A stretch of DNA of 64,000 bases from Neogemmobacter tilapiae (GTDB lineage: Bacteria; Pseudomonadota; Alphaproteobacteria; Rhodobacterales; Rhodobacteraceae), in contig NZ_BMYJ01000004.1 in the NCBI RefSeq assembly GCF_014652215.1, positions 1 to 64,000 on the forward strand, read 5' to 3'. How positions within the stretch are numbered: position 1 is the first letter of the stretch; every line of letters starts with the position of its first letter. Position numbers and translations under genes: made by a program. A model generated the notes under the pieces. That model was not told where the DNA came from, did not search any database, and saw only the letters and a program-made list of their open reading frames with translations. Positions 1 through 64,000 of the stretch are shown piece by piece.

Positions 1-116
1 GCACCGGCGAGGAAGAGCTGCTCCCGATCTCTGACAACAAAAGGCACCCGACAGAGCGGGTGCATTTTGGGGAGGTGACGCTGATCGGGCGGGTGGCGTG
101 GTGGGGGCATACGAAT
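1..116. repeat. Left copy of exact 116-bp direct repeat flanking the island
   Basis: Bases 1-116 are identical to 9461-9576. Identity starts at the first base of the window, so the true left boundary may lie further left. Together the two copies bracket about 9.3 kb of accessory genes. Confidence 0.95.
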
Positions 117-125
117 AGAGAGTGA
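1..125 (+). CDS. C-terminal fragment of S24/LexA-like repressor (partial)
   Basis: Reading from base 3, 40 codons end at a TGA at 123-125; the start lies beyond the left edge. The peptide contains 'LLPISDN', 'TLIGRVAWW' and ends 'GHTNRE'. This resembles the last strand region of S24-family phage repressors (a 'SDN' turn followed by 'xIGRVVW'). The same peptide is encoded again at 9461-9588. The nucleotides are identical up to base 116 and then differ only synonymously, so the reading frame was under selection at some time. A hairpin-like GC palindrome lies inside at 44-62. The family assignment rests on a short stretch and is tentative. Confidence 0.4.
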   Translation, partial: TGEEELLPISDNKRHPTERVHFGEVTLIGRVAWWGHTNRE

Positions 126-208
126 GCCCTGCCCCTCAAAGCGAAAAATGTACTCTTGATCAGCATTGACTCTTAAAGAGTTGGCAACGAAAGTCTAAAA
201 AACTCAGA

Positions 209-796
209 TTATTCGTTCGGAAGTTCCGAAAATAGTTGAATGGTTTTGTTGCAGCCTCTGCAATTTCCACATGCCACTGTCGCGCGGTGACAGGAAAACG
301 TCCAACCGAGGAGATCTCGAGGCACGCTGCTCTGCTTTACCAACGTAAGTGTGTCTATGGCTATAGCGGGCGCAGTAACTTGAAGTGATGGAAGTTCACA
401 CTGAAGAAGGTCTTGAATGCGGGAAAGGAAGGTCGGTGTTCCGTCTGCATGAACTGCATCCGTTGCGACAGTGCCGATCATTATCTCTTCGAGATCATTT
501 CCTGCGTAACGCATCGCTGCCAAGGTTATGAGAAATTGATTGCGAAAAGGCCATGCCTCGGCGACCTTCGAATGGCTAGCAGCTGCCCGAGCCACCATGT
601 CACCAGCGCCAAGCGCAGATATGTCGGCGGCTATCTGGTCTAATGGCAACCCAAGCCTGTCGGCAAGAAAGACAGCAGATCGTCGTTCTCCGGCTGCTGG
701 AATCTGGCCGTAATCAACAAATGCTAGACGATCAGGTCGATAACTCCAAGCCAGAGCTGTTGACTCCACTCCACCAGAAAACAAGAGTACTTTCAT
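209..796 (-). CDS. QueC-like PP-loop zinc enzyme (7-cyano-7-deazaguanine synthase family)
   Basis: A 195-residue protein of the QueC fold. QueC converts 7-carboxy-7-deazaguanine to preQ0 using ATP and ammonia; relatives in conflict systems use the same adenylation chemistry on other targets. Visible features are the PP-loop 'SGGVES' (residues 7-12), the 'FRNQFL' motif near 84-89, and a C-terminal zinc site with Cys169, Cys176, Cys179 and Cys182 (Cx6Cx2Cx2C, slightly tighter than in classical QueC). It is shorter than housekeeping QueC (about 220-230 residues). It is the last gene of a four-gene minus-strand operon and its ATG overlaps the stop of the kinase gene. No folE, queD or queE is in the window, so it may not serve ordinary queuosine synthesis. 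Confidence 0.8.
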   Translation of the reverse strand: MKVLLFSGGVESTALAWSYRPDRLAFVDYGQIPAAGERRSAVFLADRLGLPLDQIAADISALGAGDMVARAAASHSKVAEAWPFRNQFLITLAAMRYAGNDLEEIMIGTVATDAVHADGTPTFLSRIQDLLQCELPSLQVTAPAIAIDTLTLVKQSSVPRDLLGWTFSCHRATVACGNCRGCNKTIQLFSELPNE

Positions 797-1983
797 GATC
801 TAGCTGCCCACGCTACGTGATAAATTGCTGTTGAGAAGTCGTCGCAGATTTCCATTTCGGGAAACGTCGATAGCGAATGCGCTATGCTAGGAGATCCTTG
901 CGAATATCCAACGATGGGCAATTTCGATCGAAATGCGTCAAATATCCAAAGCATGGTAGCCGTATCCAATTGATCGAGAAGCGCCAAAACCGCTGTTGGA
1001 GAAATCGAGGCTTTGCTCGCAGTTGATACGAACGGATCACCGCGTTCCATAGAGGAAGTCCCCGTTCTTGGCGAGATAGTTACGCCCATCCGGCGAAGAG
1101 CATCTCTTGCCTCATGAAACAACCAAGCACATGGCATCGACGACGTCGATCCCAATACGAGCACAGCGCCTGTGGTGCCGATTGGCGCAGGTAAGAAGTT
1201 CCCTTGAGACGAGGTTTCCGAGGTGCTCACGTGCCGAGTTTCCGCATATCGGGACACACAGCGAGACGCATGATCTGCCGCATCGGCGGGGCGGCGACCG
1301 TCACAAAGCCAGGCGCCCGAAAAAGCGGCTGTAAATATGTCTCCGGTGCCGATCTTATAAACTCGATCCGAACGATAGGCCGGAACAGTAGCCGTTAATT
1401 TGCCATTCTCGTAAACTCGACAGCCGTCGGCACCTGACTTGACGAGAATGACCGAAACATTGGAGCGAGCAGCGATTCGTTTGACCGCTTGCTCTTCGTC
1501 AGGCGCTCGAGAATAACTCAGCACTTCCTCTTGATTTAGGACGACAGCGAGCCGATCTGCGTGGGATCCGTTGGCTTCAAATGGAATAGGGTCTAAGCTT
1601 TGCGGGTCATACACGCAGGAATTTGCCGTGACGATTGCGTCTCCCTCCATCATTCCAAAGCGGAGCACAAACGCCGCATTGATTGTAATGGGCGGAGAAA
1701 TCGAAATTTTGCCGGGGCTATAGATAGGCCGAGAAAGTGGGTGCATGTAGGAAAAATGGATTTGGTCGTTGCTGCTATAAGCAAAGTGCGTAATCCGAGG
1801 TGTGGCCATTATGGTTCGCGCCTCTTGCTGTAGATGAGGCGGGCAATAGTAGTGCCAACGAATTTCTTGTCCGGCATCAGCAAGGGCAATCGCCGCTCGG
1901 CCGCCGGAGCCAAGTATCTCCTCAACCTTGGGAAAACGGCAATTTTCTCCGTACAGACCGCCCGCCACATCAAGGGTTTTCAT
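793..1983 (-). CDS. PfkB-type kinase fused to nucleoside 2-deoxyribosyltransferase-like domain
   Basis: A 396-residue two-domain protein. Residues 1-255 resemble PfkB/ribokinase sugar or nucleoside kinases: an N-terminal 'GGLYGENCRFP' strand, 'ILVKSGADGC' near 179-188 and the catalytic 'GTGDIF' (212-217), where Asp215 is the expected base. Residues 272-395 resemble nucleoside 2-deoxyribosyltransferases ('HEARDALRRMG', then 'ALLDQLDTAT'). The usual catalytic Glu after the D-x-GT motif is not apparent: 'TATMLWIF' replaces the typical GTxxEIG, so this domain may only bind a nucleoside. The gene overlaps both neighbours by ATGA, which implies translational coupling. A role in phosphorylating or sensing modified nucleosides released or consumed by the neighbouring enzymes is inference. 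Confidence 0.65.
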   Translation of the reverse strand: MKTLDVAGGLYGENCRFPKVEEILGSGGRAAIALADAGQEIRWHYYCPPHLQQEARTIMATPRITHFAYSSNDQIHFSYMHPLSRPIYSPGKISISPPITINAAFVLRFGMMEGDAIVTANSCVYDPQSLDPIPFEANGSHADRLAVVLNQEEVLSYSRAPDEEQAVKRIAARSNVSVILVKSGADGCRVYENGKLTATVPAYRSDRVYKIGTGDIFTAAFSGAWLCDGRRPADAADHASRCVSRYAETRHVSTSETSSQGNFLPAPIGTTGAVLVLGSTSSMPCAWLFHEARDALRRMGVTISPRTGTSSMERGDPFVSTASKASISPTAVLALLDQLDTATMLWIFDAFRSKLPIVGYSQGSPSIAHSLSTFPEMEICDDFSTAIYHVAWAARS

Positions 1984-2315
1984 GCGTTCCTAACTTGGAT
2001 AGTGATAGTCGACCCGGATATAGTCAGCACCTCTGCAACATATGCAACTCCGTTCAGCATGCATTCAATGACTTGAACCAGCACTTTTTTCCCGACCAAT
2101 GACCCGACCTGCTCGTTCTCATTGTTACGAAGTTCAATCCGTGGCGGCGGACCTTGATTGTAGTGCAGCCTGAGGTGATCCCCTGTGGTAAGTTGAGCTA
2201 CTAGGTCAGGAACGGGACCGAAAATCTTAGCTTCAAACACAATCTTGCACTTGGCGCCGTTTGATCGCGGATCGCGATCATCGTCGCTGATTACGGGATA
2301 GTTGCTCCCACCCAT
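1980..2315 (-). CDS. Small beta-rich protein of unknown function in the queC-like operon
   Basis: A 111-residue protein starting at ATG 2315, chosen because AGGAG lies 8 bases upstream; an in-frame ATG further upstream (2339) lacks such a site. The sequence is rich in alternating hydrophobic residues ('CKIVFEAKIF', 'GDHLRLHY', 'KKVLVQVI', 'ITIQVRN'), which suggests a small beta-barrel. I do not recognise the family. It sits between the glycosylase and kinase genes and overlaps the latter by four bases, so it is probably a dedicated component, for instance a nucleic-acid-binding or adaptor subunit (inference). Confidence 0.6.
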   Translation of the reverse strand: MGGSNYPVISDDDRDPRSNGAKCKIVFEAKIFGPVPDLVAQLTTGDHLRLHYNQGPPPRIELRNNENEQVGSLVGKKVLVQVIECMLNGVAYVAEVLTISGSTITIQVRNA

Positions 2316-2348
2316 CACACATCTCCTGCATACGTGCATGAGCCGAGT

Positions 2349-3122
2349 TTAGCGCGGCACGTGTGATCTGACCAGTCTCGATCCTCCAGCGCGCATGTCG
2401 TCCCACATGATTGCATCCAAAACAGACGGAGGGTTGCCCAGAGCAGACGAGAACTCAAGAAACCGCTGTTCCAGGCGTGCATAGTCGCGCGGTAGACTGA
2501 TTCCAAATTCAAACAGGCCCATGTACCAGCAGGCGCGGAGGATATGAATGTCGAGGATGGCCACCTCGTTCGATCTCCTCCAATTGCGGGTGATCCAACT
2601 TGCTGTTTTTGGGCCAATCCCAGGAAGGCGCGAAATCTTATCACGGAAATCTAAGTCAGACAGATCATCAAACTTGGTCGAAGAAAGTTGCTCAAGTGAC
2701 GCCGACAAGCGAACAGCCTTCTGGTTTGGGAAACGATAGCGACGTTCATGCCCTTGAACAAGAATGGGTCCGCTCAACAAATCACGAAGGTGTTCCTTAG
2801 AAATGCGCTCGGAACTATCGAAGACACCATTTTCTCGCAGCAGCTGAAACGCTGCGGCATTCACTTCCATAGTTATTCCAAATCCGCCCAGGATGCAGAA
2901 GCCGATTTCCTCAAGAAGACTGCCACAGCTATCAGTGAAGTAGCCATGACCGGTGGCTTCACCTTCGGTGCATCGCATCTGCCAGTAAGCGGGCGTGAAA
3001 AACTGATCCACAGTACCGAAGGGGATGCCGGGAAGTATGTGAGCCCCCCCAACCTTCACCATAGCAGGCGACAAGACGTCGGAATTTTTCTCTTTCGCAT
3101 CGAACATGCATAAAGTATGCAT
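2349..3122 (-). CDS. Ogg-like HhH-GPD DNA glycosylase/AP lyase
   Basis: A protein of up to 257 residues resembling the 8-oxoguanine DNA glycosylase branch of the HhH-GPD superfamily. The helix-hairpin-helix reads 'LPGIGPKTASW' (residues 166-176). Lys172 is the expected Schiff-base nucleophile and Asp191 in 'AILDIHILRA' the expected catalytic Asp, so both catalytic residues of a bifunctional glycosylase/lyase are kept. Such enzymes excise modified purines from DNA. It is the first gene of the minus-strand operon and is divergent from the Xre regulator. Its first ATG (3122) lies within 11-bp tandem repeats; ATG 3107 is an equally good start. With a QueC-like and a TGT-like enzyme nearby, a deazapurine or another modified base is a plausible substrate (inference). 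Confidence 0.75.
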   Translation of the reverse strand: MHTLCMFDAKEKNSDVLSPAMVKVGGAHILPGIPFGTVDQFFTPAYWQMRCTEGEATGHGYFTDSCGSLLEEIGFCILGGFGITMEVNAAAFQLLRENGVFDSSERISKEHLRDLLSGPILVQGHERRYRFPNQKAVRLSASLEQLSSTKFDDLSDLDFRDKISRLPGIGPKTASWITRNWRRSNEVAILDIHILRACWYMGLFEFGISLPRDYARLEQRFLEFSSALGNPPSVLDAIMWDDMRAGGSRLVRSHVPR

Positions 3123-3132
3123 AAAGTATGCA
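3106..3132. promoter_or_regulatory. Tandem operator-like repeats between divergent glycosylase and xre genes
   Basis: The 11-mer ATGCATAAAGT occurs twice head to tail (3106-3116, 3117-3127), followed by a third partial ATGCA. Each unit contains the palindrome ATGCAT, so units are spaced one helical turn apart. The array covers the start codons of both divergent genes. This layout fits a binding site for the adjacent Xre protein, which would repress both promoters; that role is inferred. Confidence 0.6.
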
Positions 3133-3415
3133 GAATGGCAAGAAAAGAGTGAGCACCATTGGTGCTCGCATTAAAAGACACCGCCAAGACGAGGGGTTGG
3201 GACAAGCCGCTCTCGCCCTTCGCCTAGGGATCAGCCAGTCGGCGATCTCCCGCATAGAAAATGGAAGTATTTCAACAGGAAGAGCTCATGACCTGATCCG
3301 TGACTACTTGACGGAGGAAGATCGCAAGCATGGCTTGGACGAGATCTTGCAGAAGATATTTGCATCTCCCGAACTGCGAGATTTCGTTAGCAGAGTACTG
3401 CTAGAAGGGCACTAG
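3128..3415 (+). CDS. Xre-family HTH transcriptional regulator
   Basis: A protein of at most 95 residues with a classical cro/CI-type helix-turn-helix in its first 65 residues ('IGARIKRHRQDEGLGQ', 'LGISQSAISRIENG'). A short helical tail follows ('LDEILQKIFASPELRDF'). The gene is divergent from the Ogg-like operon, and its start lies in or just after the tandem repeat array. GTG 3149 is an alternative start. It is probably the local regulator of the deazaguanine-type genes. A 17-bp perfect palindrome sits within its first codons. Confidence 0.85.
   Translation: MQNGKKRVSTIGARIKRHRQDEGLGQAALALRLGISQSAISRIENGSISTGRAHDLIRDYLTEEDRKHGLDEILQKIFASPELRDFVSRVLLEGH
3151..3167. promoter_or_regulatory. 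17-bp perfect palindrome in the start of the xre gene
   Basis: GAGCACC-att-GGTGCTC is a 7-3-7 palindrome. It could be a second operator for the Xre protein or an RNA hairpin near the start codon. There is no direct evidence for either. Confidence 0.4.
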
Positions 3416-3612
3416 GTCTGCATTTACTATGCACCTTCCATATCCATTCCGCGGTCGCAGTGCTGCATGTTGTCGGCAGCCAATCCGTCGAAGATCCATA
3501 AGGATTGGGTGAGAGAAACATCTGCTTGGAAAAGTGACAAATACGTGCCAGGAATGGTCTTGATCGCAAGCAGGAGCAGAACTTTGCACACCGGGAGGTT
3601 TGTTTAGCCGCC

Positions 3613-4188
3613 ATGTCTCCAGGTCCCCTGAACATAGGAGCGCGCTCCTTTGGCGCGATTTTGTTCGTAGCGTTTGCGTCGACAATTCCTCTATCAAATT
3701 GGCTGATATCGAACGTGGGCACGACTTGCGTCCCCGATGGCCCATGTCTCATTCCTGTTGCACCAGGCATACTTGCTCCGAGCGGGGTGCTGACCATTGG
3801 AGCAGCTTTAGTTCTCAGGGATCTCATTCATAGGTATCTCGGCGCGAACTGGGCAATAGCTGCAATATTGGTCGGTGGTTGCGTGTCGTTGCTTACTGCG
3901 AGCCAAAATCTCGTAATAGCCTCTGTTGCCGCGTTCATGATTTCCGAAATGCTCGATTTTACCGTTTATGTGCCTCTCTCGCGGCGAAACCTTTCCCTTG
4001 CGATCCTAGTGAGCGGTGTAGTCGCAGCTATCGCGGACAGCGTAGTTTTCGTTTTACTGGCATTCGGATCTCTAGATCACGTGACGGGACAGATCATTGG
4101 AAAACTTTGGGCGTCAATAATTGTGGCAATGATCGTGTTTGCAGGAACTCGCCGAAGGGCTATCAGCAGAACAGACATCGGTGCCTAG
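3613..4188 (+). CDS. VUT-family transporter (YhhQ-like queuosine precursor uptake)
   Basis: A 191-residue integral membrane protein with about five or six hydrophobic segments. The signature 'FMISEMLDFTVYVPLSRR' (about residues 111-128) matches the VUT/YhhQ family, whose characterised members import 7-deazaguanine bases such as preQ0, preQ1 or queuine. A GGGAGG lies about 14 bases before the ATG. The gene runs towards the TGT-like gene (convergent, 36 bp apart) and downstream of the Xre gene. A transporter for deazapurine bases next to QueC-like and TGT-like enzymes is the strongest contextual support for a 7-deazaguanine theme in this island. Confidence 0.75.
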   Translation: MSPGPLNIGARSFGAILFVAFASTIPLSNWLISNVGTTCVPDGPCLIPVAPGILAPSGVLTIGAALVLRDLIHRYLGANWAIAAILVGGCVSLLTASQNLVIASVAAFMISEMLDFTVYVPLSRRNLSLAILVSGVVAAIADSVVFVLLAFGSLDHVTGQIIGKLWASIIVAMIVFAGTRRRAISRTDIGA

Positions 4189-4224
4189 AGCACAGCCCGG
4201 CGTTAAAGCTAAGCCTAGCTGGGT

Positions 4225-5205
4225 TCATATTAAGTCCCATACCGCTCGAATGCGTGGTCCACGCTCCCCAAAAGCCTGCTCGATCGACGCGCCCTCCACT
4301 AACTTGATCATCGATTTACGGAGAAGGTCTAGATCGATGAGATTCGCCAGCCGCCGTTTCCACATTACGTCTTCCAATTTAGTCATTGGATCATCGATTG
4401 ATGAATAACTCTGATCATACAGACTGCCAGCTGCCGTGTAAGCATAGCGCAGCCAAGATAAACCATCGAAGATGTCTGCCCCAGCCATAAAGTAAAGAGC
4501 AGACATCGAGGGCTCCAACCCTCCAAATACATGGATAGGAATATGCAGATTCTCTGCGGTAAGGCAGTCTCGGAGTTCGCAGAGAAACTTCAGTCGTTCG
4601 CCCATTGAAGCGCCGATTTCTTTCTCAGTCACACCAATAATTGAGAATTCGGCCAGTTGCTTGGCGTATGGCGCGATTGCTGCAACGTCTAGGGAAGACT
4701 TCTTGCTAACCGGCTTCAGAAGGATGGTGACGGTAAGCCAAGGGAACTGCTTCGCCATTCCTTGTGCTCGCGCGATTTGCTCAGGCATAGGCATTTCGTG
4801 ATCATAGGTGACCGCTACAAGTTCAGTTTTGCTGTCCCAATCAGCAAGAAGAGTATAGTAAAAATCCTCTGACCAACTCCGCGTACTGTCAGACTTAATG
4901 ACGTCGGCAGCAACCCATTGTTGATTCCAAATTTCTTCATAGCCCCCGCTGTCTAACACTACCGCCGGGGACGGCGCTTCATCCAAGTGAGAGAACACGT
5001 CGTAGGGGATGTCAAGGCCAAGGCGATGATACAAGTCATACGCGCTGAGAAGGACTGGAGAGCAAATCTCTTTCAGGGTTTTATCTAAGAAGAGTTGCAG
5101 ACGCTCTGGCGGACGCGCGCGACTTGAGTATGAAGGGATGAGGCAAGGCGTCTCGATGCTCCTGTTCCTCAATTTGATAGACCTTCGGCCCGCCCTGATT
5201 TTCAT
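4225..5205 (-). CDS. TGT/DpdA-like guanine transglycosylase without zinc motif
   Basis: A 326-residue TIM-barrel protein resembling the tRNA-guanine transglycosylase superfamily, which exchanges guanine for a 7-deazapurine; DpdA members act on DNA. Visible motifs are 'LDSGGYE' (84-90, the TGT 'DSGGFQ' loop), 'HVFGGLEP' (225-232, the 'GGL' loop) and 'GADIFDGLSW' (242-251), with Asp247 at the position of the TGT nucleophile. The zinc site CxCxxC...H of tRNA-type TGT is absent, and the C-terminal region is short and helical. This argues against a housekeeping Tgt and for a paralogue with another substrate, such as DNA or a base exchange. It forms its own minus-strand unit convergent with the VUT gene. 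Substrate is unknown. Confidence 0.7.
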   Translation of the reverse strand: MKIRAGRRSIKLRNRSIETPCLIPSYSSRARPPERLQLFLDKTLKEICSPVLLSAYDLYHRLGLDIPYDVFSHLDEAPSPAVVLDSGGYEEIWNQQWVAADVIKSDSTRSWSEDFYYTLLADWDSKTELVAVTYDHEMPMPEQIARAQGMAKQFPWLTVTILLKPVSKKSSLDVAAIAPYAKQLAEFSIIGVTEKEIGASMGERLKFLCELRDCLTAENLHIPIHVFGGLEPSMSALYFMAGADIFDGLSWLRYAYTAAGSLYDQSYSSIDDPMTKLEDVMWKRRLANLIDLDLLRKSMIKLVEGASIEQAFGERGPRIRAVWDLI

Positions 5206-5366
5206 GCTAAACTCCCTTGGAAATCTCCGCTTTTGATCACTCAGCCAAGCGTTTTGCCGTTCATTGACTAGGGATGATGAAGAAAATTTGTTAGTCTCGC
5301 TGGTCTTCCATTCTATCGAATTCGTATGATGCGATCATGGCTTATACTTCAAAGGTGCGGTAAACT

Positions 5367-5963
5367 CTAAGGCGGCGTAGAATCTTCGAAACCTCTTTCT
5401 GCGGTTTCGACACTGCCGCCAGTCCCATTCAAACATAGGCCATACAACGACACCAGTACAACAATACAGCCAAGGGCCCCCATAACACTAAACATCGCCC
5501 GAAACACCTTGCCGTAAGTCCAGTGGCCATTGGGCGCTGCGTCTTTTGTCGAGCTAACCAGTTTTGCATCAACCGGTTCGTACGTGGCGATCACTCTCTC
5601 CGCCTTCTTTATGAGATCCGAGACCCGCTGATCCAGCTTAAAAAAGAGGAATGACAAGCCAGCAAGAATAAGGCCTAGGGCGGCAGTGGTGATTGAATTC
5701 ATAGGAAAATTTTCGAATGCCTTCGCGATCCCTGTTATGAGGAGGCCAGAGAACACTACGTAGAAGTTGAACACGGTTATGCGTTGCTGTGCATGGAGAT
5801 GGAAGTATTTCCAAGCATGATCGAGAGCTCTTCCATCATCCATGATCGCACGATCTCCTAGAATTTCCAGCCATTCTGCCCGGCGAATGGATCTCTGGTC
5901 AATCTTTACTTTGGCGGTACTGCTCGGCCCTACAAGTGTAGTCATGCCAACAGCGTACATCAC
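5367..5963 (-). CDS. Two- to three-span membrane protein, RipA-like
   Basis: A 198-residue protein (or 192 from ATG 5945). After a hydrophilic N-terminus comes 'WKYFHLHAQQRITVFNFYVVFSGLLI', which leads into the first transmembrane segment (about 62-80). A second segment follows near 90-110 and a third near 165-185, with a charged region between. The 'HAQQRxxxFNF' stretch is shared by small membrane proteins often seen in defence islands (RipA-family type), but I cannot confirm the family. It lies upstream of the TGT-like gene on the same strand with a 161-bp gap, so it could be transcribed with it or separately. Confidence 0.55.
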   Translation of the reverse strand: MMYAVGMTTLVGPSSTAKVKIDQRSIRRAEWLEILGDRAIMDDGRALDHAWKYFHLHAQQRITVFNFYVVFSGLLITGIAKAFENFPMNSITTAALGLILAGLSFLFFKLDQRVSDLIKKAERVIATYEPVDAKLVSSTKDAAPNGHWTYGKVFRAMFSVMGALGCIVVLVSLYGLCLNGTGGSVETAERGFEDSTPP

Positions 5964-5975
5964 CTTGAGGTGCCC

Positions 5976-6001
5976 CTAGGCTAGTAGACTAGGCTAGTAG
6001 A
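5976..6001. repeat. 13-bp perfect tandem repeat
   Basis: CTAGGCTAGTAGA occurs twice without a spacer, in the gap between divergent genes (5963 on minus and 6053 on plus). It could be a regulatory site or a slippage product. Confidence 0.6.
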
Positions 6002-6052
6002 CGTTTTGCTGCCTGCGGTGCCCTAAATTTGTCGACGCGCTGACAACTAACT

Positions 6053-6679
6053 TTGGATCAGGGCGACAACGACGTGACAATTGAGGCATCGGAAGCGCGC
6101 CAAGACAAGGCGTCTGGCGTTGTGGTAGGACTTCGATCGCAAGATCGAAATCTCACTCTATCACGGCATGCTCCTATGAGAGAAAACCCACCATTATCCT
6201 CCCGAGCTTGGGAGATGGTATCCTCTGCAGAGAAGTTACGCGACTTTGTTCGGCATGTCCGCGGACCAGAATCGATCTTCATCGATGCCGAGATTCCTTG
6301 GGGTTTCCATATCGCTCAGCCAATTCTCATGGCCCTTTCGATGGAGCTCGCGCTGAAGGCTTGGCGAATTCGAGAAGGTGCAACGAAACCGCAAATTAAG
6401 ACGCACGATCTCCTGTCACTTTTTGAGGGTCTGAGCGAGGCCACGCAGCTACATTTGATACGAGCATGCCCTCGGTTTCTCGAGCAAGGTGCGGCGTGGC
6501 CCCCAACCTATACAAGGGACTTGAGGCGCATTCTGGAGATAAATCGCAATGTCTTTATCGAATGGCGCTATACGCACGAGCAGGATCATCTTGGCTTCGC
6601 CCCACTAGAGTTTGATGATGCCTTGTCAGTCGTTATTGCAGAGTATCGCAAACTCCCGCCCATCATACCCACTTCCTAA
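6053..6679 (+). CDS. HEPN-like domain protein
   Basis: A protein of up to 208 residues. The start is uncertain: TTG 6053, GTG 6074 and ATG 6176 are all in frame and none has a strong ribosome site. The central part ('LSMELALKAWRIREG', 'KTHDLLSLFEGLSE') looks like the first helices of HEPN-superfamily proteins, in which an 'LxxxLKA' helix precedes a 'HDL' turn. Near the C-terminus is 'EWRYTHEQ', a possible active-site R-x2-H variant. HEPN proteins are often RNases or toxins in defence systems. No partner nucleotidyltransferase is seen, so the assignment stays tentative. Confidence 0.5.
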   Translation: MDQGDNDVTIEASEARQDKASGVVVGLRSQDRNLTLSRHAPMRENPPLSSRAWEMVSSAEKLRDFVRHVRGPESIFIDAEIPWGFHIAQPILMALSMELALKAWRIREGATKPQIKTHDLLSLFEGLSEATQLHLIRACPRFLEQGAAWPPTYTRDLRRILEINRNVFIEWRYTHEQDHLGFAPLEFDDALSVVIAEYRKLPPIIPTS

Positions 6680-6757
6680 AAGTAAACTTGGCCCTCCATC
6701 TCCCACGACAAACCCCCGGCGTTCCTGCTACGTTCCTCATTCGCACGCGAGGAACAA

Positions 6758-7564
6758 ATGCACCCACAACTTACCCCGATCTCCCCGATTTCCCCGGCCG
6801 CGCCATGGCTTGGTGGCAAACGAGCTCTTGCAAAGCGCATATGCGCCAAAATTGATGCCATTCCCTGCGAAACCTATGCCGAGCCCTTCGTCGGCATGGG
6901 CGGCATCTTCCTGCGCCGATCGGCGAAGCCGCGGGCGGAGGTGATCAACGACAAGGGTCGGGACGTCGCGAACTTCTTCCGGATCCTGCAGCGTCACTAT
7001 GTCGCTTTTCTAGACATGCTGCGGTTTCAGATCACGGTCCGGGCGGAATTCAACCGTCTGGTCGCCACCGACCCAGAAACGCTGACCGACCTCGAGCGCG
7101 CCGCGCGGTTCTTGTACCTTCAGCGCTGCGCCTTTGGCGGCAAGGTGTCCGGCCGGAACTTTGGAGTTTCGGTCGGCCGGGCAGGGCGGTTCAACCTGAC
7201 CAGCCTCGAGCCGATGCTCGAGGATCTGCATAGCCGCCTGGCGGGCGTCATCATTGAATGCTTGGACTACGGCGATTTCCTGACCCGTTACGACACGCCT
7301 CAAACCCTCTTCTACCTCGACCCGCCCTATTGGGGCTGCGAGACCGACTATGGCAAAGCGATGTTCGAGCGGGCGGATTTCATGCGGCTGAGCGGGTGTT
7401 TGCAGAGCCTTAAAGGCCGATTTATCCTCTCGATCAATGACGTGCCCGAGATCCGCGCGATCTTCGCCTGGGCCGCGATCGAGGAGGTCAACACGATCTA
7501 CACGATCAACTCCAGTCTTGACGCGAGAGTGCCACGCGGCGAGCTTCTCATCAGTAGCATTTGA
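6758..7564 (+). CDS. D12-class adenine-N6 DNA methyltransferase (Dam-like)
   Basis: A 268-residue protein with the D12 (Dam) architecture: the AdoMet-binding 'PWLGGKRAL' near residues 15-23, 'YAEPFVGMGGIFL' (45-57), and the catalytic 'DPPY' at about 188-191 within 'LFYLDPPYWG'. GAGGA precedes the ATG. No restriction endonuclease gene is adjacent, so it is an orphan or phage-type methylase. It may protect island DNA or an associated phage (inference). It lies within the repeat-bounded island. Confidence 0.9.
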   Translation: MHPQLTPISPISPAAPWLGGKRALAKRICAKIDAIPCETYAEPFVGMGGIFLRRSAKPRAEVINDKGRDVANFFRILQRHYVAFLDMLRFQITVRAEFNRLVATDPETLTDLERAARFLYLQRCAFGGKVSGRNFGVSVGRAGRFNLTSLEPMLEDLHSRLAGVIIECLDYGDFLTRYDTPQTLFYLDPPYWGCETDYGKAMFERADFMRLSGCLQSLKGRFILSINDVPEIRAIFAWAAIEEVNTIYTINSSLDARVPRGELLISSI

Positions 7565-7797
7565 ATCCCGGCTCGCTGTCTTCGCAAAATACACGAAGGT
7601 CTGAGCTGCTGCCCGGAAATTGCAAGAAAGTCTGCACTCGGACTTTTCAACTTTGGGGCATACTTGCGAAACCTTGGCAGCCGGAGCGAAATACATTGCC
7701 ATCTATCGCGTCTAACTGTCAGAAAGGGCTTTTGACCCCTCGACACGAACTCTCTTGCCCATCAAGCTGGCGGTTGCGGCATTCAAAGAGGAGCAAT

Positions 7798-8169
7798 GTG
7801 TTGCAGCCTTACACGTGCAAAAATGGTGAAGTCGTTCAGATCGCCATAGACGAGGATGATTCCTATGAGGCCAAGGTCTTCGGGCCCAATGGCGAGAAGA
7901 TCGGCGGAATGGTGTTTCATTTGTATGAGGATTACGATACTTACCTCAAGTTGACTTGGATGTACCTCGACGTAAATAATCCTCGCTGGAAGCGCCAAGG
8001 GATCGGCCGTGAAATTTTATTGAGAGTTAAGGCTGCCTCCGACCTTCCGATCACAGCGAGTTCCAATGACGGTCAAAGGCGGGACGACGGTAGTCATCTG
8101 ACCGGCGATGGTCCGGCTTTTGTTGCGAAGATGCGCCAAGATGGTATCATCGCGAACGATCATACTTAG
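7798..8169 (+). CDS. GNAT-like acetyltransferase-fold protein
   Basis: About 123 residues. I place the start at GTG 7798, or TTG 7801 which has better spacing, because AGAGGAG lies at 7788-7794; the in-frame open region upstream back to 7561 has no protein-like character. The core has 'DSYEAKVFGPNGEKIGGMVFH', then 'WMYLDVNNPRWKRQGIGREILLRV', where 'QGIGREIL' resembles the acetyl-CoA-binding R/Q-x-x-G-x-G/A loop of GNAT enzymes. It is short for a full GNAT domain. The substrate is unknown, and the 230 bp upstream contain no gene. Confidence 0.5.
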   Translation: MLQPYTCKNGEVVQIAIDEDDSYEAKVFGPNGEKIGGMVFHLYEDYDTYLKLTWMYLDVNNPRWKRQGIGREILLRVKAASDLPITASSNDGQRRDDGSHLTGDGPAFVAKMRQDGIIANDHT

Positions 8170-8667
8170 CGACACTCGCTTGTCGGTCACAACCGGTCGG
8201 CCATCGCCAGCCACAACTCAAGAGGCCCACACGCTGAGCTTCTGATCAACCGGATGGCATAAAGAGTCCGATAATCCGTTGTATGTTGAGTGATCGAGAT
8301 GGGCAGCTGCAGCTACGCCTTTCCTTTTGTATACAAAGACTTCTGCTGAACATGCAAATGGCGGAGCACCTTCCGACGCCATTTGCATGTTCGAGGTCTC
8401 AATTTGCCGAACCTCCTTTGGCACGCGCTGCGAACAGATGATCGTTATTGAATTAATTCAAATATTTAAACGTTTCGCGCCGCGAGCCTCCGACAACTAA
8501 GTTCGCTGTCCATAGGTGAGCCAATTGCCCCAACTAGAGCTGGCCTGCCGACTTAGAAAACGAGCGCTACACTTCGCCTAGATGGCCCAGAAAGGCCTTG
8601 TTTACATGATGTTTCCGCCTACTTCCACCATCGTCCGAGGCCTTCCGGCGTCCTGCGAGGCTTGGTG
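8170..8667. other. Non-coding stretch with long inverted repeat
   Basis: No convincing gene is seen here. It contains a 16-bp inverted repeat (8348-8392), an A+T-rich segment near 8450-8475 and, at its end, one copy of an 83-bp dispersed repeat (8592-8674). A 68-codon open frame at 8218-8424 on the minus strand includes the inverted repeat and is not protein-like. Confidence 0.6.
8348..8392. repeat. Perfect 16-bp inverted repeat with 13-bp loop
   Basis: The arms GAACATGCAAATGGCG (8348-8363) and its exact complement (8377-8392) could form a very stable hairpin. There is no U-tract on either side, so it is not a canonical terminator. It could be a recombination site, a small structured RNA or the end of an element. 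Confidence 0.75.
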
Positions 8668-8674
8668 TCAAAGC
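8592..8674. repeat. 83-bp dispersed repeat, copy 1
   Basis: This segment matches 12269-12351 with only four or so differences. The two copies flank the SUKH genes and the GH5-RTX gene in direct orientation. It may be the remnant end of a mobile element, although no transposase is visible. Confidence 0.85.
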
Positions 8675-9258
8675 ACACGCACCAAGCTGCCATCCTGGGG
8701 CAGTTGGCGCTCAAGATCCGCATGGAACCGGTGAACTTTCGTGCAGTCCATGGCCGTCAGGCTGACGCCGTCGGCAGATTCCTTCGCGCAAAACGGTGGG
8801 TAGGCCAGAATAAGCTGCCCTTCGGGCAGATCGCCTTTTTCCTTGCGAAACTGGATCAACGGCTCAGCACTCAAGGTCGCAACAGGATCGGCCTCCACGG
8901 CTGCAAGAAACTGTTTCAGCGTCAGATTGGTGGCATGAACAGCACCGGTCTCGGCCTCCAGACGAAGGATTGTTCCGTCTGAGAGGAAAAACTGGTCACC
9001 AACGCAATCCTCGGCAAATGGCACCCAGTGGGCCGCGACAGAGGGATATAGAAGGTGGAAGGCATCTTTGCCATGCCAAACCTCTTCGAGAGAGTGCCAA
9101 CGCGGGCTTTGGCAGAGGCCACGGACATGAAGCGCACCACCATACAGGATGAAGCCGTTGATCTGTTCCAGCAGCGCGCCCAAGTTGCTTGGCAAATGGT
9201 CCAGATTGGCTGAGCCATCCAATTCTGGCCCGATATAGGTAACGCCACTGAGGTCCAT
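8668..9258 (-). CDS. SUKH (SMI1/KNR4-like) immunity-type protein
   Basis: A 196-residue soluble protein. The segment 'LLEQINGFILYGGALHVRG' followed by 'SLEEVWHGKDAFHLLYPSV' and 'VPFAEDCVGDQFFLSDG' has the pattern of SUKH/SMI1-KNR4 proteins (N-terminal helix, G-G-L/A strand, then 'PFAxDxxGDxFxLxDG'). Many of these neutralise toxins of contact-dependent or polymorphic systems. A partial second copy of its central coding region lies 327 bp away (9360-9465). No partner toxin is adjacent, so it may be an orphan immunity gene left by recombination. Confidence 0.7.
   Translation of the reverse strand: MDLSGVTYIGPELDGSANLDHLPSNLGALLEQINGFILYGGALHVRGLCQSPRWHSLEEVWHGKDAFHLLYPSVAAHWVPFAEDCVGDQFFLSDGTILRLEAETGAVHATNLTLKQFLAAVEADPVATLSAEPLIQFRKEKGDLPEGQLILAYPPFCAKESADGVSLTAMDCTKVHRFHADLERQLPQDGSLVRVL
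9033..9138. repeat. 106-bp repeat, copy within the SUKH gene
   Basis: Matches 9360-9465 with a single difference (base 9073 versus 9400). This is the intact-gene copy; the other is truncated on both sides. Confidence 0.95.
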
Positions 9259-9359
9259 GTTTCACCTGCCAGGATCCGATCAAAGCAAAGGCTAGCTGGG
9301 TTGGCGGGTCGGCGCAAAGGCCAATGGGCATCGCGCCTTCAACTTTAAGGTCTCACAGT

Positions 9360-9465
9360 CCGCGACAGAGGGATATAGAAGGTGGAAGGCATCTTTGCCG
9401 TGCCAAACCTCTTCGAGAGAGTGCCAACGCGGGCTTTGGCAGAGGCCACGGACATGAAGCGCACC
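9360..9465 (-). pseudogene. SUKH gene fragment
   Basis: 106 bp nearly identical to the middle of the SUKH gene at 8668-9258, encoding 'GALHVRGLCQ' through 'LLYPSVA'. On one side it runs into unrelated sequence. On the other it abuts the second copy of the 116-bp repressor repeat, sharing the bases GCACC at the junction. It cannot make a complete SUKH domain. The junction suggests past recombination between immunity-type gene copies. Confidence 0.8.
9360..9465. repeat. 106-bp repeat, truncated copy
   Basis: Partner of 9033-9138 at an offset of 327 bp, same orientation, one mismatch. Its right end joins the second repressor repeat at the shared bases GCACC. Confidence 0.95.
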
Positions 9466-9576
9466 GGCGAGGAAGAGCTGCTCCCGATCTCTGACAACAA
9501 AAGGCACCCGACAGAGCGGGTGCATTTTGGGGAGGTGACGCTGATCGGGCGGGTGGCGTGGTGGGGGCATACGAAT
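9461..9576. repeat. Right copy of exact 116-bp direct repeat
   Basis: Identical to 1-116. It marks the right end of the accessory island. Confidence 0.97.
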
Positions 9577-9588
9577 CGCGAATGACCC
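9461..9588 (+). pseudogene. S24/LexA-like repressor C-terminal fragment, right copy
   Basis: Encodes the same 40-residue tail as 3-125, ending in 'GHTNRE' and TGA. The upstream part of the gene is missing and replaced by the SUKH fragment. Bases 9461-9576 are identical to 1-116, while the last codons use different synonymous codons. It marks the right limit of the accessory island. Confidence 0.5.
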
Positions 9589-9875
9589 AAAAATGACGGT
9601 CTTGCACCGTTTGTCTTCCGCGAGTTTTGGGGCGTTCTGGCGTCAATCAAACCCCTACAGTGGCATTGTGGATAAGTCGGAAATCGGCTGAGCGGCTGTA
9701 GAATTTTTTTCTCTTGTTTTTCGCATTTTCATGAATCTGCCTCTTGCACCTCCCGCCCTGTGTTGCAACCTTATGTTGTATGTAGTCGCTTGAGTGCGCC
9801 CCGGAAGTGTGAAGACGGAGGTCGCTCAGGCAGTCACCCAACCTAACGGTCGTTCGGCCGAGAATGGGGGTAGCT

Positions 9876-12212
9876 ATGTCGGAAACTTCACACCTGAATA
9901 TCATCAACGTACAAATTTACGCCGAAGACCAAGCCGCTATCGACAAGGCAAATGGCACCTATGATGCCAATATAGCCTCGGATCCGAAGTACTATTTCTG
10001 GCACGGCGATCATCAAACCATTCCAGTCGGTATGTACGGAAAGCCCGAGCTTTTCGTCGACAAGATTGTTGCGGCTCTCCCGACGGTGAACTGCATCCGG
10101 GTCGGCTTTAACAAGAACAGCTTTAACGCAGACGGGAGCCTTCACGAGGACTTTGAAGCGTTCCTTGAGGCGGCTGCTGCCAAAGGGCTGCAGCTGATCC
10201 TCGTGCTGCAGGAAGGGGACGCGCAGCGCCTTGTGGGCACGGCGGAGACGCTTCGAGATGCCCTGACAGGCGAAGTTCTGGCCAACATGAAAGCCGGTTG
10301 GACCAAGATGATGCGCTGGATGGCCGAGCACAGCGATGTAAGGGATGCCGTCTACGGCTGGGAGCTCGTCAACGAACCTGCCACGTATATGAGCGCGATT
10401 GTGCGGCGCGACAACGCGAGCGCAGCGGAGAAGGCCGAGTTTGTCGGTCTGTATGTCAATCATATGAAGCAGCTGGCCGAGATCATCCAGCCGGAGGCTG
10501 ACGAAAAGATCCTTGTCGATCTCTTTGGGTGGGCCGGGCAGAGTGAGATCTTGGCGGAAAAGCTTTTCGGGAACCAGTCGGCAATCGATCTGTTCAGGGC
10601 GGCGTTTGATGATGATCTTGTCTGGTCAGCACATTTCTATGCCGGTTGGCGCGAAACGGCCGAGGCCACAACGCCGTCTCAGATCATTGCCGAGTGGAAG
10701 AAAATGCTCGCGGCTTTGGGTGATGACGATGTTATCCTGACTGAGACGAATGCGCCGGGATCAGAGGTTTTCAATCCATACGCCGAGGGGCAAGACGTCA
10801 CGGCCACAGCCTTAGCATTTGACTGGCTGGCCCAGAACGGGATCGGTATCGGATGGTTCCCAGGCGTCCAAACCGGGGCATCAAACCTGGCCACAATCTG
10901 GTCCAATGGCGCGATCAACTATCTTCACCAAGCCAGCTTGGCTGCAGCTCTCAACGCCTATTCCTACGGCGAGACCAATGATGCGGCAGGCAACGAGATC
11001 TATGATGGGCAAATTCGGCTCGTGGCTGCGAGACTAAGGAATGCGCCCACCGACGTGGACTATTCTAGCAGGTTGTTTGACCCCGTTGGCTATGCGGGCT
11101 TTGCCTTTGGTTCAGACGCATCTGACGCGATTGTTGGCAGCGGACTGGCGAACAACTTTCTTTATGGAGGGGCGGGCGGCGATACGATCACCGGTGCGGC
11201 AAATGACGACTTTCTATTCGGACAAAGTGGCAACGACACGTTGCACAGCAGAGCTGGGAATGACCATCTTTTCGGCGGTGCGGGCCGCGATGTCCTTCAT
11301 GCCGAGGGTGGTTTCACCCGCATGTATGGCGGGCAAGGTTCCGACCATTTCATCTCGAGCGTCGAGGGGCATACTGAAATTGCAGACTTCAACCGTGTGG
11401 CTGGCGATTCATGGAGCTTGTCAGAAGGCGCAACGATCTGCAGCACCTATGCGGTTGATCTGAACGGCGATGGTCGGCGTGAACAGGTGGTAAACTTCTC
11501 AAATGGCGGGACGGTCACGATCTTTGTCGAGGGTGGATCTCCGAGCGCGAACAGACCGAGTGTCGACGCCGATTTCGAAAAGCTACCTTTGGGCTTGTTC
11601 GGCGGAGGTGCAGGCATCGTTTTTGGGATGGCCTCCGACGACAACCTCATAGCGGCGCAAGGACAAGCCACCCTCTTCGGTGGGGCGGGCGACGACTCCC
11701 TTATCGGTGGAACAGAAGCGGACGCTCTGTGGGGAGGCACACAGGATGATTTTATCAGCGGAAAGGCCCGCGGTGACCATCTGTTTGGCGATCAAGGGAA
11801 TGATCTCCTCAGGGGTGACGGGGGTGCTGATACTCTCTATGGCGGTGGTGGAGCAGACCGTCTGCTTGGAGGTGCCGGGGCTGATAGGCTTTTTGGTGGG
11901 CAAGGTGCGGATATCTTGGATGGGAATGGGGGGGGCGACACGCTATCTGGCGGCTCTGGTGCTGACACCTTTGTTTTCTCGAAAGGTGGTGGCGCTGCCA
12001 GAGTTGTCGACTTCCAAACTGACGGAGGAGACAAGGTGGCTGTAGTCGGCTTTCCAGGGCTGAAGAGCCTTTCCGATGTACGAGAGAAGGGGACTGATAC
12101 ATCCGCAGGCTTTTTCTTGAAGCTGGGCGACGAGACCCTTTTGCTCCTCGGCGTGAAGGAAAAAGATCTGGCGGCAAGGAATTTCTTGTTCGGGGACAAT
12201 GGCCTATTCTGA
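9876..12212 (+). CDS. GH5-like glycoside hydrolase with C-terminal RTX repeats
   Basis: A 778-residue protein. The start at ATG 9876 is preferred because GGGGG ends six bases upstream; the overlapping ATG 9864 has no such site. Residues about 1-370 resemble a cellulase/mannanase-type TIM barrel: 'YGWELVNEP' near 163-171 carries the proton donor Glu, and 'VILTETNAPG' near 290 the likely nucleophile Glu. From about residue 420 on there are glycine/aspartate-rich RTX nonapeptides ('GGAGGDTI', 'GQSGNDTL', 'GGGGADRLLGG'), which bind calcium and mark type I secretion. The C-terminus has the hydrophobic tail typical of such substrates. No signal peptide or secretion genes are in the window. It probably acts outside the cell on a polysaccharide. 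It lies between two copies of an 83-bp repeat. Confidence 0.75.
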   Translation: MSETSHLNIINVQIYAEDQAAIDKANGTYDANIASDPKYYFWHGDHQTIPVGMYGKPELFVDKIVAALPTVNCIRVGFNKNSFNADGSLHEDFEAFLEAAAAKGLQLILVLQEGDAQRLVGTAETLRDALTGEVLANMKAGWTKMMRWMAEHSDVRDAVYGWELVNEPATYMSAIVRRDNASAAEKAEFVGLYVNHMKQLAEIIQPEADEKILVDLFGWAGQSEILAEKLFGNQSAIDLFRAAFDDDLVWSAHFYAGWRETAEATTPSQIIAEWKKMLAALGDDDVILTETNAPGSEVFNPYAEGQDVTATALAFDWLAQNGIGIGWFPGVQTGASNLATIWSNGAINYLHQASLAAALNAYSYGETNDAAGNEIYDGQIRLVAARLRNAPTDVDYSSRLFDPVGYAGFAFGSDASDAIVGSGLANNFLYGGAGGDTITGAANDDFLFGQSGNDTLHSRAGNDHLFGGAGRDVLHAEGGFTRMYGGQGSDHFISSVEGHTEIADFNRVAGDSWSLSEGATICSTYAVDLNGDGRREQVVNFSNGGTVTIFVEGGSPSANRPSVDADFEKLPLGLFGGGAGIVFGMASDDNLIAAQGQATLFGGAGDDSLIGGTEADALWGGTQDDFISGKARGDHLFGDQGNDLLRGDGGADTLYGGGGADRLLGGAGADRLFGGQGADILDGNGGGDTLSGGSGADTFVFSKGGGAARVVDFQTDGGDKVAVVGFPGLKSLSDVREKGTDTSAGFFLKLGDETLLLLGVKEKDLAARNFLFGDNGLF

Positions 12213-12777
12213 AGAGTGAGATACCCTGCAATGTTTGGACAGATTTCCGGCTGAGTTAGAGGACTCAGAAGGCCCTGTTTACATGATGCTTCCGCCTACT
12301 TCCACCATCGTCCGAGGCCTTCGGGCGTCCTGCGAGGTTTGGTGTCAAAGCGCAATCTGTCGCCCGCCCCGGCATGGTCGAGCGGCGTTGGCGTGGAGGT
12401 GGGGGCAGGTCAGGGGTGATTTCAGTAACCCGCCTGCGCGCAATAAGTTATTATGCACTTGCAGAAAAATACCCGATAATGTGACTAGTAAAATCGAATC
12501 GTGGATAATGTCCTCAAATTGGCGCAAGTATAAATCAATGATTGATTCAGATTACATTGATTCAATCTAGGGAGGAATCCCAGCCATCATAAAACCCAAT
12601 TTGCTCCGTGTTTCTGATTTCTTTTGTCTTAATATCTGATTAACTGATTTGATCGAATCCGAGCCGAAGTGTCATGAGAAGAGTGTCGCGGTTGCAGCGA
12701 TTTTTGCTGCAACTGCATTTTTTCCGCGATGCAGCGTGATTGGAAAGCGCATCGCCCCCAGCGTGAAAGGACAAGCT
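12213..12777. other. Intergenic region upstream of the giant RTX gene
   Basis: 565 bp without a convincing gene. It holds the second copy of the 83-bp repeat (12269-12351), then A+T-richer sequence. ATTGATTCA occurs twice (12541-12549 and 12556-12564) in direct orientation 15 bp apart, and a third related A+T-rich stretch runs to about 12650. This part probably contains the promoter and activator sites of the RTX gene. Confidence 0.5.
12269..12351. repeat. 83-bp dispersed repeat, copy 2
   Basis: Direct-orientation partner of 8592-8674, with a few substitutions. It lies 56 bp after the stop of the GH5-RTX gene. Confidence 0.85.
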
Positions 12778-15700
12778 ATGGCCACAATTACCGTTAATAC
12801 CGAAAACCCGGTATCCGCGACGAACTTTCATACCATTCAGGCCGCTGTGACGGCCGCTGCGGTGAATGACACGATCCTTGTGTCGCCCGGCACCTATAAC
12901 GAGAACGTCAACATCACCAAAAGCCTGACGCTGCTTTCCACCGGCGGGGCCGACGCGACCATCATCAACGGCAGCCAAGGCGGCGCGACGCAAGGCACCA
13001 TCACTGTTGGCAACAACGTGAACAATGTGCGGATCGGCGATGCGGGCCAAGGCTTTACCGTCAATGGCATCGACGGGCCGAACCCAGGGACCACCTCGGC
13101 AGCCATTTATCTGAATGGCAACCACAACAACGTCACCATCGAGGGCAACACCGTCGTCGCCATGGGCGATGCCGGGCTTTATGGCACCGGTTCGAATGAC
13201 AACATCACCGTGGACGGGAATACGTTTTCGGGCCAGACCTTCAACGGCCTTGCCCCCAGCGGCGGCAATCCGGCGCGGTCCTTGGTGCAGCTTGGCTCGA
13301 ACGGCGGCACCAGCGACGACATTGATTTTGTGAACAACACGGTATCGGGCACCGCCGGGGGCGGGGCTTCGGGCAACTATCTGGTGCAGATTGACGCTGA
13401 TGGCAGCGTGATCAGCGGCAACACTTTCACGGGCTTTACGACGGGTGTGAACGCGCAGGTGCGTATCCAGGAAGACGACACGGATGTCACCGGCAACACC
13501 TTTAGCCAGAGCGGCTCGGGTGCGATTGGCGTGGAGTTCAATCTGAGCGGCGGCGAAGATGAAGGCACCGTCACCGAAAACGCCTATCACTACAACGAAG
13601 GCAATGACACCTTCACCCTGGTGCGGGGCGACGATACGGTTGATGGCGGCGATGGCACCGACACCTTGCAACTGAGCAGCGGTGGTGGCGGGACGATCAA
13701 TCTGGTCGATCTGGAATCGGGCTATGTCTTTTCCAACGTCACCGGCTTTGACACCGTTCTGAACATCGAAAACGTGCGGGGCAGCAGTGCCGATGACACG
13801 ATCATCGGCGATGGCAACGACAACGTGATTTATGCGAGCGGCGGCACGGATGTCATCGACGGGCGCGGTGGGAATGACACATTCGACACCACGGCGACGA
13901 ACAGCACCGTGGTTGTCATGCTGGAATTCGGCACGGCGACGAACGGCGTGGATGCGACGCTGGAAGGGATTGAGAACGTCACCACTGGCAATGGCGCGGA
14001 TCTGGTGATCGGCGATGATGCGGCGAACGTTCTGAAAACTGGGGGCGGCAATGACGTCTCCAACGGGCGCGGCGGCGACGATTCGATGGACGGTGGCAGC
14101 GGCAATGATCGGCTGTTCGGCGAAGAAGGCGACGACACGATCACCGGCGGGTCGGGCAATGACCTGCAAGACGGTGGCGAGGGCGACGATCTGCTGATGG
14201 GTGGGTCGGGCGCGGACGAGATGGTGGGTGGCGAGGGCACTGACACCGTCGACTATTCTGCCTCGGGCAATGGGGTGAACGTCAATCTGGGCACGGGCGT
14301 CGGGTCGGGCGGCGACGCGCAGGGCGACAGCTATTCCGGCGTGGAAAATGTCATGGGCTCGGCCCACAGCGACACGATCACCGGCGACGAGGCCGACAAC
14401 GAACTGTCGGGCGGCGCGGGCAATGACATGCTGAACGGCGGTGAGGGTGACGACACCATTGACCATGGCAACGGCAACGACGTCATTGATGGCGGCGATG
14501 GCGACGGCGATGTGGTGATCTTTGAGGGTGATTGGGCCGACTACACCATCACCCTGAACGACGGCACCTACACGATCACCGATGGCGTCTATACCGACAC
14601 GGTGACGGGCGTTGAAAAATTCGTCTTCAATGGCGAAGAAATCGACGTCAGCGAAGACCCCTATGTCATCGTGACCGGCGAAGGGCCGGAGGTCGTTTCC
14701 ATCGTCGAGGATGACGAAGACACCGATGATGGCTATGGCGAAGACGACGATGCCGAAACCATCGAAGTGGACGAAGATGCTGCCGAAGACACGGTGGTGG
14801 CGACGGTGACGGCAGATGATTCCAACCTGCCGATGGGCGATGAGTTGACCTTTGAACTGGTCGACGACATGGGCGATGCTTATGAGGGCCCGTTCGCCAT
14901 CACCAAAACTGCCGATGGCACGGCGCAGATCACCCTGACCGGCGCTTTGGATTTCCTGACGGAAGACAGCTATGTGCTGACCGTCAAGATCACCGACACG
15001 CTGGGTCATGAGACGACGCAAGAGGTGACGATCAACGTTCTGGACATCAACGACGCGCCGACCGACATCGAGTTTGACGACGAAACCCCGTCGATCGACG
15101 AAAACGACGATGGGGCGGTGGTGACGGTTCTGGCGGGGGTCGATCAGAACCCGGCGGATACGCTGAGCTATAGTGTTGATGATACCCGGTTCGAGGTCGT
15201 TCTGGACGGCAGCGACTATGTTCTGAAGCTGAAGGACGGCCAAACGCTGGACCACGAAACCGAAGGCGAAGTGACGGTCGAAGTGACGGTGACCGACAGC
15301 AAGGGCGAGACCTATTCGGAAGATATCACGATCACGGTTGATGATGTGAACGAGGCCCCGACCGATGTCGAAGTCTCGCCAGAAGAGCCCTCGGTTGACG
15401 AAAACGACGATGGCGCGACGGTGGCCACGCTGGCGGCGGTTGACCCGGACGATGGCGACACCTTCACCTATTCGGTGGACGACGCCCGGTTCGAAGTGGT
15501 GATTGAGGGCGACAGCTATGTGCTAAAGCTGAAGTCGGGCGAGACGCTGGACTTTGAAACCGAAACCTCAGTTGACGTCGAAGTGACCGTGGAAGATGCG
15601 GGTGGGCTGACCTACAGCGAAACCGTGACGGTCAACGTGGATGATGTGAACGAGGTTCCGACCGACATCACCTTTGGTAACGATACGCCGGCGGTGGACG

Positions 15701-16932
15701 AAGCCTTGGATGGCGCTGAAATCACGACGTTGGAAATCAGCGATCCGGATGCGGGCGACAGCTTTACCTTTGAGGTGGATGACGACCGGTTCGAGGTGGT
15801 GGAAGACGAGGGCGAATTCGTTCTGCGTTTGAAATCCGGCCAGGTGTTGGACTACGAAGCCGCGACCACGGTGACGGTTGAGGTGACGGTGACCGACAGC
15901 GGCGGGCTGAGCCGTTCCGAAGAAATCACCATCACCGTGAATGCGGTGAACGAAGCGCCGGGTAATGGCGATCCGCTGGCGGATTGGACCCCGGCGACGG
16001 TGGAGACGGGCCGTCGCTCGGCTGTGCTGTTCCCCGAGGCCGTGGTGGTGGATCCGGAAGGTGACACCCTGACCTATACGCTGGAAACCGGACCGTCGGC
16101 GGGCACCTTGCTGCTGAACGGTGTGGCGATCACGGTGGGTCAGGTGCTGACCGAGGCCGAGTTCCATGCCATGACCTATCAGACACCGGCAGAAGGCGAC
16201 TATTCAGCGCTGTTCACCGTGTCGGACGGCGAGAACGAGGTTGATCTAACCTTGGCGCTGGATGTGGGTGGGCCGGTTAGCGACGTCATTCTGGGCACCA
16301 TTGCAGGGGAAATCCTGGATGGTGGGGCCGGCAATGACAATGTGAAGGGCGGTCTTGGCCGCGATCAGTTGATCGGCGGGGACGGCGACGATTCGCTGTT
16401 TGGTGGCAAAGGCATCGACAGCTTGGAAGGCGAAAAAGGCGGCGATATGTTGGCCGGTCGTCGGGGTGGTGATCTGCTGCAAGGCGGTGATGGCGACGAT
16501 CTTATCTATGGTGGGGTCGGGGCCGATTTGCTGGAAGGCGGGCGCGGTAAGGACACGCTGCGTGGCGGTGATGAGGCCGACACGCTGGCGGGCGGCGGCG
16601 GCACGGATCGTCTGGTCGGTGGTGACGGGGCTGATGTCTTTGTCTTTGACATGATGGGCCTCGGCCATGCCGATACCATCGCGGACTTCCAAAGTGCGCG
16701 CGACTCGATCCATCTGTCACAGGCCACGTTTGCGGCCTTGGGTGGCACGGTGGGTGCTGGGGAGTTCCGTATTGGCAGTGCGGCGCAAGATGCGAACGAT
16801 CATCTGGTCTATGAGCAGAGCACCGGGCGGCTGTTCTATGATGCCGATGGTTCTGGCGCGGGCGACAAAAAGCTGATTGCGACCCTGGAAGCGGGCACCG
16901 TGCTGACGGCGGATCATTTCGACATGATCTGA
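12778..16932 (+). CDS. Giant secreted RTX protein with beta-helix and cadherin-like repeats
   Basis: A 1,384-residue, very acidic protein. ATG 12778 is chosen because AAAGGA lies six bases upstream; the open frame extends further upstream without a ribosome site. Residues about 1-290 form a parallel beta-helix of pectate-lyase type (repeated 'GNTV', 'NNVTIEGN' turns). About 290-580 is a first RTX calcium-binding block. About 650-720 is an Asp/Glu-rich linker, and about 720-1110 holds at least four cadherin-like domains that end in 'VNEAPTD'-type junctions ('DINDAP', 'DVNEAP', 'DVNEVP'). About 1115-1185 is another Ig-like unit, and the second RTX block runs to about 1290. The last 95 residues ('FVFDMMGLG', 'TIADFQS') match C-termini of type I secreted proteins. 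A surface or extracellular adhesin or polysaccharide-binding role is inferred. Confidence 0.8.
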   Translation: MATITVNTENPVSATNFHTIQAAVTAAAVNDTILVSPGTYNENVNITKSLTLLSTGGADATIINGSQGGATQGTITVGNNVNNVRIGDAGQGFTVNGIDGPNPGTTSAAIYLNGNHNNVTIEGNTVVAMGDAGLYGTGSNDNITVDGNTFSGQTFNGLAPSGGNPARSLVQLGSNGGTSDDIDFVNNTVSGTAGGGASGNYLVQIDADGSVISGNTFTGFTTGVNAQVRIQEDDTDVTGNTFSQSGSGAIGVEFNLSGGEDEGTVTENAYHYNEGNDTFTLVRGDDTVDGGDGTDTLQLSSGGGGTINLVDLESGYVFSNVTGFDTVLNIENVRGSSADDTIIGDGNDNVIYASGGTDVIDGRGGNDTFDTTATNSTVVVMLEFGTATNGVDATLEGIENVTTGNGADLVIGDDAANVLKTGGGNDVSNGRGGDDSMDGGSGNDRLFGEEGDDTITGGSGNDLQDGGEGDDLLMGGSGADEMVGGEGTDTVDYSASGNGVNVNLGTGVGSGGDAQGDSYSGVENVMGSAHSDTITGDEADNELSGGAGNDMLNGGEGDDTIDHGNGNDVIDGGDGDGDVVIFEGDWADYTITLNDGTYTITDGVYTDTVTGVEKFVFNGEEIDVSEDPYVIVTGEGPEVVSIVEDDEDTDDGYGEDDDAETIEVDEDAAEDTVVATVTADDSNLPMGDELTFELVDDMGDAYEGPFAITKTADGTAQITLTGALDFLTEDSYVLTVKITDTLGHETTQEVTINVLDINDAPTDIEFDDETPSIDENDDGAVVTVLAGVDQNPADTLSYSVDDTRFEVVLDGSDYVLKLKDGQTLDHETEGEVTVEVTVTDSKGETYSEDITITVDDVNEAPTDVEVSPEEPSVDENDDGATVATLAAVDPDDGDTFTYSVDDARFEVVIEGDSYVLKLKSGETLDFETETSVDVEVTVEDAGGLTYSETVTVNVDDVNEVPTDITFGNDTPAVDEALDGAEITTLEISDPDAGDSFTFEVDDDRFEVVEDEGEFVLRLKSGQVLDYEAATTVTVEVTVTDSGGLSRSEEITITVNAVNEAPGNGDPLADWTPATVETGRRSAVLFPEAVVVDPEGDTLTYTLETGPSAGTLLLNGVAITVGQVLTEAEFHAMTYQTPAEGDYSALFTVSDGENEVDLTLALDVGGPVSDVILGTIAGEILDGGAGNDNVKGGLGRDQLIGGDGDDSLFGGKGIDSLEGEKGGDMLAGRRGGDLLQGGDGDDLIYGGVGADLLEGGRGKDTLRGGDEADTLAGGGGTDRLVGGDGADVFVFDMMGLGHADTIADFQSARDSIHLSQATFAALGGTVGAGEFRIGSAAQDANDHLVYEQSTGRLFYDADGSGAGDKKLIATLEAGTVLTADHFDMI

Positions 16933-16952
16933 CGAAGGCGACACAGAAACGA

Positions 16953-16982
16953 AGGGCCGGGCAATTTGCCCGGCCCTTTTTA
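16953..16982. terminator. Intrinsic terminator after the giant RTX gene
   Basis: A 9-bp GC stem (GGGCCGGGC, loop AATTT, then its complement ending at 16976) is followed by TTTT. A-residues precede the stem only weakly, but the minus-strand tatA paralogue ends at 16980, so it may serve both strands. Confidence 0.85.
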
Positions 16983-17207
16983 TGTGAAGGCCGAACCGTG
17001 GTGATGCTCTTGTATCAGATCTTTTCGATCAACCTGGGCGGCTGTGGGGGTGAGGGCTTCTGCTTTTGCGCCCTCTTGAAGACCTTTTTTGAAGGCACGA
17101 ATGCCTATGCCGACCTCGCCCATCATGGACGAAACCTTGCCCCGGCCGAACAGGACAAGAACGACGGCGGCAATCAGCAAAAGTTGTGTGGGGCCCATCG
17201 GGTGCAT
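16980..17207 (-). CDS. TatA paralogue, probably degenerating copy
   Basis: 75 residues from ATG 17207: one N-terminal transmembrane helix ('TQLLLIAAVVLVLFG'), the FG-R-G-K hinge and the amphipathic helix 'MMGEVGIGIRAFKKGL', as in TatA, the pore-forming subunit of twin-arginine translocation. It is nearly identical to the second copy (17907-18107) over the first 40 residues but has a different tail. The ribosome-binding sequence GGAGAG of the other copy is altered here to a non-matching sequence, so expression is doubtful. No tatB or tatC is nearby. Confidence 0.65.
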   Translation of the reverse strand: MHPMGPTQLLLIAAVVLVLFGRGKVSSMMGEVGIGIRAFKKGLQEGAKAEALTPTAAQVDRKDLIQEHHHGSAFT

Positions 17208-17367
17208 GATCATTCTGCTGGTCGCGCGCTTGCGGCGATGGGCCTTTCTGGCAAAGGCACGGGGCTGGCGGAATGTGGGCGGCTTTCGTTGCCGACCGGA
17301 GATTGGCAATGTGTTGATCGAATGGAACCCCTAGCGGTTCTGTGATGGGCGTCTGGGGGCTGCGCGG
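17101..17367. repeat. Tandem duplication, decayed left unit
   Basis: Matches 18001-18363 at an offset of about 900 bp. It contains the tatA start region and a piece of the HAD gene, with a deletion of about 95 bp near 17305 relative to the right unit. Confidence 0.85.
17305..17367 (+). pseudogene. Fragment of HAD hydrolase gene
   Basis: Encodes 'GNVLIEWNP' as in the intact HAD gene at 18247-18894, then hits a TAG where the intact gene has GAG (Glu). Homology stops at 17367. It is a by-product of the tandem duplication. Confidence 0.85.
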
Positions 17368-17409
17368 AAAGGTTGTCTGTGTCTCGACGCAAGGAACCCG
17401 GCGCGGGCT

Positions 17410-17715
17410 TTAGTTGGCCAGTTGTGACGCTGTCCGTGCTGGCCGGAATTCGGTGATGGTGTATTGCGCCAAACCGTGTTGTTTGAAGGGATCGGCTTCC
17501 AATAGGCTTTCCAGCACCGTGCGGCTTTTGGCGGTGGCGATGATCACGCCGCCGGTTCGGGGAACCTTGGCCCCCGACGCAATAAAGCAGCCCGATGCGT
17601 AATGTTCTTCAAGAAAATCCAGATGCGGTTTGATCTGTGGTTCGACCTGATCCAGAGGCACCAGATAGTGAAGGTCGACGACGAACAAATTCTGTCCGGG
17701 CGGGATGAGAGGCAT
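17410..17715 (-). CDS. YciI-family protein
   Basis: 101 residues from ATG 17715; an in-frame upstream ATG at 17784 would add 23 residues. It has the ferredoxin-like YCII fold pattern: 'FVVDLHYLVPLDQV', 'HLDFLEEHYASGCFIASGAK' with the conserved His and the 'G.....SGAK' strand, and 'LEADPFKQHGLAQYTITEF'. Family members bind small molecules or act as peroxide-type enzymes, and no certain function can be given. It is located between the two units of the tatA duplication. Confidence 0.8.
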   Translation of the reverse strand: MPLIPPGQNLFVVDLHYLVPLDQVEPQIKPHLDFLEEHYASGCFIASGAKVPRTGGVIIATAKSRTVLESLLEADPFKQHGLAQYTITEFRPARTASQLAN

Positions 17716-17906
17716 GGGATCTCGGATCTTTTGGCTTGGGTCATTTGCGCCGCCTTGGTTGCACCGAAGGGGTTGAATGTCCACTGGGCGCAGATAGTCC
17801 GCCTGGGGGCTTGAAACTGTCGAACGGGTTTGGCGGCGCTGGACTGCACGGCCTGTTCAGCCACTGTTGCTGTCAAAGCCCATCCGGTGCCTGGTCGGGG
17901 GTGGCC

Positions 17907-18107
17907 TTAGACTTTCTCTTTCTCGATCGCCAAGGTTGCGGGCTGTTCCGGGGTGCGGGTTTCCTCGCCGCCTTCCTTGATGCCCTTTTTGAAGGCGCTT
18001 ATGCCTTTGCCGACCTCGCCCATCATGGACGAAACCTTGCCCCGGCCGAACAGGACAAGGACGACGGCGGCAATCAGCAAAAGTTGTGTGGGGCCCATCG
18101 GGTGCAT
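17907..18107 (-). CDS. TatA/E-family twin-arginine translocase protein
   Basis: A 66-residue protein with one transmembrane helix, the 'FGRGKVSSMMGEVGKGI' hinge/amphipathic region and a short charged tail, as in TatA/TatE. GGAGAG lies six bases before the ATG. It stands apart from tatB and tatC and is divergent from the HAD gene. The canonical Rhodobacteraceae tatA usually sits with tatB and tatC, so this is probably an extra copy. It could supplement the translocation pore. Confidence 0.8.
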   Translation of the reverse strand: MHPMGPTQLLLIAAVVLVLFGRGKVSSMMGEVGKGISAFKKGIKEGGEETRTPEQPATLAIEKEKV

Positions 18108-18363
18108 GATCTTCTCTCCTGGCGCCGTGCCTTACGGCGATGGGCCTTTCTAGCAAAGGCGCGGGGCTGGTGGAATGTGGGCGGCTTTCGTTGCTGACAG
18201 GAGATTGGCGGTTGGGGGCTTGCGTGTCGGTGGCCGTGGCGCGCTAATGCGGAAAATGCAGGAGGCGGGATTGGCAGTTCAGGCAGTGGTTTTCGACATC
18301 GGCAATGTGTTGATCGAATGGAACCCCGAGCGGTTCTATGACGGGCGTCTGGGGGCGGCGCGG
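18001..18363. repeat. Tandem duplication, intact right unit
   Basis: Right unit of the duplication with 17101-17367. It spans the N-terminal half of tatA, the divergent promoter region and the first part of the HAD gene. Confidence 0.85.
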
Positions 18364-18894
18364 CGGCAAGAAATGTTTCAGGCGGTCGATCTTCATGGGA
18401 TGAACGAGCTGGTCGATGCGGGCGGGCCGTTTCGGGAAACCATCTATGGCTGGGCAGAACGCTATCCGGCATGGCGCGAGGAAATTCGTTGGTGGTTTGA
18501 CCATTGGATCGAGATGGCGAGCCCGCGGATTGAAGGGTCGATCCATCTGCTGCGGGCCTTGCGGGCCAAGGGGGTGCCGGTGTTCGCGCTGACGAATTTC
18601 GGGACGGACAGCTTTGCCTATGCGCAGACGCAGTATGATTTTCTGGGGGAGTTTGACCGGGCCTATGTGTCGGGGCGGATGAAGCTGACAAAGCCGGACC
18701 CGGCGATTTATGCGGCGGTGGAGGCGGATTGTGGGGTTCCGCCCGAGGCGTTGTTGTTCGCGGATGACCGGGCCGACAACATCGCGGCGGCAGCGGCGCG
18801 GGGTTGGCAGACGCATTTGTTCCGCGATTGGCAGGGCTGGGCCGGGCGGCTGGTGGCGGAAGGGTTGCTTTCGCGGGATGAGGCGGGTTTGTGA
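18247..18894 (+). CDS. HAD-superfamily hydrolase (subfamily IA)
   Basis: 215 residues from ATG 18247. TTG 18271 is an attractive alternative start since AGGAGG lies five bases before it and the catalytic strand begins right after. Motif I is 'VFDIGNVL', with the first Asp as nucleophile and Asn rather than Asp/Thr at the usual second position. Motif II is 'ALTNFG', motif III Lys in 'LTKPDPAIY' and motif IV 'LFADDRADN'. These enzymes are phosphatases or dehalogenases; the Asn-Val motif is common in YihX-like sugar phosphatases. It overlaps the next gene by one base. Confidence 0.85.
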   Translation: MRKMQEAGLAVQAVVFDIGNVLIEWNPERFYDGRLGAARRQEMFQAVDLHGMNELVDAGGPFRETIYGWAERYPAWREEIRWWFDHWIEMASPRIEGSIHLLRALRAKGVPVFALTNFGTDSFAYAQTQYDFLGEFDRAYVSGRMKLTKPDPAIYAAVEADCGVPPEALLFADDRADNIAAAAARGWQTHLFRDWQGWAGRLVAEGLLSRDEAGL

Positions 18895-19793
18895 TGCGGA
18901 TCATCGGTTCTGAGGTTGAGGCGCATTTGTCCTGGGCGGGGCTGATGGATGCGCTGGAGGCAGGGCATCACCTGCCACGGGCCGAGATCAAGGACATGTT
19001 CCTGTATCGGGGGAAGGACACTTTGCTGGTGCGGGCGGCCTGGATTGATGGGCTGGGGCAGTTGGTGAAGGGGGCGACGGTGTTTCCGGGGAACGGGGCG
19101 CGGGGCCTGCCTGCGGTGAACGGGGGGGCGCTGCTGTATGACGATCAGACGGGGGAATTGCGGGCGGTGATTGATTTTCACCTGCTGACGAAATGGAAGA
19201 CGGCGGGGGACAGTCTGCTGGCAGCGCGGCATCTGGCGCGAAGGGACAGTCGGCGGATTTTGCTGGTGGGGGCGGGGACGGTGGCGCGGTCGATGCGGGC
19301 GGCCTATGCGAGCCTGTTTCCGGACGCGCAGTTCAGTGTCTGGGCGCGGAATGTGGAGAGCGCGCGGGGAATGGATGCGGAGGTGGTGGCGGATCTGGAA
19401 GCGGGGGTGAGGGCGGCGGATGTGATCTGCACGGCGACGATGGCGACGGCGCCCCTGATCAAGGGGGAATGGTTGCAGGCGGGGCAGCATTTGGATCTGA
19501 TCGGGGCCTATCGGCCGGATATGCGGGAGGTGGACGATCTGGCGTTGAAGCGGGCGAGCCTGTTTGTGGACAGCCGGGCGACGACGCTGGGGCATATCGG
19601 GGAATTGAAGGATCCCTTGGCGCGGGGGGTGATTGCGGAAAGCGATGTACGGGCCGATTATTATGATCTGGCGGCGGGGCTTTACCGGCGGTCGTCGGAC
19701 GCAGAAATCACCATCGCGAAGAACGGCGGTGGGGCGCATCTGGATTTGATGACGGCAGGGTATATTCTGGGGGCGGCGGGTAGGGCGGGTTGA
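18894..19793 (+). CDS. Ornithine cyclodeaminase/mu-crystallin family protein
   Basis: 299 residues from ATG 18894, which overlaps the HAD stop (TGATG). It has the family pattern: an N-terminal substrate domain with 'KGATVFPGN', then a Rossmann NAD-binding domain with 'ILLVGAGTVARSMRAAY' (about 120-136) and 'ADVICTATMATAPLI'. Members are NAD-dependent amino-acid cyclodeaminases or imine reductases. The sequence does not decide between ornithine cyclodeaminase and related dehydrogenases. Confidence 0.8.
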   Translation: MRIIGSEVEAHLSWAGLMDALEAGHHLPRAEIKDMFLYRGKDTLLVRAAWIDGLGQLVKGATVFPGNGARGLPAVNGGALLYDDQTGELRAVIDFHLLTKWKTAGDSLLAARHLARRDSRRILLVGAGTVARSMRAAYASLFPDAQFSVWARNVESARGMDAEVVADLEAGVRAADVICTATMATAPLIKGEWLQAGQHLDLIGAYRPDMREVDDLALKRASLFVDSRATTLGHIGELKDPLARGVIAESDVRADYYDLAAGLYRRSSDAEITIAKNGGGAHLDLMTAGYILGAAGRAG

Positions 19794-19802
19794 ACCCGCC
19801 CT
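19782..19802. terminator. Palindrome at the end of the ornithine cyclodeaminase-family gene
   Basis: AGGGCGGGTT-G-AACCCGCCCT is a near-perfect palindrome overlapping the stop codon and followed by TTTAA. It lies between convergent genes, so it could terminate both. Confidence 0.6.
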
Positions 19803-19809
19803 TTAAGCG

Positions 19810-20151
19810 TCAGAAATCAAAGATATCGCCAAGCCAGCTTTCGCGGCGTTTCTTATAGGGTTTGCCGCCGCGGTAGTGGTCGTCATCGTCGTCATAATCG
19901 CGGCGGCGGCGATCTTCTTCGCGCCGTTGTGGGGCATAGGGGTCTTGCGGCGGCTGTTGATAAACCGGGGCACTGGGCGGGGCGGGGGGGGCTGCGGGCA
20001 CCGGCGCGATGGTGGGGCCACCGGCGCGTTCCAGGATCTTGTCCAACTCGCCCCGGTCCAGCCAGACGCCACGGCATTTGGGGCAATAGTCGATCTCGAC
20101 CCCGTTGCGTTCGGTCATCACCAGTGTTTCGTTGTCGACAGGACAGCGCAT
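19810..20151 (-). CDS. TFIIB-type zinc-ribbon protein
   Basis: 113 residues. An N-terminal zf-TFIIB ribbon uses Cys3, Cys23 and Cys26 ('MRCPVDN', 'YCPKCRGVWLDRGEL'), followed by a Pro/Ala-rich linker and a strongly charged tail with runs of Arg and Asp, ending 'WLGDIFDF'. Proteins with this layout are widespread in alphaproteobacteria and of unknown function. Confidence 0.8.
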   Translation of the reverse strand: MRCPVDNETLVMTERNGVEIDYCPKCRGVWLDRGELDKILERAGGPTIAPVPAAPPAPPSAPVYQQPPQDPYAPQRREEDRRRRDYDDDDDHYRGGKPYKKRRESWLGDIFDF

Positions 20152-20263
20152 CAGATCCTCCAGATTGCGTTTCGTTGCAGATGGGGTTTGGGGCGGGGGG
20201 CTGCAAGCGGGCGCGCGGAATTTCGCTTGCCCTTTGCCGCCCGCCCCGCCAGATTGCGGGCAA

Positions 20264-20356
20264 GCCGTGGCGATGGCGTCGCCACAGGGGGGAACCCCGA
20301 TGCCTGCGGGAAACCGCTTTCGTCCTGCACGCCGGGATCTTTCGGGGTCCGGCGTG
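20264..20356 (+). ncRNA. Highly structured leader upstream of creatinase (candidate regulatory RNA)
   Basis: Four consecutive hairpins can be drawn: GTGGCGA/TCGCCAC (20267-20285), GGGG-GGAA-CCCC (20287-20298), GCGG-GAAA-CCGC (20306-20317) and ACGCCGG/CCGGCGT (20329-20355). Two carry GNRA tetraloops. This density in the 5' region of a single gene suggests a structured leader. No known riboswitch class is recognised, and GC-rich DNA forms hairpins readily. Confidence 0.35.
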
Positions 20357-20380
20357 GCCCCATTTCTGAGGGGTCTGACG

Positions 20381-21586
20381 ATGAACCGTCCTGAACAATA
20401 CCGCTTTCACAACGGCGAAAAGGCCGCCTTGCCCTTTGCGGCCGAGGAATATGAGGACCGGTTGGCCGGTCTGCGCGACATTCTGGAGATGCACAGTCTG
20501 GATGCCATCGTGCTGACCTCGATGCACAATGTCGCCTATTATTCGGGGTTTCTGTATTGTTCGTTCGGGCGGCCCTATGCCTGTGTGGTGACACCCACCG
20601 AATGTGTGACGGTCAGCGCGGGGATTGATGCGGGGCAGCCTTGGCGGCGGTCTTTTGCGGACAACGTGACCTATACCGACTGGACGCGCGACAATTTCTG
20701 GCGGGTTGTGGCGGGGATCGTGGGGACGGGCCGTGCCGTGGGGGTGGAGGCGGACCATCTGACGATGGTGCAGGCCGAAAAGTTCAGCCATTTTCTGAAG
20801 CCCAAGCGCGGCATGGATATTGCGCCCGCGACGATGCAGCAGCGGATGATCAAATCCGAGGCGGAGATCGCGTTGATCAAGGCGGGGGCGGCGGTGGCGG
20901 ATGTGGGGGGCTATGCCATCCGCGAGGTGATCCGCGAGGGCATCCGCGAGATTGACGTGGCGATGGCGGGGCGGGACGCGATGGAGGCGGAGATTGCGAA
21001 ACGTTTCCCCGATGCGGAATACCGCGACACCTGGGTCTGGTTTCAGTCGGGGATCAACACGGATGGGGCGCATAATCCGGTGACGGGGCGGAAGCTGAAA
21101 CGGGGGGATATTCTGTCGCTGAACTGCTTTCCGATGATCAGCGGTTATTACACGGCGCTGGAACGGACGCTGTTCGTGGGCGAAGTGGACGCAGCGAGCC
21201 TGAAGATCTGGGAGGCGAATGTGGCGGCGCATGAGTTCGGCATGGGTCTACTTCGGTCGGGCAATTCCTGTTCGGACATCACGGCCCAGATCAACGGGTT
21301 TCTGGCCGAACGCGACCTGCTGCAATATCGGACTTTTGGCTATGGGCATTCCTTTGGCCTGCTGTCGCATTTCTATGGGCGTGAGGCGGGGCTGGAGCTG
21401 CGGGAAGACATCGACACGGTGCTGGAGCCGGGAATGGTGATCAGCATGGAGCCGATGCTGACCATCCCACACGGCCAGCCAGGGGCGGGGGGCTATCGCG
21501 AGCATGATATTCTGGTGATTGGCGAGGATGGGGCCGAGGATATCACGACATATCCCTATGGGCCGGGATTCAATATCGTCGGTTGA
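20381..21586 (+). CDS. Creatinase (creatine amidinohydrolase), M24 fold
   Basis: 401 residues, starting at ATG 20381 with GAGGGG eight bases before it. Creatinase hydrolyses creatine to sarcosine and urea in the cytoplasm. The length and pita-bread fold fit the family: an N-terminal creatinase domain ('VAYYSGFLYCSFGRPYACVV') and a C-terminal M24 domain with 'SGINTDGAHNPVTG', 'YGHSFGLLSHFYGRE' and 'GMVISMEPML'. The metal ligands of M24 peptidases are partly missing, as expected for creatinase. Genes for sarcosine use are not adjacent. A structured leader precedes it. Confidence 0.85.
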   Translation: MNRPEQYRFHNGEKAALPFAAEEYEDRLAGLRDILEMHSLDAIVLTSMHNVAYYSGFLYCSFGRPYACVVTPTECVTVSAGIDAGQPWRRSFADNVTYTDWTRDNFWRVVAGIVGTGRAVGVEADHLTMVQAEKFSHFLKPKRGMDIAPATMQQRMIKSEAEIALIKAGAAVADVGGYAIREVIREGIREIDVAMAGRDAMEAEIAKRFPDAEYRDTWVWFQSGINTDGAHNPVTGRKLKRGDILSLNCFPMISGYYTALERTLFVGEVDAASLKIWEANVAAHEFGMGLLRSGNSCSDITAQINGFLAERDLLQYRTFGYGHSFGLLSHFYGREAGLELREDIDTVLEPGMVISMEPMLTIPHGQPGAGGYREHDILVIGEDGAEDITTYPYGPGFNIVG

Positions 21587-21594
21587 GGCAAAAG

Positions 21595-21646
21595 CCGGGG
21601 GGCAGCCGCCCCCCGGACCCCCCGAGGTATCTTTGGCAAGATGAAT
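21595..21646. repeat. GC hairpin followed by Rhodobacteraceae-type intergenic motif
   Basis: CCGGGGGGC-agcc-GCCCCCCGG is a perfect hairpin nine bases after the creatinase stop. It is followed by the sequence CCCCCCGAGGTATCTTTGGC and AAGATGAA, a motif I know to recur at gene ends in Rhodobacteraceae genomes. It probably acts in termination or RNA stability. Confidence 0.6.
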
Positions 21647-21657
21647 AGGGGCCGTGG

Positions 21658-21686
21658 CTGTCACCCATTCGTCACGCCGCTGTCAC
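21658..21686 (+). promoter_or_regulatory. Putative Pho box (three direct repeats)
   Basis: CTGTCAC (21658-21664), TCGTCAC (21669-21675) and CTGTCAC (21680-21686) are spaced exactly 11 bp apart, the arrangement bound by PhoB. They precede a phytase-type exported protein, which suits phosphate-starvation control. Confidence 0.7.
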
Positions 21687-21740
21687 GCCGATGAAACCAA
21701 AAGCGCGCAGGTGATCCTGAAATTCGTTCAGGAGACGACG

Positions 21741-23888
21741 ATGCGCTTGCAGCTTATGACCTCGACCCTCGCCCTTTTGGCCGCGATGCCGGCCCATGCC
21801 GAGATGGTGTTCAACCGTGTCGCATCCATCGCCACGCCGCTGAACATGGCGGAGGGGGAAGATCAGGCGCGGGCGACGTCCGCCGAGATCATTTCGGTCA
21901 GCGAAGATGGCATGACGCTGATCTATACCGACAGCCCGCTGAAATCGGTGGGGTTGATTGATCTGACGGATCCGACGCAGCCCAAGCCCTTGGGCAATAT
22001 CGCGATGGGGGGCGAGCCGACCACGGCGCAGATCATCGGGGGGATGGCGTTTGTCGGGGTCAACACCTCGGAAAGCAAGGCGAACCCTTCGGGCAAGCTG
22101 GTGACGGTCGATCTGGCCAGCCGGGCCTCGGTCGCGGAATGCGATCTGGGTGGGCAGCCGGATTCGGTGGCGAAAGCCAAGGACGGTTCGTTTCTGGCGG
22201 TGGCGATTGAGAACGAGCGCGATGAGGAATTGAACGACGGGGTGATCCCGCAGATGCCCGCCGGGTTTGTGGTGAAACTGCCGGTGAAGGACGGGGCGGT
22301 GGATTGCGCCGGTCTGGTGAAGATCGAATTGACCGGGCTGGCCGCGATTGGCGCCGAAGACCCGGAGCCGGAATATGTCGATATCAACAGCAAGGGGGAA
22401 ATCGTCGTCACCTTGCAGGAAAACAACCATATCGTGGTGATTGGCACGGACAATGCGGTTTCGACCCATTTCAGCGCGGGTTCGGTTGTGCTGGAAGGCA
22501 TCGACACGAAAAAGGACGGGGCCTTGCGCTTTGACGGCAAGGCCGAGGCTTTGCGCGAGCCCGATGGGGTGAAATGGCTGGGCGATGATCTGATCGTGGT
22601 GGCCAATGAGGGCGACTATGAGGGTGGGTCGCGCGGCTGGACCATTTTCGATGTCGCCGGAACGGTGGTTTATGAAAGCGGGGCCAGCTTTGAACAGGCC
22701 ATCGTGGCGCTGGGCCATTACCCGGATGCGCGGAACAAGAAGGGGATCGAGCCGGAAAGCATCGAGATTGCCGAATTTGACGGTAAGCCCTTGGTCTTTG
22801 TGTCGTCCGAGCGCGCCTCGGTCATTGGGGTTTATGATGTGACGGACCCCGCGGCCCCGGTTCTGCTGCAAATTCTGCCCTCGGGTGTGTCGCCCGAAGG
22901 GATGGTGGCGATCCCGGCGCGGAACCTGCTGGTCAGCGCCAATGAGGTGGACCTGCGTGAGGACGGTTTGGCCCCGGCGCATGTGATGGTCTATGCGCGG
23001 TCGGAAGGGGTGGCCGCCTATCCGATGATCGAGGCGGATCAAGGCATCGGCTGGGGTGCGATGTCGGGGCTGGTGGCGGGGACGGAGCCGGGCCAGTTGT
23101 TCGCGGTGTCGGACAGCGTCTATGGCGCGACGCCGATGATTTACACCATCGACGCAGGCCAAACCCCGGCGAAGATCACCAAGGCGATGCTGGTGACGCG
23201 CGATGGGGTGGCCGCGCAAAAGCTGGATCTGGAAGGGATTGCGCTGGATGGTCAGGGCGGTTTCTGGCTGGCCAGCGAGGGGCGCAGTGACCGGCTGATC
23301 CCGCATGCGATTTACCATGTCGATGCCGAAGGGGCGATTGATCAGGAGATTGCCCTGCCGGAAGACCTGCTGCGCAACGAGGTGCGCTTTGGGTTTGAGG
23401 GGATCACGGTGGTCGGCGATACGCTGTGGCTGGCCGTGCAGCGCGAATGGAAGGACGATCCGGTGGGGATGGTGAAACTGCTGGCCTATAACACCAAGGA
23501 AGAAACCTGGGGGGCGGTGCATTATCCGCTGGATGCCCCGGCGGAAGGCTCTTGGGTGGGGCTGTCCGAGATCGTGGCTGCGGGCGATTGGGTCTATCTG
23601 ATTGAACGCGACAATCAGGTGGCGGGGAAAGCGGCGGTCAAGAAGATCACCCGCGTCGCCCTGTCACAGATGGTTCCGGCGGAACTGGGCGGGGCGCTGC
23701 CGGTGGTGACGAAAGAGACGGTGCGTGATCTGCTGCCCGATCTGGATGTGCTGAAAGGCTATCGTGCCGAAAAGATCGAAGGACTGGCTGTGGACGGCGC
23801 TGGCAAGGCTTGGGTTGTGACGGACAATGACGGTGTGGCCGACAACTCGGGCGAGACGCTGTTCTGGTCGGTGGACATTCAGCCCTGA
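21741..23888 (+). CDS. Exported esterase-like/phytase-family beta-propeller protein
   Basis: 715 residues from ATG 21741 with AGGAGA six bases before it. Residues 1-20 form a signal peptide ending 'PAHA'. The mature part has repeated beta-propeller blades ('DGMTLIYTDSPLKSVGLIDLTDP', 'GDDLIVVANEGDYE', 'FVSSERASVIGVYDV') and, from about residue 410 on, the 'esterase-like activity of phytase' domain ('LEGIALDGQGGFWLASEG', 'FEGITVVGDTLWLAVQ', 'IEGLAVDGAGKAWVVTDN'). It probably acts in the periplasm on phosphate esters. The upstream Pho box supports induction under phosphate limitation. A terminator follows. Confidence 0.8.
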   Translation: MRLQLMTSTLALLAAMPAHAEMVFNRVASIATPLNMAEGEDQARATSAEIISVSEDGMTLIYTDSPLKSVGLIDLTDPTQPKPLGNIAMGGEPTTAQIIGGMAFVGVNTSESKANPSGKLVTVDLASRASVAECDLGGQPDSVAKAKDGSFLAVAIENERDEELNDGVIPQMPAGFVVKLPVKDGAVDCAGLVKIELTGLAAIGAEDPEPEYVDINSKGEIVVTLQENNHIVVIGTDNAVSTHFSAGSVVLEGIDTKKDGALRFDGKAEALREPDGVKWLGDDLIVVANEGDYEGGSRGWTIFDVAGTVVYESGASFEQAIVALGHYPDARNKKGIEPESIEIAEFDGKPLVFVSSERASVIGVYDVTDPAAPVLLQILPSGVSPEGMVAIPARNLLVSANEVDLREDGLAPAHVMVYARSEGVAAYPMIEADQGIGWGAMSGLVAGTEPGQLFAVSDSVYGATPMIYTIDAGQTPAKITKAMLVTRDGVAAQKLDLEGIALDGQGGFWLASEGRSDRLIPHAIYHVDAEGAIDQEIALPEDLLRNEVRFGFEGITVVGDTLWLAVQREWKDDPVGMVKLLAYNTKEETWGAVHYPLDAPAEGSWVGLSEIVAAGDWVYLIERDNQVAGKAAVKKITRVALSQMVPAELGGALPVVTKETVRDLLPDLDVLKGYRAEKIEGLAVDGAGKAWVVTDNDGVADNSGETLFWSVDIQP

Positions 23889-23909
23889 TTTCAGGCCTTT
23901 CGAAGCAAA

Positions 23910-23944
23910 CCCTCAAGCGTTTCAGCAACGCTTGGGGGTATTTT
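23910..23944 (+). terminator. Intrinsic terminator after phytase-family gene
   Basis: CCCTCAAGCGTT, loop TCAGC, then AACGCTTGGGGG with one G-T pair, followed by a T-rich run (TATTTTAT). Confidence 0.85.
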
Positions 23945-24025
23945 ATGCTGTTTGGGGCGAATCTACTTGACCCTAGGGCCACCAAAGGCGCCTTTCAGCC
24001 CGATGCCCAATGTGCGGAGCCTGTC

Positions 24026-24898
24026 TTGCCTTCCTTGCTTATCCGATTCGCTGCTGTTCCCCTGATGTTGGCCCTGGCGGCCTGTGCGCCTGCCGTGAAA
24101 GAGCCTGAAGGCCCGCCGCCCCCCGTGCCGGGCTATGAGGCGATCCAGGATGGGGAGTTCCATATCAATCAGGTCGATCCGCATTACCTGCCGGAACATA
24201 TGCGCCGCCAGTTGGTGCCGTGGAACGGGCCGCAGGGCGCGGGGTCGATTGTGGTCGATACGCATTCGCGGCGTCTGTACTATGTGATGGGTGACGGGAC
24301 GGCGATGCGCTATGCGATTGCGGTGGGCCGTGAGGGGCTGGGGTTCCAGGGGGATGGGACGATCCAGCGGAAACAGGAATGGCCGAGCTGGACGCCGACG
24401 GCGAATATGGTGCGGTCGCGGCCGGATCTGTATGCGGCCTATGCTGGTGGTCTGCCGGGGGGGCTGATGAACCCCTTGGGGGCGCGGGCGTTGTATCTGT
24501 ATCGCGGTGGGCGGGACACGATGTTCCGGATCCACGGGACGCAGGAAAATTCGTCGATTGGGCGGGCGACCTCGGCTGGTTGTATCCGGTTGTTCAACCA
24601 AGACATCATCGACCTGTTCGGGCGGGCTGACTATGGGACGCGGGTGCATGTGCGTTCGGCGGCGGAATCATTGGCCCTGGAAGGGCCGATGATCGAGGAT
24701 GAGAACGGGCGCATGATGCCCTATAGCCCTGAAGCCGCCGCGGCGATTGAAGAGCGGCGTCTGGCGAAGGCCGAGGCTGAGCGTGAGGCTTTGCTGGAGG
24801 GGCAGCCTTTGCCCGAGGCGACGGTGGTGCCGGGAACGGCGGGTATGGTCGAGACGCCGACGCAGCCTGTTTCCTATTTTGACCGGCCGATGCAATAA
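24026..24898 (+). CDS. L,D-transpeptidase (YkuD) lipoprotein
   Basis: 290 residues from TTG 24026. This start is chosen because GGAG lies seven bases before it and it gives a correct lipoprotein signal ('LMLALAAC', Cys about residue 20); an ATG at 23945 would overlap the terminator of the previous gene. The YkuD domain (about 70-215) ends in the catalytic motif 'IHGT...SIGRATSAGCIRL', with His and Cys of the SxGCxR type. Such enzymes form 3-3 cross-links in peptidoglycan or attach proteins to it. The C-terminal 60 residues are charged and low-complexity. Confidence 0.85.
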   Translation: MPSLLIRFAAVPLMLALAACAPAVKEPEGPPPPVPGYEAIQDGEFHINQVDPHYLPEHMRRQLVPWNGPQGAGSIVVDTHSRRLYYVMGDGTAMRYAIAVGREGLGFQGDGTIQRKQEWPSWTPTANMVRSRPDLYAAYAGGLPGGLMNPLGARALYLYRGGRDTMFRIHGTQENSSIGRATSAGCIRLFNQDIIDLFGRADYGTRVHVRSAAESLALEGPMIEDENGRMMPYSPEAAAAIEERRLAKAEAEREALLEGQPLPEATVVPGTAGMVETPTQPVSYFDRPMQ

Positions 24899-24916
24899 GC
24901 AGGCTGCGACAGGCCT

Positions 24917-24955
24917 AAAAAAGCCCGCCATCCGTGTCGGATGGCGGGCTTTTGC
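24917..24955. terminator. Bidirectional intrinsic terminator
   Basis: AAAAAAGCCCGCCATCCG, loop TGT, then the exact complement and TTTT. It lies between convergent genes (L,D-transpeptidase and YbjN-type), with A-tract and T-tract on the two sides. Confidence 0.95.
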
Positions 24956-24967
24956 ATGGGCCGGACC

Positions 24968-25591
24968 CTACCAGTTGATCTGGGTCTTGAAGTCGCTGAC
25001 GAGGCTTTCCCAAAGATAGATGTTGTCCTGGAAAGTGGCCGAGGTGATCCCGCCGCCATAAAGGTTAATGTCCATCGACAGCCAAGGATCCTGATTGTCG
25101 TCCAGATAGGCGCGGGTGTAGCGCTTTTTCGAATGCCAGTCGTTCATCACGTCCAGCCCGATGCCGTTTTCCAGATTGAAGCCGGAAGACAATTCGATGG
25201 AACTACAGGCTTGTCCGCTTTGGCAGCCGTAAAAATAGATCTGGTAGTTGACGCCTGCGATGGCGGATTCGATCTTGGGATTGCCCTCGCCATCATCGGT
25301 GAGCTTGGCTTTGTAGCCCCATTCCTGCAAAAGATCGGTGATCAACTGCGGGTCTTCGCCGGTGATGATGATTTCACCGCCACCCCCGGCCGGCGCGCCG
25401 GTCTGCTGTTGGGCGGGTGGGGCTTGTTCCGGCGGGGGCTGCTGCGTGCCCGGCGCGTTGCCGCCAGCCCCAAAGGGCGAGGTGCGGGTGCCGCCGCCAT
25501 GAACGCTGCCGGTGGTCTGGGCCTTTGCCGTGTCAAAGGCCAGTGGCACCAGTGCAAGGCCCATGCCAATGGTGAGAATCCGAGCAAGCAT
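24968..25591 (-). CDS. Exported YbjN-domain protein
   Basis: 207 residues from ATG 25591 with AAGGAG seven bases before it. A signal peptide (1-24, 'TAKA') precedes a Gly/Pro/Gln-rich low-complexity linker (25-72). The YbjN-like domain ('DPQLITDLLQEWGYKAKLTDDGEGNPKIESAIAGVNYQIYFYGC') follows. YbjN-like domains resemble type III chaperones and usually bind other proteins. Two Cys in 'GCQSGQACSS' could form a disulphide. Function unknown. Confidence 0.75.
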   Translation of the reverse strand: MLARILTIGMGLALVPLAFDTAKAQTTGSVHGGGTRTSPFGAGGNAPGTQQPPPEQAPPAQQQTGAPAGGGGEIIITGEDPQLITDLLQEWGYKAKLTDDGEGNPKIESAIAGVNYQIYFYGCQSGQACSSIELSSGFNLENGIGLDVMNDWHSKKRYTRAYLDDNQDPWLSMDINLYGGGITSATFQDNIYLWESLVSDFKTQINW

Positions 25592-25656
25592 GACCAATCT
25601 CCTTGAAAATTTCGCGCATGGTGCCAAGGCGCGGGCCTTGGGTCAACGGCTGGCGC

Positions 25657-25992
25657 TTACAACCTGATCACATAATCCTTGATCGTCGTTTCCAGCACCT
25701 CCCATGTGCCTTGAAAACCGGGGCGGATGATCATGCTGTCGCCTGCGCGCAGGGTGGTTTCCACCCCGGCGGCATCGGTAACGACCGAGACGCCTTGGGT
25801 GATAGAAAAATACTCCCATTCGTCATAGTGGACGCGCCATTTTCCCGGCGTGGATTGCCAGATGCCGCAGTACAGCCCATCGCTTTCCTCAAGGTTCCAA
25901 GTGGTGTGTACGGGGTCGCCTGCCAGAACCTTGGCCGGATCGGGGCGGGCCAGGTCGGGTTCCACGCCTTCGGGGGCCACGCGCAAGAGCAT
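25657..25992 (-). CDS. Cupin-domain protein (Cupin_3/DUF861 type)
   Basis: 111 residues from ATG 25992; GAAAGGA lies eight bases before it. A single small cupin barrel: 'GIWQSTPGKWRVHYDEWEYFSITQGVSVVTDAAG' followed by 'LRAGDSMIIRPGFQGTWEVLET'. The 'P.....WEYF.I..G' motif is typical of the Cupin_3 group, sometimes linked to ureidoglycine or sugar chemistry. It is divergent from panB. Substrate unknown. Confidence 0.8.
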   Translation of the reverse strand: MLLRVAPEGVEPDLARPDPAKVLAGDPVHTTWNLEESDGLYCGIWQSTPGKWRVHYDEWEYFSITQGVSVVTDAAGVETTLRAGDSMIIRPGFQGTWEVLETTIKDYVIRL

Positions 25993-26123
25993 CGGTTTTC
26001 CTTTCGTTAGGTTGCCCAAGACTTTGCACCGGTGCCTTGGTCGGTCAAGCCGTGCTTTACGCTGGTGCAGCAATTCGCGCGCCGCTATAACGCCTGAACA
26101 ATCCACCTGCCGAGGGGCCCCTG

Positions 26124-26957
26124 ATGAGCGCATCTTCCCCCCAGCGTCCGGTTCTTCCCGCCGATATCATGGCGATGAAGGGTGGCGCGCCGATTGTCGT
26201 CCTGACCGCCTATACGACGCCCGTCGCCCGTCTGGTCGATCCGCATTGCGACATTGTGCTGGTGGGGGACAGTCTGGGCATGGTGCTGCATGGCCTGCCC
26301 TCGACCCTCGGGGTCACGATGGAGATGATGATCCTGCATGGTCAGGCGGTGATGCGGGGGCTGCATAAGGCGATGCCGGTCATCGACATGCCCTTTGGCA
26401 GCTATGAGGAAAGCCCGGCGCAGGCCTTTCGCAATGCGAGCCGCCTGATCGGGGAAACCGGGATTCCGGCGGTGAAGCTGGAGGGCGGGCAGCATATGGC
26501 CGAGACCATCGCTTTCCTGACGGCGCGGGGGGTTCCGGTGATGGCGCATATTGGTCTTACGCCGCAGGCGGTGAACACCTTGGGGGGCTATCGTGTGGTG
26601 GGCCGGGATGGCGAGGGTCAGCGTTTAATGGACGATGCCCGCGCGGTGGAGCAGGCCGGGGCCTTTGCGGTGGTTGTTGAAAAGGTACCCGAAGGGCTGG
26701 CGGGGCGTCTGACCGAGGCGCTGACGATTCCGACCATTGGCATCGGGGCAGGGGTGCGCTGCGACGGGCAGGTTCTGGTGGTGGATGACATGCTGGGGCT
26801 GTTCACCGATTTCCGTCCGAAATTCGTGAAACGCTATGCCGAGCTAGGGCAGGGGGCGTCAGAGGCGATTGCGTCTTACGCCGCCGATGTGCGGGCGCGG
26901 GTCTTTCCCGGCCCGGAACATGCCTTTCCCGACAGTTTGACGCCCAAAGCAAAATGA
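26124..26957 (+). CDS. panB: 3-methyl-2-oxobutanoate hydroxymethyltransferase
   Basis: 277 residues, normal length for PanB. This enzyme adds a hydroxymethyl group from methylene-THF to ketoisovalerate, the first step of pantothenate synthesis. Seen: '[13 protein letters not shown]', the metal-binding '[11 protein letters not shown]', 'MPFGSYEES', 'KLEGG' and '[22 protein letters not shown]'. It overlaps panC by four bases, so the two form an operon. Confidence 0.95.
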
Positions 26958-27796
26958 CCGACATTCTGCGCGATCTGCCCAGCCTTCGCGGCCGCATCGC
27001 CCGCTGGCGGGCGAATGGCAAGACGGTGGGGGTGGTGCCCACCATGGGGGCGCTGCATCAGGGGCATCTGTCGCTGGCGCTTGCGGCGAAAGCCGCCTGT
27101 GATCGGGTGATTGTGACGATCTTTGTGAACCCGACGCAGTTCAACAACCCGGATGATCTGAAGAAATACCCAAGGACCGAAGAGGCCGATGCGGCGCTTT
27201 TGGCGTCTATTGGCGTGGATGTGGTCTTTGCCCCACCGGTGGAGGTGGTCTATCCGCCGGGCTTTGCCACGACGGTCAGCGTTTCGGGCGTGTCTGGCCC
27301 CTTGGAGGGCACGCACCGCCCCGGCCATTTTGAGGGCGTGGCGACGGTGGTGGCGAAACTGTTCGGCATGACAACGCCGGACAAGGCGTTCTTTGGGCAG
27401 AAGGACTGGCAGCAACTGGCGGTGATCCGGCGCATGACAGCGGATTTGAACATTCCGGTGCAGATCGTGCCCTGCGAAACCCTGCGCGATCCGGATGGGC
27501 TGGCCCTGTCGTCGCGCAATGCGCGGCTGTCGCCGGAGGCCCGTGCCAAGGCCCCGGTGCTGTATCGCGCGATGACGCGCGCGGCGCGTGCGGTGGCCGG
27601 TGGAGAGCCCGCCGCAGCGGCCCTGAAGGCGGCGAGCGCCGAGGTTCTGGCCGGTGGTTTCAGCGCCATCGACTATCTCGACCTTTGCGATGCCGATACG
27701 CTGGAACCTGTCAGCGATACGCGCCGCCCCGCCCGGCTTTTGGCGGCGGCCTGGCTGGATGGTGTGCGGTTGATCGACAACATTCCGGCAGGTTGA
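26954..27796 (+). CDS. panC: Pantothenate synthetase
   Basis: 280 residues. PanC condenses pantoate with beta-alanine using ATP. Motifs: '[13 protein letters not shown]' (HIGH-type nucleotide-binding), '[19 protein letters not shown]', '[14 protein letters not shown]', 'FGQKDWQQL' and 'LSSRN'. ATG overlaps the panB stop (ATGA), which gives coupled expression. Confidence 0.95.
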
Positions 27797-27874
27797 TTTC
27801 GGGTGACGCGGCCCTTTCAATTTGCCAGACTTCACACCAAGTAAAGACCAATCACATTGACGGCGGAGGGATAC

Positions 27875-28948
27875 ATGGCCGATTTCGAAACGCAGATCCG
27901 GGAAAGCCAGGCGCAGGTCGCCGAGGCCCAGGCCAAGATCAGCGCCATCACCAGCCGCATTGAAGAGGCACGCAGCAAATTGGCGGCGGGTGAGGCGGCG
28001 ATTGACGTGGAAAACGCGACGCTGGACGATGTGCACAAACACACCGACCTGATGAACGCCAACATCGCCGAGCTGATCATGGGCTTGGATGATGTGACGG
28101 CGGGCTTTTCCAAGGATTTCGACGAAATGCGGTCGAAAACCACGATGGAAAGCCTGATCGGCTGGTTTTCCTCGGCCAAGTCGGAATCGATGCGGCAGGA
28201 ACGCCTGCGGGGGGCGTCGATTGACGACAAGCTGCAAGACCTGATCGCCAAGTCGGACGTGATCGTGAAACTGCTGCAAGGGCAGTTGGACATGCTGAAT
28301 GTGCAGAAGGCGAGTGTCGAGAAAAACCTGACCGGCACCCTGACCGAACGGGAAACGACGGTGGCGGCGCTGGAGGAATCCCGGGCGCAGATCGCGGCGA
28401 TGGATCCGAAGATCATCGAGTTGGAAAACAAGATCAGCGTTGAACAAGACGCGGGCAACCGGACCAAGCTGGAAAGCGAGTTGGCCGAACTGAACAAACA
28501 GCACAACGCGCTGGTGCAAGACGAACAGGTAAAACTGGCGAAAAGTCAGACGCTGGAGCGTTACATCGAAAAGGGCAAGACTTGGGTGGACAGCCTGCAA
28601 AACCAAGCGGCGACGCAGATGGTGCTGATCAACAAGCTGCAAACCGACACGAAGCAGCGGGTGGTTTTGTATGATGCTTTGACCGCGTCATTGAAGACGG
28701 CGCAGCAGCAGGACGTGGCGCACCGGATCAACGAGATCGGGGTGAAGACCGACCAAGAGGCGCAAGCGGCGATGGCGGCGATTGGGTCGGCGACGAACCA
28801 GCGGATGGCGGATATGCTGGAAGCGCATGAGGGCCATATGGTCTTTGCACGGGAAATTCTGGAGCAGAAGGCCAAGGCGGATGAGCGGTTCGCCCGGCGC
28901 TTTGCCACGATTGTCGAGAAGCATGACAAGAATGAGTATGGGGCGTGA
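27875..28948 (+). CDS. Long coiled-coil protein heading the AAA+ ATPase operon
   Basis: 357 residues from ATG 27875 with GGAGGG seven bases before it. No signal peptide or membrane segment. Nearly the whole chain is predicted helical with heptad patterns ('SQAQVAEAQAKISAITSRIEEA', 'ALEESRAQIAAMDPKI', 'KLESELAELNKQHNALV'). It vaguely resembles the coiled-coil partners of TelA/toxic-anion-resistance or PspA-like envelope systems, but I cannot assign a family. First of nine closely packed genes; its stop overlaps the GTG of the next. Confidence 0.7.
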   Translation: MADFETQIRESQAQVAEAQAKISAITSRIEEARSKLAAGEAAIDVENATLDDVHKHTDLMNANIAELIMGLDDVTAGFSKDFDEMRSKTTMESLIGWFSSAKSESMRQERLRGASIDDKLQDLIAKSDVIVKLLQGQLDMLNVQKASVEKNLTGTLTERETTVAALEESRAQIAAMDPKIIELENKISVEQDAGNRTKLESELAELNKQHNALVQDEQVKLAKSQTLERYIEKGKTWVDSLQNQAATQMVLINKLQTDTKQRVVLYDALTASLKTAQQQDVAHRINEIGVKTDQEAQAAMAAIGSATNQRMADMLEAHEGHMVFAREILEQKAKADERFARRFATIVEKHDKNEYGA

Positions 28949-29304
28949 CTTTTGCTAACCAGTCCCGGCGCACGCTCGTGTTGGGGCTGGTTGCCCTGGG
29001 GTTTGGCTTTGGCCTTTTGATGCTGCTACCATTCGTTGGCGATGGGATGGGCGCACATGTGTTGGCGTGGCTGTCTCTTCTAGGCATGTTCGCGGGCAGC
29101 CTATTGTTGTTCGTCGGCTTTGGTCGATGGATACATCGCCTGATGTGGCAGTCCGCGATACGTCATTCGACTTTGCAGATGTTCGGTCGAACCCATGCTG
29201 ACCGCATGCTCAACGGCGCGCTTTCTCCTTTCTGGAGATGGTGGCTTTGGATTACGCCAAGCGGTGAAGATAGGGACGCGTATGACATCGCAACCAACCC
29301 CTAA
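28945..29304 (+). CDS. Small membrane protein
   Basis: 119 residues starting at GTG 28945, which overlaps the previous stop (GTGA). Two transmembrane helices (about 9-30 and 36-60) precede a basic, Trp-rich cytoplasmic tail ('FWRWWLWITPSGEDRDAYD'). Codon use is less GC-biased than in neighbouring genes. Unknown function; it overlaps the next gene by 23 bases. Confidence 0.6.
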   Translation: MTFANQSRRTLVLGLVALGFGFGLLMLLPFVGDGMGAHVLAWLSLLGMFAGSLLLFVGFGRWIHRLMWQSAIRHSTLQMFGRTHADRMLNGALSPFWRWWLWITPSGEDRDAYDIATNP

Positions 29305-29701
29305 ACGCCGGCGCTTCCTGCTTTGGCTGGGCCTGACAATCGCGGTCATGGCCGTTCACTTTGCTGCTGCGATTTATTTCGTTACACAAAGCCACGCCCC
29401 AGAGACGGTATGGCTTGACGCGGGATTTATCTTTCGTGCAGCCGCACTCATTACAATTTCTACTCTGATTTGCCTATTGTTGGTGTGGTATGGTGCCCCC
29501 CTCTACGTCCTCATCCTTTGGAAATATTTGGCCGCGATAGAATACCTAACCGGACTTCCTTGGGGTAGCCGTATCGGGCACAGCATTTTGCGCAATGCCT
29601 CTTTCTCTCGCGCCAAGCCGGGCACGCCTTACGCTTGGGTTTATGGTTTGGCTCGGCGTGCCTATGGTGATCAGGTACCGCAGGACAAACCGAATGCTTG
29701 A
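29282..29701 (+). CDS. Small two-helix membrane protein
   Basis: 139 residues from ATG 29282 (AGGGA about eight bases before). Hydrophobic helices lie at about 12-34 and 52-78, followed by 'LYVLILWKYLAAIEYLTGL' and a basic tail. It has relaxed codon use like the previous gene, unlike the strongly GC3-rich neighbours. It ends just before a GC-palindromic repeat that separates it from the next gene. Function unknown. Confidence 0.6.
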   Translation: MTSQPTPKRRRFLLWLGLTIAVMAVHFAAAIYFVTQSHAPETVWLDAGFIFRAAALITISTLICLLLVWYGAPLYVLILWKYLAAIEYLTGLPWGSRIGHSILRNASFSRAKPGTPYAWVYGLARRAYGDQVPQDKPNA

Positions 29702-29707
29702 AACCTC

Positions 29708-29838
29708 ACCTCATCCCCCCCTCCCATCCTCCCCCACAAGGGGGGAGGGGCCGCCTCGCGCCCTTGATCCCCGTCACCGCCCCCGCCATCCGGGCGCTTC
29801 CCTCCCCCCCTGTGGGGGAGGGTCAGGGTGGGGGGGCG
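29708..29838. repeat. GC-palindromic intergenic repeat, copy A
   Basis: Two imperfect palindromes of the type CCTCCCCC-ACAA-GGGGGAGG, the first at about 29722-29750 and the second near 29800-29830, joined by a GC-rich spacer. The same composite design recurs at 39506-39625 and 50411-50528. This looks like a REP/BIME-like element. Confidence 0.8.
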
Positions 29839-29862
29839 GCAACCGCAGACAAAGGGGCCAAG

Positions 29863-30999
29863 ATGCCTGATACCCCCCTCACCGACGATCATGCCCAGCT
29901 GTACGACAACCTTGTCGCACGGCGCTATTTTGACAAGTTTGAACGCATCACCGGCCATCTGGCCCGTGTCGCCGCCGAGTTGGAGACCGAAGGCCGCCTG
30001 ACCCGCCTCGAATCCCGCGTTCTGGGGCATTACGTCACGCGGTTGGCGGCGACCTTTCGGGCCTTGTCCTACAAATACCTAATGACGGGGCGCACCGAGG
30101 GGCCGCTTCCCGGCAAGCTGACCTTTGACCGCCATGAAAGCGGTTTTCCCGTCGCTCAGGAACTTATGGTCATGGCGAACGATGCCCAGCAGGCCACCCG
30201 CCATCTGGCCGGGATGCCGTCGGAGACCGAGTTGAAGGACCGCATGATCCGCGCCATTGTCGGCGATCTGGAACTGCCCACCCGGTTGCAATTCACCCTG
30301 TCGCAGCGGCTTTATTACGAAACCCTCGCCATCCTGTCGCAGCCCGAAACCGACGCTTTGTTCTGGGCGCGGATTGACCCCGATGCACAATGGCTGGGCG
30401 ATGCGGGGGAGCGGCGGCAATTCCTTGTCCATTGGGCGGTCTATGACACGCAGGTCAACTTGCCCGTGGTTTATCTGATGGAGTTGGAGGATTCGGGTCA
30501 AACGCCTCTGCCCCGTTCCAGCCGCTGGGCGCAGGTGCAGGCCCATCTGATGGCGCAGTCGGTGATGGGGCTGAAGCTGCTGACCATTGCGCAAGGTTTC
30601 GACAAGGATTTCGACGACCTGCACCCAAAACGCCTCCGGCGGGTCATTCTGGGGCCGATGCATTCCAACAGCTTTACCCTGCAATCCGGGCCGTTGGCGG
30701 ATATCCTGCGTGACGCGCGGGGCAAGCCGGGCGAGGATTGGGCGCTGGTCTGGACGGTAGAAGAGTTGAACAGCGACCGCGAGGAAATGGTCAAGGATGG
30801 CTGGTTTTCATCCGTGCCCCGGCAGGTGTTCAAACTGCCGCCGGTGATGGGGGCCGACACGGGGGCGACGCGGGTGGAACAGATGATGATCCTGCCCGAA
30901 ATGATTTATCAGGTGCTGGCTGAACGCAACCCGCCGGGTTTGCGCGAATACCGCAAGTTCGTGGTGGGCGCGGGCGGGCGTCTGATGCCGATACGCTAG
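29863..30999 (+). CDS. Conserved protein of unknown function in the AAA+ operon
   Basis: 378 residues from ATG 29863. The frame is open further upstream, but that part is the palindromic repeat and is not protein-like. It is a soluble, mostly helical protein without signal peptide. Recognisable blocks are 'RRYFDKFERITGHLARVAAELE', 'FTLSQRLYYETLAIL', 'RSSRWAQVQAHLMAQSVMGLKLL' and 'ATRVEQMMILPEMIYQVLAERNPPGL'. I do not recognise the family. Position directly before the ATPase (9-bp gap) suggests an obligate partner. Confidence 0.7.
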   Translation: MPDTPLTDDHAQLYDNLVARRYFDKFERITGHLARVAAELETEGRLTRLESRVLGHYVTRLAATFRALSYKYLMTGRTEGPLPGKLTFDRHESGFPVAQELMVMANDAQQATRHLAGMPSETELKDRMIRAIVGDLELPTRLQFTLSQRLYYETLAILSQPETDALFWARIDPDAQWLGDAGERRQFLVHWAVYDTQVNLPVVYLMELEDSGQTPLPRSSRWAQVQAHLMAQSVMGLKLLTIAQGFDKDFDDLHPKRLRRVILGPMHSNSFTLQSGPLADILRDARGKPGEDWALVWTVEELNSDREEMVKDGWFSSVPRQVFKLPPVMGADTGATRVEQMMILPEMIYQVLAERNPPGLREYRKFVVGAGGRLMPIR

Positions 31000-31008
31000 G
31001 GGGATGGG

Positions 31009-32934
31009 ATGACGGTTCGCGACACGATGGAATTGAAGGAAGAGGCGGTTCGGGCGCAGTATGAGGCGGCTTTGAACCTGCTGACCGGGTTTGACCATGC
31101 GCCCCGGCTGGCGAAACCTATTGCCGAGGCCCCTGCGGCGGAACTGTCCCCCGGCATTGCGGCGCGGCCGCGGTTCCGGTCCACCGTGCCCGGCATGGCG
31201 ACCCGTTCGACGCAGCGGCCCGGCGGGGTGCGGATTGTGGATCGGATCGGCGCTTTGGGCGATGGGCTTTTGTCACCCACGCAATCCAACGTGCTGAACG
31301 CCCTGCGCCGCGCTTTGGCGATTGCCATGGCCATGGGCGAGACATTCGCCGGGGCCACGCCCTTGGCCGAGTTGAAGAAGGCCAATCTGGAAACCCGGCT
31401 GCCCGAGGCGCGGCGGGCGGAGTTTTCCGAACTGCTGGCGGCCGAGGCGCTGGTTTGCCTGCACGCCTTTGCCAACACCACCGCCTTTCTTTTGTCGCCG
31501 CATATGGGCAGTCAGACGGTGGAAATTGGCGCGGTGGAGGAGGTTCTGACCGACAATGCGCCGCTCGCCCTGCAAGGCGCGCTGTGGGAGCTGGATCAAG
31601 ACATCGGGGCCTTGGCGCAAGATGACGCGCGGCTGGTGGCGACGGTGGCGGCCTTTGCCGAGGCGCTGATGGACCGTGCGGCCCAGCGGGCGGAAAGCCT
31701 GCCGAAGGCGGCGGCTTACGCGGCGGCCAGCTGGCGGGTCGAGGCGGATGATCTGACGTTTTCCGGCTTTAAACCCGCACGATCGGCCAAGGGCACGGCC
31801 CTGACCATGACTTTCAAGAAACCCACCGAAGTCGTCGGCAACCATATCGCCAAATATCAGGCCCTGCGCCTGTCAAAAATGCTGATGGCCTATGACTTTG
31901 AACGCAAGCTGAACCCTTTTGCCGAGCTGGGGGGCTTCATCTTTACCTTCATGGGCGATGGCAAACCGGGGACGGGCAAGACCACGCTGATCCAGATGAT
32001 GGCGGGATTGCTGAACGATTACTGCAAGGTGGCGGGCTATGCCTTTCGCTATCAGAACTTTGGCATCGACCAGATTGACAGCTATCAGGGCAAATCGGGG
32101 CAGAATGCCAAGGCGTTCATCGACGCCATTCTTGACCCCGGCGTGATCGGCTTTGGCACTATCGACGACATCGACCAAGTCGCCGGCAAACGCGGCGACC
32201 GGCAGTCCAGCGCGGGGCAGCAAGAGGTGACGGCCGTCCTGATGGGGGCCTTTGCCGGGGCGAATACCGTGGTGCGGGGGAACTGCACCTTTGGGATGTT
32301 CTCGAACTATCCTGAGAATGTGGACGACGCCCTGCGGCAGCGGGCCGGGGCGCGTTTTCTGGTGGATGGGCCGCAAACGCGGGACGATTACATTGATATC
32401 CTGTCGCTTTTGCTGGGGAAGAACCATGCGATCCCCTTGGGCGACCACGATCTGTTTGCCGCGCAGGAAATCAAGAAAGCCGTCGCGGCGAGTTTTGAAG
32501 GGCATGGCGTGCCGCATGAGGATGGCTTGCGGAAGGTCTGGGATCAGGTGGTGGCCTCGGGGCCTTTGGATACGGTGGCCAAGATCGGGGCCTATCTGAA
32601 GGCGATCCAGCAGGCGGATGAGCGGTTCACGGGCCGGGCGGTGAAGAACATCACCGATGCGGTGAAGGTTCGGGCGATGGACTTTGAACTGCCGGATGAA
32701 TGGATGGAACAGCCGGACCTGTTCCTGTTCAAGGGCTATGATGAGAAACTGGCGATGATCCGGGGGCTGATGCAGCCCATCACGGTGGAGATGGTGATCC
32801 AGGAGGTGAACCGCTACGCGGATTCGGAATTCCGCTATGCGGATAAGAGTGATGAGGTGGCGATTCAGGGGATGGTCCGGGATATGGGGCGGATGGACGA
32901 GGCGCGGAGAAGGTATGCGGAGGGGAAGGGGTGA
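31009..32934 (+). CDS. AAA+ ATPase
   Basis: 641 residues. A helical N-terminal half (1-300) precedes one AAA+ module. Walker A is 'GDGKPGTGKTT' (about 316-326), the Walker B region reads 'VIGFGTIDDIDQV' (about 378-390, with two Asp instead of Asp-Glu), and sensor-1/arginine-finger region is 'MFSNYPENVDDALRQRAGARFLVDGP' (about 427-452), similar to FtsH/Vps4-like remodelling ATPases. A helical lid and C-terminal region follow. There is no membrane segment, so it probably acts in the cytoplasm on membrane partners encoded in the same run. Substrate unknown. Confidence 0.8.
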   Translation: MTVRDTMELKEEAVRAQYEAALNLLTGFDHAPRLAKPIAEAPAAELSPGIAARPRFRSTVPGMATRSTQRPGGVRIVDRIGALGDGLLSPTQSNVLNALRRALAIAMAMGETFAGATPLAELKKANLETRLPEARRAEFSELLAAEALVCLHAFANTTAFLLSPHMGSQTVEIGAVEEVLTDNAPLALQGALWELDQDIGALAQDDARLVATVAAFAEALMDRAAQRAESLPKAAAYAAASWRVEADDLTFSGFKPARSAKGTALTMTFKKPTEVVGNHIAKYQALRLSKMLMAYDFERKLNPFAELGGFIFTFMGDGKPGTGKTTLIQMMAGLLNDYCKVAGYAFRYQNFGIDQIDSYQGKSGQNAKAFIDAILDPGVIGFGTIDDIDQVAGKRGDRQSSAGQQEVTAVLMGAFAGANTVVRGNCTFGMFSNYPENVDDALRQRAGARFLVDGPQTRDDYIDILSLLLGKNHAIPLGDHDLFAAQEIKKAVAASFEGHGVPHEDGLRKVWDQVVASGPLDTVAKIGAYLKAIQQADERFTGRAVKNITDAVKVRAMDFELPDEWMEQPDLFLFKGYDEKLAMIRGLMQPITVEMVIQEVNRYADSEFRYADKSDEVAIQGMVRDMGRMDEARRRYAEGKG

Positions 32935-33002
32935 GATGAGCGTTTCACCAACTCACTCGCCAAAACAAAACATCACGATGTCAATCTGATCGAGTACAGC
33001 CG

Positions 33003-34502
33003 ATGACTAGACGAACCATCACGGATGAGGAAATCGGTCTGATCAAGGCAATGCTGCGCAGGGGCATGCGGAATCGAGACATTCAATTTTATTTCAACCG
33101 GCAAGATCGCCCAGTAAATTCTGGAAGGATCACTGGGATCAATGCCGGGGATTATGGCCCAGAGGTGCAAGCGGCGACAGAAGCCGCATTGGACACATTC
33201 CTTGCTGGCTTCGCGCCTGCCGAGGTGGGGGTGGTGATCGAAGCTGGCGCTCCGCGTGAACCGACGTTGGCTGAAAGGGCGTTCGCCCGCTTCGTGCAAC
33301 GTGATGGCGGCTGGTTTCTCGCAGACGGGGAGACCTCGGATCAAGAGTGCAAGGCGCAGTTCGATCCTCGCCGCATGGAGCCAGTCGTTCGTGCGATTGC
33401 TGCAATGGCGAACAATCGGGGCGGCTTTGTTTTCATTGGCGTCCAAGACGCAGATTGCCGTGTAACAGAGATGCCTGACACTGCCTTCCAAGATACCGAC
33501 ATCGTCCGCATCACAGACAAGGTGAAAAGCCTTCTGGCGCCTACGCCAGCCTTTTCCAAGGATGTCATTGAGGTCGGCGGTCAAGCAGTCGGCTTCATTC
33601 ATGTCGAGAAATATTCAACCCCGCCCGTGATCGTGTGCCGTGATGCAAACGGTCTTGAAGACGGAACGATCCTATTCCGCTATGCGGGGCAGTCTGGAAA
33701 GATCAAGTTCGGCGACTTGCTGGCCATGCTGCGCGAACGCGACAGGGCTGCAACGCAGACCTTGTTGGCAAGCGCAACCCGCCTCAGCGAAATTGGCGCG
33801 GATCGGGCATTGATCGTAGATACAGAAAGGGGCGAGTTGGACGCTGGAGCAAAACGTATAGTGATCGACCGCGCCTTGGCCAACCAGCTGGATTTCATTC
33901 GCGAAGGCGAGTTTCAAGAACGCGCCGGGGCACCAGCTTTGCGTCTTATCGGCGATGTTCACGCAGTAGACCCCGAGGGTCAGGTGGTCGAACGGATCGA
34001 GGGGCGGGCACTTGACGCCGACGCGGTTCTGTTTGCCTACCTCGGCCGTGAAGTTGTTCGCGAACCGCTCCAATACATCTGCTTGTCCGCAAAAGTACAA
34101 AGGCAATGGCTGCCCGTCTTTTACTTTGTCCGCCTTGCAGGCGGCGACATCGACGCTGCGATTGCGGCGCTAGATGCAACAAACGCGGTCTATCGCGTCT
34201 CAAAGCAAAACACGCTTGAACGATTAAGAGCACAGCGATCTGCATTTGAACGACCCGGCGGAGCTATCCTTGAAGTGGTGGCAGCCTTGCAGGCCGGGCA
34301 TTTTGACGAACTCCGTCAGGCGTTCAACGACGGGCAGATCGTACGTGGCATTCGTGGCCTGCCTGATGGGTTTGATCCGACCGAGCCGCTTTTCGATCTA
34401 ATTCGAGACATCTATCGGGATGCAGACGATAACGCGAATATCCGAAGTGGCGTTTTCAGTGCAGCCGCTCGCCTCGATGAATTGGAATTCGTAACCCCAT
34501 GA
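33003..34502 (+). CDS. AlbA_2/Schlafen-type protein with N-terminal HTH
   Basis: 499 residues. Residues 1-50 look like a small helix-turn-helix ('EEIGLIKAMLRRGMRNRDIQFYF', 'RITGINAGDYG'). About 115-200 matches AlbA_2 ('QECKAQFDPRR', 'VRAIAAMANNRGGFVFIGVQD'), a nucleic-acid-binding fold shared with Schlafen proteins. The rest is unassigned. Its codon use is less biased than that of its neighbours, and 68 bp separate it from the ATPase gene while it overlaps the next gene by ATGA. It may be a recent insertion within an older operon, perhaps a defence-related cargo gene (inference). Confidence 0.7.
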   Translation: MTRRTITDEEIGLIKAMLRRGMRNRDIQFYFNRQDRPVNSGRITGINAGDYGPEVQAATEAALDTFLAGFAPAEVGVVIEAGAPREPTLAERAFARFVQRDGGWFLADGETSDQECKAQFDPRRMEPVVRAIAAMANNRGGFVFIGVQDADCRVTEMPDTAFQDTDIVRITDKVKSLLAPTPAFSKDVIEVGGQAVGFIHVEKYSTPPVIVCRDANGLEDGTILFRYAGQSGKIKFGDLLAMLRERDRAATQTLLASATRLSEIGADRALIVDTERGELDAGAKRIVIDRALANQLDFIREGEFQERAGAPALRLIGDVHAVDPEGQVVERIEGRALDADAVLFAYLGREVVREPLQYICLSAKVQRQWLPVFYFVRLAGGDIDAAIAALDATNAVYRVSKQNTLERLRAQRSAFERPGGAILEVVAALQAGHFDELRQAFNDGQIVRGIRGLPDGFDPTEPLFDLIRDIYRDADDNANIRSGVFSAAARLDELEFVTP

Positions 34503-35848
34503 AACGCCTCATCACCGCCGGTCTCATGTTCGGCAACCTTGTCGAAATCACCTCGCCCGCCCTCATTGAACGCTACAACCGCGCGCTCAGGCATTTGACG
34601 GGCAAGACGACCCAGCTTCAGGACTTCCACATCGACATCTCCGGCTTTTCCCCCGAAATCGGCGAAGAGCTGAACGACGACCGCTACCTGAACCCCAACG
34701 GCGCCAACCGGCAGTTCATTCTGCTGACCACGGCGCAAAAGGCGGCGCCTTTGCTCAACAGCCAGTTTTCCACCAGCCGGGGCATTCTGCGCCAGTTCAT
34801 CGACCAGAACGAGGCGCAGTTGTTCGCCCTGACCGCCCGCGATGCCGTGGCGGGGGAGTTGCAGGGATCGGTCTTTGGCGTGGACAAGCCGGCGCAGCTT
34901 TTCGACATTCGCAAGATCGTGGTGCAGGCCGACACGATTGGGGGCCATGTGCGCGATGCGGAAAAGCTGGCGGCGCTGATCGAACGGTTTCGGAAAGAGC
35001 CGGATGGCTGGCGGGATGATCTGCTGATGGCGGAAATGATCACGCTGGCGAAGGTGACGGGGGACATTACCCGCGTGCCGATCAGTCTGCCGGAAATGGC
35101 GTTTGAGCAGGGTAATTTCTGGACCAGCCACTTTGGTGGCCTGTATATTTTCCGCAACGTGGCGGTGCCGGGGGTGATCTGCAACCGTCCGGAATCGGAA
35201 CTGGGGCCGATGCCGATTTCGCCGGTGATGGATTTTGCCCAGCGGAATGAGATTGCGGCTTGGCTGGAGCGGAATGAGCTGGTCGAGCCGATCGTGAACG
35301 CGCGGGGCATGGATGCGGCGGCGGTGCTGCGGCAAAAGATGGATTTCATCGTGGTCGAGGCGGCAGAGGCCTTGGCGCTGGATCTGGGCGGGGCGACGCG
35401 GCAGGATCTGCGCAAGATTGCGACGCGGCTGGGGCCTGCGCTGCCGGATGAGTTCAAGGGCTTGGCGGCGCTGCTGGCTTGGGTGGAGCGGGCGGGGGAA
35501 TGGCCGATGATTTCCAGCGAACATCCGGCCTATTTCTATACGCTGCGGTCGCGGGCACACCCGGACCGGGATTTGGTGAATATGCTGCTGGCGGAGCTGG
35601 CACCCTTGGACGTGCGGCAGTTGTTCATCACGCATAAGCAACGGTTCTATGAAGCCTATGCCGGATGGTCGGACCGGAAGCGGCAATTCGTGGTGGATTT
35701 TCTGGCGCGAGAGTATCAGGTGGACAAGCAGGGCGCGCGGGCGGCCTTGTTTGGGCCAGAGCCGGGGATGGATGCGAATGACCGCCCGCCGCCGAAACCG
35801 GCGGTCGATCTGGGGCGGCTGGTGGGGCCATGGGGGGCGATCCGATGA
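34499..35848 (+). CDS. Conserved protein of unknown function (DUF6638-like?)
   Basis: 449 residues starting at ATG 34499, coupled to the AlbA_2 gene. Soluble with no obvious catalytic motif. Blocks: 'MFGNLVEITSPALIERYNRALRHLTG', 'DFHIDISGFSPEIGEEL', 'ANRQFILLTTAQKAAPLLNSQFSTSR', 'ALFGPEPGMDANDRPP'. I believe related proteins are annotated as DUF6638 in Rhodobacteraceae, but cannot verify it. Membership of the same run as the ATPase is its main functional hint. Confidence 0.65.
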   Translation: MKRLITAGLMFGNLVEITSPALIERYNRALRHLTGKTTQLQDFHIDISGFSPEIGEELNDDRYLNPNGANRQFILLTTAQKAAPLLNSQFSTSRGILRQFIDQNEAQLFALTARDAVAGELQGSVFGVDKPAQLFDIRKIVVQADTIGGHVRDAEKLAALIERFRKEPDGWRDDLLMAEMITLAKVTGDITRVPISLPEMAFEQGNFWTSHFGGLYIFRNVAVPGVICNRPESELGPMPISPVMDFAQRNEIAAWLERNELVEPIVNARGMDAAAVLRQKMDFIVVEAAEALALDLGGATRQDLRKIATRLGPALPDEFKGLAALLAWVERAGEWPMISSEHPAYFYTLRSRAHPDRDLVNMLLAELAPLDVRQLFITHKQRFYEAYAGWSDRKRQFVVDFLAREYQVDKQGARAALFGPEPGMDANDRPPPKPAVDLGRLVGPWGAIR

Positions 35849-36123
35849 TGGCATTCTTTCGGCTGGGGCTGCTGTATCTGGTCTTTGCGACGGTGATGTA
35901 TTTCCTGCTGACCGTCTATTTCCGGTCCTTGCGGCGCGAGGCCTTGGAAAAGGAATGGGACGGCGACCCGGCACGCGAAGGGGCAAGTGCGGCGGAACGG
36001 GAGGCGTTCATCGAGGCGGGCGTGGCGGAATGGAAGCACAGTTTCCGGCGGCGGCTGATTTGGCTGGTTTATGTGATCCCGGTCCTTATCATCGGCGTTG
36101 TGATCTATTATGTGAACTGGTGA
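35845..36123 (+). CDS. Small membrane protein with two helices
   Basis: 92 residues from ATG 35845, which overlaps the previous stop. Transmembrane helices lie near 5-25 and 70-90, with a charged middle rich in Glu and Arg. The C-terminus ends 'VIYYVNW'. Function unknown; part of the AAA+ run. Confidence 0.7.
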   Translation: MMAFFRLGLLYLVFATVMYFLLTVYFRSLRREALEKEWDGDPAREGASAAEREAFIEAGVAEWKHSFRRRLIWLVYVIPVLIIGVVIYYVNW

Positions 36124-36139
36124 AACATCGGGGGCGACA

Positions 36140-36805
36140 ATGGCCAGATACTTCCGCATTCTGAAATGGGTGATCCTGTCCCTGATGGCGCTGACCTTGG
36201 TGGCGTTTTTCCATTATGTGCTGCCGCAGCATGATGTGGTGCGGATCACCGATACCAGCACGCAGCGCATTGATATGGGCGAAAACTCGCTGTTCTGGGC
36301 GGCGGCGGATTTGGGGACGGATGCGACGCAGACAACGCGGGATGTGAAGTTCATTGCGACGATCCAGCCAAACGGTAAGCCGATGGTTTACCGGAACGAG
36401 GATACGGGCTGGATCTGGCCGCCCTATTTCAAATTCGACAGCTATAATGTGCAGGCCGAAGCGTCGGATCTGAAATCGACGGCGGAAGCGCCGAAATGGG
36501 TGATGATCACGCATTACGGCTGGCGGAACGAATGGTTCACGATTTTCCCGAATGCGGTGTCAGTCAAGGCCGTTGAGGGGCCGGATGTGACGGTGTTTCC
36601 TTGGGTGAACATCGTGATCCTGTCCGGGCTTTTGGCGATCCTGTTCATGCTGTGGCGGATGTGGGCGCAGTTCAAGGAACGCACGATTGACCCGACGATT
36701 GACGCGGTGGATGCCCGCGCCGATGCGATGGCGGACAGCGCAAGGGGCTTTGGCGGGCGGATTTCGGCCTGGCTGGGCACTTGGCGGGCGAAGCCGCGCA
36801 AGTAG
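36140..36805 (+). CDS. DUF1523 family membrane protein
   Basis: 221 residues. An N-terminal transmembrane anchor (about 8-28) is followed by a periplasmic domain with the DUF1523 signature ('FHYVLPQHDVVRITDTSTQR', 'MVYRNEDTGWIWPPYFKFDS', 'THYGWRNEWFTIFPNAVSV'). A second transmembrane helix (about 154-176) precedes a cytoplasmic tail. The family is typical of alphaproteobacteria and uncharacterised. It is the last gene of the AAA+ run. Confidence 0.85.
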   Translation: MARYFRILKWVILSLMALTLVAFFHYVLPQHDVVRITDTSTQRIDMGENSLFWAAADLGTDATQTTRDVKFIATIQPNGKPMVYRNEDTGWIWPPYFKFDSYNVQAEASDLKSTAEAPKWVMITHYGWRNEWFTIFPNAVSVKAVEGPDVTVFPWVNIVILSGLLAILFMLWRMWAQFKERTIDPTIDAVDARADAMADSARGFGGRISAWLGTWRAKPRK

Positions 36806-36920
36806 CGACACGATGCTGGTTAGAGCCCTGTGGCATCGGTGATGCCGGTTCCAATCAGGAGCCTTGACCCAATTTTTCCTTGCTATAACGTTTTAGGATG
36901 GCGTTAAAGCTGGGGGCGGG

Positions 36921-38402
36921 ATGGTCAGACTGACAACCGATGTGCGTGGGAAGCTGGCGGATGTTTGGGTGGGGTTGGATGCGGGCGAAACCGTGACCAT
37001 CACCCTGAACGCCAAGGGGCAGTTGCAGAACAGTGTTGATGGGCTGGTGGCCGGGAACCTGCGGCAGCTTTATGTCTCGGTCCGGGGCGAAGGGGCGGCC
37101 CTTGTGACCGGGGGGCGCTATGCGGACAATCTGACTGGTGGTGTCGGCGATGACGTTTTGCGCGGCGGCGATGGGAATGACGTGCTCTATGGCGGTTATG
37201 CCAGCTTTTATTGGGACAATGGCCAACAACGCTATGTCCGACCCAATGCGGGGGCCGACAAGATTTTTGGCGGGGCGGGGGCCGATTTTCTGACCGGCGC
37301 AGCGGCGGCCACGCTTTATGGTGGGGCGGGCGACGACCTGATGGATTGTGTCGCCGCCGATGGCCCGAAGGGCGCTTTGTATGGTGGCAGGGGCAATGAT
37401 GTTCTTTCCGCCAGCTTTGGCGATGTGGCCACGGCGTTTCATTTCGAGGGCGGGCAGGGAACCGATGCGCTGCTGCTTGATTTTCGCGGATCGGCGGCTG
37501 CGGGCTATCCGCAGGGGCCGCAGGTCGTGGATTTTGCGGCGGCGCGGGGCGGAGTTCTGCGGATCGGCGGTTTGGAGGCATCGGGCTTTGAACGGCTTAT
37601 CTTTGCCGGAAGCGATCAGGCCGATCAGGTGAAAGGCGGGGCGCTGGGCGATATTCTGCGCGGCGAAGAAGGCGCGGATCACTTGCTGGGCGGCGGCGGG
37701 AACGATGTTTTCCTATGGAAGCATCAATCCTTTTCCGACAGTGATGGCGCCGATTATCTGGATGGGCAGGCAGGGCTGGATCAGCTTCGGATCGACTGGC
37801 GGTCGGCGGACGGGCTTTTGGTGACCCTGACCGCAGAGGGCGATGTGCAGTCCAGCATCCCGGGCTTCACCGCCAAAGGGATCGAGGCGCTGCGCATTCA
37901 GGGCGATGTTGGCCATGACACGATGATGGGCGCCCGCGGGAATGACACGTTCTGGGGCTCGCTGGGGGATGATCTGCTATCGGGTGGCGGGGGGGACGAT
38001 CATCTGATCGTCGGGCTAGGCCATGACACCGTGATGGGGGGGCGCGGCGCGGATCTGTTCCTGTTCAACGGGCAAGAGACGACGACCATCAGTGACTTCG
38101 TCTCGGGGCAGGACAAGATCGTGCTGAACCCGATCTGGGGGGGCAAAGCGGGTGCTTTGGCGGCGGGGACATTTCGCTTGGGCAAGCTGGCGCAAGATGC
38201 GGATGACCGGCTGATCTATGACCGGGCGCGTGGGCAATTGTGGCTTGATGCGGATGGCAATCGCGCCGGGCAGGCGGTCTTGCTGGCCCAGTTAAAGGAA
38301 GGGGCGGCGCTGACGGGGGCGGATATCCGATTGCTGACGCATTGGGACGGTCTATATCCGCATATCCCCGATGCGTTGAAACCCATCTGGTCGATTTTCT
38401 GA
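36921..38402 (+). CDS. RTX calcium-binding secreted protein
   Basis: 493 residues from ATG 36921 with GGGGGCGGG directly before it. RTX nonapeptides occur in several blocks: about 70-95 ('GGVGDDVLRGGDGNDVLYGG'), 110-140, 235-260 and 330-380 ('GSLGDDLLSGGGGDDHL'). The C-terminal 95 residues ('ISDFVSGQDKIVLNP', 'DADDRLIYDRARGQLWLDADG') match type I secretion substrates. No catalytic domain is recognised. It differs from the other two RTX proteins in lacking an enzymatic or adhesin module. Confidence 0.8.
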   Translation: MVRLTTDVRGKLADVWVGLDAGETVTITLNAKGQLQNSVDGLVAGNLRQLYVSVRGEGAALVTGGRYADNLTGGVGDDVLRGGDGNDVLYGGYASFYWDNGQQRYVRPNAGADKIFGGAGADFLTGAAAATLYGGAGDDLMDCVAADGPKGALYGGRGNDVLSASFGDVATAFHFEGGQGTDALLLDFRGSAAAGYPQGPQVVDFAAARGGVLRIGGLEASGFERLIFAGSDQADQVKGGALGDILRGEEGADHLLGGGGNDVFLWKHQSFSDSDGADYLDGQAGLDQLRIDWRSADGLLVTLTAEGDVQSSIPGFTAKGIEALRIQGDVGHDTMMGARGNDTFWGSLGDDLLSGGGGDDHLIVGLGHDTVMGGRGADLFLFNGQETTTISDFVSGQDKIVLNPIWGGKAGALAAGTFRLGKLAQDADDRLIYDRARGQLWLDADGNRAGQAVLLAQLKEGAALTGADIRLLTHWDGLYPHIPDALKPIWSIF

Positions 38403-38504
38403 ATTGGGGCGATGTTTGACCGAAAGGTCAAAAAATATCAGCCGCGCGGCTTGCGAAATGCGGCGTCCCCGTGCAGTTTGGCTAGGTGAACGGGGGGGAA
38501 GCCC

Positions 38505-39497
38505 ATGCAGACCATGACGGATAACCCGATGCGGACGCAATTGCCGCAAGTGGCCCATGCGCGGAACCCCGGCATGGCGCTGGATCTGGATTGGGTGGCG
38601 GCGGTGCAGGCCAACACCTCGGCCATCGAACGGCGGGCGGCGAGCTTGCCGGGGCGACGGTCGGTGAAAAAGGAATTTCAGGCGGCGTGGCTGTTGAAGG
38701 CGATCAGCCTGATCGACCTGACGACTTTGTCGGGCGATGATACGGTGGGCCGCGTCCAGCGGCTGTGCGCAAAAGCGCGGCAGCCGGTTCGGGCGGAAAT
38801 GCTGGAGGCCCTGGGGATGCCGGGCCTGACGACAGGCGCGGTTTGTGTCTATCACGAGATGGTGGAAACCGCCGTGCGGGCGCTGGAGGGGACGAATATC
38901 CCGGTGGCGGCGGTCAGCACTGGGTTTCCGGCGGGGCTGTCGCCGTTTCATCTGCGGATCGCGGAAATTGGCGAGAGCGTGAAGGCAGGGGCGCGGGAAA
39001 TCGACATCGTGATTTCGCGGCGTCATGCGCTGACGGGCAACTGGCAGGCGCTATATGGCGAAATGGCGGAAATGCGGGCGGCCTGCGGCGAGGCGCATGT
39101 GAAGGCTATTTTGGCGACGGGCGAACTGGGTTCGTTGCGGAACGTGGCGCGGGCGTCTTTGGTTTGCATGATGGCTGGGGCGGATTTCATCAAGACCTCG
39201 ACCGGCAAGGAATCGGTGAACGCGACCTTGCCGGTGTCCTTGGTGATGATCCGGGCGATCCGGGAGTATGAGGCGCGGACGGGGTTCAAGGTGGGCTACA
39301 AACCGGCGGGTGGGATTGCCAAGGCCAAGGATGCCTTGGTTTACCTTTCGTTGATGAAGGACGAATTGGGCCATCCTTGGCTGCAACCGGACCTGTTCCG
39401 CTTTGGGGCCTCGTCGCTGTTGGGCGATATTGAGCGGCAGTTGGAACACCATCTGACGGGGCGTTATTCGGCGGGCTACCGCCATGCGATGGGGTAG
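38505..39497 (+). CDS. deoC: Deoxyribose-phosphate aldolase
   Basis: 330 residues, the longer DeoC type. It cleaves 2-deoxyribose 5-phosphate to acetaldehyde and glyceraldehyde 3-phosphate in deoxynucleoside catabolism. Seen: 'LIDLTTLSGDDT', 'AVSTGFPAG', 'EIDIVISR', 'VKAILATGEL' and the Schiff-base strand 'DFIKTSTGKE'; a second conserved Lys lies in 'VGYKPAGGI'. Followed after a palindromic repeat by an aldehyde dehydrogenase that may oxidise the acetaldehyde. Confidence 0.9.
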   Translation: MQTMTDNPMRTQLPQVAHARNPGMALDLDWVAAVQANTSAIERRAASLPGRRSVKKEFQAAWLLKAISLIDLTTLSGDDTVGRVQRLCAKARQPVRAEMLEALGMPGLTTGAVCVYHEMVETAVRALEGTNIPVAAVSTGFPAGLSPFHLRIAEIGESVKAGAREIDIVISRRHALTGNWQALYGEMAEMRAACGEAHVKAILATGELGSLRNVARASLVCMMAGADFIKTSTGKESVNATLPVSLVMIRAIREYEARTGFKVGYKPAGGIAKAKDALVYLSLMKDELGHPWLQPDLFRFGASSLLGDIERQLEHHLTGRYSAGYRHAMG

Positions 39498-39505
39498 GGC
39501 AATGC

Positions 39506-39625
39506 CCCCCCTCCCCATCCCTCCCCCACGGGGGGGGGGGGGAGGGGGGCACTTCGTTCCCGGCGAAGTGAGACGGAAATTCGGGGCCTCCCCTCCCCTC
39601 GTGGGAGGGGCCGGGGGAGGGGGCC
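39506..39625. repeat. GC-palindromic intergenic repeat, copy B
   Basis: Composite of CCCTCCCCCAC...GGGGG palindromes and the imperfect half CCCTCCCCTC-GTG-GGAGGGG, as in copies A and C. It separates deoC from the ALDH gene. An internal ACTTCG..CGAAGT hairpin is also present. Confidence 0.75.
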
Positions 39626-39643
39626 AGACTTCGGAGAATGAGA

Positions 39644-41983
39644 ATGAACATCCGCGAGATTTTCGACAGCATGGATTACGGCCCCGCCCCCGAAGGCAGC
39701 AGCGAAGCCTTGGCTTGGATCGCCAATCACAAGGGCCGCTTTGGCCATTGGGTGGGCGGGCGTTTCACCGCGCCGGGCGAAACCTTCGCCACCCGGAACC
39801 CGGCGAATGGCCAGGTTCTGGCCGAGGTGACGCAGGGCAGTGCGGCGGATGTGGATGCGGCAGTGAAGGCGGCGCGGGGCGCGCAGGCGAAATGGGCGCG
39901 GATGCCGGGCTTTGAGCGGGCGAAGGTGCTGTATGCGCTGGCGCGGTTGGTGCAGAAAAATGCGCGGCTGCTGGCGGTGCTGGAAACGCTGGACAACGGC
40001 AAGCCCATCCGCGAGGCCCGCGACATCGACATCCCGCTGGTCGCGCGGCATTTCTATTATCATGCTGGGCTGGCGCAGTTGCTGGACGCGGAACTGCCGG
40101 GGATGGAGGCTTTGGGCGTTTGTGGCGCGGTGATCCCGTGGAATTTTCCGCTACTGATGCTGGCCTGGAAAGTGGCCCCGGCCTTGGCAGCGGGGAATAC
40201 CGTGGTGCTGAAACCCGCCGAATACACGCCGCTGACGGCGCTGTTGTTTGCGGAGTTGTCGGTGCAGGCGGGGCTGCCGAAAGGTGTTCTGAACATCGTC
40301 ACGGGTGACGGGGCGACGGGGGCGGCCTTGGTGGACCACCCGGATGTGAACAAGATTGCCTTTACGGGCAGCACCAGCGTTGGCAAGAAAATCCGCGCGG
40401 CGACGGCGGGGACGGGCAAGGCGTTGACTTTGGAGCTGGGTGGGAAATCCCCCTATATCGTCTTTGACGATGCCGATCTGGATTCGGCCATCGAGGGCTT
40501 GGTGGATGCCATCTGGTTCAATCAGGGGCAGGTCTGCTGTGCCGGTTCGCGCCTGTTGGTACAGGAAGGCGTGGCGGAACGTTTCCATGAAAAACTGAAG
40601 CGGCGGATGGGTGATCTGCGGGTGGGCGATCCGCTGGACAAATGCATCGACGTGGGGGCGGTGGTCGATCCGGTGCAATTGGAGACGATCACCCGGCTGG
40701 TGGAGGCGAGTGACGGCGAGAAATTCCGCGCGCCCTGTGCGTTGCCCGAGGGCGGCTGTTTCTGTCCGCCGACACTGATCACCGGGCTTTCGGCGGCCAG
40801 CCCTCTGATGCAGGAAGAGATTTTTGGGCCCGTTCTGGTATCGATGACCTTCCGCACACCCGCCGAGGCGGTCGAACTGGCGAACAACACGCGCTATGGT
40901 CTGGCGGCGACGGTCTGGACCGAGAATGTGAACCTTGCGCTGGATATCGCGCCGAAAATCAAGGCGGGCGTCGTCTGGGTCAATGCGACCAACCTGTTCG
41001 ATGCGGCGGCGGGCTTTGGTGGGGTGCGGGAAAGCGGTTTCGGGCGCGAAGGCGGATGGGAAGGCTTGCTGGCCTATCTGAAGCCTTCGGGTCAGACCAA
41101 ACCGCTGAAACCGGTGGCCGCCGTGGCGGCCCCAAGCGAGCCGCTGGTCGAAGGCATCGACCGCACGGCCAAACTGTTCATCGGCGGCAAGCAGGCGCGG
41201 CCGGATGGGGGCTATTCGCAAGCCATCTATTCGGCGAAGGGCAAGCTGCTGGGGCAGGTGGGGATTGGGAACCGGAAGGACATTCGCAACGCGGTCGAGG
41301 CGGCGCATGCGGCGAAAGGCTGGGGCAAGGCCACGGGAGCTTTGCGGGGGCAGGTGCTTTATTATCTGGCGGAAAATCTTTCGGCGCGGGCCAGTGAATT
41401 TGCCGGGCGTTTGCGCGATCTGACGGGGCGTTCGGGCGAGGAGGAGGTGCAGACCGCCATCCGCCGCCTGTTCACCTATGCCGCCTGGGCCGACAAATAC
41501 GATGGGGCGGCGAAATCCGTGCCCTTGCGCGGTGTCGCCTTGGCGATGAACGAACCCTGCGGCGTTGTTGGCATCATTGCGCCGGATGAATCCCCCGTGT
41601 TGGGCGCGATCAGCCTTTTGGCCCCCGCCATCGCGATGGGGAACACTTGTGTTCTGGTGCCCTCATCCGTGGCCCCACTCGCCATGACCGACTTCTATCA
41701 GGTGCTGGAAACCTCGGACGTTCCCGGCGGTGTCATCAACATCGTGACCGGACCGCATGGCGAACTGGCGAAAACGCTGGCCGGGCATATGGATGTCGAT
41801 GCGGTCTGGTGCTTTGGGGCAGGGGCCTTGTCGAAAACGGTGGAAAGCGAAGCGGCGGGGAACGTGAAACGCACTTGGGTCAACCATGGGCAGGCCACCG
41901 ATTGGGCCACAGCGGAAGGTCCCGCCTTCCTGCGCGCCGCGACCGAGGTCAAGACGATCTGGGTGCCTTACGGCGAGGGTTGA
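39644..41983 (+). CDS. Two-domain aldehyde dehydrogenase (ALDH16 type)
   Basis: 779 residues from ATG 39644 (GGAG seven bases before; ATG 39638 lies too close to it). Residues about 1-485 form a complete ALDH domain with 'IPWNFPLLMLAWK', 'GSTSVGKKI', the Glu motif 'LELGGKSP' and the catalytic Cys in 'NQGQVCCAGSR'. Residues 500-779 form a second ALDH-like domain ('TAKLFIGGKQ', 'GIIAPDESPVLGAI') without the catalytic Cys and Glu, so it is probably inactive and serves assembly. This layout is that of ALDH16, known in bacteria including Loktanella. Beside deoC, oxidation of acetaldehyde or related aldehydes is inferred. Confidence 0.85.
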   Translation: MNIREIFDSMDYGPAPEGSSEALAWIANHKGRFGHWVGGRFTAPGETFATRNPANGQVLAEVTQGSAADVDAAVKAARGAQAKWARMPGFERAKVLYALARLVQKNARLLAVLETLDNGKPIREARDIDIPLVARHFYYHAGLAQLLDAELPGMEALGVCGAVIPWNFPLLMLAWKVAPALAAGNTVVLKPAEYTPLTALLFAELSVQAGLPKGVLNIVTGDGATGAALVDHPDVNKIAFTGSTSVGKKIRAATAGTGKALTLELGGKSPYIVFDDADLDSAIEGLVDAIWFNQGQVCCAGSRLLVQEGVAERFHEKLKRRMGDLRVGDPLDKCIDVGAVVDPVQLETITRLVEASDGEKFRAPCALPEGGCFCPPTLITGLSAASPLMQEEIFGPVLVSMTFRTPAEAVELANNTRYGLAATVWTENVNLALDIAPKIKAGVVWVNATNLFDAAAGFGGVRESGFGREGGWEGLLAYLKPSGQTKPLKPVAAVAAPSEPLVEGIDRTAKLFIGGKQARPDGGYSQAIYSAKGKLLGQVGIGNRKDIRNAVEAAHAAKGWGKATGALRGQVLYYLAENLSARASEFAGRLRDLTGRSGEEEVQTAIRRLFTYAAWADKYDGAAKSVPLRGVALAMNEPCGVVGIIAPDESPVLGAISLLAPAIAMGNTCVLVPSSVAPLAMTDFYQVLETSDVPGGVINIVTGPHGELAKTLAGHMDVDAVWCFGAGALSKTVESEAAGNVKRTWVNHGQATDWATAEGPAFLRAATEVKTIWVPYGEG

Positions 41984-42586
41984 TCACCACATGGTCGCGG
42001 CAGCGCGGACGGGCCAAGCGGCATCATAGGCGGCCCCGTCAATGCCGCCTTCGGTGATTTCGCGCAGCATGTCGCCCACTGTGGGCAGACCTTCCGCCCG
42101 GTTTTCACCGGACCAAAGCTGCGAGCGGATCAGGGCGCGGGCGCATTGGGAATAGGCTTCCTGAACGGTGATCAGGGCGACCGTCCGGGGCTGGGCAGCA
42201 CCGCGGGCAAAGCTGGAAAGCAGTTCAGGATCGGCGGACAAAATTGCCCGCCCGTTCACCCGGATCACATTGTTTGATCCTTGCACAAAGAACATCAGGC
42301 TGACCCGCCCGTCCCGCACGATGTTGCGCAAGCTGTCGATCCGTTCGTTGCCCTTCCAATCGGGCAACGCCAGCGTCTGGGCATCCAGCACCCGCACGAC
42401 AGGCCCATCATCGCCGCGCGGGCTGGCATCGGTGCCCTCGGGCCCCACGGTGGTCAGCACGCAAAAATGCGCGCGTTCCACAAAGGTGCGATAGGCGGGG
42501 GTCAGGAAGGGCGTGACCTTGACGGTCGCGGCTTGGCCCGGCTGGCCGTAGAGCGCTTCCAAAGCCTCAACCGAACGGATTTCCAT
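41984..42586 (-). CDS. Pyridoxamine-5'-phosphate-oxidase-like FMN protein
   Basis: 200 residues from ATG 42586 (its first base is the last base of the TfoX stop). Split-barrel pattern: 'HFCVLTTVGPEGTDASPRGDDGPVVRVLD', 'LALPDWKGNERIDSLRNIVRDGRVSLMFFVQGSNNVIRVNGRA'. This is the MSMEG_1061-like branch of PNPOx-related flavoproteins, whose substrates are mostly unknown. Same-strand, tightly packed with the TfoX-N gene. Confidence 0.85.
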   Translation of the reverse strand: MEIRSVEALEALYGQPGQAATVKVTPFLTPAYRTFVERAHFCVLTTVGPEGTDASPRGDDGPVVRVLDAQTLALPDWKGNERIDSLRNIVRDGRVSLMFFVQGSNNVIRVNGRAILSADPELLSSFARGAAQPRTVALITVQEAYSQCARALIRSQLWSGENRAEGLPTVGDMLREITEGGIDGAAYDAAWPVRAAATMW

Positions 42587-42915
42587 CACTTTGCCTTTTT
42601 GGGTTTCGGTTTGGGGGCAGGCAGGTCTGCGGCGACGGCCCGCAAGACCTTCGCCATCAGATCGCCATCGTCCAAGGCGGCGTCGATCAGCAGATGCGGC
42701 TTGGCACCGGGGTAGGGCGGCCCCATCGCGTTGTTTTCCAACAGGGCCAAGGCCCCCGGTGTCGGCTTGACGAAAAGGGTATCGTCACAGATCAGGGCCA
42801 CAACTTTGCCATCCAGATAGATCGCGTATTCACCGAACATCTTGCGCAGCGAAAGCGGGCCAGCGCCTGAGATCTGATCCAGAATGCCTTCGGCCACCTG
42901 TGCGGATGTGCCCAT
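42586..42915 (-). CDS. TfoX N-terminal domain protein
   Basis: 109 residues with 'LRKMFGEYAIYLDGKVVALICDDTLFVKPT', the TfoX/Sxy N-terminal signature, and a Lys/Pro-rich tail. The C-terminal TfoX domain of competence regulators is absent. Its ATG overlaps the plsC stop. The function of stand-alone TfoX-N proteins is unclear. Confidence 0.85.
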   Translation of the reverse strand: MGTSAQVAEGILDQISGAGPLSLRKMFGEYAIYLDGKVVALICDDTLFVKPTPGALALLENNAMGPPYPGAKPHLLIDAALDDGDLMAKVLRAVAADLPAPKPKPKKAK

Positions 42916-43643
42916 TAAACCCCCTTGAAGCCCGCCTCGGCCATCAGCCGATCCGAGGCCCCTTCGACCTGAGCTTCCACGGTTTTCGTGAAATTTTCAT
43001 GATCCAGCCCGGGTTCGATCACTGGCAGGAATTCGATCACCGCCGTACCGCGTTTGCGCAAAAGGCTGCGCTTGGGCCAGAAGACACCAACATTCGTCGC
43101 CACCGGCACGCAGGGCTGGCCCAACTGCCCATAAATCACAGCCGCCCCGATCTTGTAGGGGGCCTTGACCCCCGGCGCGATGCGGGTGCCTTGCGGATAG
43201 ATCACCAACTGGCTGGGCAGGTCGCCCCCGGCTTTGGCATCGGCCACCATCTTAAGGATCGCAGCACCCTTTTTGCCCCGGTCCACCGGAATGCAGCCGA
43301 CCCTCAGGGCAAACCAGCCCAGAACCGGCGCATAGACCAGTTCTTTCTTCATCACAAAGCGGGGGCGGGGCACGGCGGCAAAGATCAGCAGGATGTCAAA
43401 GAAGGACTGGTGTTTCGCGGCCAGCATCACCGCGCCTTGGGGTATCGGCCCGCGGATTTCGGATTTCAGGCCGACCAGAAGGCGGGCGGAAAAGATGACC
43501 CAGCGGCAGAAAAGCTTGCAGGCGGCCATGGCCCCATTGGGCGAAAGCAGTGCCCAAGGCAGGAAGATCAGCCCGATCAATGCCATCGCCAGATACATCT
43601 GGACAACAAAAATCAGCGACAGAATCCATTGTAGAAGGATCAT
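42915..43643 (-). CDS. plsC: 1-acyl-sn-glycerol-3-phosphate acyltransferase
   Basis: 242 residues from ATG 43643, which overlaps the ftsX stop. PlsC makes phosphatidic acid. One or two N-terminal membrane segments precede the acyltransferase domain with motif I H-x4-D ('KHQSFFD') and the 'YPQGTR' motif (usually FPEGTR). It forms an operon with ftsE and ftsX. Confidence 0.9.
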   Translation of the reverse strand: MILLQWILSLIFVVQMYLAMALIGLIFLPWALLSPNGAMAACKLFCRWVIFSARLLVGLKSEIRGPIPQGAVMLAAKHQSFFDILLIFAAVPRPRFVMKKELVYAPVLGWFALRVGCIPVDRGKKGAAILKMVADAKAGGDLPSQLVIYPQGTRIAPGVKAPYKIGAAVIYGQLGQPCVPVATNVGVFWPKRSLLRKRGTAVIEFLPVIEPGLDHENFTKTVEAQVEGASDRLMAEAGFKGV

Positions 43644-44518
43644 GGCAGGCCTCTTAACCGATTGAACGCCGCCAAGCGCGTGGCGACATAGGCGACCACG
43701 GCCGCCGCAATGGGCAGGGCCAAGGGATAGGCCCATTCGATACCTTGAAAGCCGAGGCCTGTGAGGAACCCGCCTTCGGTTTCAGCCCCCGGCAGCAGGG
43801 CCACCGCCAGCATTCCGAAAATCGCGCCCAAACCGGCGCCCAACAGCGCCCGGAGGGTAAAGCGCCGCACAAAGGCGCGGGCGATATAGGCATCGCGCGC
43901 ACCCACCAGCCGCAAGACGCGGATCACTTGGGCATTGGCGGAAAGGGCGGCATGGGCGGCCAAGGTGATCATCGCGGCCATCGCGCCGCCAATCAGCAGG
44001 ATCGACACCTGCCCCAGCAGACGCAGCCGCCCGGCGGCCACGACCAAGGGTTGCCGCCAGCGGCCATGATCGTCCAGCACCGCGCCGGGTGCCTCGGCGG
44101 ACAGGCGTTGCCGCAAGCCTTCGGCATCAAAGCCTTGTCCGGCAGAGGTCACCTCGATCAGGCGCGGCAAGGGCAGGTCTTCGACCGGAAGATCGGCCCC
44201 GAACCACGGGGCCAGCAGTTTTTGTTGTTCATCGTCGGTGAGTGCCCGCGCCTCGGCAACCCCGGGGGTCGTCGCCAGCACGTTCAGAACCGCCTGGGTC
44301 TGAAACTCCATCTGGTCGGGCGGGGCCGCGATGCGGATGGTCGCGGTGTTCGACAAGGCCTCTTGCCAGCGTTCGGCCAAGCGGCCTGCGGCCAGCGACA
44401 GCGCCAGCGCAAAGACCGCCAGAAAGACCATGACCCCGGCGGTGAAGGAGGTTAGCCAGGCGGTATGCCCGGTCTGCGGCACGATGCGGTCGGTCGGCCC
44501 ATCCTTGCGCGCCATCAC
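43640..44518 (-). CDS. ftsX: Cell division protein FtsX
   Basis: 292 residues with four transmembrane helices in the FtsX order: one N-terminal, a periplasmic loop of about 120 residues, then three C-terminal helices ('GARDAYIARAFVRRFTLRALLGAGLGAIFG'). With FtsE it forms the ABC-like complex that activates peptidoglycan hydrolases at the septum. Overlaps ftsE and plsC by four bases. Confidence 0.9.
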   Translation of the reverse strand: MMARKDGPTDRIVPQTGHTAWLTSFTAGVMVFLAVFALALSLAAGRLAERWQEALSNTATIRIAAPPDQMEFQTQAVLNVLATTPGVAEARALTDDEQQKLLAPWFGADLPVEDLPLPRLIEVTSAGQGFDAEGLRQRLSAEAPGAVLDDHGRWRQPLVVAAGRLRLLGQVSILLIGGAMAAMITLAAHAALSANAQVIRVLRLVGARDAYIARAFVRRFTLRALLGAGLGAIFGMLAVALLPGAETEGGFLTGLGFQGIEWAYPLALPIAAAVVAYVATRLAAFNRLRGLP

Positions 44519-45186
44519 AGATCGGCCCCCGCCGCTTGCAGCCGTTTGTCACGGATGCGCAGAACGCGCGCATTCACCTGTTGCTTGGCCGCGCGGATCA
44601 GGTTCATGTCATGCGTCGCCACGAGGATGGTCTTTCCCATGCGGTTCAATTCCACCAGCAGGGCGAGCAGGCGCTGGGACATGTCCCAGTCAAGGTTCCC
44701 GGTCGGTTCATCCGCCAGCAAGACATCGGGCGAGGTGATGACCGCCCGCGCCAAGGCGGCCCTTTGCCTTTCGCCACCTGAAAGCGTGGGGGGCAGGGCA
44801 TCGGCCAGACCGCCCAGTCCAACCCAGGCCAAAAGTGCGGATAGATCGTCCAGCTCGTTCCCCCGCCCTGCGACGGTCAGCGGCAAGGCGACATTTGTGG
44901 CCAGGGGAAGATGATCAAGAAACTGGCAATCCTGATGGACAACGCCCATCCGCCGACGGGCTATGGCTAATTCGTCCCTTTTCATGTCTTTGACATTACG
45001 ATCAAATATCGTGACGCGGCCCGTTGTCGGTTTGAGCTCGCCATAGCAGAGTTTCAGGAATGTCGACTTCCCCGTGCCCGAGGGGCCGGTCAAAAAGTAG
45101 AAGCTGCCCGCAGCAAGGGTCAGGTTGACGTCCGTCAACAGCGGCTCGGGGCCGTAGGCATAGCTGACTTGTTCCAGCGCGATCAC
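44515..45186 (-). CDS. ftsE: Cell division ATP-binding protein FtsE
   Basis: 223 residues from GTG 45186, the standard FtsE length; ATG 45276 would add 30 residues not typical of the family. ABC ATPase motifs: Walker A 'GPSGTGKST', Q-loop 'VVHQDCQFL', signature 'LSGGERQR', Walker B 'VLLADEPTGNLD' and 'THD'. Partner of FtsX. The divergent zinc-ribbon gene starts at 45384, so the promoter lies between. Confidence 0.9.
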   Translation of the reverse strand: MIALEQVSYAYGPEPLLTDVNLTLAAGSFYFLTGPSGTGKSTFLKLCYGELKPTTGRVTIFDRNVKDMKRDELAIARRRMGVVHQDCQFLDHLPLATNVALPLTVAGRGNELDDLSALLAWVGLGGLADALPPTLSGGERQRAALARAVITSPDVLLADEPTGNLDWDMSQRLLALLVELNRMGKTILVATHDMNLIRAAKQQVNARVLRIRDKRLQAAGADL

Positions 45187-45383
45187 GGGGCGGGTGTTCC
45201 TGACATGGAAAACGGCCCGAAAGGCCGCCTGTGCCGTTGCATCCTTGCCCAATCCTTGCGGCGGATTCAATCGCATGATGCGGATAAGTCTGGCAAAGTC
45301 TTCAAGGATTTGGTTAGGATGGGTAAAACAAACGATTGAGGCTGGTCGAAAAGGGCCGGTCGGACGGGGTGGGGGCAACGACA

Positions 45384-46457
45384 ATGCGACTGATATGCCC
45401 GAATTGCGAGGCGCAATACGAAGTCGCCGACAATGCGATCCCGGTCGGTGGCCGGGATGTGCAATGTTCGAATTGCAGCAACACGTGGTATCAAATGCCC
45501 TTGGGGGCCAATGGAACGGCGCCGGCGGGGCGGGCGATGGCGGCACCGGCGAAGGCTGCGGTGACGGCCAAAGCGGAACCCGTAAAGCGCGAAGCGGCGC
45601 AGACCCCGACCTCGGAGCCGGTGGCGGAAAAGCCAAAGGCCCCGCGGAAGCCAAAGGCCGAGCCGCCTGCCGTCGCAGAGGCTGCTGCGGCAGAAACGCC
45701 GCCTGCGACAGAGGAGCTGGCACCACCTAAAATCGACAAAGGCGTTCTGGACGTTCTGCGCGAAGAGGCTGAACGGGAAGCCGCCAAGCGCAAGGCCGAT
45801 GCCGAGGCGGCCGAGGCGCAGGCCCGGGCGGCTGAAGCAGAGGCTAAGGCGGCGGCGGATGCCTTGGCGGCTGCGGTGGCCGCGACAGCGGCCAGTGCAG
45901 CGCCGACCCTCGCGGTTGTGCCGGACCCGGTCGAGGCGGTGGAAGGGGAAACGCCAGCCGCGGCACCCTCGTCGGCGGTCGCCAAATTGCAGGCGGCGAT
46001 TGCCAGCAAACCGAGCCAGATCGAAGACAAGGCCGACAATCAAGCCAAGGAAACGGCGACCGATGCGGCGATTGCCGCCGCAGTGGCCGCTTCGTTGCAT
46101 GATGATCCCGCTGCGGCCAGCCGCCAAGGCAAAGGGCGTGAATTGCTGCCCGATATTGAAGAGATCAAGTCGAGCCTGCGATCGGCCAGCGATGACGGGG
46201 CTGAAGATGCCGATGGCGAAGAGGCCGACCCAGAAGTGGTGGCTGAGCGGCGTCAAGGTTTCCGGCGTGGTTTCATGACGATGCTGCTGCTTGGTATTCT
46301 TCTGACATCGGCCTACGTTTCGGCCCCGCGTATTGTCGCGCTGATCCCGGCCAGTGAAGGCGCGATGAGCGGCTATGTCGCGGCTGTCGATTCGGCGCGC
46401 TTATGGTTGGATCGCTTGATCCGTCAGGCGACGACCAGTTTGGAAGGCGATTCCTAG
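45384..46457 (+). CDS. Zinc-ribbon (MJ0042-type) membrane protein
   Basis: 357 residues from ATG 45384 with GGGGG upstream. The N-terminus has a two-CxxC ribbon ('MRLICPNCEAQYEV', 'VQCSNCSNTW'), then a long Ala/Glu/Lys-rich, disordered or coiled region (60-290), and one transmembrane helix near 305-325 ('FMTMLLLGILLTSAYV'). This architecture is common beside ftsE in Rhodobacteraceae. Function unknown; possibly a membrane-tethered scaffold. Confidence 0.8.
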   Translation: MRLICPNCEAQYEVADNAIPVGGRDVQCSNCSNTWYQMPLGANGTAPAGRAMAAPAKAAVTAKAEPVKREAAQTPTSEPVAEKPKAPRKPKAEPPAVAEAAAAETPPATEELAPPKIDKGVLDVLREEAEREAAKRKADAEAAEAQARAAEAEAKAAADALAAAVAATAASAAPTLAVVPDPVEAVEGETPAAAPSSAVAKLQAAIASKPSQIEDKADNQAKETATDAAIAAAVAASLHDDPAAASRQGKGRELLPDIEEIKSSLRSASDDGAEDADGEEADPEVVAERRQGFRRGFMTMLLLGILLTSAYVSAPRIVALIPASEGAMSGYVAAVDSARLWLDRLIRQATTSLEGDS

Positions 46458-46483
46458 TCTGGCCCATATTCTTTGTTTAAGAG

Positions 46484-46506
46484 CCCCGCCTTTTGGGCGG
46501 GGTTTT
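46484..46506. terminator. Intrinsic terminator between convergent genes
   Basis: CCCCGCC, loop TTTTG, GGCGGGG, then TTTTGT. It follows the zinc-ribbon gene and lies eight bases from the end of the convergent TIGR02302 gene. Confidence 0.85.
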
Positions 46507-46511
46507 GTGTT

Positions 46512-49040
46512 TTAGAACAGGTCAAGCAGCCGCTTTAGATAGTCGCGTTCCTGATCGGGCCTTGCCTGTTCGCCTGAACGGCGACGGATTTCATCCAGCA
46601 GCTCCTGCGCGCGGCGATAGATGTCGTCGCCCTGAACCATGTTTCGGTCCGAACCGATCCGCGCGCCTTCGTCACGTTCCCGGCCCAGCGGATCCAACGC
46701 GCTGTTCGGGTCAGCCCGACCCTGCGGCTCGCCTTCGCCATTTTCCACGGGATCGTTCTGCGCCATAGCATTGCCAAGCTGCCGCAAGCCGTCGCGGAGG
46801 GATTCCATCGCTTCGGCCTGACGGTCCAGCGCGCCGGACAGATCGCCGCGCCGCAGGGCCTCTTCGGCGTCATCCATCGCGCGGCCAGCTTCTTCCAACT
46901 GCCGCCGGGCCGCGTCGCCCTCTTCTGTGCCCTGACCGGGAAGAACATCGTCCCGCAGCCCGCTCATCCGGTCACGCAATTCCTGCTGCCGTTCGGCCAG
47001 CGACCGGTCGTCACGGCCCTCACCCTCGCCATCCTGCCCGCTTTGCGGCTGCCCCGGGCGTTCGCCGTTCTGGCCCTGCTGGTCTTCCTGACCTTGGTTG
47101 CCTTCCTCGCCTTGCGGCCCCTGCTGCAATTCGCGGAACGAATCGTCCGACAAATCTTGCTGATCCCGCAAAGTGTCTTGCAGATCGCGCATCGCCTCGC
47201 CGCCCGGACCCTGCGGACCACCTTGCCCTTGGCCTTCGGTGAATTGCAGGTTTTCCATCAGGTCGCGAAGGGCCTCCATGATTTCGGCGGCATCCGCCGT
47301 CCGCCCCTCTTCAAGCGCCTTCTTCAGCTCTTCCATCATCTGCTGAATTTGATCTTGGGTGACCGTATTGCCTTGCTGACCGGGCGATTGCTGCATTTCC
47401 GAAGGATCGCGCGGCTTGTTCGCCAGTTCCTGCATGTACTCCTTCATCGCCTGATCCAGCTCACGCATCAGCTCGTCGATTTCCGACTGATCCGCCCCGC
47501 GCTTGATCGCCTCGTCCAGCCGGTCCTGCGCCCTTTGCAGACGTTCCAAGGCGGATTGCAGGTCCCCCTCTTCCACCATCAGCGCGATTTCCCACAATTC
47601 CGCCGCCAGTTCGTCGCGCTTTTCCGGCGTCATATCGGATTTGACCGCGTCCAGCTTGCGCAGGAACACCCGCAGCCGCAGCGCCGCCTTGTCGTTGCGG
47701 ATCAGGGTCTCCGGCTTGTAGGTCACGGCCCGCAAGATCTGCATCGCCCTTGGCCCGTTGGCCCGGTTCCACAAAAGATCGCGGCGCATTTCCACCAAGG
47801 CGGCGGCGAGCGGGTCAAAAAAGCGTTTCCCCGTCAGCACGGCGCTGAAGGGTTCGCTTTGCCCAATCTGCCCCGCGGCATCTGTCACGGAAAGCGAGAC
47901 GGTGACCGGCAGGTTTGCAAAGGGATGGGTCGAAAAATCGTCCATCAGGGCTTCTTCAAAATCGGTCCGCTTGCCCGAAATCGGCATCGGCAGGTCGATG
48001 ACCAAGGGTTCGCGTGCCTCGGGTTCGATGGCCAGACCAAAGCGGCGGTCCATTGCCGCCATGTCGGGCGCAATGGTCGCCGTGCCGCTGGTGACGCCAT
48101 AATCATCCTGCGCCTTGAAGGGCAGGCGCATCTGGCCATTGCGTTCGCGGGTGATCTCGCCCGCCTGTTGCACGCTGGGCATTCCGTCGGGCTGGGCAGA
48201 CACTTGCCACTCGCGCCCGTTATCGCCTGCAATGCGGATCACCCCGCTTTGCCGCACCTCAAATTCCTGCGCGGCTTCGCTGGCAGGTGGCGGGTTCAGC
48301 GCGGCGGAGACGGTTTCTGTCAGCGTCAGATCGCCCGGCTCGCCATAAAGCCGGACCTGCACCTTGGTGCCGACCGGGAGTTCCACATCGCCGGCGGGAA
48401 TGTCATTCAGATAAAGCGACGGCTTGCCGGTATAGCCGGGGGGGCTGGCCCAGCCTTCCCATGCGGGCCCGGCCATGCCCGCGACGGCGGGGCCGATGCC
48501 CAGGGGTGGCACATTCGCGGCGCGCCAGAGGGAACCAAAGATCAGCGCCACGGCCAGCAGGGTCAGCGCCATATAGCGCAGACCGAACGGGTCACGGCTG
48601 GCCAAATTCAGGTCGGGCTGCACGGGTTTTGCCCCTGCGGCCACCCGTGCCATGCGGGCGCGGTGCGCCTGCCAGACGGCGACCGAAGCCGCATCATTGC
48701 GCCCGATGATCTGATCATCGGTCAGGGCGGCCAAGGGACGGCCGGGCAGGGCACTGTCGAGCCGGGCCAGGGCGTCGCTGCGGGCAGGCTTGCGGAACAT
48801 GCGCCAGCCGCGCCAAAGGGCCCAGAGGCTGCCCAGCATGGCCAGCACGACACCGGACCAGAAAACTTCCAGTGGCATCTGATCTTGCAGCCCGAAGGCC
48901 AGCGGGGCCAGGGCTGTAAACAGGATCGACCAAAGCGGCCAGAAGGCCCGCGCGAAACGTTCCGCCCAAAGCCCCACCCAGGTCAGCCGCAGGGGCCAAC
49001 GGATGTCGGGCAACATCGGGTCAGGGCTTTTCTCGCGCAT
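46512..49040 (-). CDS. TIGR02302/DUF4175 family membrane protein
   Basis: 842 residues. Three N-terminal transmembrane helices (two in about 30-75, one near 155-175) precede a large periplasmic or exposed part. A coiled, Glu/Arg/Gln-rich C-terminal half contains repeated 'DLQDTLRDQQDLSDDSF' and 'GQEDQQGQNGERPGQ' low-complexity stretches. This matches the alphaproteobacterial TIGR02302 family of unknown function. It follows lysA on the same strand with a 37-bp gap. Confidence 0.85.
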   Translation of the reverse strand: MREKSPDPMLPDIRWPLRLTWVGLWAERFARAFWPLWSILFTALAPLAFGLQDQMPLEVFWSGVVLAMLGSLWALWRGWRMFRKPARSDALARLDSALPGRPLAALTDDQIIGRNDAASVAVWQAHRARMARVAAGAKPVQPDLNLASRDPFGLRYMALTLLAVALIFGSLWRAANVPPLGIGPAVAGMAGPAWEGWASPPGYTGKPSLYLNDIPAGDVELPVGTKVQVRLYGEPGDLTLTETVSAALNPPPASEAAQEFEVRQSGVIRIAGDNGREWQVSAQPDGMPSVQQAGEITRERNGQMRLPFKAQDDYGVTSGTATIAPDMAAMDRRFGLAIEPEAREPLVIDLPMPISGKRTDFEEALMDDFSTHPFANLPVTVSLSVTDAAGQIGQSEPFSAVLTGKRFFDPLAAALVEMRRDLLWNRANGPRAMQILRAVTYKPETLIRNDKAALRLRVFLRKLDAVKSDMTPEKRDELAAELWEIALMVEEGDLQSALERLQRAQDRLDEAIKRGADQSEIDELMRELDQAMKEYMQELANKPRDPSEMQQSPGQQGNTVTQDQIQQMMEELKKALEEGRTADAAEIMEALRDLMENLQFTEGQGQGGPQGPGGEAMRDLQDTLRDQQDLSDDSFRELQQGPQGEEGNQGQEDQQGQNGERPGQPQSGQDGEGEGRDDRSLAERQQELRDRMSGLRDDVLPGQGTEEGDAARRQLEEAGRAMDDAEEALRRGDLSGALDRQAEAMESLRDGLRQLGNAMAQNDPVENGEGEPQGRADPNSALDPLGRERDEGARIGSDRNMVQGDDIYRRAQELLDEIRRRSGEQARPDQERDYLKRLLDLF

Positions 49041-49077
49041 TCGCCTGCCTTTTCCGGGCCTTAACGCCCTTGTCGTC

Positions 49078-50343
49078 TTACAGCCATTCGGGAAGCTTAT
49101 CGCGGTTCAACATCTCGTCATAGGTCGGACGTTCCCGGATGACGGCGAATTGATCCCCTTTCACCAGCACTTCCGGGATCAGGGGCCGTGAATTGTATTC
49201 CGACGACATCACCGCACCATAGGCCCCGGCCGAACGGAAGGCGATCAGATCACCCGGCCCGGCGGGCGGCAGGCTGCGCTGTTTGGCAAAGGTATCGCCG
49301 GTTTCGCAGACCGGCCCCACCACGTCATAATCCTGCTGTTCGGTGCCCGCTGCCGGTTCCAGGACCGGCACAATGTCATGATGCGCGCCATACATTGAGG
49401 GGCGGACCAAATCGTTCATCGCGGCGTCAAGAATCAGGAAATCGCGGCCTTCGCCCTGTTTCAGATAGATGACGCTGCTGACGAGCAAACCGGCGTTGCC
49501 GGAAATCAGGCGGCCCGGTTCAATCTCAATCTCGCAGCCCAGATGGCCCACGGTGCGCTTGATCAGCGCGCCATAGTCCGAGGGCAGGGGCGGGGCCTCG
49601 TTCGAACGGGTGTAGGGGATGCCCAGACCGCCGCCCAGATCCAGCCGGTCAATTTGATGGCCCGCCGCACGCAGGGCCAGCGTCAAGTCGGCGACCTTGT
49701 TATAAGCGGCCTCAAACGGTTCCAGATCGGTCAGCTGGCTGCCGATATGCACGTCGATGCCGACGATTTGCAGGCCGGGCAGGCGGGCGGCTTCGGCGTA
49801 AACCTCCAAGGCGCGGGCGATGGGGATGCCGAATTTGTTTTCCTTTTTGCCGGTGGCGATTTTCTCATGGGTTTTCGCGTCCACGTCCGGGTTCACGCGG
49901 ATGGTGATTGGGGCCTTGACGCCTAGGCTGCTGGCCATTTCGGACAGCGCCCGCATTTCAGGTTCGGATTCGACGTTGAACTGGCGGATGCCGCCCTCCA
50001 GCGCCAGCCGCATTTCGGCGCGCGTCTTGCCGACGCCCGAAAACACGATCTTGTCCCCCGGCACACCGGCGGCCTTGGCGCGCAGATATTCGCCTTGCGA
50101 GACCACATCCATCCCTGCGCCCAAGTCGGCCAGAACCTTGAGGACGGCGACATTGGACAAGGATTTGATCGCAAAGCACACCTGATGCGGCAGGGGGGAA
50201 AGCGCCTCGGTAAACAGGTGATAATGCCGCGTCAGGGTCGCTGTCGAATAGACATAGAACGGGGTTCCGACACGGGCTGCGATCTCGGTCAGGGGCACAT
50301 CCTCGGCATGAAGCACGCCGTTGCGGTAAAGAAAGTGATCCAT
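49078..50343 (-). CDS. lysA: Diaminopimelate decarboxylase
   Basis: 421 residues from ATG 50343, the normal LysA start ('MDHFLYRNG'). It decarboxylates meso-diaminopimelate to lysine using PLP. Motifs: 'CFAIKSLSNVAVL' (PLP lysine; the common K-A-N is K-S-L here), 'HIGSQLTD', 'LDLGGGLGIPY', 'EPGRLISGNAG' and 'GPVCETGDTF' with the catalytic Cys. Upstream lies a palindromic repeat and an A+T-rich region. Confidence 0.95.
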   Translation of the reverse strand: MDHFLYRNGVLHAEDVPLTEIAARVGTPFYVYSTATLTRHYHLFTEALSPLPHQVCFAIKSLSNVAVLKVLADLGAGMDVVSQGEYLRAKAAGVPGDKIVFSGVGKTRAEMRLALEGGIRQFNVESEPEMRALSEMASSLGVKAPITIRVNPDVDAKTHEKIATGKKENKFGIPIARALEVYAEAARLPGLQIVGIDVHIGSQLTDLEPFEAAYNKVADLTLALRAAGHQIDRLDLGGGLGIPYTRSNEAPPLPSDYGALIKRTVGHLGCEIEIEPGRLISGNAGLLVSSVIYLKQGEGRDFLILDAAMNDLVRPSMYGAHHDIVPVLEPAAGTEQQDYDVVGPVCETGDTFAKQRSLPPAGPGDLIAFRSAGAYGAVMSSEYNSRPLIPEVLVKGDQFAVIRERPTYDEMLNRDKLPEWL

Positions 50344-50669
50344 GCGAAACCCCTGTTTTCCCGCCCTATAACACCCCCCGCTTTCTCGGACCAGAGACCG
50401 CTGAACAGCGCCCCCCACCCCTAACCCCTCCCCACAAGGGGGAGGGGAACGTGCCCACTGTCACAGGCACCCCCTTATGATCAACGCGCCCCCCCTCCCC
50501 CTTGTGGGGAGGGGACGGGGGTGGGGGCTTTGCCAAAGGTCAAGGCCATAGGGGTAAAAATGGCAAAAATGTGGCAGTTTCTCAATTTCATATATATTTC
50601 AATTAGATAATCAGAATTTCACGCGTGAAAGGGGCCAGTCTGGACGCAGAAAAGCCCCCTAGCCCAGCC
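50344..50669. other. Intergenic region with palindromic repeat and A+T-rich stretch
   Basis: 326 bp without a gene. It holds palindromic repeat copy C (50411-50528) and an unusually A+T-rich stretch (about 50570-50622), which ends near the stop of gshB. The lysA promoter must lie in the first part. Nothing else is recognised. Confidence 0.6.
50411..50528. repeat. GC-palindromic intergenic repeat, copy C
   Basis: CCCCTCCCC-ACAA-GGGGGAGGGG at about 50425-50447 and, inverted, CCCCTCCCCC-TTGTGG-GGAGGGG at 50492-50514, joined by about 45 bp. Same family as copies at 29708 and 39506. Confidence 0.85.
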
Positions 50670-51611
50670 TCACCCCCGCTTCGCCTCGATCACTTCCCAG
50701 ATCTTGGCCGCGGTGTTCGTGCCGTCAAAGCGCTCCAATTCCTGAATCCCGGTGGGCGAGGTCACGTTGATTTCGGTCAGCCAATCGCCGATCACGTCGA
50801 TGCCGACGAAAATCTGGCCCTTTTCGCGCAGAACCGGCCCGATCCGCGCGCAAATCTCTAGGTCTCGCGCCGTCAGCCCCACCTTTTCCGGACGCCCCCC
50901 GGCGTGCATGTTCGACCGGGTTTCCCCCGCCTGCGGCACCCGATTGATGGCCCCCACAGCCTCACCATTCACCAGAATCACCCGCTTGTCGCCCTTTTCC
51001 ACGGCGGCCAGGAATTTCTGCACGATCAAGGGTTCGCGGTTGATGCCGGTGAACAGCTCGTAAAGCGAGGCGAGGTTCCTGTCGTTCGGATCGAGCCGGA
51101 ACACCCCCGCGCCGCCATTGCCATAGAGCGGTTTCAGGATGATGTCGCCATGCCGCGCCTTGAAGTCGCGGATGGTTTGCAGATCGCGCGCAATGGCGGT
51201 GGGCGGCGTCAGATCGGGGAAGCGCAACACCAACAGTTTTTCGGGCGAATTGCGCACCCAGAAAGGGTCATTCACCACCAGAACCTTGGGCTGGATCATT
51301 TCGAGCAGATGGGTGGTGGTGATATAGGACATGTCAAAGGGCGGATCCTGCCGCAGCCAGACCACGTCCATCTCGGCCAGATCAACCTCGGTCTCTGGCC
51401 CATAGCTGACATGGTTTCCAACCTCACGCCGCAGGGTGATTGGGAAGCCCCGCGCCATCACCCGGCCTTCGACAAAGGCCAGTTTGTCGGCTGTGTAAAA
51501 GAACAGCGAATGCCCCCGCGCCTGCGCCTCAAGCCCGATGCGGAAGGTGCTGTCCCCGTTGATGTTGACCGACCCGATCGGGTCCATCTGCAACGCCACT
51601 TTCAAAGCCAT
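50670..51611 (-). CDS. gshB: Glutathione synthetase
   Basis: 313 residues from ATG 51611 (GAGGACGG before it). GshB adds glycine to gamma-glutamylcysteine with ATP. ATP-grasp features: '[20 protein letters not shown]', '[22 protein letters not shown]', '[15 protein letters not shown]', '[20 protein letters not shown]' and '[19 protein letters not shown]'. Downstream of yraN in the usual rsmI-yraN-gshB order. Confidence 0.95.
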
Positions 51612-51680
51612 GTCCGTCCTCACGATCAAACGGCCTTCTTGATGGCGCGTTTGTTGGCGACATGCAATGAACCCTGTGGT

Positions 51681-52046
51681 TCAGGCGGCGAAGGCGTTTT
51701 CCAGAATTTCGATGCGGCCCTGCCCATCGACCAGGGCCACGTCAAAGCGCGAGGGCGTCAATTGCCCCGCCGGTTCACCCGCCAGAAATTCCGAAGCGGC
51801 GGCATAGATCCGCCCCATCTGGCGTGTGGTCAGATGTTCGGCGGCCAGGGCGTGGGTGGCGCTTTGCTTCACCTCAATGAAGATGACCTCGGCCCCGTTG
51901 CGGGCGACGATGTCAATTTCGCCCGCGGTGCCGCGCCAGCGCTGCGCCGCTACCGAACGCCCCGAACGTTCATAAAACTGCACAACAGCGGATTCCGCCG
52001 CGACCCCGGCCTGATAGGCCCTTTGCCCCCGCAATTGCCATGTCAT
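51681..52046 (-). CDS. yraN: YraN/UPF0102 family nuclease-fold protein
   Basis: 121 residues with the restriction-endonuclease-like core: 'GVAAESAVVQFYERSG', 'RGTAGEIDIVARNGAEVIFIEVKQS', where Asp and E-x-K are the putative metal site. Overlaps rsmI by four bases. The role is unknown but is often linked to recombination or replication-related functions. Confidence 0.9.
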   Translation of the reverse strand: MTWQLRGQRAYQAGVAAESAVVQFYERSGRSVAAQRWRGTAGEIDIVARNGAEVIFIEVKQSATHALAAEHLTTRQMGRIYAAASEFLAGEPAGQLTPSRFDVALVDGQGRIEILENAFAA

Positions 52047-52909
52047 TCGCTGCGCCCTTTCGCCAAAGCCGCCTTGTAGACCTGCCCGCGTGGCAGACCC
52101 GTTTCCGCCGTCACCTGCGCCACGGCGTCCTTGACAGATAGGCTGACCAAAGCCCGGTCCAAAGCCCCGTCAAGATCAACGAGCGTGTCGCCTGGCTCCA
52201 TCCGATCCACCAGAACCACGATTTCACCCTTAACATCCCGATCCGCGAAGGCCGCCGTCACCTGGCCGACCGGCCCGCGCGTCACCTCTTCGAATCTTTT
52301 GGTCAGTTCCCGGCATACCACGACGTTCCTGTTTTGCCCCCATTCTTCGCACATCTCGGTTAACAGACGGTGGATGCGTTTGGGTGATTCGAAGAGGATC
52401 AGCGTGGCGGGGATTTTGCCCATCTCTTGCAGGAAGCTGCGGCGCGCGCCCTGTTTGTCCGGGGGAAAACCCGCAAAGAGAAAGCGGTCGCTGGGCAGGC
52501 CCGAGAGGGTGAGGGCGGCCAGAACGGCGGAGGGGCCGGGGGCGGTGTGGACGGGGAGACCCTCGGCAATGGCGGCGCGGCCGAGTTGAAAGCCGGGGTC
52601 GGAGACAAGGGGGGTTCCGGCGTCGGAGGCGTAGGCCACAACCTTGCCCGCCTTGAGGTCGCCAATCAGGCGGGGAACGATCTGGGGGGCATTGTGGTCG
52701 TGATAGGCAAGGACCGGCCGACCGTTCAGGGGCACGCCGTGGATCTCCATCAGGTGCCGCAGGGTGCGGGTGTCTTCGGCGGCAAGCACATCGGCGGTGG
52801 CCAGAATATCCAAGGCGCGCAAGGTGATATCCCGGGCGGCGCCAATGGGCGTGGCCACGAAATACAGGCCCGGCGGTGGGCGCTGGGGGTTCAGCTTTGT
52901 TTCGTCCAT
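52043..52909 (-). CDS. rsmI: 16S rRNA (cytidine1402-2'-O)-methyltransferase
   Basis: 288 residues from ATG 52909. RsmI methylates C1402 of 16S rRNA using AdoMet. Family motifs: 'GLYFVATPIGAARDITLRALDIL', 'AEDTRTLRHLM', 'YASDAGTPLVSDPGF', 'PGPSAVLAALTLSGLPSDRFLFAGF' and 'LFESPKRIHRLL'. Divergent from the LpoA-like gene with a short promoter gap (52910-53003). Confidence 0.95.
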   Translation of the reverse strand: MDETKLNPQRPPPGLYFVATPIGAARDITLRALDILATADVLAAEDTRTLRHLMEIHGVPLNGRPVLAYHDHNAPQIVPRLIGDLKAGKVVAYASDAGTPLVSDPGFQLGRAAIAEGLPVHTAPGPSAVLAALTLSGLPSDRFLFAGFPPDKQGARRSFLQEMGKIPATLILFESPKRIHRLLTEMCEEWGQNRNVVVCRELTKRFEEVTRGPVGQVTAAFADRDVKGEIVVLVDRMEPGDTLVDLDGALDRALVSLSVKDAVAQVTAETGLPRGQVYKAALAKGRSE

Positions 52910-53003
52910 TGGTCCCAATCGCCCTGTCATGCGTTTACTTTGGTCGGCGTTCCGCCTAGTTTGCGGGCCGACAACACCGCCCTTCCAAAGATAAGGACGC
53001 CCG

Positions 53004-54176
53004 ATGTTCCCGTTTTTGACCAAGCTCCGCAAGTCTGCGGCCCGGCTTTTCCTGACCTTTGGCCTGATGGGCCTTGCGGCGGCCTGCACGCCGACCGCTG
53101 GCCCCGGCCCTGTCACGGGCAAAGGCGGTGCCGTGACGGTGGCGCTTTTGGTGCCTTCGGGTTCGGGCAATGCCTCGGATGAGGCTTTGGCTGTGGCGAT
53201 GCAAAACGCCGCGCGGTTGGCGATGGCCGATCTGGGTGGGGTGAAGATTGATCTGAAGGTCTATTCGACATCGAGCACCGAGGCGGGGGCCGCCGATGCC
53301 GCAACGCGGGCGGTGGCCGAGGGGGCACAGATCATTCTGGGGCCGCTGCGGTCAGGCGAATCGAATGCAGCGGCGAAGGCCGTGGCGGCGAATGGGGTGA
53401 ATGTTCTGTCTTTCTCGAACAACCCGTCGATTGCCGGGGGGAACCTGTTCGTGCTGGGGACGACGTTCCAGTCGAGCGCCAACCGGCTGGCCAGCTATGC
53501 GGCGCGGCAGGGCATCGGCAAGGTCATGATCGTGCATGACAAAAGCGCGAGCGGCGAGGCCGGGCGCGTGGCGATCCAGTCGGGTATTCAGCGGGCTGGG
53601 ATCAGCGCGGTGGGCACCGGCAGCTATGAATTTTCGCAGAACGGCATCGTGCAAGCGGTGCCTGAACTGGCCAAGACCGCCAAGGCGGGCGGGGCGCAGG
53701 CGGTGTTCCTGACCGCCGAATCGGCGGGGGCCTTGCCCTTAGTGTCGCAGCTTTTGCGCGACAACGGGCTGAACCCGGCCGAGGTGCGGTTCATCGGGAT
53801 CACGCGTTGGGATGTGCCGCCGCAGACGGCAGCACTGCCCAGCCTGCAGGGCGGTTGGTTCGCGCTGCCCGATCCGGGGCGGATGCAGCAGTTCCAGACC
53901 CGCTATGCAGCAGCCTATGGTCAGCCGCCGTTGGCGCTGTCGGAGCTGGCCTATGACGGGATGGCGGCGATTGGGGCCTTGGCCGGGCGGAGCAATGGCG
54001 GGCCAATTGATGCGGCCTCGTTGACGCAGGGGGCGGGTTTTGCCGGTGTGGCGGGGGTCTTCCGGCTGCGGGGCGATGGGACGAATGAAAGGGGTCTGGC
54101 TGTGGCGCAGATCCAGAACAACCAGGTGACCGTGATTGACCCCGCGCCCAACAGCTTTGGCGGTGCCGGGTTCTGA
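53004..54176 (+). CDS. LpoA-like penicillin-binding protein activator (lipoprotein)
   Basis: 390 residues. A lipoprotein signal ends at 'LAAAC' (Cys about residue 30). The rest is a type I periplasmic-binding fold ('VALLVPSGSGN', 'ALAVAMQNAARLAMADLGG', 'IILGPLRSGESNAAAKAVAANGVNVLSFSNNPSIAGG'), the Peripla_BP_6 family. Next to rsmI and yraN it is the usual alphaproteobacterial counterpart of LpoA, which stimulates peptidoglycan synthases. Its end overlaps the presumed glnD start by about 40 bases. Confidence 0.85.
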   Translation: MFPFLTKLRKSAARLFLTFGLMGLAAACTPTAGPGPVTGKGGAVTVALLVPSGSGNASDEALAVAMQNAARLAMADLGGVKIDLKVYSTSSTEAGAADAATRAVAEGAQIILGPLRSGESNAAAKAVAANGVNVLSFSNNPSIAGGNLFVLGTTFQSSANRLASYAARQGIGKVMIVHDKSASGEAGRVAIQSGIQRAGISAVGTGSYEFSQNGIVQAVPELAKTAKAGGAQAVFLTAESAGALPLVSQLLRDNGLNPAEVRFIGITRWDVPPQTAALPSLQGGWFALPDPGRMQQFQTRYAAAYGQPPLALSELAYDGMAAIGALAGRSNGGPIDAASLTQGAGFAGVAGVFRLRGDGTNERGLAVAQIQNNQVTVIDPAPNSFGGAGF

Positions 54177-56931
54177 CCCGGCCCGCGCCGTTAACCCGGA
54201 CAGCCTGATCCTGCCCGCCGCCGAGATCATCGATCCGGCGGCGTTGATCCGGGCGATTGACATGGATCTGGGCAAGGGGGGCAGTGCCCGCCCTGTGATT
54301 GTGCAGCATCTGAATGCGGCGCGACAGGCGGGGAATGCGGCCCTGGCGGCGGCCTTTATGAAAGACCCAAGGCGGGCGCGGCGGATGGTGCGGTCGCAGG
54401 CGCATCTGACGGATGGGCTGGTGCAGATCGCCCTGCATGCGGTGATCATCCATATCCATCCTTTGCCAAGTGCGACGGCGGGGGAGCGGCTGTCGGTGCT
54501 GGCTGTGGGGGGCTATGGCCGGGCGGAAATGGCGCCGCAGTCGGATGTGGATCTGCTGTTCCTGACGCCTTGGAAGCTGACGCCTTGGGCGGAATCGGTG
54601 ATTGAAAGCCTGCTCTATATCCTGTGGGATCTGAAGCTGAAGGTGGGGCATTCCAGCCGGACGGTGAAGGATTGCCTGCGTCTGGGGCGGGAAGACATCA
54701 CAATCAGGACGGCGCTGTTGGAGCATCGCTATATTGCGGGCGACCGGGCCTTGGAAAAGGAGCTGGACGACAAGCTTTGGTCGGAATTGTTCCGCAACAC
54801 GGGGAAAGATTTCATCGAGGCAAAGCTGGCCGAGCGGGGAGAGCGGCACAAGCGGCAGGGGGGACAGCGCTATGTGCTGGAGCCGAATGTCAAGGAAGGC
54901 AAGGGCGGGCTGCGCGACCTGCAAACGCTGTATTGGATCGGGAAATACCTGAACCGGGTGCCGGATTCGGCGGGCTTGGTGGGGGTGGGTCTGCTGACCG
55001 CCGAGGAATATGCGACATTCGAGAGGGCCGAGGATTTTCTTTGGGCGGTGCGCTGCCATCTGCATCTGATTGCGGGGCGGGCGATGGACCAGCTGACCTT
55101 TGACTTGCAGGTCGAGGTCGCCGAACGGATGGGTTATCGCGATGCCGGGGGGCGGCGGGCGGTGGAAATCTTTATGCAGGACTATTTCCGCCATGCGACG
55201 CGTGTGGGGGAATTGACGCGGGTTTTCCTGACGGAACTGGAAGCGCGGCATGCGAAACCCGAGGCGCGGCTGTCGGGGTTTTTCCGGCGAACAAAGAAGG
55301 TGGCAAAGGGCTTTGTGCTGGTGCAGGGCCGGATTGATGTGAAGGATCCGCAGGCCTTTCTGGCGGACAAGCTGAACCTTTTGCGGGTGTTTGAGGAAGC
55401 CTTGCGTTCGGGCTATTTGCTGCACCCGAACATCATGCGTCTGATTGCGGCCAATCTGGATCTGTTTGACGAGGAATTGCGCGACAGTGCCGAGGCGCAG
55501 GAAATCTTTCTGAACCTGCTGTTAAAGCATGGGAACCCGGAACGGGCCCTGCGGCGGATGAATGAATTGGGGGTTCTGGGGGCGTTCATCCCGGAATTCG
55601 AACCCATCGTCGCCATGATGCAGTTCAACGTCTATCACCATTATACGGTGGACGAACACATCATCCAGACGATCAGCACGCTGGCGCAGATTGAACGGGA
55701 AGAGCTGCCCGAGGAATTGCCGGTGGCGACGGGCATCCTGAAGGCGGGGGTGAATCGGAGGGTGCTGTATGTGGCGCTGCTGACGCATGACATCGGCAAG
55801 GGGCGGCCTGAGGATCATTCGATCATCGGGGCGCAGATCTCGCGCCGGGTGGCGCTGCGTCTGGGGCTTTCGGAGGAAGAGACGGACACGGTGGAATGGC
55901 TGGTGCGCTATCACCTGCTGATGTCCGATGTGGCGCAAAAGCGGGATATTTCCGACCCGCGGACGGTGCGGGATTTCGCGCGGGCGGTGACGTCGAAGGA
56001 GCGGTTGGACCTTTTGACGGTGCTGACGGTCTGCGACATTCGCGGGGTGGGACCGGGGACGTGGAACAACTGGAAGGCCATGCTGCTGCGGCAGCTTTAC
56101 ATGGACACGAAGGCGACGCTGGAAGGCGGGCTGGAAAGTGTCACCCGCGAACAGCGCGAGGATGAAGCGAAACGCCTATTGGGGGCGGCCTTGGGTGATT
56201 GGGGCGATGCGGCCTTGGTTGCGGAAATGGGGCGACACTATCCGCCCTATTGGCAGGGGCTGACGACCGACACGCAGGCGGTCTTTGCGCGGCTTTTGGA
56301 CAATCTGCCGGAAAACGAAATCCGGATCGACCTGCACCCGGAGCCTGCGCGCGATGCGACAAGGGCCGCTTTTGCGCTGGTGGACCATCCGGGCATTTTC
56401 TCGCGGTTGGCAGGGGCCTTGGCCTTGGTGGGCGCAAACGTGGTGGATGCGAAAACCTATACGTCGAAGGATGGCTATGCGACGGCGGTGTTCTGGGTGC
56501 AGGACAGCGAGGGGAAACCCTATGAACTGGCCCGTCTGCCACGCCTGCGGCAGATGATCGAAAAGACGCTGAAGGGCGAGGTGGTGGCGCGTGAGGCGCT
56601 GAAGGACCGGGACAAGGTGAAAAAGCGGGAACGCGAGTTCCGCTTTCCGACGCATGTCAGTTTCGACAATGAGGGGTCGGAGATTTACACGATCATCGAG
56701 GTGGACACGCGTGATCGGCCCGGTCTGCTGTATGATCTGACGCGGACCTTGGCTGCGAACAACATCTATATCGCCAGCGCGGTGATTGCGACCTATGGGG
56801 CGCAGGTGGTGGACACCTTCTATGTGAAGGACATGTTCGGGCTGAAGATGCACCAGAAGCATCGGCAAGAGGCGTTGGAGAAAAAGCTGCGGCAGGCGAT
56901 TGCCGAGGGCGCGGAACGGGCCAGCGCATGA
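54136..56931 (+). CDS. glnD: Bifunctional [protein-PII] uridylyltransferase/uridylyl-removing enzyme
   Basis: 931 residues from TTG 54136, a normal GlnD length; GTG 54163 is another start. GlnD senses glutamine and modifies PII. Domains in order: nucleotidyltransferase with 'GGYGRAEMAPQSDVDLLFL' (about 116-134), a helical GlnD-UTase region, the HD domain 'LLTHDIGKGRPEDHS' (about 550-564) and two ACT domains (about 735-830 and 850-925). Followed by murJ with an ATGA overlap. Confidence 0.95.
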   Translation: MTPRPTALAVPGSDPARAVNPDSLILPAAEIIDPAALIRAIDMDLGKGGSARPVIVQHLNAARQAGNAALAAAFMKDPRRARRMVRSQAHLTDGLVQIALHAVIIHIHPLPSATAGERLSVLAVGGYGRAEMAPQSDVDLLFLTPWKLTPWAESVIESLLYILWDLKLKVGHSSRTVKDCLRLGREDITIRTALLEHRYIAGDRALEKELDDKLWSELFRNTGKDFIEAKLAERGERHKRQGGQRYVLEPNVKEGKGGLRDLQTLYWIGKYLNRVPDSAGLVGVGLLTAEEYATFERAEDFLWAVRCHLHLIAGRAMDQLTFDLQVEVAERMGYRDAGGRRAVEIFMQDYFRHATRVGELTRVFLTELEARHAKPEARLSGFFRRTKKVAKGFVLVQGRIDVKDPQAFLADKLNLLRVFEEALRSGYLLHPNIMRLIAANLDLFDEELRDSAEAQEIFLNLLLKHGNPERALRRMNELGVLGAFIPEFEPIVAMMQFNVYHHYTVDEHIIQTISTLAQIEREELPEELPVATGILKAGVNRRVLYVALLTHDIGKGRPEDHSIIGAQISRRVALRLGLSEEETDTVEWLVRYHLLMSDVAQKRDISDPRTVRDFARAVTSKERLDLLTVLTVCDIRGVGPGTWNNWKAMLLRQLYMDTKATLEGGLESVTREQREDEAKRLLGAALGDWGDAALVAEMGRHYPPYWQGLTTDTQAVFARLLDNLPENEIRIDLHPEPARDATRAAFALVDHPGIFSRLAGALALVGANVVDAKTYTSKDGYATAVFWVQDSEGKPYELARLPRLRQMIEKTLKGEVVAREALKDRDKVKKREREFRFPTHVSFDNEGSEIYTIIEVDTRDRPGLLYDLTRTLAANNIYIASAVIATYGAQVVDTFYVKDMFGLKMHQKHRQEALEKKLRQAIAEGAERASA

Positions 56932-58466
56932 GCAGCGGGCGGATGATCCGCAACATCCTGACCTTGGGCGGCTGGACGCTGGTGTCGCGCGGGGCGGGGC
57001 TGTTCCGCGAATTGATGATGGCGGCCTATCTGGGGGCGGGGCCGGTGGCCGATGCCTTTAACGTGGCCTTTTCCCTGCCGAACATGTTCCGCCGGTTCTT
57101 TGCGGAAGGGGCGTTCAATCAGGCCTTTGTGCCGCTTTATGCGAAAAAGCTGCAAGCGGGTGAGGATGCGGAAGAATTCGCGCAGAACGCCTTTGCGGGG
57201 ATGACGGGGTTCCTGATTGTCTTTTCCGTGCTGGGCACCTTGGCGATGCCTTGGCTGGTTTGGGCGATGGCGGCGGGTTTTGTTGGCGATGCGCGGTTTG
57301 ATCTGGCGGTGGACTTTGGGCGCATCACGTTCTGCTATATCGGCTTTATCTCGCTGTTTGCGCTGCTTTCGGGGATTTTGAACGCGCATGGGCGGTTTGC
57401 GGAAAGCGGCTTTGTGCCGGTGCTGATGAATGTCGTGTTCATCGCGGCGATACTTTTGGCGGCGCAGATGGGTTGGGACATGGGGCTGACGCTGGCCTGG
57501 ACCGTGCCCCTGACGGGCGTCGCGCAACTGGGCTGGACGCTTTATGCCGCGCGGCAGATGGGGTTTCGGCCCCGGTTGATGTGGCCGCGCATGACGCCCG
57601 ATTTCCGGCATCTGCTGGTGATCATGGGGCCCGCCTTGCTGGCGGGCGGGGTGGTGCAGATCAATCTGCTGGTGTCGCGGCAGGTGGCCTCGGGCACCGA
57701 GGGCGCGATTTCGTGGTTGGTCTATGCGGATCGGCTGTATCAACTGCCCTTGGGCGTGGTGGCGATTGCGGTGGGGACGGTGCTTTTGCCCGAACTGTCG
57801 CGCCGCCTGCGCGCAGGCGATGCAGAGGGGGGGCGCGAGGCCTTTAACCGGGGCACGGAATTTGCGTTGTTCCTGACGCTGCCTGCGGCGGTGGCGCTGG
57901 TGGTGCTGGCCTATCCGATCACGCAAGTCCTGTATCAGCGCGGCGCTTTCGGGGCCGAGGATACGGCGGCGACGGCGCTGGCCTTGGCGATCTATGGAGC
58001 GGGGCTTCCGGCCTTTGTGCTGCACAAGGTTTTGCAGCCTTTGTATTACGCGCGAGAGGATACCAAGCGCCCCTTCCGCTATGCGGTCTGGTCGATGGTG
58101 GCGAATGCGGGGCTGGCCTTTGGCCTTATGCCGCTGGTCGGCTTTTCGGCGGCGGCCTGGGCCACGACGATTGCCGGTTGGACCATGGTTCTGCAACTGT
58201 GGTGTGGGGCAAAGGGCATGGGGCCGGAGGCCGCTTTTGATGCCCGTTTCAAAGCGCGGCTTTGGCGGATCGTGCTGGCCGCGCTGGGGATGGGGGCCGT
58301 GCTTTATGCGGCGACCTATGGTCTATCGCAGGCGCTGACATCGCCCGGTTTGCGCTATGCGGCGCTGGGCGGCTTGGTGGCGTTGGGCATTGTCAGCTAT
58401 TTCGTGTTGGGCTTTGTGCTGCGGGCCTATCGGCTGTCAGAATTGAAGGGGTTGCGGCGGGGCTAG
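56928..58466 (+). CDS. murJ: Lipid II flippase MurJ
   Basis: 512 residues with about 14 transmembrane helices. MurJ moves lipid II across the inner membrane. Seen: 'NILTLGGWTLVSRGAGLFRELMMA', 'AFNVAFSLPNMFRRFFAEGAFNQAFVPLY', 'INLLVSRQVASGTEGAISWLVYADRLYQLPLGVVAIAVGTVLLPELSR' and 'LYQRGAF'. It starts inside the glnD stop, so the two are coupled. Convergent with the rhomboid-like gene. Confidence 0.95.
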   Translation: MSSGRMIRNILTLGGWTLVSRGAGLFRELMMAAYLGAGPVADAFNVAFSLPNMFRRFFAEGAFNQAFVPLYAKKLQAGEDAEEFAQNAFAGMTGFLIVFSVLGTLAMPWLVWAMAAGFVGDARFDLAVDFGRITFCYIGFISLFALLSGILNAHGRFAESGFVPVLMNVVFIAAILLAAQMGWDMGLTLAWTVPLTGVAQLGWTLYAARQMGFRPRLMWPRMTPDFRHLLVIMGPALLAGGVVQINLLVSRQVASGTEGAISWLVYADRLYQLPLGVVAIAVGTVLLPELSRRLRAGDAEGGREAFNRGTEFALFLTLPAAVALVVLAYPITQVLYQRGAFGAEDTAATALALAIYGAGLPAFVLHKVLQPLYYAREDTKRPFRYAVWSMVANAGLAFGLMPLVGFSAAAWATTIAGWTMVLQLWCGAKGMGPEAAFDARFKARLWRIVLAALGMGAVLYAATYGLSQALTSPGLRYAALGGLVALGIVSYFVLGFVLRAYRLSELKGLRRG

Positions 58467-59156
58467 TTACCGCCGCCGCATCCGCCGCAGCGCGCCTTGC
58501 CAGCCACCGGGCACCAGAATTGCCGTCAGGGCAAAGCCGATGCCAAAGCCCACCAGATCGGCGACCCAATCCCATTGCCATTCAAACAGCAGGCGGAACA
58601 GGATCTGAATCCCCATCAGGAAACCGATCATCAGAAAGGCCGATTGCTGCGGCCCGTTGCGAATGACGAGGCGTGACCAAAGGGCAAAGGTAAAGGCGCC
58701 CACCAGACCGAACACACCGGGCGAGGCCCCGACGAGTGCGAGGTCGGTAAAGGGCAGGATGCCATATACCATTGCCGCCCCGATGCTGGCCCCCAGAAAC
58801 ACGACCAGAACAAAGACGGGGCGCATCACCTCGGCCACCCACTTGCCCAAGGCCAGCGTCAGGGCCACCGAAAAGGCGGTGTCGATGAAACCGTAATGCA
58901 CCAAGGGATAGCCCAAGGCGCGCTGCCCGACCTCATCCCACCATTGTCCCGTCGCCAGCGCTTGGCGCAGGATTTCGGGGGCAAAGGCCAGTTTGTCAAA
59001 GGCCAGCACCCGCCAGCCAATCGCCTCACGTCCGCCGGCAAGGCCGTTTTCGCCCAGTTGCAGGGTCAGCTCCATCGCGATCATCGGCAGGCAGATGACC
59101 CAAACGACCCAAGGCAGGGCATTAAAGGGCGCTTCACCGGAACCTTGCTGCATCAT
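58467..59156 (-). CDS. Rhomboid-family membrane protein, catalytic His apparently missing
   Basis: 229 residues from ATG 59156 (or 59153), with six or so hydrophobic segments. The Ser loop is present as 'LVGASPGVFGLVGAF' (GASPG, near 147-151). In the last helix the expected His ('AHLGGF'-type) is replaced by Asp in 'VADLVGFGIGFAL', so the Ser-His dyad may be broken. It may be a pseudoprotease or a divergent rhomboid. It ends one base after murJ. Confidence 0.75.
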   Translation of the reverse strand: MMQQGSGEAPFNALPWVVWVICLPMIAMELTLQLGENGLAGGREAIGWRVLAFDKLAFAPEILRQALATGQWWDEVGQRALGYPLVHYGFIDTAFSVALTLALGKWVAEVMRPVFVLVVFLGASIGAAMVYGILPFTDLALVGASPGVFGLVGAFTFALWSRLVIRNGPQQSAFLMIGFLMGIQILFRLLFEWQWDWVADLVGFGIGFALTAILVPGGWQGALRRMRRR

Positions 59157-59238
59157 TCCCTTTCCACCCCCGCCATTGACGCGGGGCACGGGCCAAGGTT
59201 AAGCCCTGCCTCGGACCTTTTCCAGTCAGGAACACCCG

Positions 59239-60261
59239 ATGACCGCCTTCACCCCCCGTATCTTTTCCGGCATTCAGCCTTCGGGAGGCTTGACCCTTGG
59301 CAATTATCTTGGCGCGCTGAAACGTTTTGTTGAAAAGCAGGACGAAGGCACGACGCCCACGATCTATTGCCTTGTGGACATGCACGCGATCACGGTCTGG
59401 CAAGACCCCGAAAAGCTGCGCCATGCGACGCGTGAGGCGGCGGCGGGTTTTCTTGCGGCGGGGATTGATCCGAAAAAATCGATCCTGTTCAATCAGAGCC
59501 AAGTCTCGGCCCATGCGGAACTGGGCTGGATTTTCAACTGTGTGGCGCGGATGGGCTGGATGGGGCGGATGACCCAGTGGAAGGACAAGGCGGGCAAGAA
59601 CAGCGAGAATGCCTCGCTGGGCCTGTTCGCCTATCCGGCGCTGATGGCGGCCGATATTCTGGCCTATAAGGCGACGGCTGTGCCGGTGGGCGAGGATCAG
59701 AAGCAGCATCTGGAACTGACCCGCGACATCGCGGCCAAGTTCAACAATGACTATGGCGTGGATTTCTTTCCCATGACCGAACCCTTGATCGAAGGGGCGG
59801 CGACGCGGGTGATGTCCTTGCGCGATGGGACGAAGAAGATGTCGAAATCGGACCCCTCGGATCAAAGCCGGATCAACCTGACGGATGACGCCGACGCGAT
59901 TGCCGCCAAGATCCGCAAGGCCAAGACCGACCCGGAGCCTTTGCCGGAAACGCTGGACGGTCTGCGCGACCGGCCCGAGGCGCGGAATTTGGTGAACATC
60001 TATGCGGCTTTGTCGGGGATGACAGCGGCAGGCGTGGTGGCGGAATATGCGGGGGCGCAGTTTGGCACGTTCAAACCAGCTTTGGCTGATCTGGCGGTTG
60101 CCAAGCTGTCGCCAATCACCGGGGAAATGACGCGGCTGATGCAAGATCCGGCCGAGATTGACCGCATTCTGGGCGAAGGGGCCGATCAGGCCGAGGCGAT
60201 TGCGCGGCCGGTGCTGGACGATGTTTACCGGATCACCGGCATGATCCGGTCGCGCCGGTGA
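59239..60261 (+). CDS. trpS: Tryptophan-tRNA ligase
   Basis: 340 residues. TrpS charges tRNA-Trp. Class I signatures: HIGH-like '[17 protein letters not shown]' and 'KKMSKSDP'. Its last ten codons lie in a 52-bp segment that is repeated at 62386-62437; the stop TGA overlaps the GTG of the ancestral next gene. Confidence 0.95.
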
Positions 60262-60283
60262 TCCGGCGGGCGGCACGGGCGGG
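60232..60283. repeat. 52-bp direct repeat, left copy (end of trpS)
   Basis: Identical to 62386-62437. It covers the last codons of trpS and the first eight codons of the gene that originally followed. An A+T-richer toxin/immunity-like cassette lies between the copies. Confidence 0.97.
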
Positions 60284-60406
60284 ATTGCGCTTTTTCAAAG
60301 CTACTACCAGAAAAGTAAGTCCTCTTCCAAGCGGTTGATTGCATGCACTTCTGCATGTAGCGGTTGTTTGAGGAGTTGCGCGTCTGCGCTGCACGTCGTG
60401 GCCTCT

Positions 60407-60823
60407 ATGTTGGAAAAAATGAAATCAAAGCTTAAAATAGCTATATTCTTGATGATAATTTTGCTTTTGGGTTTATTTTTTCCAATTTATGTATCTGGCG
60501 TTCAGTTAATGGGGGATCACGCCAATGAGGGAGAAATTTGCGCACCATTCAAAGGCGAAGGATATTGTGATGCAAGTTGGCTTGATGATGGCGCCATTAG
60601 ATTTACAGTGTTAAAATCCTTCTCTTCGCAGTGTTGCAAGATTCAAAGATACAATTTAAGCGACGGCAGGATTGATTTTGACGTTCTTGCATGTGATCCC
60701 TTGGTAGTGGGGCAAATTTCTTGCTCTAAATATGATAAAATGCCCCAGTATGGGGAGAGTTTCTCGGTTGATGGAAGAATCTTGACTATCTACAAAAATG
60801 TTGATGAGGGTAAAGATGACTGA
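60407..60823 (+). CDS. Membrane-anchored cysteine-rich protein, candidate immunity protein
   Basis: 138 residues from ATG 60407 (or ATG 60419). An N-terminal hydrophobic helix ('IAIFLMIILLLGLFFPIYV') is an anchor or signal. The mature part has six Cys ('GEICAPFKGEGYC', 'SSQCCKI', 'DVLACDP', 'ISCSK'), suggesting disulphides in the periplasm. Visibly A+T-rich, unlike trpS before it. It overlaps the next gene by eight bases. A periplasmic partner that neutralises the following putative peptidase or amidase is inferred; no family is recognised. Confidence 0.6.
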   Translation: MLEKMKSKLKIAIFLMIILLLGLFFPIYVSGVQLMGDHANEGEICAPFKGEGYCDASWLDDGAIRFTVLKSFSSQCCKIQRYNLSDGRIDFDVLACDPLVVGQISCSKYDKMPQYGESFSVDGRILTIYKNVDEGKDD

Positions 60824-62255
60824 CTTCGCGGTAATTGTAACGTGGCCACAGTATCCAATTGCCACAAGCGCAGGTCATGTGAGCGGCCTTGGACATGCAG
60901 GTGTCGTGCTGGTAAACGGTGCCTCGGGAGAGACAAAATACTTTGAGTACGGTCGCTACGATAAGGATGAGAACGGTAATCCGATTGGAGCTGTGCGCTC
61001 AGTTGGTGTGTCAAATTTGAGTATAGTAGACGGAGCAATAACACAGGCCAGCTTTGAAAAAATGATGCTAAATTTGTCCCATTCGAGTGGAAAGAACACT
61101 CTCGCCAGCGGTAGTATTTTACCTCTTTCAGAAGGTGGATTTAACTCAGCTCTCGAGTTCGCCAAACTTGCTAAAGCTGATCCGACGGGCGTTTTGGGCG
61201 ATTATGCTCTCGTTCTAGACGAAAACACTTGCTACTCCTTTGCCAAAGCGGTTGCTGCTGCCGGCGGCTCTTGGGTGGAGTGGAAGGACGGATTTTTTAT
61301 ATTTGACAATGTTCCGGCGGCTGCAATTGTTGAGTTGCAGGCGAGTGCCGGTGCGTTTGTAATTGGTGGCCCGAATGATTCAAGAATTTATATTGGCATT
61401 TCTTCTTCAATCCTGAGACTCGAAGAAGACAAATGCTTCCTCGCTGCCACACCGATCTCGATGTGGGACGGCACGACGAAGCCGATTGAGCTGGTCGAAG
61501 CCGGGGACATTGTTGTGTCTTACGACAAGGACGGGCATTTGAAACCCGGTCGGGTCAAGCGCACGATGATCAATCGAGCGAAACAGATATTGGATGTCCA
61601 TGGCCTGATGGTCACGCCAGGCCATGCCACCCTTTGCGGCGACGGGCGCTATGCCGGGCAGCATGTGCCCATCCTCGACATTCTGCGGTCTGACGGGGCG
61701 CTGGTTCTGCAAGACGGCTCTAAAATTCGCGCGGGCACTGGCTGCCGTCTGGGCACGATGGGGGACCGGATGATCACAGCTATCATCGGCGTGCCGCAGC
61801 CGGGCGGCTTGGTGCGTATCGCCGAAATTGGTCAGATTCGGGCAGGCACTCGGTTCATCAAGGAAGATGGCGAAGATGTCGCGGTCCTAGACATGATTCT
61901 AGAACATGGTGGTCACCTGACCGAGGAGGGAATGATCCAGACCGACCCCAACGGCCCCAAGATGCCGTTCCGCTGGACCTTCACCGCCACTCTGCCCAAG
62001 CCGGAAGATTATGTCCTTCAGCGTTCGGCGACGCATTTGCAGGACATCTATAAGGCCGGGGAGTGGGAGTCATTTAGGCCCTCCATGCCTCGGCCCCGCG
62101 CGGAAGCTAAGGTCGAAGATTGTTCCGACATCGCTGCGGCTCCGGCTAATGTCCCCTTGGCGATGCGCAATCATCCGGAGGCCCCGCAAGTGAACAGACG
62201 CTATCGCCGCGTAGCAAAGGCAAACGCACGAAAGGCGCAGGTCCTTTTACATTAG
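60816..62255 (+). CDS. Permuted papain/NlpC-like domain fused to Hint domain, candidate toxin
   Basis: 479 residues from ATG 60816, chosen because GAGGG lies seven bases before it. Residues about 1-190 resemble the His-first, circularly permuted papain/NlpC fold: 'SGLGHAGVVLVNG' (His about 27) with 'KYFEYGRYD', then 'DENTCYSFAKAV' (Cys about 140). Related domains are seen in polymorphic toxins and cell-wall effectors. Residues about 205-380 are a Hint domain: Cys in 'DKCFLAATPISMWDG' and block-B His in 'MVTPGHATLC' are kept, so autoprocessing is possible. There is no signal peptide. The first part is A+T-richer than the Hint part. Toxin role is inference. Confidence 0.6.
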   Translation: MTDFAVIVTWPQYPIATSAGHVSGLGHAGVVLVNGASGETKYFEYGRYDKDENGNPIGAVRSVGVSNLSIVDGAITQASFEKMMLNLSHSSGKNTLASGSILPLSEGGFNSALEFAKLAKADPTGVLGDYALVLDENTCYSFAKAVAAAGGSWVEWKDGFFIFDNVPAAAIVELQASAGAFVIGGPNDSRIYIGISSSILRLEEDKCFLAATPISMWDGTTKPIELVEAGDIVVSYDKDGHLKPGRVKRTMINRAKQILDVHGLMVTPGHATLCGDGRYAGQHVPILDILRSDGALVLQDGSKIRAGTGCRLGTMGDRMITAIIGVPQPGGLVRIAEIGQIRAGTRFIKEDGEDVAVLDMILEHGGHLTEEGMIQTDPNGPKMPFRWTFTATLPKPEDYVLQRSATHLQDIYKAGEWESFRPSMPRPRAEAKVEDCSDIAAAPANVPLAMRNHPEAPQVNRRYRRVAKANARKAQVLLH

Positions 62256-62385
62256 AACTGCAGTCAATGCATTTATGGAGCGGGATAAAACAACTTGCGC
62301 GCTGGTGTTTGGTCTGGCTCCTGCGTTTAGTACAAATGGAGGGCGAAAGGTGGAGTTCGACAAAAGCGTTCTGTCATTTTCCAGC

Positions 62386-62437
62386 ATCACCGGCATGATC
62401 CGGTCGCGCCGGTGATCCGGCGGGCGGCACGGGCGGG
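62386..62437. repeat. 52-bp direct repeat, right copy (start of downstream gene)
   Basis: Perfect copy of 60232-60283. Its second half contains the GTG start of the gene at 62412. Confidence 0.97.
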
Positions 62438-63494
62438 GCTGTTTGTTCTGCTGGTGCTGTCTTTGGGCCTGACGGGCCTTGCTGCGCTGCGGATCAGCCG
62501 GGATCCCTTGATCCGCCCCTTTGTCGATGCCGGGGCGGATCAGATTGCCGCCGCGATGGAACAGGCGATGGCGCAAGAAGCCACGCCCGAACGCCTGACG
62601 CTGGTGATGACACGGCTGTTGGCCGAGGAGCCGCGCAATTGGTTGGCCATTCAGGCGGTGGAGGCAGTGGCCGAAGAACGGCGGATTGCCTTGCCCGAGG
62701 CGCTGGTCGTGCAGCGCGCGGCGATGTGGGAGGCGGACAGCAGCTATCTGGTTCAGGCGGGGCAATGTGCGACCTGCGTTTGGGATGCGGGAACCTGCAC
62801 GATTTCAACCGCTTTGATCTGCAATGCGCCGATCCAACTGACGCCGATTGGCGATGTGGTGGGGCTGACCAAGGCGGGCAGTGCTTGGGCCACGGGCGGG
62901 GATGTGGATGAGATTGATCTGGGGCTGTCGATCATCGGTCTGGGGGCGACGGCGGCGGTGCTGGCTTCTGGCGGGACATCCTTCACGCTGAAGGCCGGGG
63001 CGGGGATGGTGAAGCTGGCGCGCAAGATGGGTATCCTGTCGCCGCGTCTGGTGGGAATGATTGGCGATGTGATCCGCCGGGGGGTGGATTGGCAGATGGT
63101 CGGGCGGATGGATTTTTCCGACCCCGCAAAACTGATCCGCGCGGATGTTGTGGCCCCCTTGGCGAGTGTCGCCAGCGATCTGGGGCGGATGGGCGCGCGG
63201 CTTCCGATGGGGGAGACGCTGCATCTGGTGCGCTATGTCGATGATGCGGCGGAGGCCCGCCGGTTGGCCAATGCGGCCGAGGCTTTGGGACCAAAGACGA
63301 TTGGGGCGGTCGAGGTGTTGGGAAAATCGCGCTTTCTGCGGGCGACGGTGCGGCTGTCGGATGTTGCTGTGCAGGTGGGGGTGGGGCTCGTGGGTCTGCT
63401 TTTGTCTTTGGGCGGCGTGCTGGGCGGTTTGGCGCAATCGGCCAGCCTGCGGGTTCTGCGGCGGCTGGCGCGCGATCCGGTGGCCTCGCGCTGA
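62412..63494 (+). CDS. Membrane-associated protein of unknown function
   Basis: 360 residues from GTG 62412. An N-terminal hydrophobic helix (about 8-28), a Cys-containing segment 'QCATCVWDAGTCTISTALICNAP' (about 117-139), further hydrophobic stretches near 170-190 and a last helix near 325-347. I do not recognise the family. In the ancestral layout it began within the trpS stop (GTGA) and was probably co-transcribed; the inserted cassette now separates them by about 2.15 kb. Confidence 0.7.
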   Translation: MIRRAARAGLFVLLVLSLGLTGLAALRISRDPLIRPFVDAGADQIAAAMEQAMAQEATPERLTLVMTRLLAEEPRNWLAIQAVEAVAEERRIALPEALVVQRAAMWEADSSYLVQAGQCATCVWDAGTCTISTALICNAPIQLTPIGDVVGLTKAGSAWATGGDVDEIDLGLSIIGLGATAAVLASGGTSFTLKAGAGMVKLARKMGILSPRLVGMIGDVIRRGVDWQMVGRMDFSDPAKLIRADVVAPLASVASDLGRMGARLPMGETLHLVRYVDDAAEARRLANAAEALGPKTIGAVEVLGKSRFLRATVRLSDVAVQVGVGLVGLLLSLGGVLGGLAQSASLRVLRRLARDPVASR

Positions 63495-63616
63495 TCCCCC
63501 TGTCACGCGCCCGATTCAATCGCAGTGCAATCTGGGCGGGACGAATCGGGCCGCCTGTCCCCCATGACCGTCTTGCGCCCTGCTGACCCGGCGCGCGCAA
63601 GCATGGCCCGTCCCTG

Positions 63617-63656
63617 CCCCCGGCCCCTTCCCCTTGGGTGCCGGGGGTCTTTTCTT
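63617..63656 (+). terminator. Intrinsic terminator-like hairpin
   Basis: CCCCCGGC, a 15-base loop, GCCGGGGG, then TCTTTTCTTT. It lies 120 bp after the preceding gene and before the VOC gene. Confidence 0.65.
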
Positions 63657-63739
63657 TCGCGCACCTTGGCTGTGCAGGCTTGGGCCTATGGCGAAAGCCG
63701 GTTTCGTCTTAGATTGGGCGGGGCAAACGGAGTCGCGAA

Positions 63740-64000
63740 ATGACCACGAAACCTATTCATCCGGGCACCCGTGTCGGGCATGTCCATCTGAAAGTCGCCG
63801 ATCTGGAGCGGGCTTTGGGGTTCTATTGCGGGGTGCTGGGGTTTGAACTGGTGCAGCGCTATGGCAAGCAAGCGGCCTTTGTTTCGGCGGGGGGCTATCA
63901 CCACCATATTGGGCTGAACACCTGGGATTCGGCGGGGGGCACACCGCCGCCGCCCGGCCATACGGGGCTTTATCACACGGCGATTCTGTATCCGGATCGC
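63740..64000 (+). CDS. VOC-family (glyoxalase/catechol dioxygenase-like) protein, partial
   Basis: The first 87 codons of a gene that runs off the right edge. GGAG lies nine bases before the ATG. 'GHVHLKVADLERALGFYCGVLGFELVQRYGKQAAFVSAGGYHHHIGLNTWDS' is the first VOC beta-alpha-beta-beta-beta unit with metal ligands His in 'VHLKV' and 'HHHIGLN'. The 'HPGTRVGHVHLKVADL' start is typical of catechol-2,3-dioxygenase-like VOC proteins. The product cannot be refined from this part. Confidence 0.85.
   Translation, partial: MTTKPIHPGTRVGHVHLKVADLERALGFYCGVLGFELVQRYGKQAAFVSAGGYHHHIGLNTWDSAGGTPPPPGHTGLYHTAILYPDR

What the first reader, a model, noticed from the sequence alone, without database searches (positions are those of the whole stretch)
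209..5205. Candidate 7-deazaguanine system: QueC-like, Ogg-like glycosylase, PfkB-NDT fusion, VUT transporter and TGT/DpdA-like enzyme under an Xre regulator
Seen: PP-loop and zinc Cys of QueC; catalytic Lys172 and Asp191 of an HhH-GPD glycosylase; PfkB GTGD plus an NDT-like domain; VUT signature; TGT 'DSGG', 'GGL' and 'DIFD' motifs. Four genes form one overlapping operon. Known: QueC makes preQ0, VUT/YhhQ imports deazaguanine bases, TGT and DpdA insert them in tRNA or DNA, and NDT and PfkB act on nucleosides. Inference: the cluster imports, activates, inserts and removes a deazapurine (or similar) base in nucleic acid, or attacks phage DNA with such bases. The combination with an Ogg-like glycosylase and PfkB-NDT is not one I know as a described system.
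Basis: partly seen in the sequence, partly recalled or inferred. Interest (0 to 1): 0.92.

Follow-up and report, generated by a model that had tools for sequence, protein, structure and literature searches.

The report
Predicted nucleobase-tagged HIRAN immune cassette
A gene cassette found in many bacteria and some archaea looks like an immune system in which a repurposed base-making enzyme attaches a modified DNA/RNA letter to the front end of a small DNA-binding protein, a trick so far shown only in one kind of CBASS defence.

Summary
A 111-aa protein (1980-2315, minus strand, good Shine-Dalgarno) starts MGGS, the N-terminal motif that Cap9, the QueC-like enzyme of type IV CBASS, conjugates to a 7-deazaguanine. 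Its body is predicted to be a HIRAN (DNA-end-binding) domain. Among 108 PfkB-NDT loci from many phyla, this protein is present in 106 and QueC in 103. The start M-[S/G/A/T/C]-G is kept in 102/106 small proteins with QueC in the locus and in 0/5 without QueC (a PurA-like gene fills the slot in four). The TGT-like protein is Cap10-like, not an ordinary tRNA or DNA enzyme, and follows a membrane protein resembling a CBASS effector. Cap10-like TGT occurs only where the NDT half has decayed (window, L132/L133), so NDT and TGT look interchangeable. No CD-NTase was found in the genome. Best reading: a CD-NTase-free relative of type IV CBASS that tags a HIRAN protein with a nucleobase. Conjugation, base identity and defence are inferred, not shown. 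A 2026 paper noted this QueC group beside PfkB-NDT and guessed purine salvage.

The parts
209..796 (-). QueC-like PP-loop ligase (195 aa), 'Cluster 4' type: SGGxES, WPFRN, HADG instead of YPDC, CHx5CxxCxGCxK zinc site
   Evidence: Pfam 1.8e-14; PADLOC QueC 1.2e-15; family profile best PDB match Cap9 9nto 3e-16; clade 100/100 apart from canonical QueC
793..1983 (-). PfkB kinase fused to an NDT-like domain; PfkB GTGD kept (residue 212), NDT motifs lost (from about residue 274)
1980..2315 (-). Small predicted acceptor protein (111 aa): MGGS N-terminus, flexible tail (about 1-20), HIRAN-fold domain (23-111)
   Evidence: SD AGGAG; N-terminal conservation; AF2 pLDDT 84; VIA Z 12.5 to 3k2y, 9.6 to HLTF HIRAN, 8.6 to HamB of Hachiman
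2349..3122 (-). OGG/HhH-GPD DNA glycosylase-lyase, Lys172 and Asp191 present
   Evidence: Pfam Ogg-HhH 1.8e-10; NCBIfam N-glycosylase/DNA lyase 7e-13, below its cut-off; Lys and Asp motifs kept in the commonest variants of 86 aligned homologues
3128..3415 (+). Divergent Xre-type HTH regulator
   Evidence: HTH_31 1.5e-10; same divergent position beside OGG in Roseivivax, Sphingomonas and other loci
3613..4188 (+). VUT/YhhQ-type transporter, possible deazaguanine-base importer
   Evidence: Pfam Vut_1 2e-10; also in cassettes L005, L016, L019
4225..5205 (-). Cap10-like TGT-family protein (Asp85 in DSGGYE, Asp247 in IFDG kept; no Cys cluster like the TGT zinc site)
   Evidence: PADLOC TGT 3.9e-74; only PDB match Cap10 9ntn 8e-41
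5367..5963 (-). 8xMP-like membrane protein, candidate effector paired with the Cap10-like protein
   Evidence: PF24838 1.2e-6, just below its cut-off; compare SLATT-type proteins next to TGT in L124 and in type IV CBASS L115/L123
1..128 (.). Direct repeat, 97% identical to 9461-9588; brackets the segment at the contig end
9461..9588 (.). Second copy of the 128-bp direct repeat

Best explanation
The segment is a mobile immune-type cassette related to type IV CBASS but without a CD-NTase. Step 1 (inferred): the QueC-like protein uses ATP to activate a carboxylated deazaguanine-like base and joins it to the N-terminal amine of the small MGGS HIRAN protein after the initiator Met is removed, as Cap9 does to the CD-NTase CdnD. 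Step 2 (inferred): the protein-bound base is read, or given a sugar, by the PfkB-NDT protein in most systems; in this window NDT has decayed and a Cap10-like TGT takes that place. The OGG-type glycosylase acts on DNA or on the conjugate; VUT may supply the base because this genome appears not to make preQ0. Shown here: gene order, families, motifs, predicted fold, co-occurrence. Not shown: the conjugation, the base, the trigger, protection against phage.
For: QueC family profile matches Cap9 best among solved structures and keeps the Asp that in Cap9 reads the guanine edge (HxDG against YxDC; PMC13279940). The acceptor N-terminus is conserved while the tail behind it is not: relaxed motif in 102/111 small ORFs against at most 21% in the five other families, strict motif 89/111 against 2/435. 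The same start stands on two type IV CBASS CD-NTases (MGGSGGG) and on ThsB-like TIR proteins next to QueC, OGG and TGT (MGGGS); published QatB starts MGTS (PMC13279940). Motif tracks QueC: 102/106 with QueC, 0/5 without (Fisher 1e-6). HIRAN fold. TGT is Cap10-like and elsewhere lies beside or fused to effector-type domains: SLATT-like in L124, TIR in L132. Among PfkB loci Cap10-like TGT occurs only where NDT is decayed; the other TGT systems read, L115, L123 and L124, have no PfkB-NDT. Some loci adjoin defence genes: AriA/AriB, ThsB, dGTPase, PDC-S15. Patchy, plasmid- and virus-borne.
Against: No experiment. The stacking Tyr of Cap9 is His here, and seven of 51 cassette genomes, this one included, show neither QueD nor canonical QueC, so 7-carboxy-7-deazaguanine (CDG) may not be the base. 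The N-terminal residue is mostly Ser, not Gly as in the Cap9 substrate. The five QueC-less loci are few and partly related. The TGT/NDT exchange rests on two independent cases. PfkB, NDT, OGG and SagB-like dehydrogenase have no shown role in protein conjugation.
Confidence: 0.55

Rival explanations
1. Purine or deazapurine salvage: QueC-like, PfkB and NDT act on free bases and nucleosides, and the small protein is a DNA-binding regulator (reading offered in PMC13329287 for QueC Cluster 4).
For: NDT and PfkB are nucleoside enzyme families; VUT present in four loci; host lacks de novo preQ0 genes by these searches.
Against: Does not explain the N-terminal motif tied to QueC, the flexible tail, the HIRAN protein in 106/108 PfkB-NDT loci, the Cap10 link, patchy distribution or defence neighbours.
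Confidence: 0.15
2. Base insertion into nucleic acid: TGT, or NDT, puts a deazaguanine into DNA or tRNA and OGG removes it.
For: Both TGT Asp residues kept; OGG Lys/Asp kept; adenine methylase linked to OGG in 39/108 loci.
Against: TGT missing from 105/108 loci; the window TGT matches Cap10, which binds a protein N-terminus (abstract of PMC11996544), and lacks the zinc Cys cluster; QueC not canonical.
Confidence: 0.12
3. RiPP-like maturation: the MSGSGG tail is a peptide substrate modified by an ATP-dependent enzyme and a SagB-like dehydrogenase (74/108 loci), giving a heterocycle rather than a nucleobase conjugate.
For: SagB-family match 1.6e-14, below its cut-off; Ser/Gly-rich tail.
Against: No SagB-like gene seen in the window, although the contig ends after QueC; the QueC family ligates base carboxylates and is not a YcaO cyclase; does not explain PfkB-NDT or TGT.
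Confidence: 0.08
4. Remnant of a type IV CBASS that lost its CD-NTase.
For: Cap10-like TGT, QueC, OGG and membrane protein together.
Against: QueC clade and OGG/HIRAN/PfkB-NDT/QueC order are those of about 100 other loci, in which no CD-NTase was noticed; all these ORFs are open in the window.
Confidence: 0.05

Closest known systems
Type IV CBASS (Cap9/Cap10 with CdnD, deazaguanylation; PMC11996544, PMC13279940)
   Same: QueC-like enzyme, Cap10-like TGT, OGG (in L123), Gly-tailed MGGS acceptor, small membrane effector-type protein
   Different: No CD-NTase in locus or genome (positive control); acceptor is a HIRAN protein; PfkB-NDT added; QueC forms its own clade
PF06508 Cluster 4 QueC proteins (PMC13329287)
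   Same: CHx5CxxCxGCxK signature, PfkB-NDT neighbour in about 89%, HTH neighbour, mostly Proteobacteria
   Different: That paper proposed purine salvage; the passages read do not report the small MSG/MGG HIRAN protein, OGG, SagB-like gene or TGT
qatABCD (QatB/QatC)
   Different: QatC has extensions and TxT in place of the base-reading YxD; partner is helical, not HIRAN; no OGG or PfkB-NDT
ThsB-like TIR proteins with QueC (L124, L132, L133, this work)
   Same: QueC, OGG, TGT and an MGGGS-tailed protein; L132/L133 also have PfkB with decayed NDT
   Different: Tailed protein is a ThsB-like TIR; TGT fused to a second TIR domain in L132
Hachiman HamB
   Same: Contains a HIRAN-like domain (VIA Z 8.6)
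   Different: Helicase-nuclease system; no QueC, no Gly tail known to me

Membership tests
Type IV CBASS | CD-NTase (SMODS) gene in the operon | tested here: not met
   No PF18144 match in the whole genome; the model recognises the L115 CD-NTase at 9e-11
Type IV CBASS | Cap9-like QueC | tested here: inconclusive
   Best PDB match Cap9 and PADLOC QueC 1e-15, but clade separate from the two CBASS Cap9 sequences
Type IV CBASS | Cap10-like TGT | tested here: met
   PADLOC 3.9e-74; Cap10 9ntn 8e-41 as sole PDB match
Type IV CBASS | NDG conjugation to an N-terminal glycine | not testable with these tools
   Motif present; chemistry needs mass spectrometry
Canonical QueC (preQ0 synthase) | TIGR00364 score over cut-off, YPDC motif | tested here: not met
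   36 bits against 150; HADG instead of YPDC
QueC Cluster 4 (PMC13329287) | CHx5CxxCxGCxK and PfkB-NDT neighbour | tested here: met
Queuine tRNA-ribosyltransferase / DpdA | Recognised by TGT family models; zinc-site Cys cluster | tested here: not met
   18 bits against Pfam cut-off 26.3; no Cys cluster; DpdA itself was not compared
HIRAN domain | HIRAN fold | tested here: met
   Foldseek and VIA top rows are 3k2y and HIRAN structures, Z 8 to 12.5; by sequence only a weak Pfam hit in one archaeal homologue (0.011)
qatABCD | QatA ATPase and QatD TatD nuclease genes | not tested
   Not seen among the genes read near the cassette; no dedicated QatA/QatD search was run
Anti-phage defence system | Protection in a plaque or plasmid assay | not testable with these tools
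   Only genomic context

The most novel reading that the evidence does not exclude
The cassette makes a protein-borne nucleotide: QueC ties a guanine-like base to the tail of a DNA-end-binding HIRAN protein, NDT (or Cap10-like TGT) joins the base to a deoxyribose or exchanges it into nucleic acid, PfkB phosphorylates the sugar, and OGG can cut it out again. That would let the cell covalently tag or block invading DNA with a protein. More widely, a Gly-rich N-terminal tail plus a QueC ligase would be a portable immune module used on CD-NTase, TIR, HIRAN and QatB proteins.
Probability: 0.15. Interest if true: 0.95.

Novelty: new variant of a known kind. Interest (0 to 1): 0.8.

Why it matters
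Nucleobase-protein conjugation has been shown only in type IV CBASS and suspected in Qat. If the same chemistry acts on a HIRAN protein in a widespread system with no cyclic-nucleotide enzyme, it becomes a general way of controlling immune proteins rather than a CBASS oddity. The apparent exchange of NDT for Cap10-like TGT makes the open question of what Cap10 does to the modified tail directly testable, since both families break and make base-sugar bonds. It also replaces a 'purine salvage' label on a group of QueC proteins.

Tried and rejected
Tested whether the cluster is a queuosine or DNA-deazaguanine pathway: no QueD and no canonical QueC over cut-off in the genome; a separate normal TGT exists on contig C1. 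Looked for a CD-NTase by SMODS: none. Checked CDG supply in 51 cassette genomes: QueD missing in 13, but six of those have canonical QueC, so absence by the PTPS model alone misleads; seven lack both. VUT was found in all of those seven but G719, and all seven have TGT. No Rfam match, so no preQ1 riboswitch by that test, in 1-12000. Looked for prior reports of the combination: only PMC13329287; three computational surveys of nucleotide-based conflict systems are not held, so an earlier mention there cannot be excluded. Redundancy: several loci are near-copies by their printed sequences or scores (L026/L027, L047/L050, L065/L071), so counts of loci are not counts of independent events.
Full report
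WHAT IS THERE. The window is the start of contig C4 of a 3.62-Mb genome. On the minus strand, in order of transcription, come OGG-like glycosylase (2349-3122), a small ORF, PfkB-NDT (793-1983) and QueC-like (209-796); on the plus strand an Xre regulator and a VUT transporter; then, minus strand, a TGT-family gene (4225-5205) preceded by an 8xMP-type membrane protein (5367-5963). The small ORF is best read from the ATG at 2315, which has AGGAG seven bases upstream, rather than from 2339, where I see no such site. It then starts MGGSNYPVISDDD. A 128-bp direct repeat (1-128 and 9461-9588, 97%) brackets the segment, and G+C is 0.50-0.58 up to 13 kb against 0.59-0.65 from 13 to 20 kb with one bin at 0.585, as for an acquired island.

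CONSERVED CASSETTE. QueC homologues at 38-50% identity lie on 24 plasmids of alpha-, beta- and gammaproteobacteria, Synechocystis and haloarchaea. A scan of genome contigs with the PfkB-NDT alignment kept 80 loci from Pseudomonadota, Bacteroidota, Verrucomicrobiota, Myxococcota, Melainabacteria and others. Profiles built here found, in 108 loci with PfkB-NDT, the small protein in 106, QueC in 103, OGG in 91, a SagB-like dehydrogenase in 74, a D12 adenine methylase in 39, dGTPase in 16, VUT in 4 and Cap10-like TGT in 3 (SagB). The small protein stands directly before PfkB-NDT in the loci printed. The profiles were trained partly on these families, and several loci are near-copies, so these are association counts, not independent events. 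The cassette is patchy: 2 of 385 genomes of the class for QueC; five viral contigs carry QueC with the small protein and PfkB-NDT, and a sixth shows QueC at its contig end.

THE SMALL PROTEIN. Its N-terminus is conserved while the stretch behind it varies in length and content. Position 3 is Gly by selection and position 2 was limited to S, G, A, C or T, but positions 4 to 6 were free and are mostly Ser/Gly. Dominant form MSGSGG; haloarchaea MGGGG, MGGGS, MCGGG; the window's nearest relatives L026/L027 MGGSGG. Two type IV CBASS CD-NTases fetched here begin MGGSGGG, and the literature gives MGGS for the Cap9 substrate and MGTS for QatB (PMC13279940). In five loci QueC is absent; in four of them (L080, L090, L091, L094) the slot holds a PurA-like protein (L094 Pfam 1.7e-41; others judged from the sequence printed), while L099's contig ends there. 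None of the five small proteins has the motif: 102/106 against 0/5, Fisher 1e-6. Within Bacteroidota alone the split is five of five against none of four by my reading.

FOLD. AlphaFold2 gives mean pLDDT 84 with a low-confidence tail of about 20 residues and a folded domain from 23 to 111. Foldseek and VIA rank 3k2y and HIRAN domains of HLTF, Rad5 and HamB of the Hachiman defence system first (Z 12.5 to 8.2). HLTF's HIRAN was solved with DNA; DNA-end binding here is an inference.

QUEC AND TGT. The QueC family profile finds Cap9 first among solved chains (3e-16), then QueC (4.5e-14). YPDC is replaced by HxDG: by alignment the Asp that in Cap9 reads the guanine edge is kept, the stacking Tyr becomes His (roles from PMC13279940). 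In QatC both positions are Thr. These QueCs form one clade (100/100) apart from canonical, CBASS, TIR-type and a further divergent type (the tree has only four canonical and two Cap9 rows). The TGT-like protein matches only Cap10 among solved chains (8e-41) and PADLOC's TGT model (3.9e-74); it keeps two Asp corresponding by motif to the DSGG and FD sites (Asp280 is the nucleophile of Z. mobilis Tgt, PMC3660597; its match to Asp247 is my reading of the motif), but has no Cys cluster.

A REPLACEMENT PATTERN. Primary PfkB-NDT copies keep the NDT motifs, apart from the window, L132, L133 and one broken gene (L052); four further rows failed only my strict pattern and look intact on reading; extra decayed copies in L056, L067, L076 and L126 stand beside an intact one. 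The window, L132 and L133 are also the only PfkB loci with a Cap10-like TGT. Systems with TGT and no PfkB-NDT are L115, L123 (CBASS) and L124. L132 and L133 are near-identical, so this is two independent cases. In L132 the TGT is fused to a TIR domain; in L124 it follows a SLATT-like membrane protein (my reading of the sequence); in the window it follows an 8xMP protein. I infer that TGT is a reader that couples the tagged protein to an effector, or an enzyme acting on the tag, and that NDT does the equivalent elsewhere.

WIDER MODULE. L124, L132 and L133 carry QueC, OGG and TGT with a ThsB-like TIR protein that starts MGGGS. L125 and L134 carry a divergent PfkB-NDT and QueC with small proteins starting MGSTGSG and MGSSGSG. 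So a Gly/Ser-rich N-terminal tail beside a QueC-family enzyme recurs on several unrelated proteins.

BASE SUPPLY. This genome shows no QueD, no canonical QueC over cut-off, a normal TGT and two VUT genes. Seven of 51 cassette genomes lack both QueD and canonical QueC. Hence 7-carboxy-7-deazaguanine made in the cell by the usual route is unlikely to be the base in all hosts; imported base or another carboxylated purine is possible.

DEFENCE. Selected neighbours match AriA/AriB of PARIS (L075), ThsB (L011), dGTPase (L012) and the PADLOC candidate PDC-S15 (L067); these were picked by eye, so no rate of defence-island placement is claimed. None of the window's PfkB-NDT, small protein or OGG matches any PADLOC model.

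VERDICT. The most probable reading is a CD-NTase-free relative of type IV CBASS in which a HIRAN protein is tagged with a nucleobase. The chemistry is established in one system and inferred here.

Noticed in passing
L080, L090, L091, L094: QueC's place after PfkB-NDT is taken by a PurA (adenylosuccinate synthetase)-like protein, another purine-plus-amine ligase, and the small protein lacks the M[SG]G start.
   Followed up: partly
L124:6376-9187; L132:2652-7063; L133: QueC-OGG-TGT cassettes whose tailed protein is a ThsB-like TIR (MGGGS start); in L132 the TGT domain is fused to a second TIR domain. May be an undescribed Thoeris/CBASS-IV hybrid.
   Followed up: partly
L008, L009, L011, L012 and about 35 further loci: A D12 adenine methylase gene overlaps or adjoins the OGG gene on the strand opposite the operon, as if methylation protected own DNA from the glycosylase; the window also has a D12 methylase at 6758-7564.
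   Followed up: no
L075:9807-11719 and L086: An AriA/AriB (PARIS-like) pair directly follows QueC in L075, and a similar-looking pair in L086, where no OGG or SagB-like gene was found.
   Followed up: partly
L056, L067, L076, L126: Two small-protein/PfkB pairs in tandem; the second PfkB has a decayed NDT half, and in L067 an FRG-type (PDC-S15) gene follows.
   Followed up: partly
L010, L020, L021: Haloarchaeal versions of the small protein are longer, with an apparent tandem repeat of the barrel domain seen in L010 and L020.
   Followed up: no
window 6053-6679: Protein with a weak HEPN match (0.003) between the membrane protein and the D12 methylase; possible further defence gene.
   Followed up: no
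window 9033-9138 and 9360-9465: A second, 106-bp direct repeat (99%) close to the island-end repeat.
   Followed up: no

Follow-up and report, generated by a model that had tools for sequence, protein, structure and literature searches.

A conserved AAA+ ATPase and coiled-coil protein gene cluster of Rhodobacteraceae as a candidate protein-remodelling system

Associations between PspA and AAA+ ATPases have been described in bacteria, with PspA/Snf7 (ESCRT-III) proteins linked to Vps4-like or double-AAA+ ATPases (PMC11237479). The locus analysed here lies in a 64,000-nt stretch of Neogemmobacter tilapiae DNA (the window) and resembles these systems in that a helical/coiled-coil partner and membrane proteins are encoded close to a classical AAA+ ATPase. 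It differs from them in that profile comparison does not link the coiled-coil protein g1 to PspA, the ATPase g5 has no particular likeness to Vps4 and contains a single AAA domain after a helical N-domain, and g4 and the DUF6638 protein have no counterpart there. The described associations are therefore regarded as the nearest analogy and not as a demonstrated relative.

All nine open reading frames were found on the + strand, and the starts of g4 and g8 were refined from the sequence. The features are as follows.

27875..28948, + strand: g1, coiled-coil protein, 357 aa, no TM segment, no Cys; core component
28945..29304, + strand: g2, 119 aa, 2 predicted TMs; accessory, slot 1 (between g1 and g4)
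29282..29701, + strand: g3, small membrane protein, 139 aa, 3 hydrophobic segments; accessory
29715..29834, no strand: C-rich inverted repeat with 35-nt arms, between g3 and g4
29860..30999, + strand: g4, soluble protein, 379 aa, matching no known family; core component
31009..32934, + strand: g5, classical AAA+ ATPase, 641 aa; core component
33003..34502, + strand: g6, SLFN/AlbA_2-domain protein, 499 aa; accessory, slot 3 (between the ATPase and DUF6638)
34499..35848, + strand: g7, DUF6638 protein, 449 aa (PF20343, E=5.6e-210); core component
35845..36123, + strand: g8, 92 aa, 2 predicted TMs; membrane pair with DUF1523
36140..36805, + strand: g9, DUF1523 protein (PF07509, E=2e-71); membrane partner

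The preliminary description of a tightly packed, overlapping nine-gene cluster with four small membrane proteins was borne out. The overlaps amount to 4 nt (g1/g2), 23 nt (g2/g3), 4 nt (g6/g7) and 4 nt (g7/g8), the exceptions to the packing being a 158-nt g3-g4 gap, filled by the inverted repeat, and a 68-nt g5-g6 gap. TM segments were predicted in g2, g3, g8 and g9 only, with none in the other five proteins; those of g9 (residues ~10-28 and 152-170) leave about 120 residues in between. Pfam matches above the cut-off were obtained for g5 (AAA, 2.6e-11), g6 (SLFN_AlbA_2, 1.4e-12), g7 (DUF6638) and g9 (DUF1523), and neither Pfam nor NCBIfam gave a family above cut-off for g1-g4 or g8. Promoter and terminator scans returned background level only. 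No paper on DUF6638 was found in the open-access literature, the matches there to DUF1523 and DUF2333 had titles on other subjects only, and nothing relevant to the operon features was retrieved. With no matching description in this literature or in PADLOC, the statement that the locus corresponds to no described system still holds.

The four-gene core and its membrane partners

The genomes of 84,980 species were scanned, and of at least 433 relatives the 80 best (Rhodobacteraceae loci) were retrieved. Gene order and strand showed no violation at these 80 loci, and nearly all relatives whose locus was complete had g1-g4-AAA-DUF6638-g8-DUF1523 in one colinear run, with differing flanking genes. 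The clustering is far beyond chance. Contig ends account for all genes absent from the loci except at L120 and at L062, where DUF6638 is missing from the remaining 4.7 kb. Of 61 related genomes, each from a different genus, 20 contained the ATPase, and g1, g4 and DUF6638 were present in exactly the same 20. Likewise, the ATPase and a strong g1 match occurred in the same 26 of 398 Pseudomonadota genomes. The four genes also diverge in step (Mantel r 0.77-0.84, to which shared ancestry contributes).

The strict core thus consists of g1, g4, g5 and g7, inherited together as a near-obligate set, and the conserved block comprises six of the nine genes. The block from g1 to DUF6638 appears to enter or leave genomes as a whole, at a conserved site. 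The preliminary description had proposed one operon of nine genes; the order was indeed kept elsewhere for six of them, but the locus is not a nine-gene unit because g2, g3 and g6 are accessory. Its grouping of a coiled-coil protein with an AAA+ ATPase and membrane proteins was supported by the order kept at the 80 best-matching loci.

In Rhodobacteraceae g8 and DUF1523 follow the core. DUF1523 was found in 31 of the 61 genomes, and 10 of the 11 regions having DUF1523 and no core were fetched; a g8-like gene still precedes DUF1523 in six of these. Three of the core-less DUF1523 genes adjoin deoC and an aldehyde dehydrogenase gene, the downstream neighbours in the window. Since g8-DUF1523 survives without the core, it constitutes a separable membrane pair, and it evolves less in step with the core (r 0.51-0.57) than the core genes do with one another.

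The core block is kept together in the same order in many marine, soil and Vibrio bacteria. It occurs in Rhizobiaceae, among them Sinorhizobium (S. meliloti Ak57) and Shinella, where the order is tdk-g1-g4-AAA-(DUF559 or other insert)-DUF6638-DUF2333; loci L184-L187 were assigned to this family by the same cho-tdk and formate-tetrahydrofolate-ligase context. In two alphaproteobacterial families, therefore, DUF6638 is followed by a membrane protein: g8-DUF1523 in Rhodobacteraceae and DUF2333 in Rhizobiaceae. Other members of family f160 have tdk-g1-like-DUF2333 only, with a diverged g1 and no ATPase. Such diverged g1-like genes, which follow thymidine kinase and are accompanied by DUF2333 but not by the ATPase, g4 or DUF6638, were seen at L188:7713-8786, L189:7982-9181, L190:8422-9495 and L195:8144-9079, and possibly represent a reduced form of the system.

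In Vibrio parahaemolyticus and V. vulnificus g1-g4-AAA-DUF6638 are contiguous on 0.9-Mb replicons, and no DUF1523, DUF2333 or g8 was found adjacent to these loci; the minimal unit is therefore four genes. On two such non-mobilizable replicons of about 0.9 Mb (L222, L223) the core lies beside mfd and opposite-strand membrane-protein genes annotated as DUF3592. At loci with panB and panC alongside, ATPase divergence correlated with that of panB (r 0.82) and panC (0.89), the panB-panC value being 0.88, which is consistent with mostly vertical descent in this flanked subset. Phage records and viral contigs yielded no relative.

The ATPase and the soluble partners

The ATPase g5 is composed of an N-terminal helical domain (residues ~76-240) and an AAA core starting at ~260. 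The Walker A motif (GDGxPGTGKT), the pore-loop Tyr359, the sensor Asn433 and Arg443/445/449, the arginine-finger candidates in the SRH (second region of homology), were invariant in 110 of 110 sequences. The Walker B pair was Asp386-Asp387 in all 110, and also in Vibrio at 38% identity. Alignment with Cdc48 puts this pair on the Walker B DE, hence the catalytic Glu is an Asp in every member. The usual DExD Glu is thus absent (Asp387), and family membership does not require it: g5 is placed among classical AAA+ proteins because of the remaining motifs, the fold and the Pfam match.

In the predicted structure of g5 the helical domain was confident and the AAA core weaker (low pLDDT). The best matches in a structure comparison were AAA+ ATPases (Z 8.3), over residues 259-435 of this low-pLDDT core; the comparison confirmed the AAA core only, and Foldseek gave no match below 0.001. 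Fold similarity to Cdc48, Rpt, FtsH and TRIP13 was about equal (Z 7-8.3), and among PDB relatives Cdc48, proteasome Rpt, FtsH, TRIP13 and spastin scored about equally. The ATPase profile (A1) reached no PDB sequence at 1e-5, and the single AAA domain led to classical AAA ATPases. No MIT domain was detected by Pfam, and Vps4 scored lower than Cdc48 and i-AAA. These near-equal matches identify g5 as a classical AAA+ protein and single out neither Vps4 nor FtsH. Of the FtsH/Vps4-like sensor region proposed for it earlier, the classical AAA+ assignment with an SRH stands, and the likeness itself proved generic.

Like Cdc48/p97, Rpt and FtsH, g5 has the Walker A motif, the pore-loop aromatic residue, the SRH-type sensor, the arginine-finger region and the fold (Z ~8); unlike them, it has Asp in place of the Walker B Glu, another N-terminal helical domain and unique partners, and no protease domain was matched. 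A weak PADLOC match to TRIP13 (4.8e-4) and the fold (Z 8.0) recall TRIP13/Pch2, but family searches found no HORMA-like or CD-NTase partner in the locus. Apart from the Walker B Asp, the motifs of g5 are all those of an AAA+ motor that binds nucleotide, forms a ring and uses pore loops. Replacement of the Glu by Asp suggests that hydrolysis is slow or switch-like; a natural Asp at this position could also mean weak hydrolysis or none.

The g1 model was all-helical, with five helices, four of them of 64-79 residues, and a mean pLDDT of 58; in Foldseek this model matched generic coiled coils. A weak match of the g1 profile to a PspA-like protein encoded beside YjfI/YjfK-like genes in a gammaproteobacterium was treated as coiled-coil background. 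TelA (PF05816) was also considered. Like TelA, g1 is a cytosolic helical protein of similar length, and a resemblance between the motifs GWESFVG and SWWERLFG was suggestive; unlike TelA, it has no profile match to this family (probability 0.6-2), and hhalign gave nothing usable even with diverged members. The genome encodes PspA and a canonical TelA elsewhere, separate from g1. No match to g4 was found in Pfam, NCBIfam, PADLOC or the PDB, and neither g4 nor DUF6638 showed a recognisable fold or activity.

A possible membrane-tethered machine or soluble activase

The best reading of the locus is an AAA+ remodelling machine, undescribed in the open-access literature, that would act on or with the coiled-coil protein. 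The proposal of a single ATP-driven protein-remodelling machine encoded here, with a tether to the inner membrane in alphaproteobacteria, is put forward tentatively, with slightly less than an even chance of being right; it relies on sequence comparison and on g1 and g5 structural models of low to moderate confidence. In such a machine the pore loops of a g5 ring would pull on or rearrange an assembly of g1 coiled coils, or else a substrate that g1 presents, with g4 and DUF6638 as putative adaptors or regulators. The complex would be recruited to the inner membrane by a periplasmic-domain protein, g8-DUF1523 in Rhodobacteraceae and DUF2333 in Rhizobiaceae, and if so would probably work there at the cytoplasmic face. 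As the Vibrio core has no immediately adjacent membrane protein, membrane action may not be general. A role in envelope stress, as suggested in the preliminary description, is possible. An unlikely narrower version would make the locus a class of coiled-coil/AAA+ machine analogous to ESCRT-III-Vps4 and of independent origin, whose Asp-Walker-B ring would act at the inner membrane to remodel a cytoplasmic polymer of coiled coils.

A rival explanation is a soluble AAA+ activase or assembly chaperone of the MoxR or Rubisco-activase type that remodels a specific cytosolic enzyme or complex, the membrane genes being neighbours or loosely linked regulators. The lack of TM segments in all four core proteins, the Vibrio core without adjacent membrane partners, and the persistence of g8-DUF1523 without the core together with its looser co-divergence (r 0.51-0.57 vs 0.77-0.84) would all suit this explanation. 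It is nevertheless rated rather unlikely: no client enzyme gene is consistently linked to the core, DUF6638 is followed by a membrane protein in two alphaproteobacterial families, and g1-like proteins pair with DUF2333 where the ATPase is missing.

The analysis delimits a four-gene AAA+ system common to Rhodobacteraceae, Vibrio and Rhizobiaceae, the last including the genetically tractable Sinorhizobium meliloti, and places two unnamed families and the Pfam unknowns DUF6638 and DUF1523 in a shared context. The system is directly testable owing to its strict co-inheritance and its invariant Walker B Asp, and would be relevant to the way in which AAA+ motors act with bacterial coiled-coil assemblies.

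Variable slots and the remaining alternatives

Slots 1 and 3 were empty at some loci and had several genes at others; the remaining junctions were usually short. For the 80 best-matching of at least 433 relatives, slot 1 (g1-g4) measured 3-796 nt, and in the window 912 nt; slot 3 (AAA-DUF6638) measured 0-2386 nt. The slots contained mostly small membrane proteins, with nuclease-type domains in about 8 of 65 slot proteins; the nuclease-type genes found in slot 3 at some loci were DUF559, Mrr, DEDD exonuclease and AlbA_2, and a Fic gene directly precedes the ATPase in L185. The g2 protein has no Pfam family and belongs to a loose BLAST-linked family of small two-TM slot-1 proteins (9 members among 81 loci). 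At the 80 best loci g3 had no relative, and g6 recurred only once, in Tabrizicola thermarum (79% identity). The three genes are treated as lineage-specific accessories and the slot genes as passengers or modulators. A slot-3 family of 254-266 aa was seen at L117:9931-10731, L084:9920-10684, L122:9914-10678 and L064:2412-3182; a scan of a single member gave no match in Pfam.

It is mainly these slots that keep alive the idea of an anti-phage or inter-genetic-conflict system with exchangeable effectors, to which the nuclease-type and Fic genes and the patchy presence (20/61 genomes) would be congenial. We consider it quite improbable, since PADLOC gave weak AAA or coiled-coil matches and none specific for any core protein, nuclease-type domains are confined to about 8 of 65 slot proteins, the system was not seen in phage records or viral contigs, ATPase divergence keeps pace with that of panB and panC, and a slot is empty at some loci. 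The notion of slot 3 as a defence hotspot was considered and downgraded.

A genuine bacterial ESCRT-like system, with g1 as a diverged PspA/Snf7-type filament and g5 as a Vps4-like disassembly ATPase, would account for the all-helical g1 model and for the company of a classical AAA+ ATPase and membrane proteins, and has a precedent in the described PspA-AAA+ linkages. This identity for g1 had no support from profile comparison: hhalign gave it a probability of 1.7, near that of the reversed control, and neither PspA nor Snf7 was among the Pfam matches listed for 23 members. As the genome has a separate PspA and the ATPase resembles Cdc48, Rpt and FtsH at least as much as Vps4, such a system is very unlikely here. 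That the genes form no functional unit and are neighbours held together by chance or local transcription, as the lone ATPase gene at L120 might suggest, is extremely improbable, being contradicted by the identical profiles in 61 genomes and the order unbroken across families and classes.

The L120 gene (L120:8001-9917) lies on a Rhodobacteraceae-like MAG contig; the surrounding 18 kb are otherwise intact, and no other core gene occurs at less than 8 kb from it. In the window, an ORF for an RTX-like/haemolysin-type repeat protein follows DUF1523 (36921-38402), with similarity at 2 of the 80 best loci. The C-rich inverted repeat occurs there in three copies (29715-29834, 39507-39623 and 50412-50527) with arms of 34-36 nt, in or near intergenic regions.
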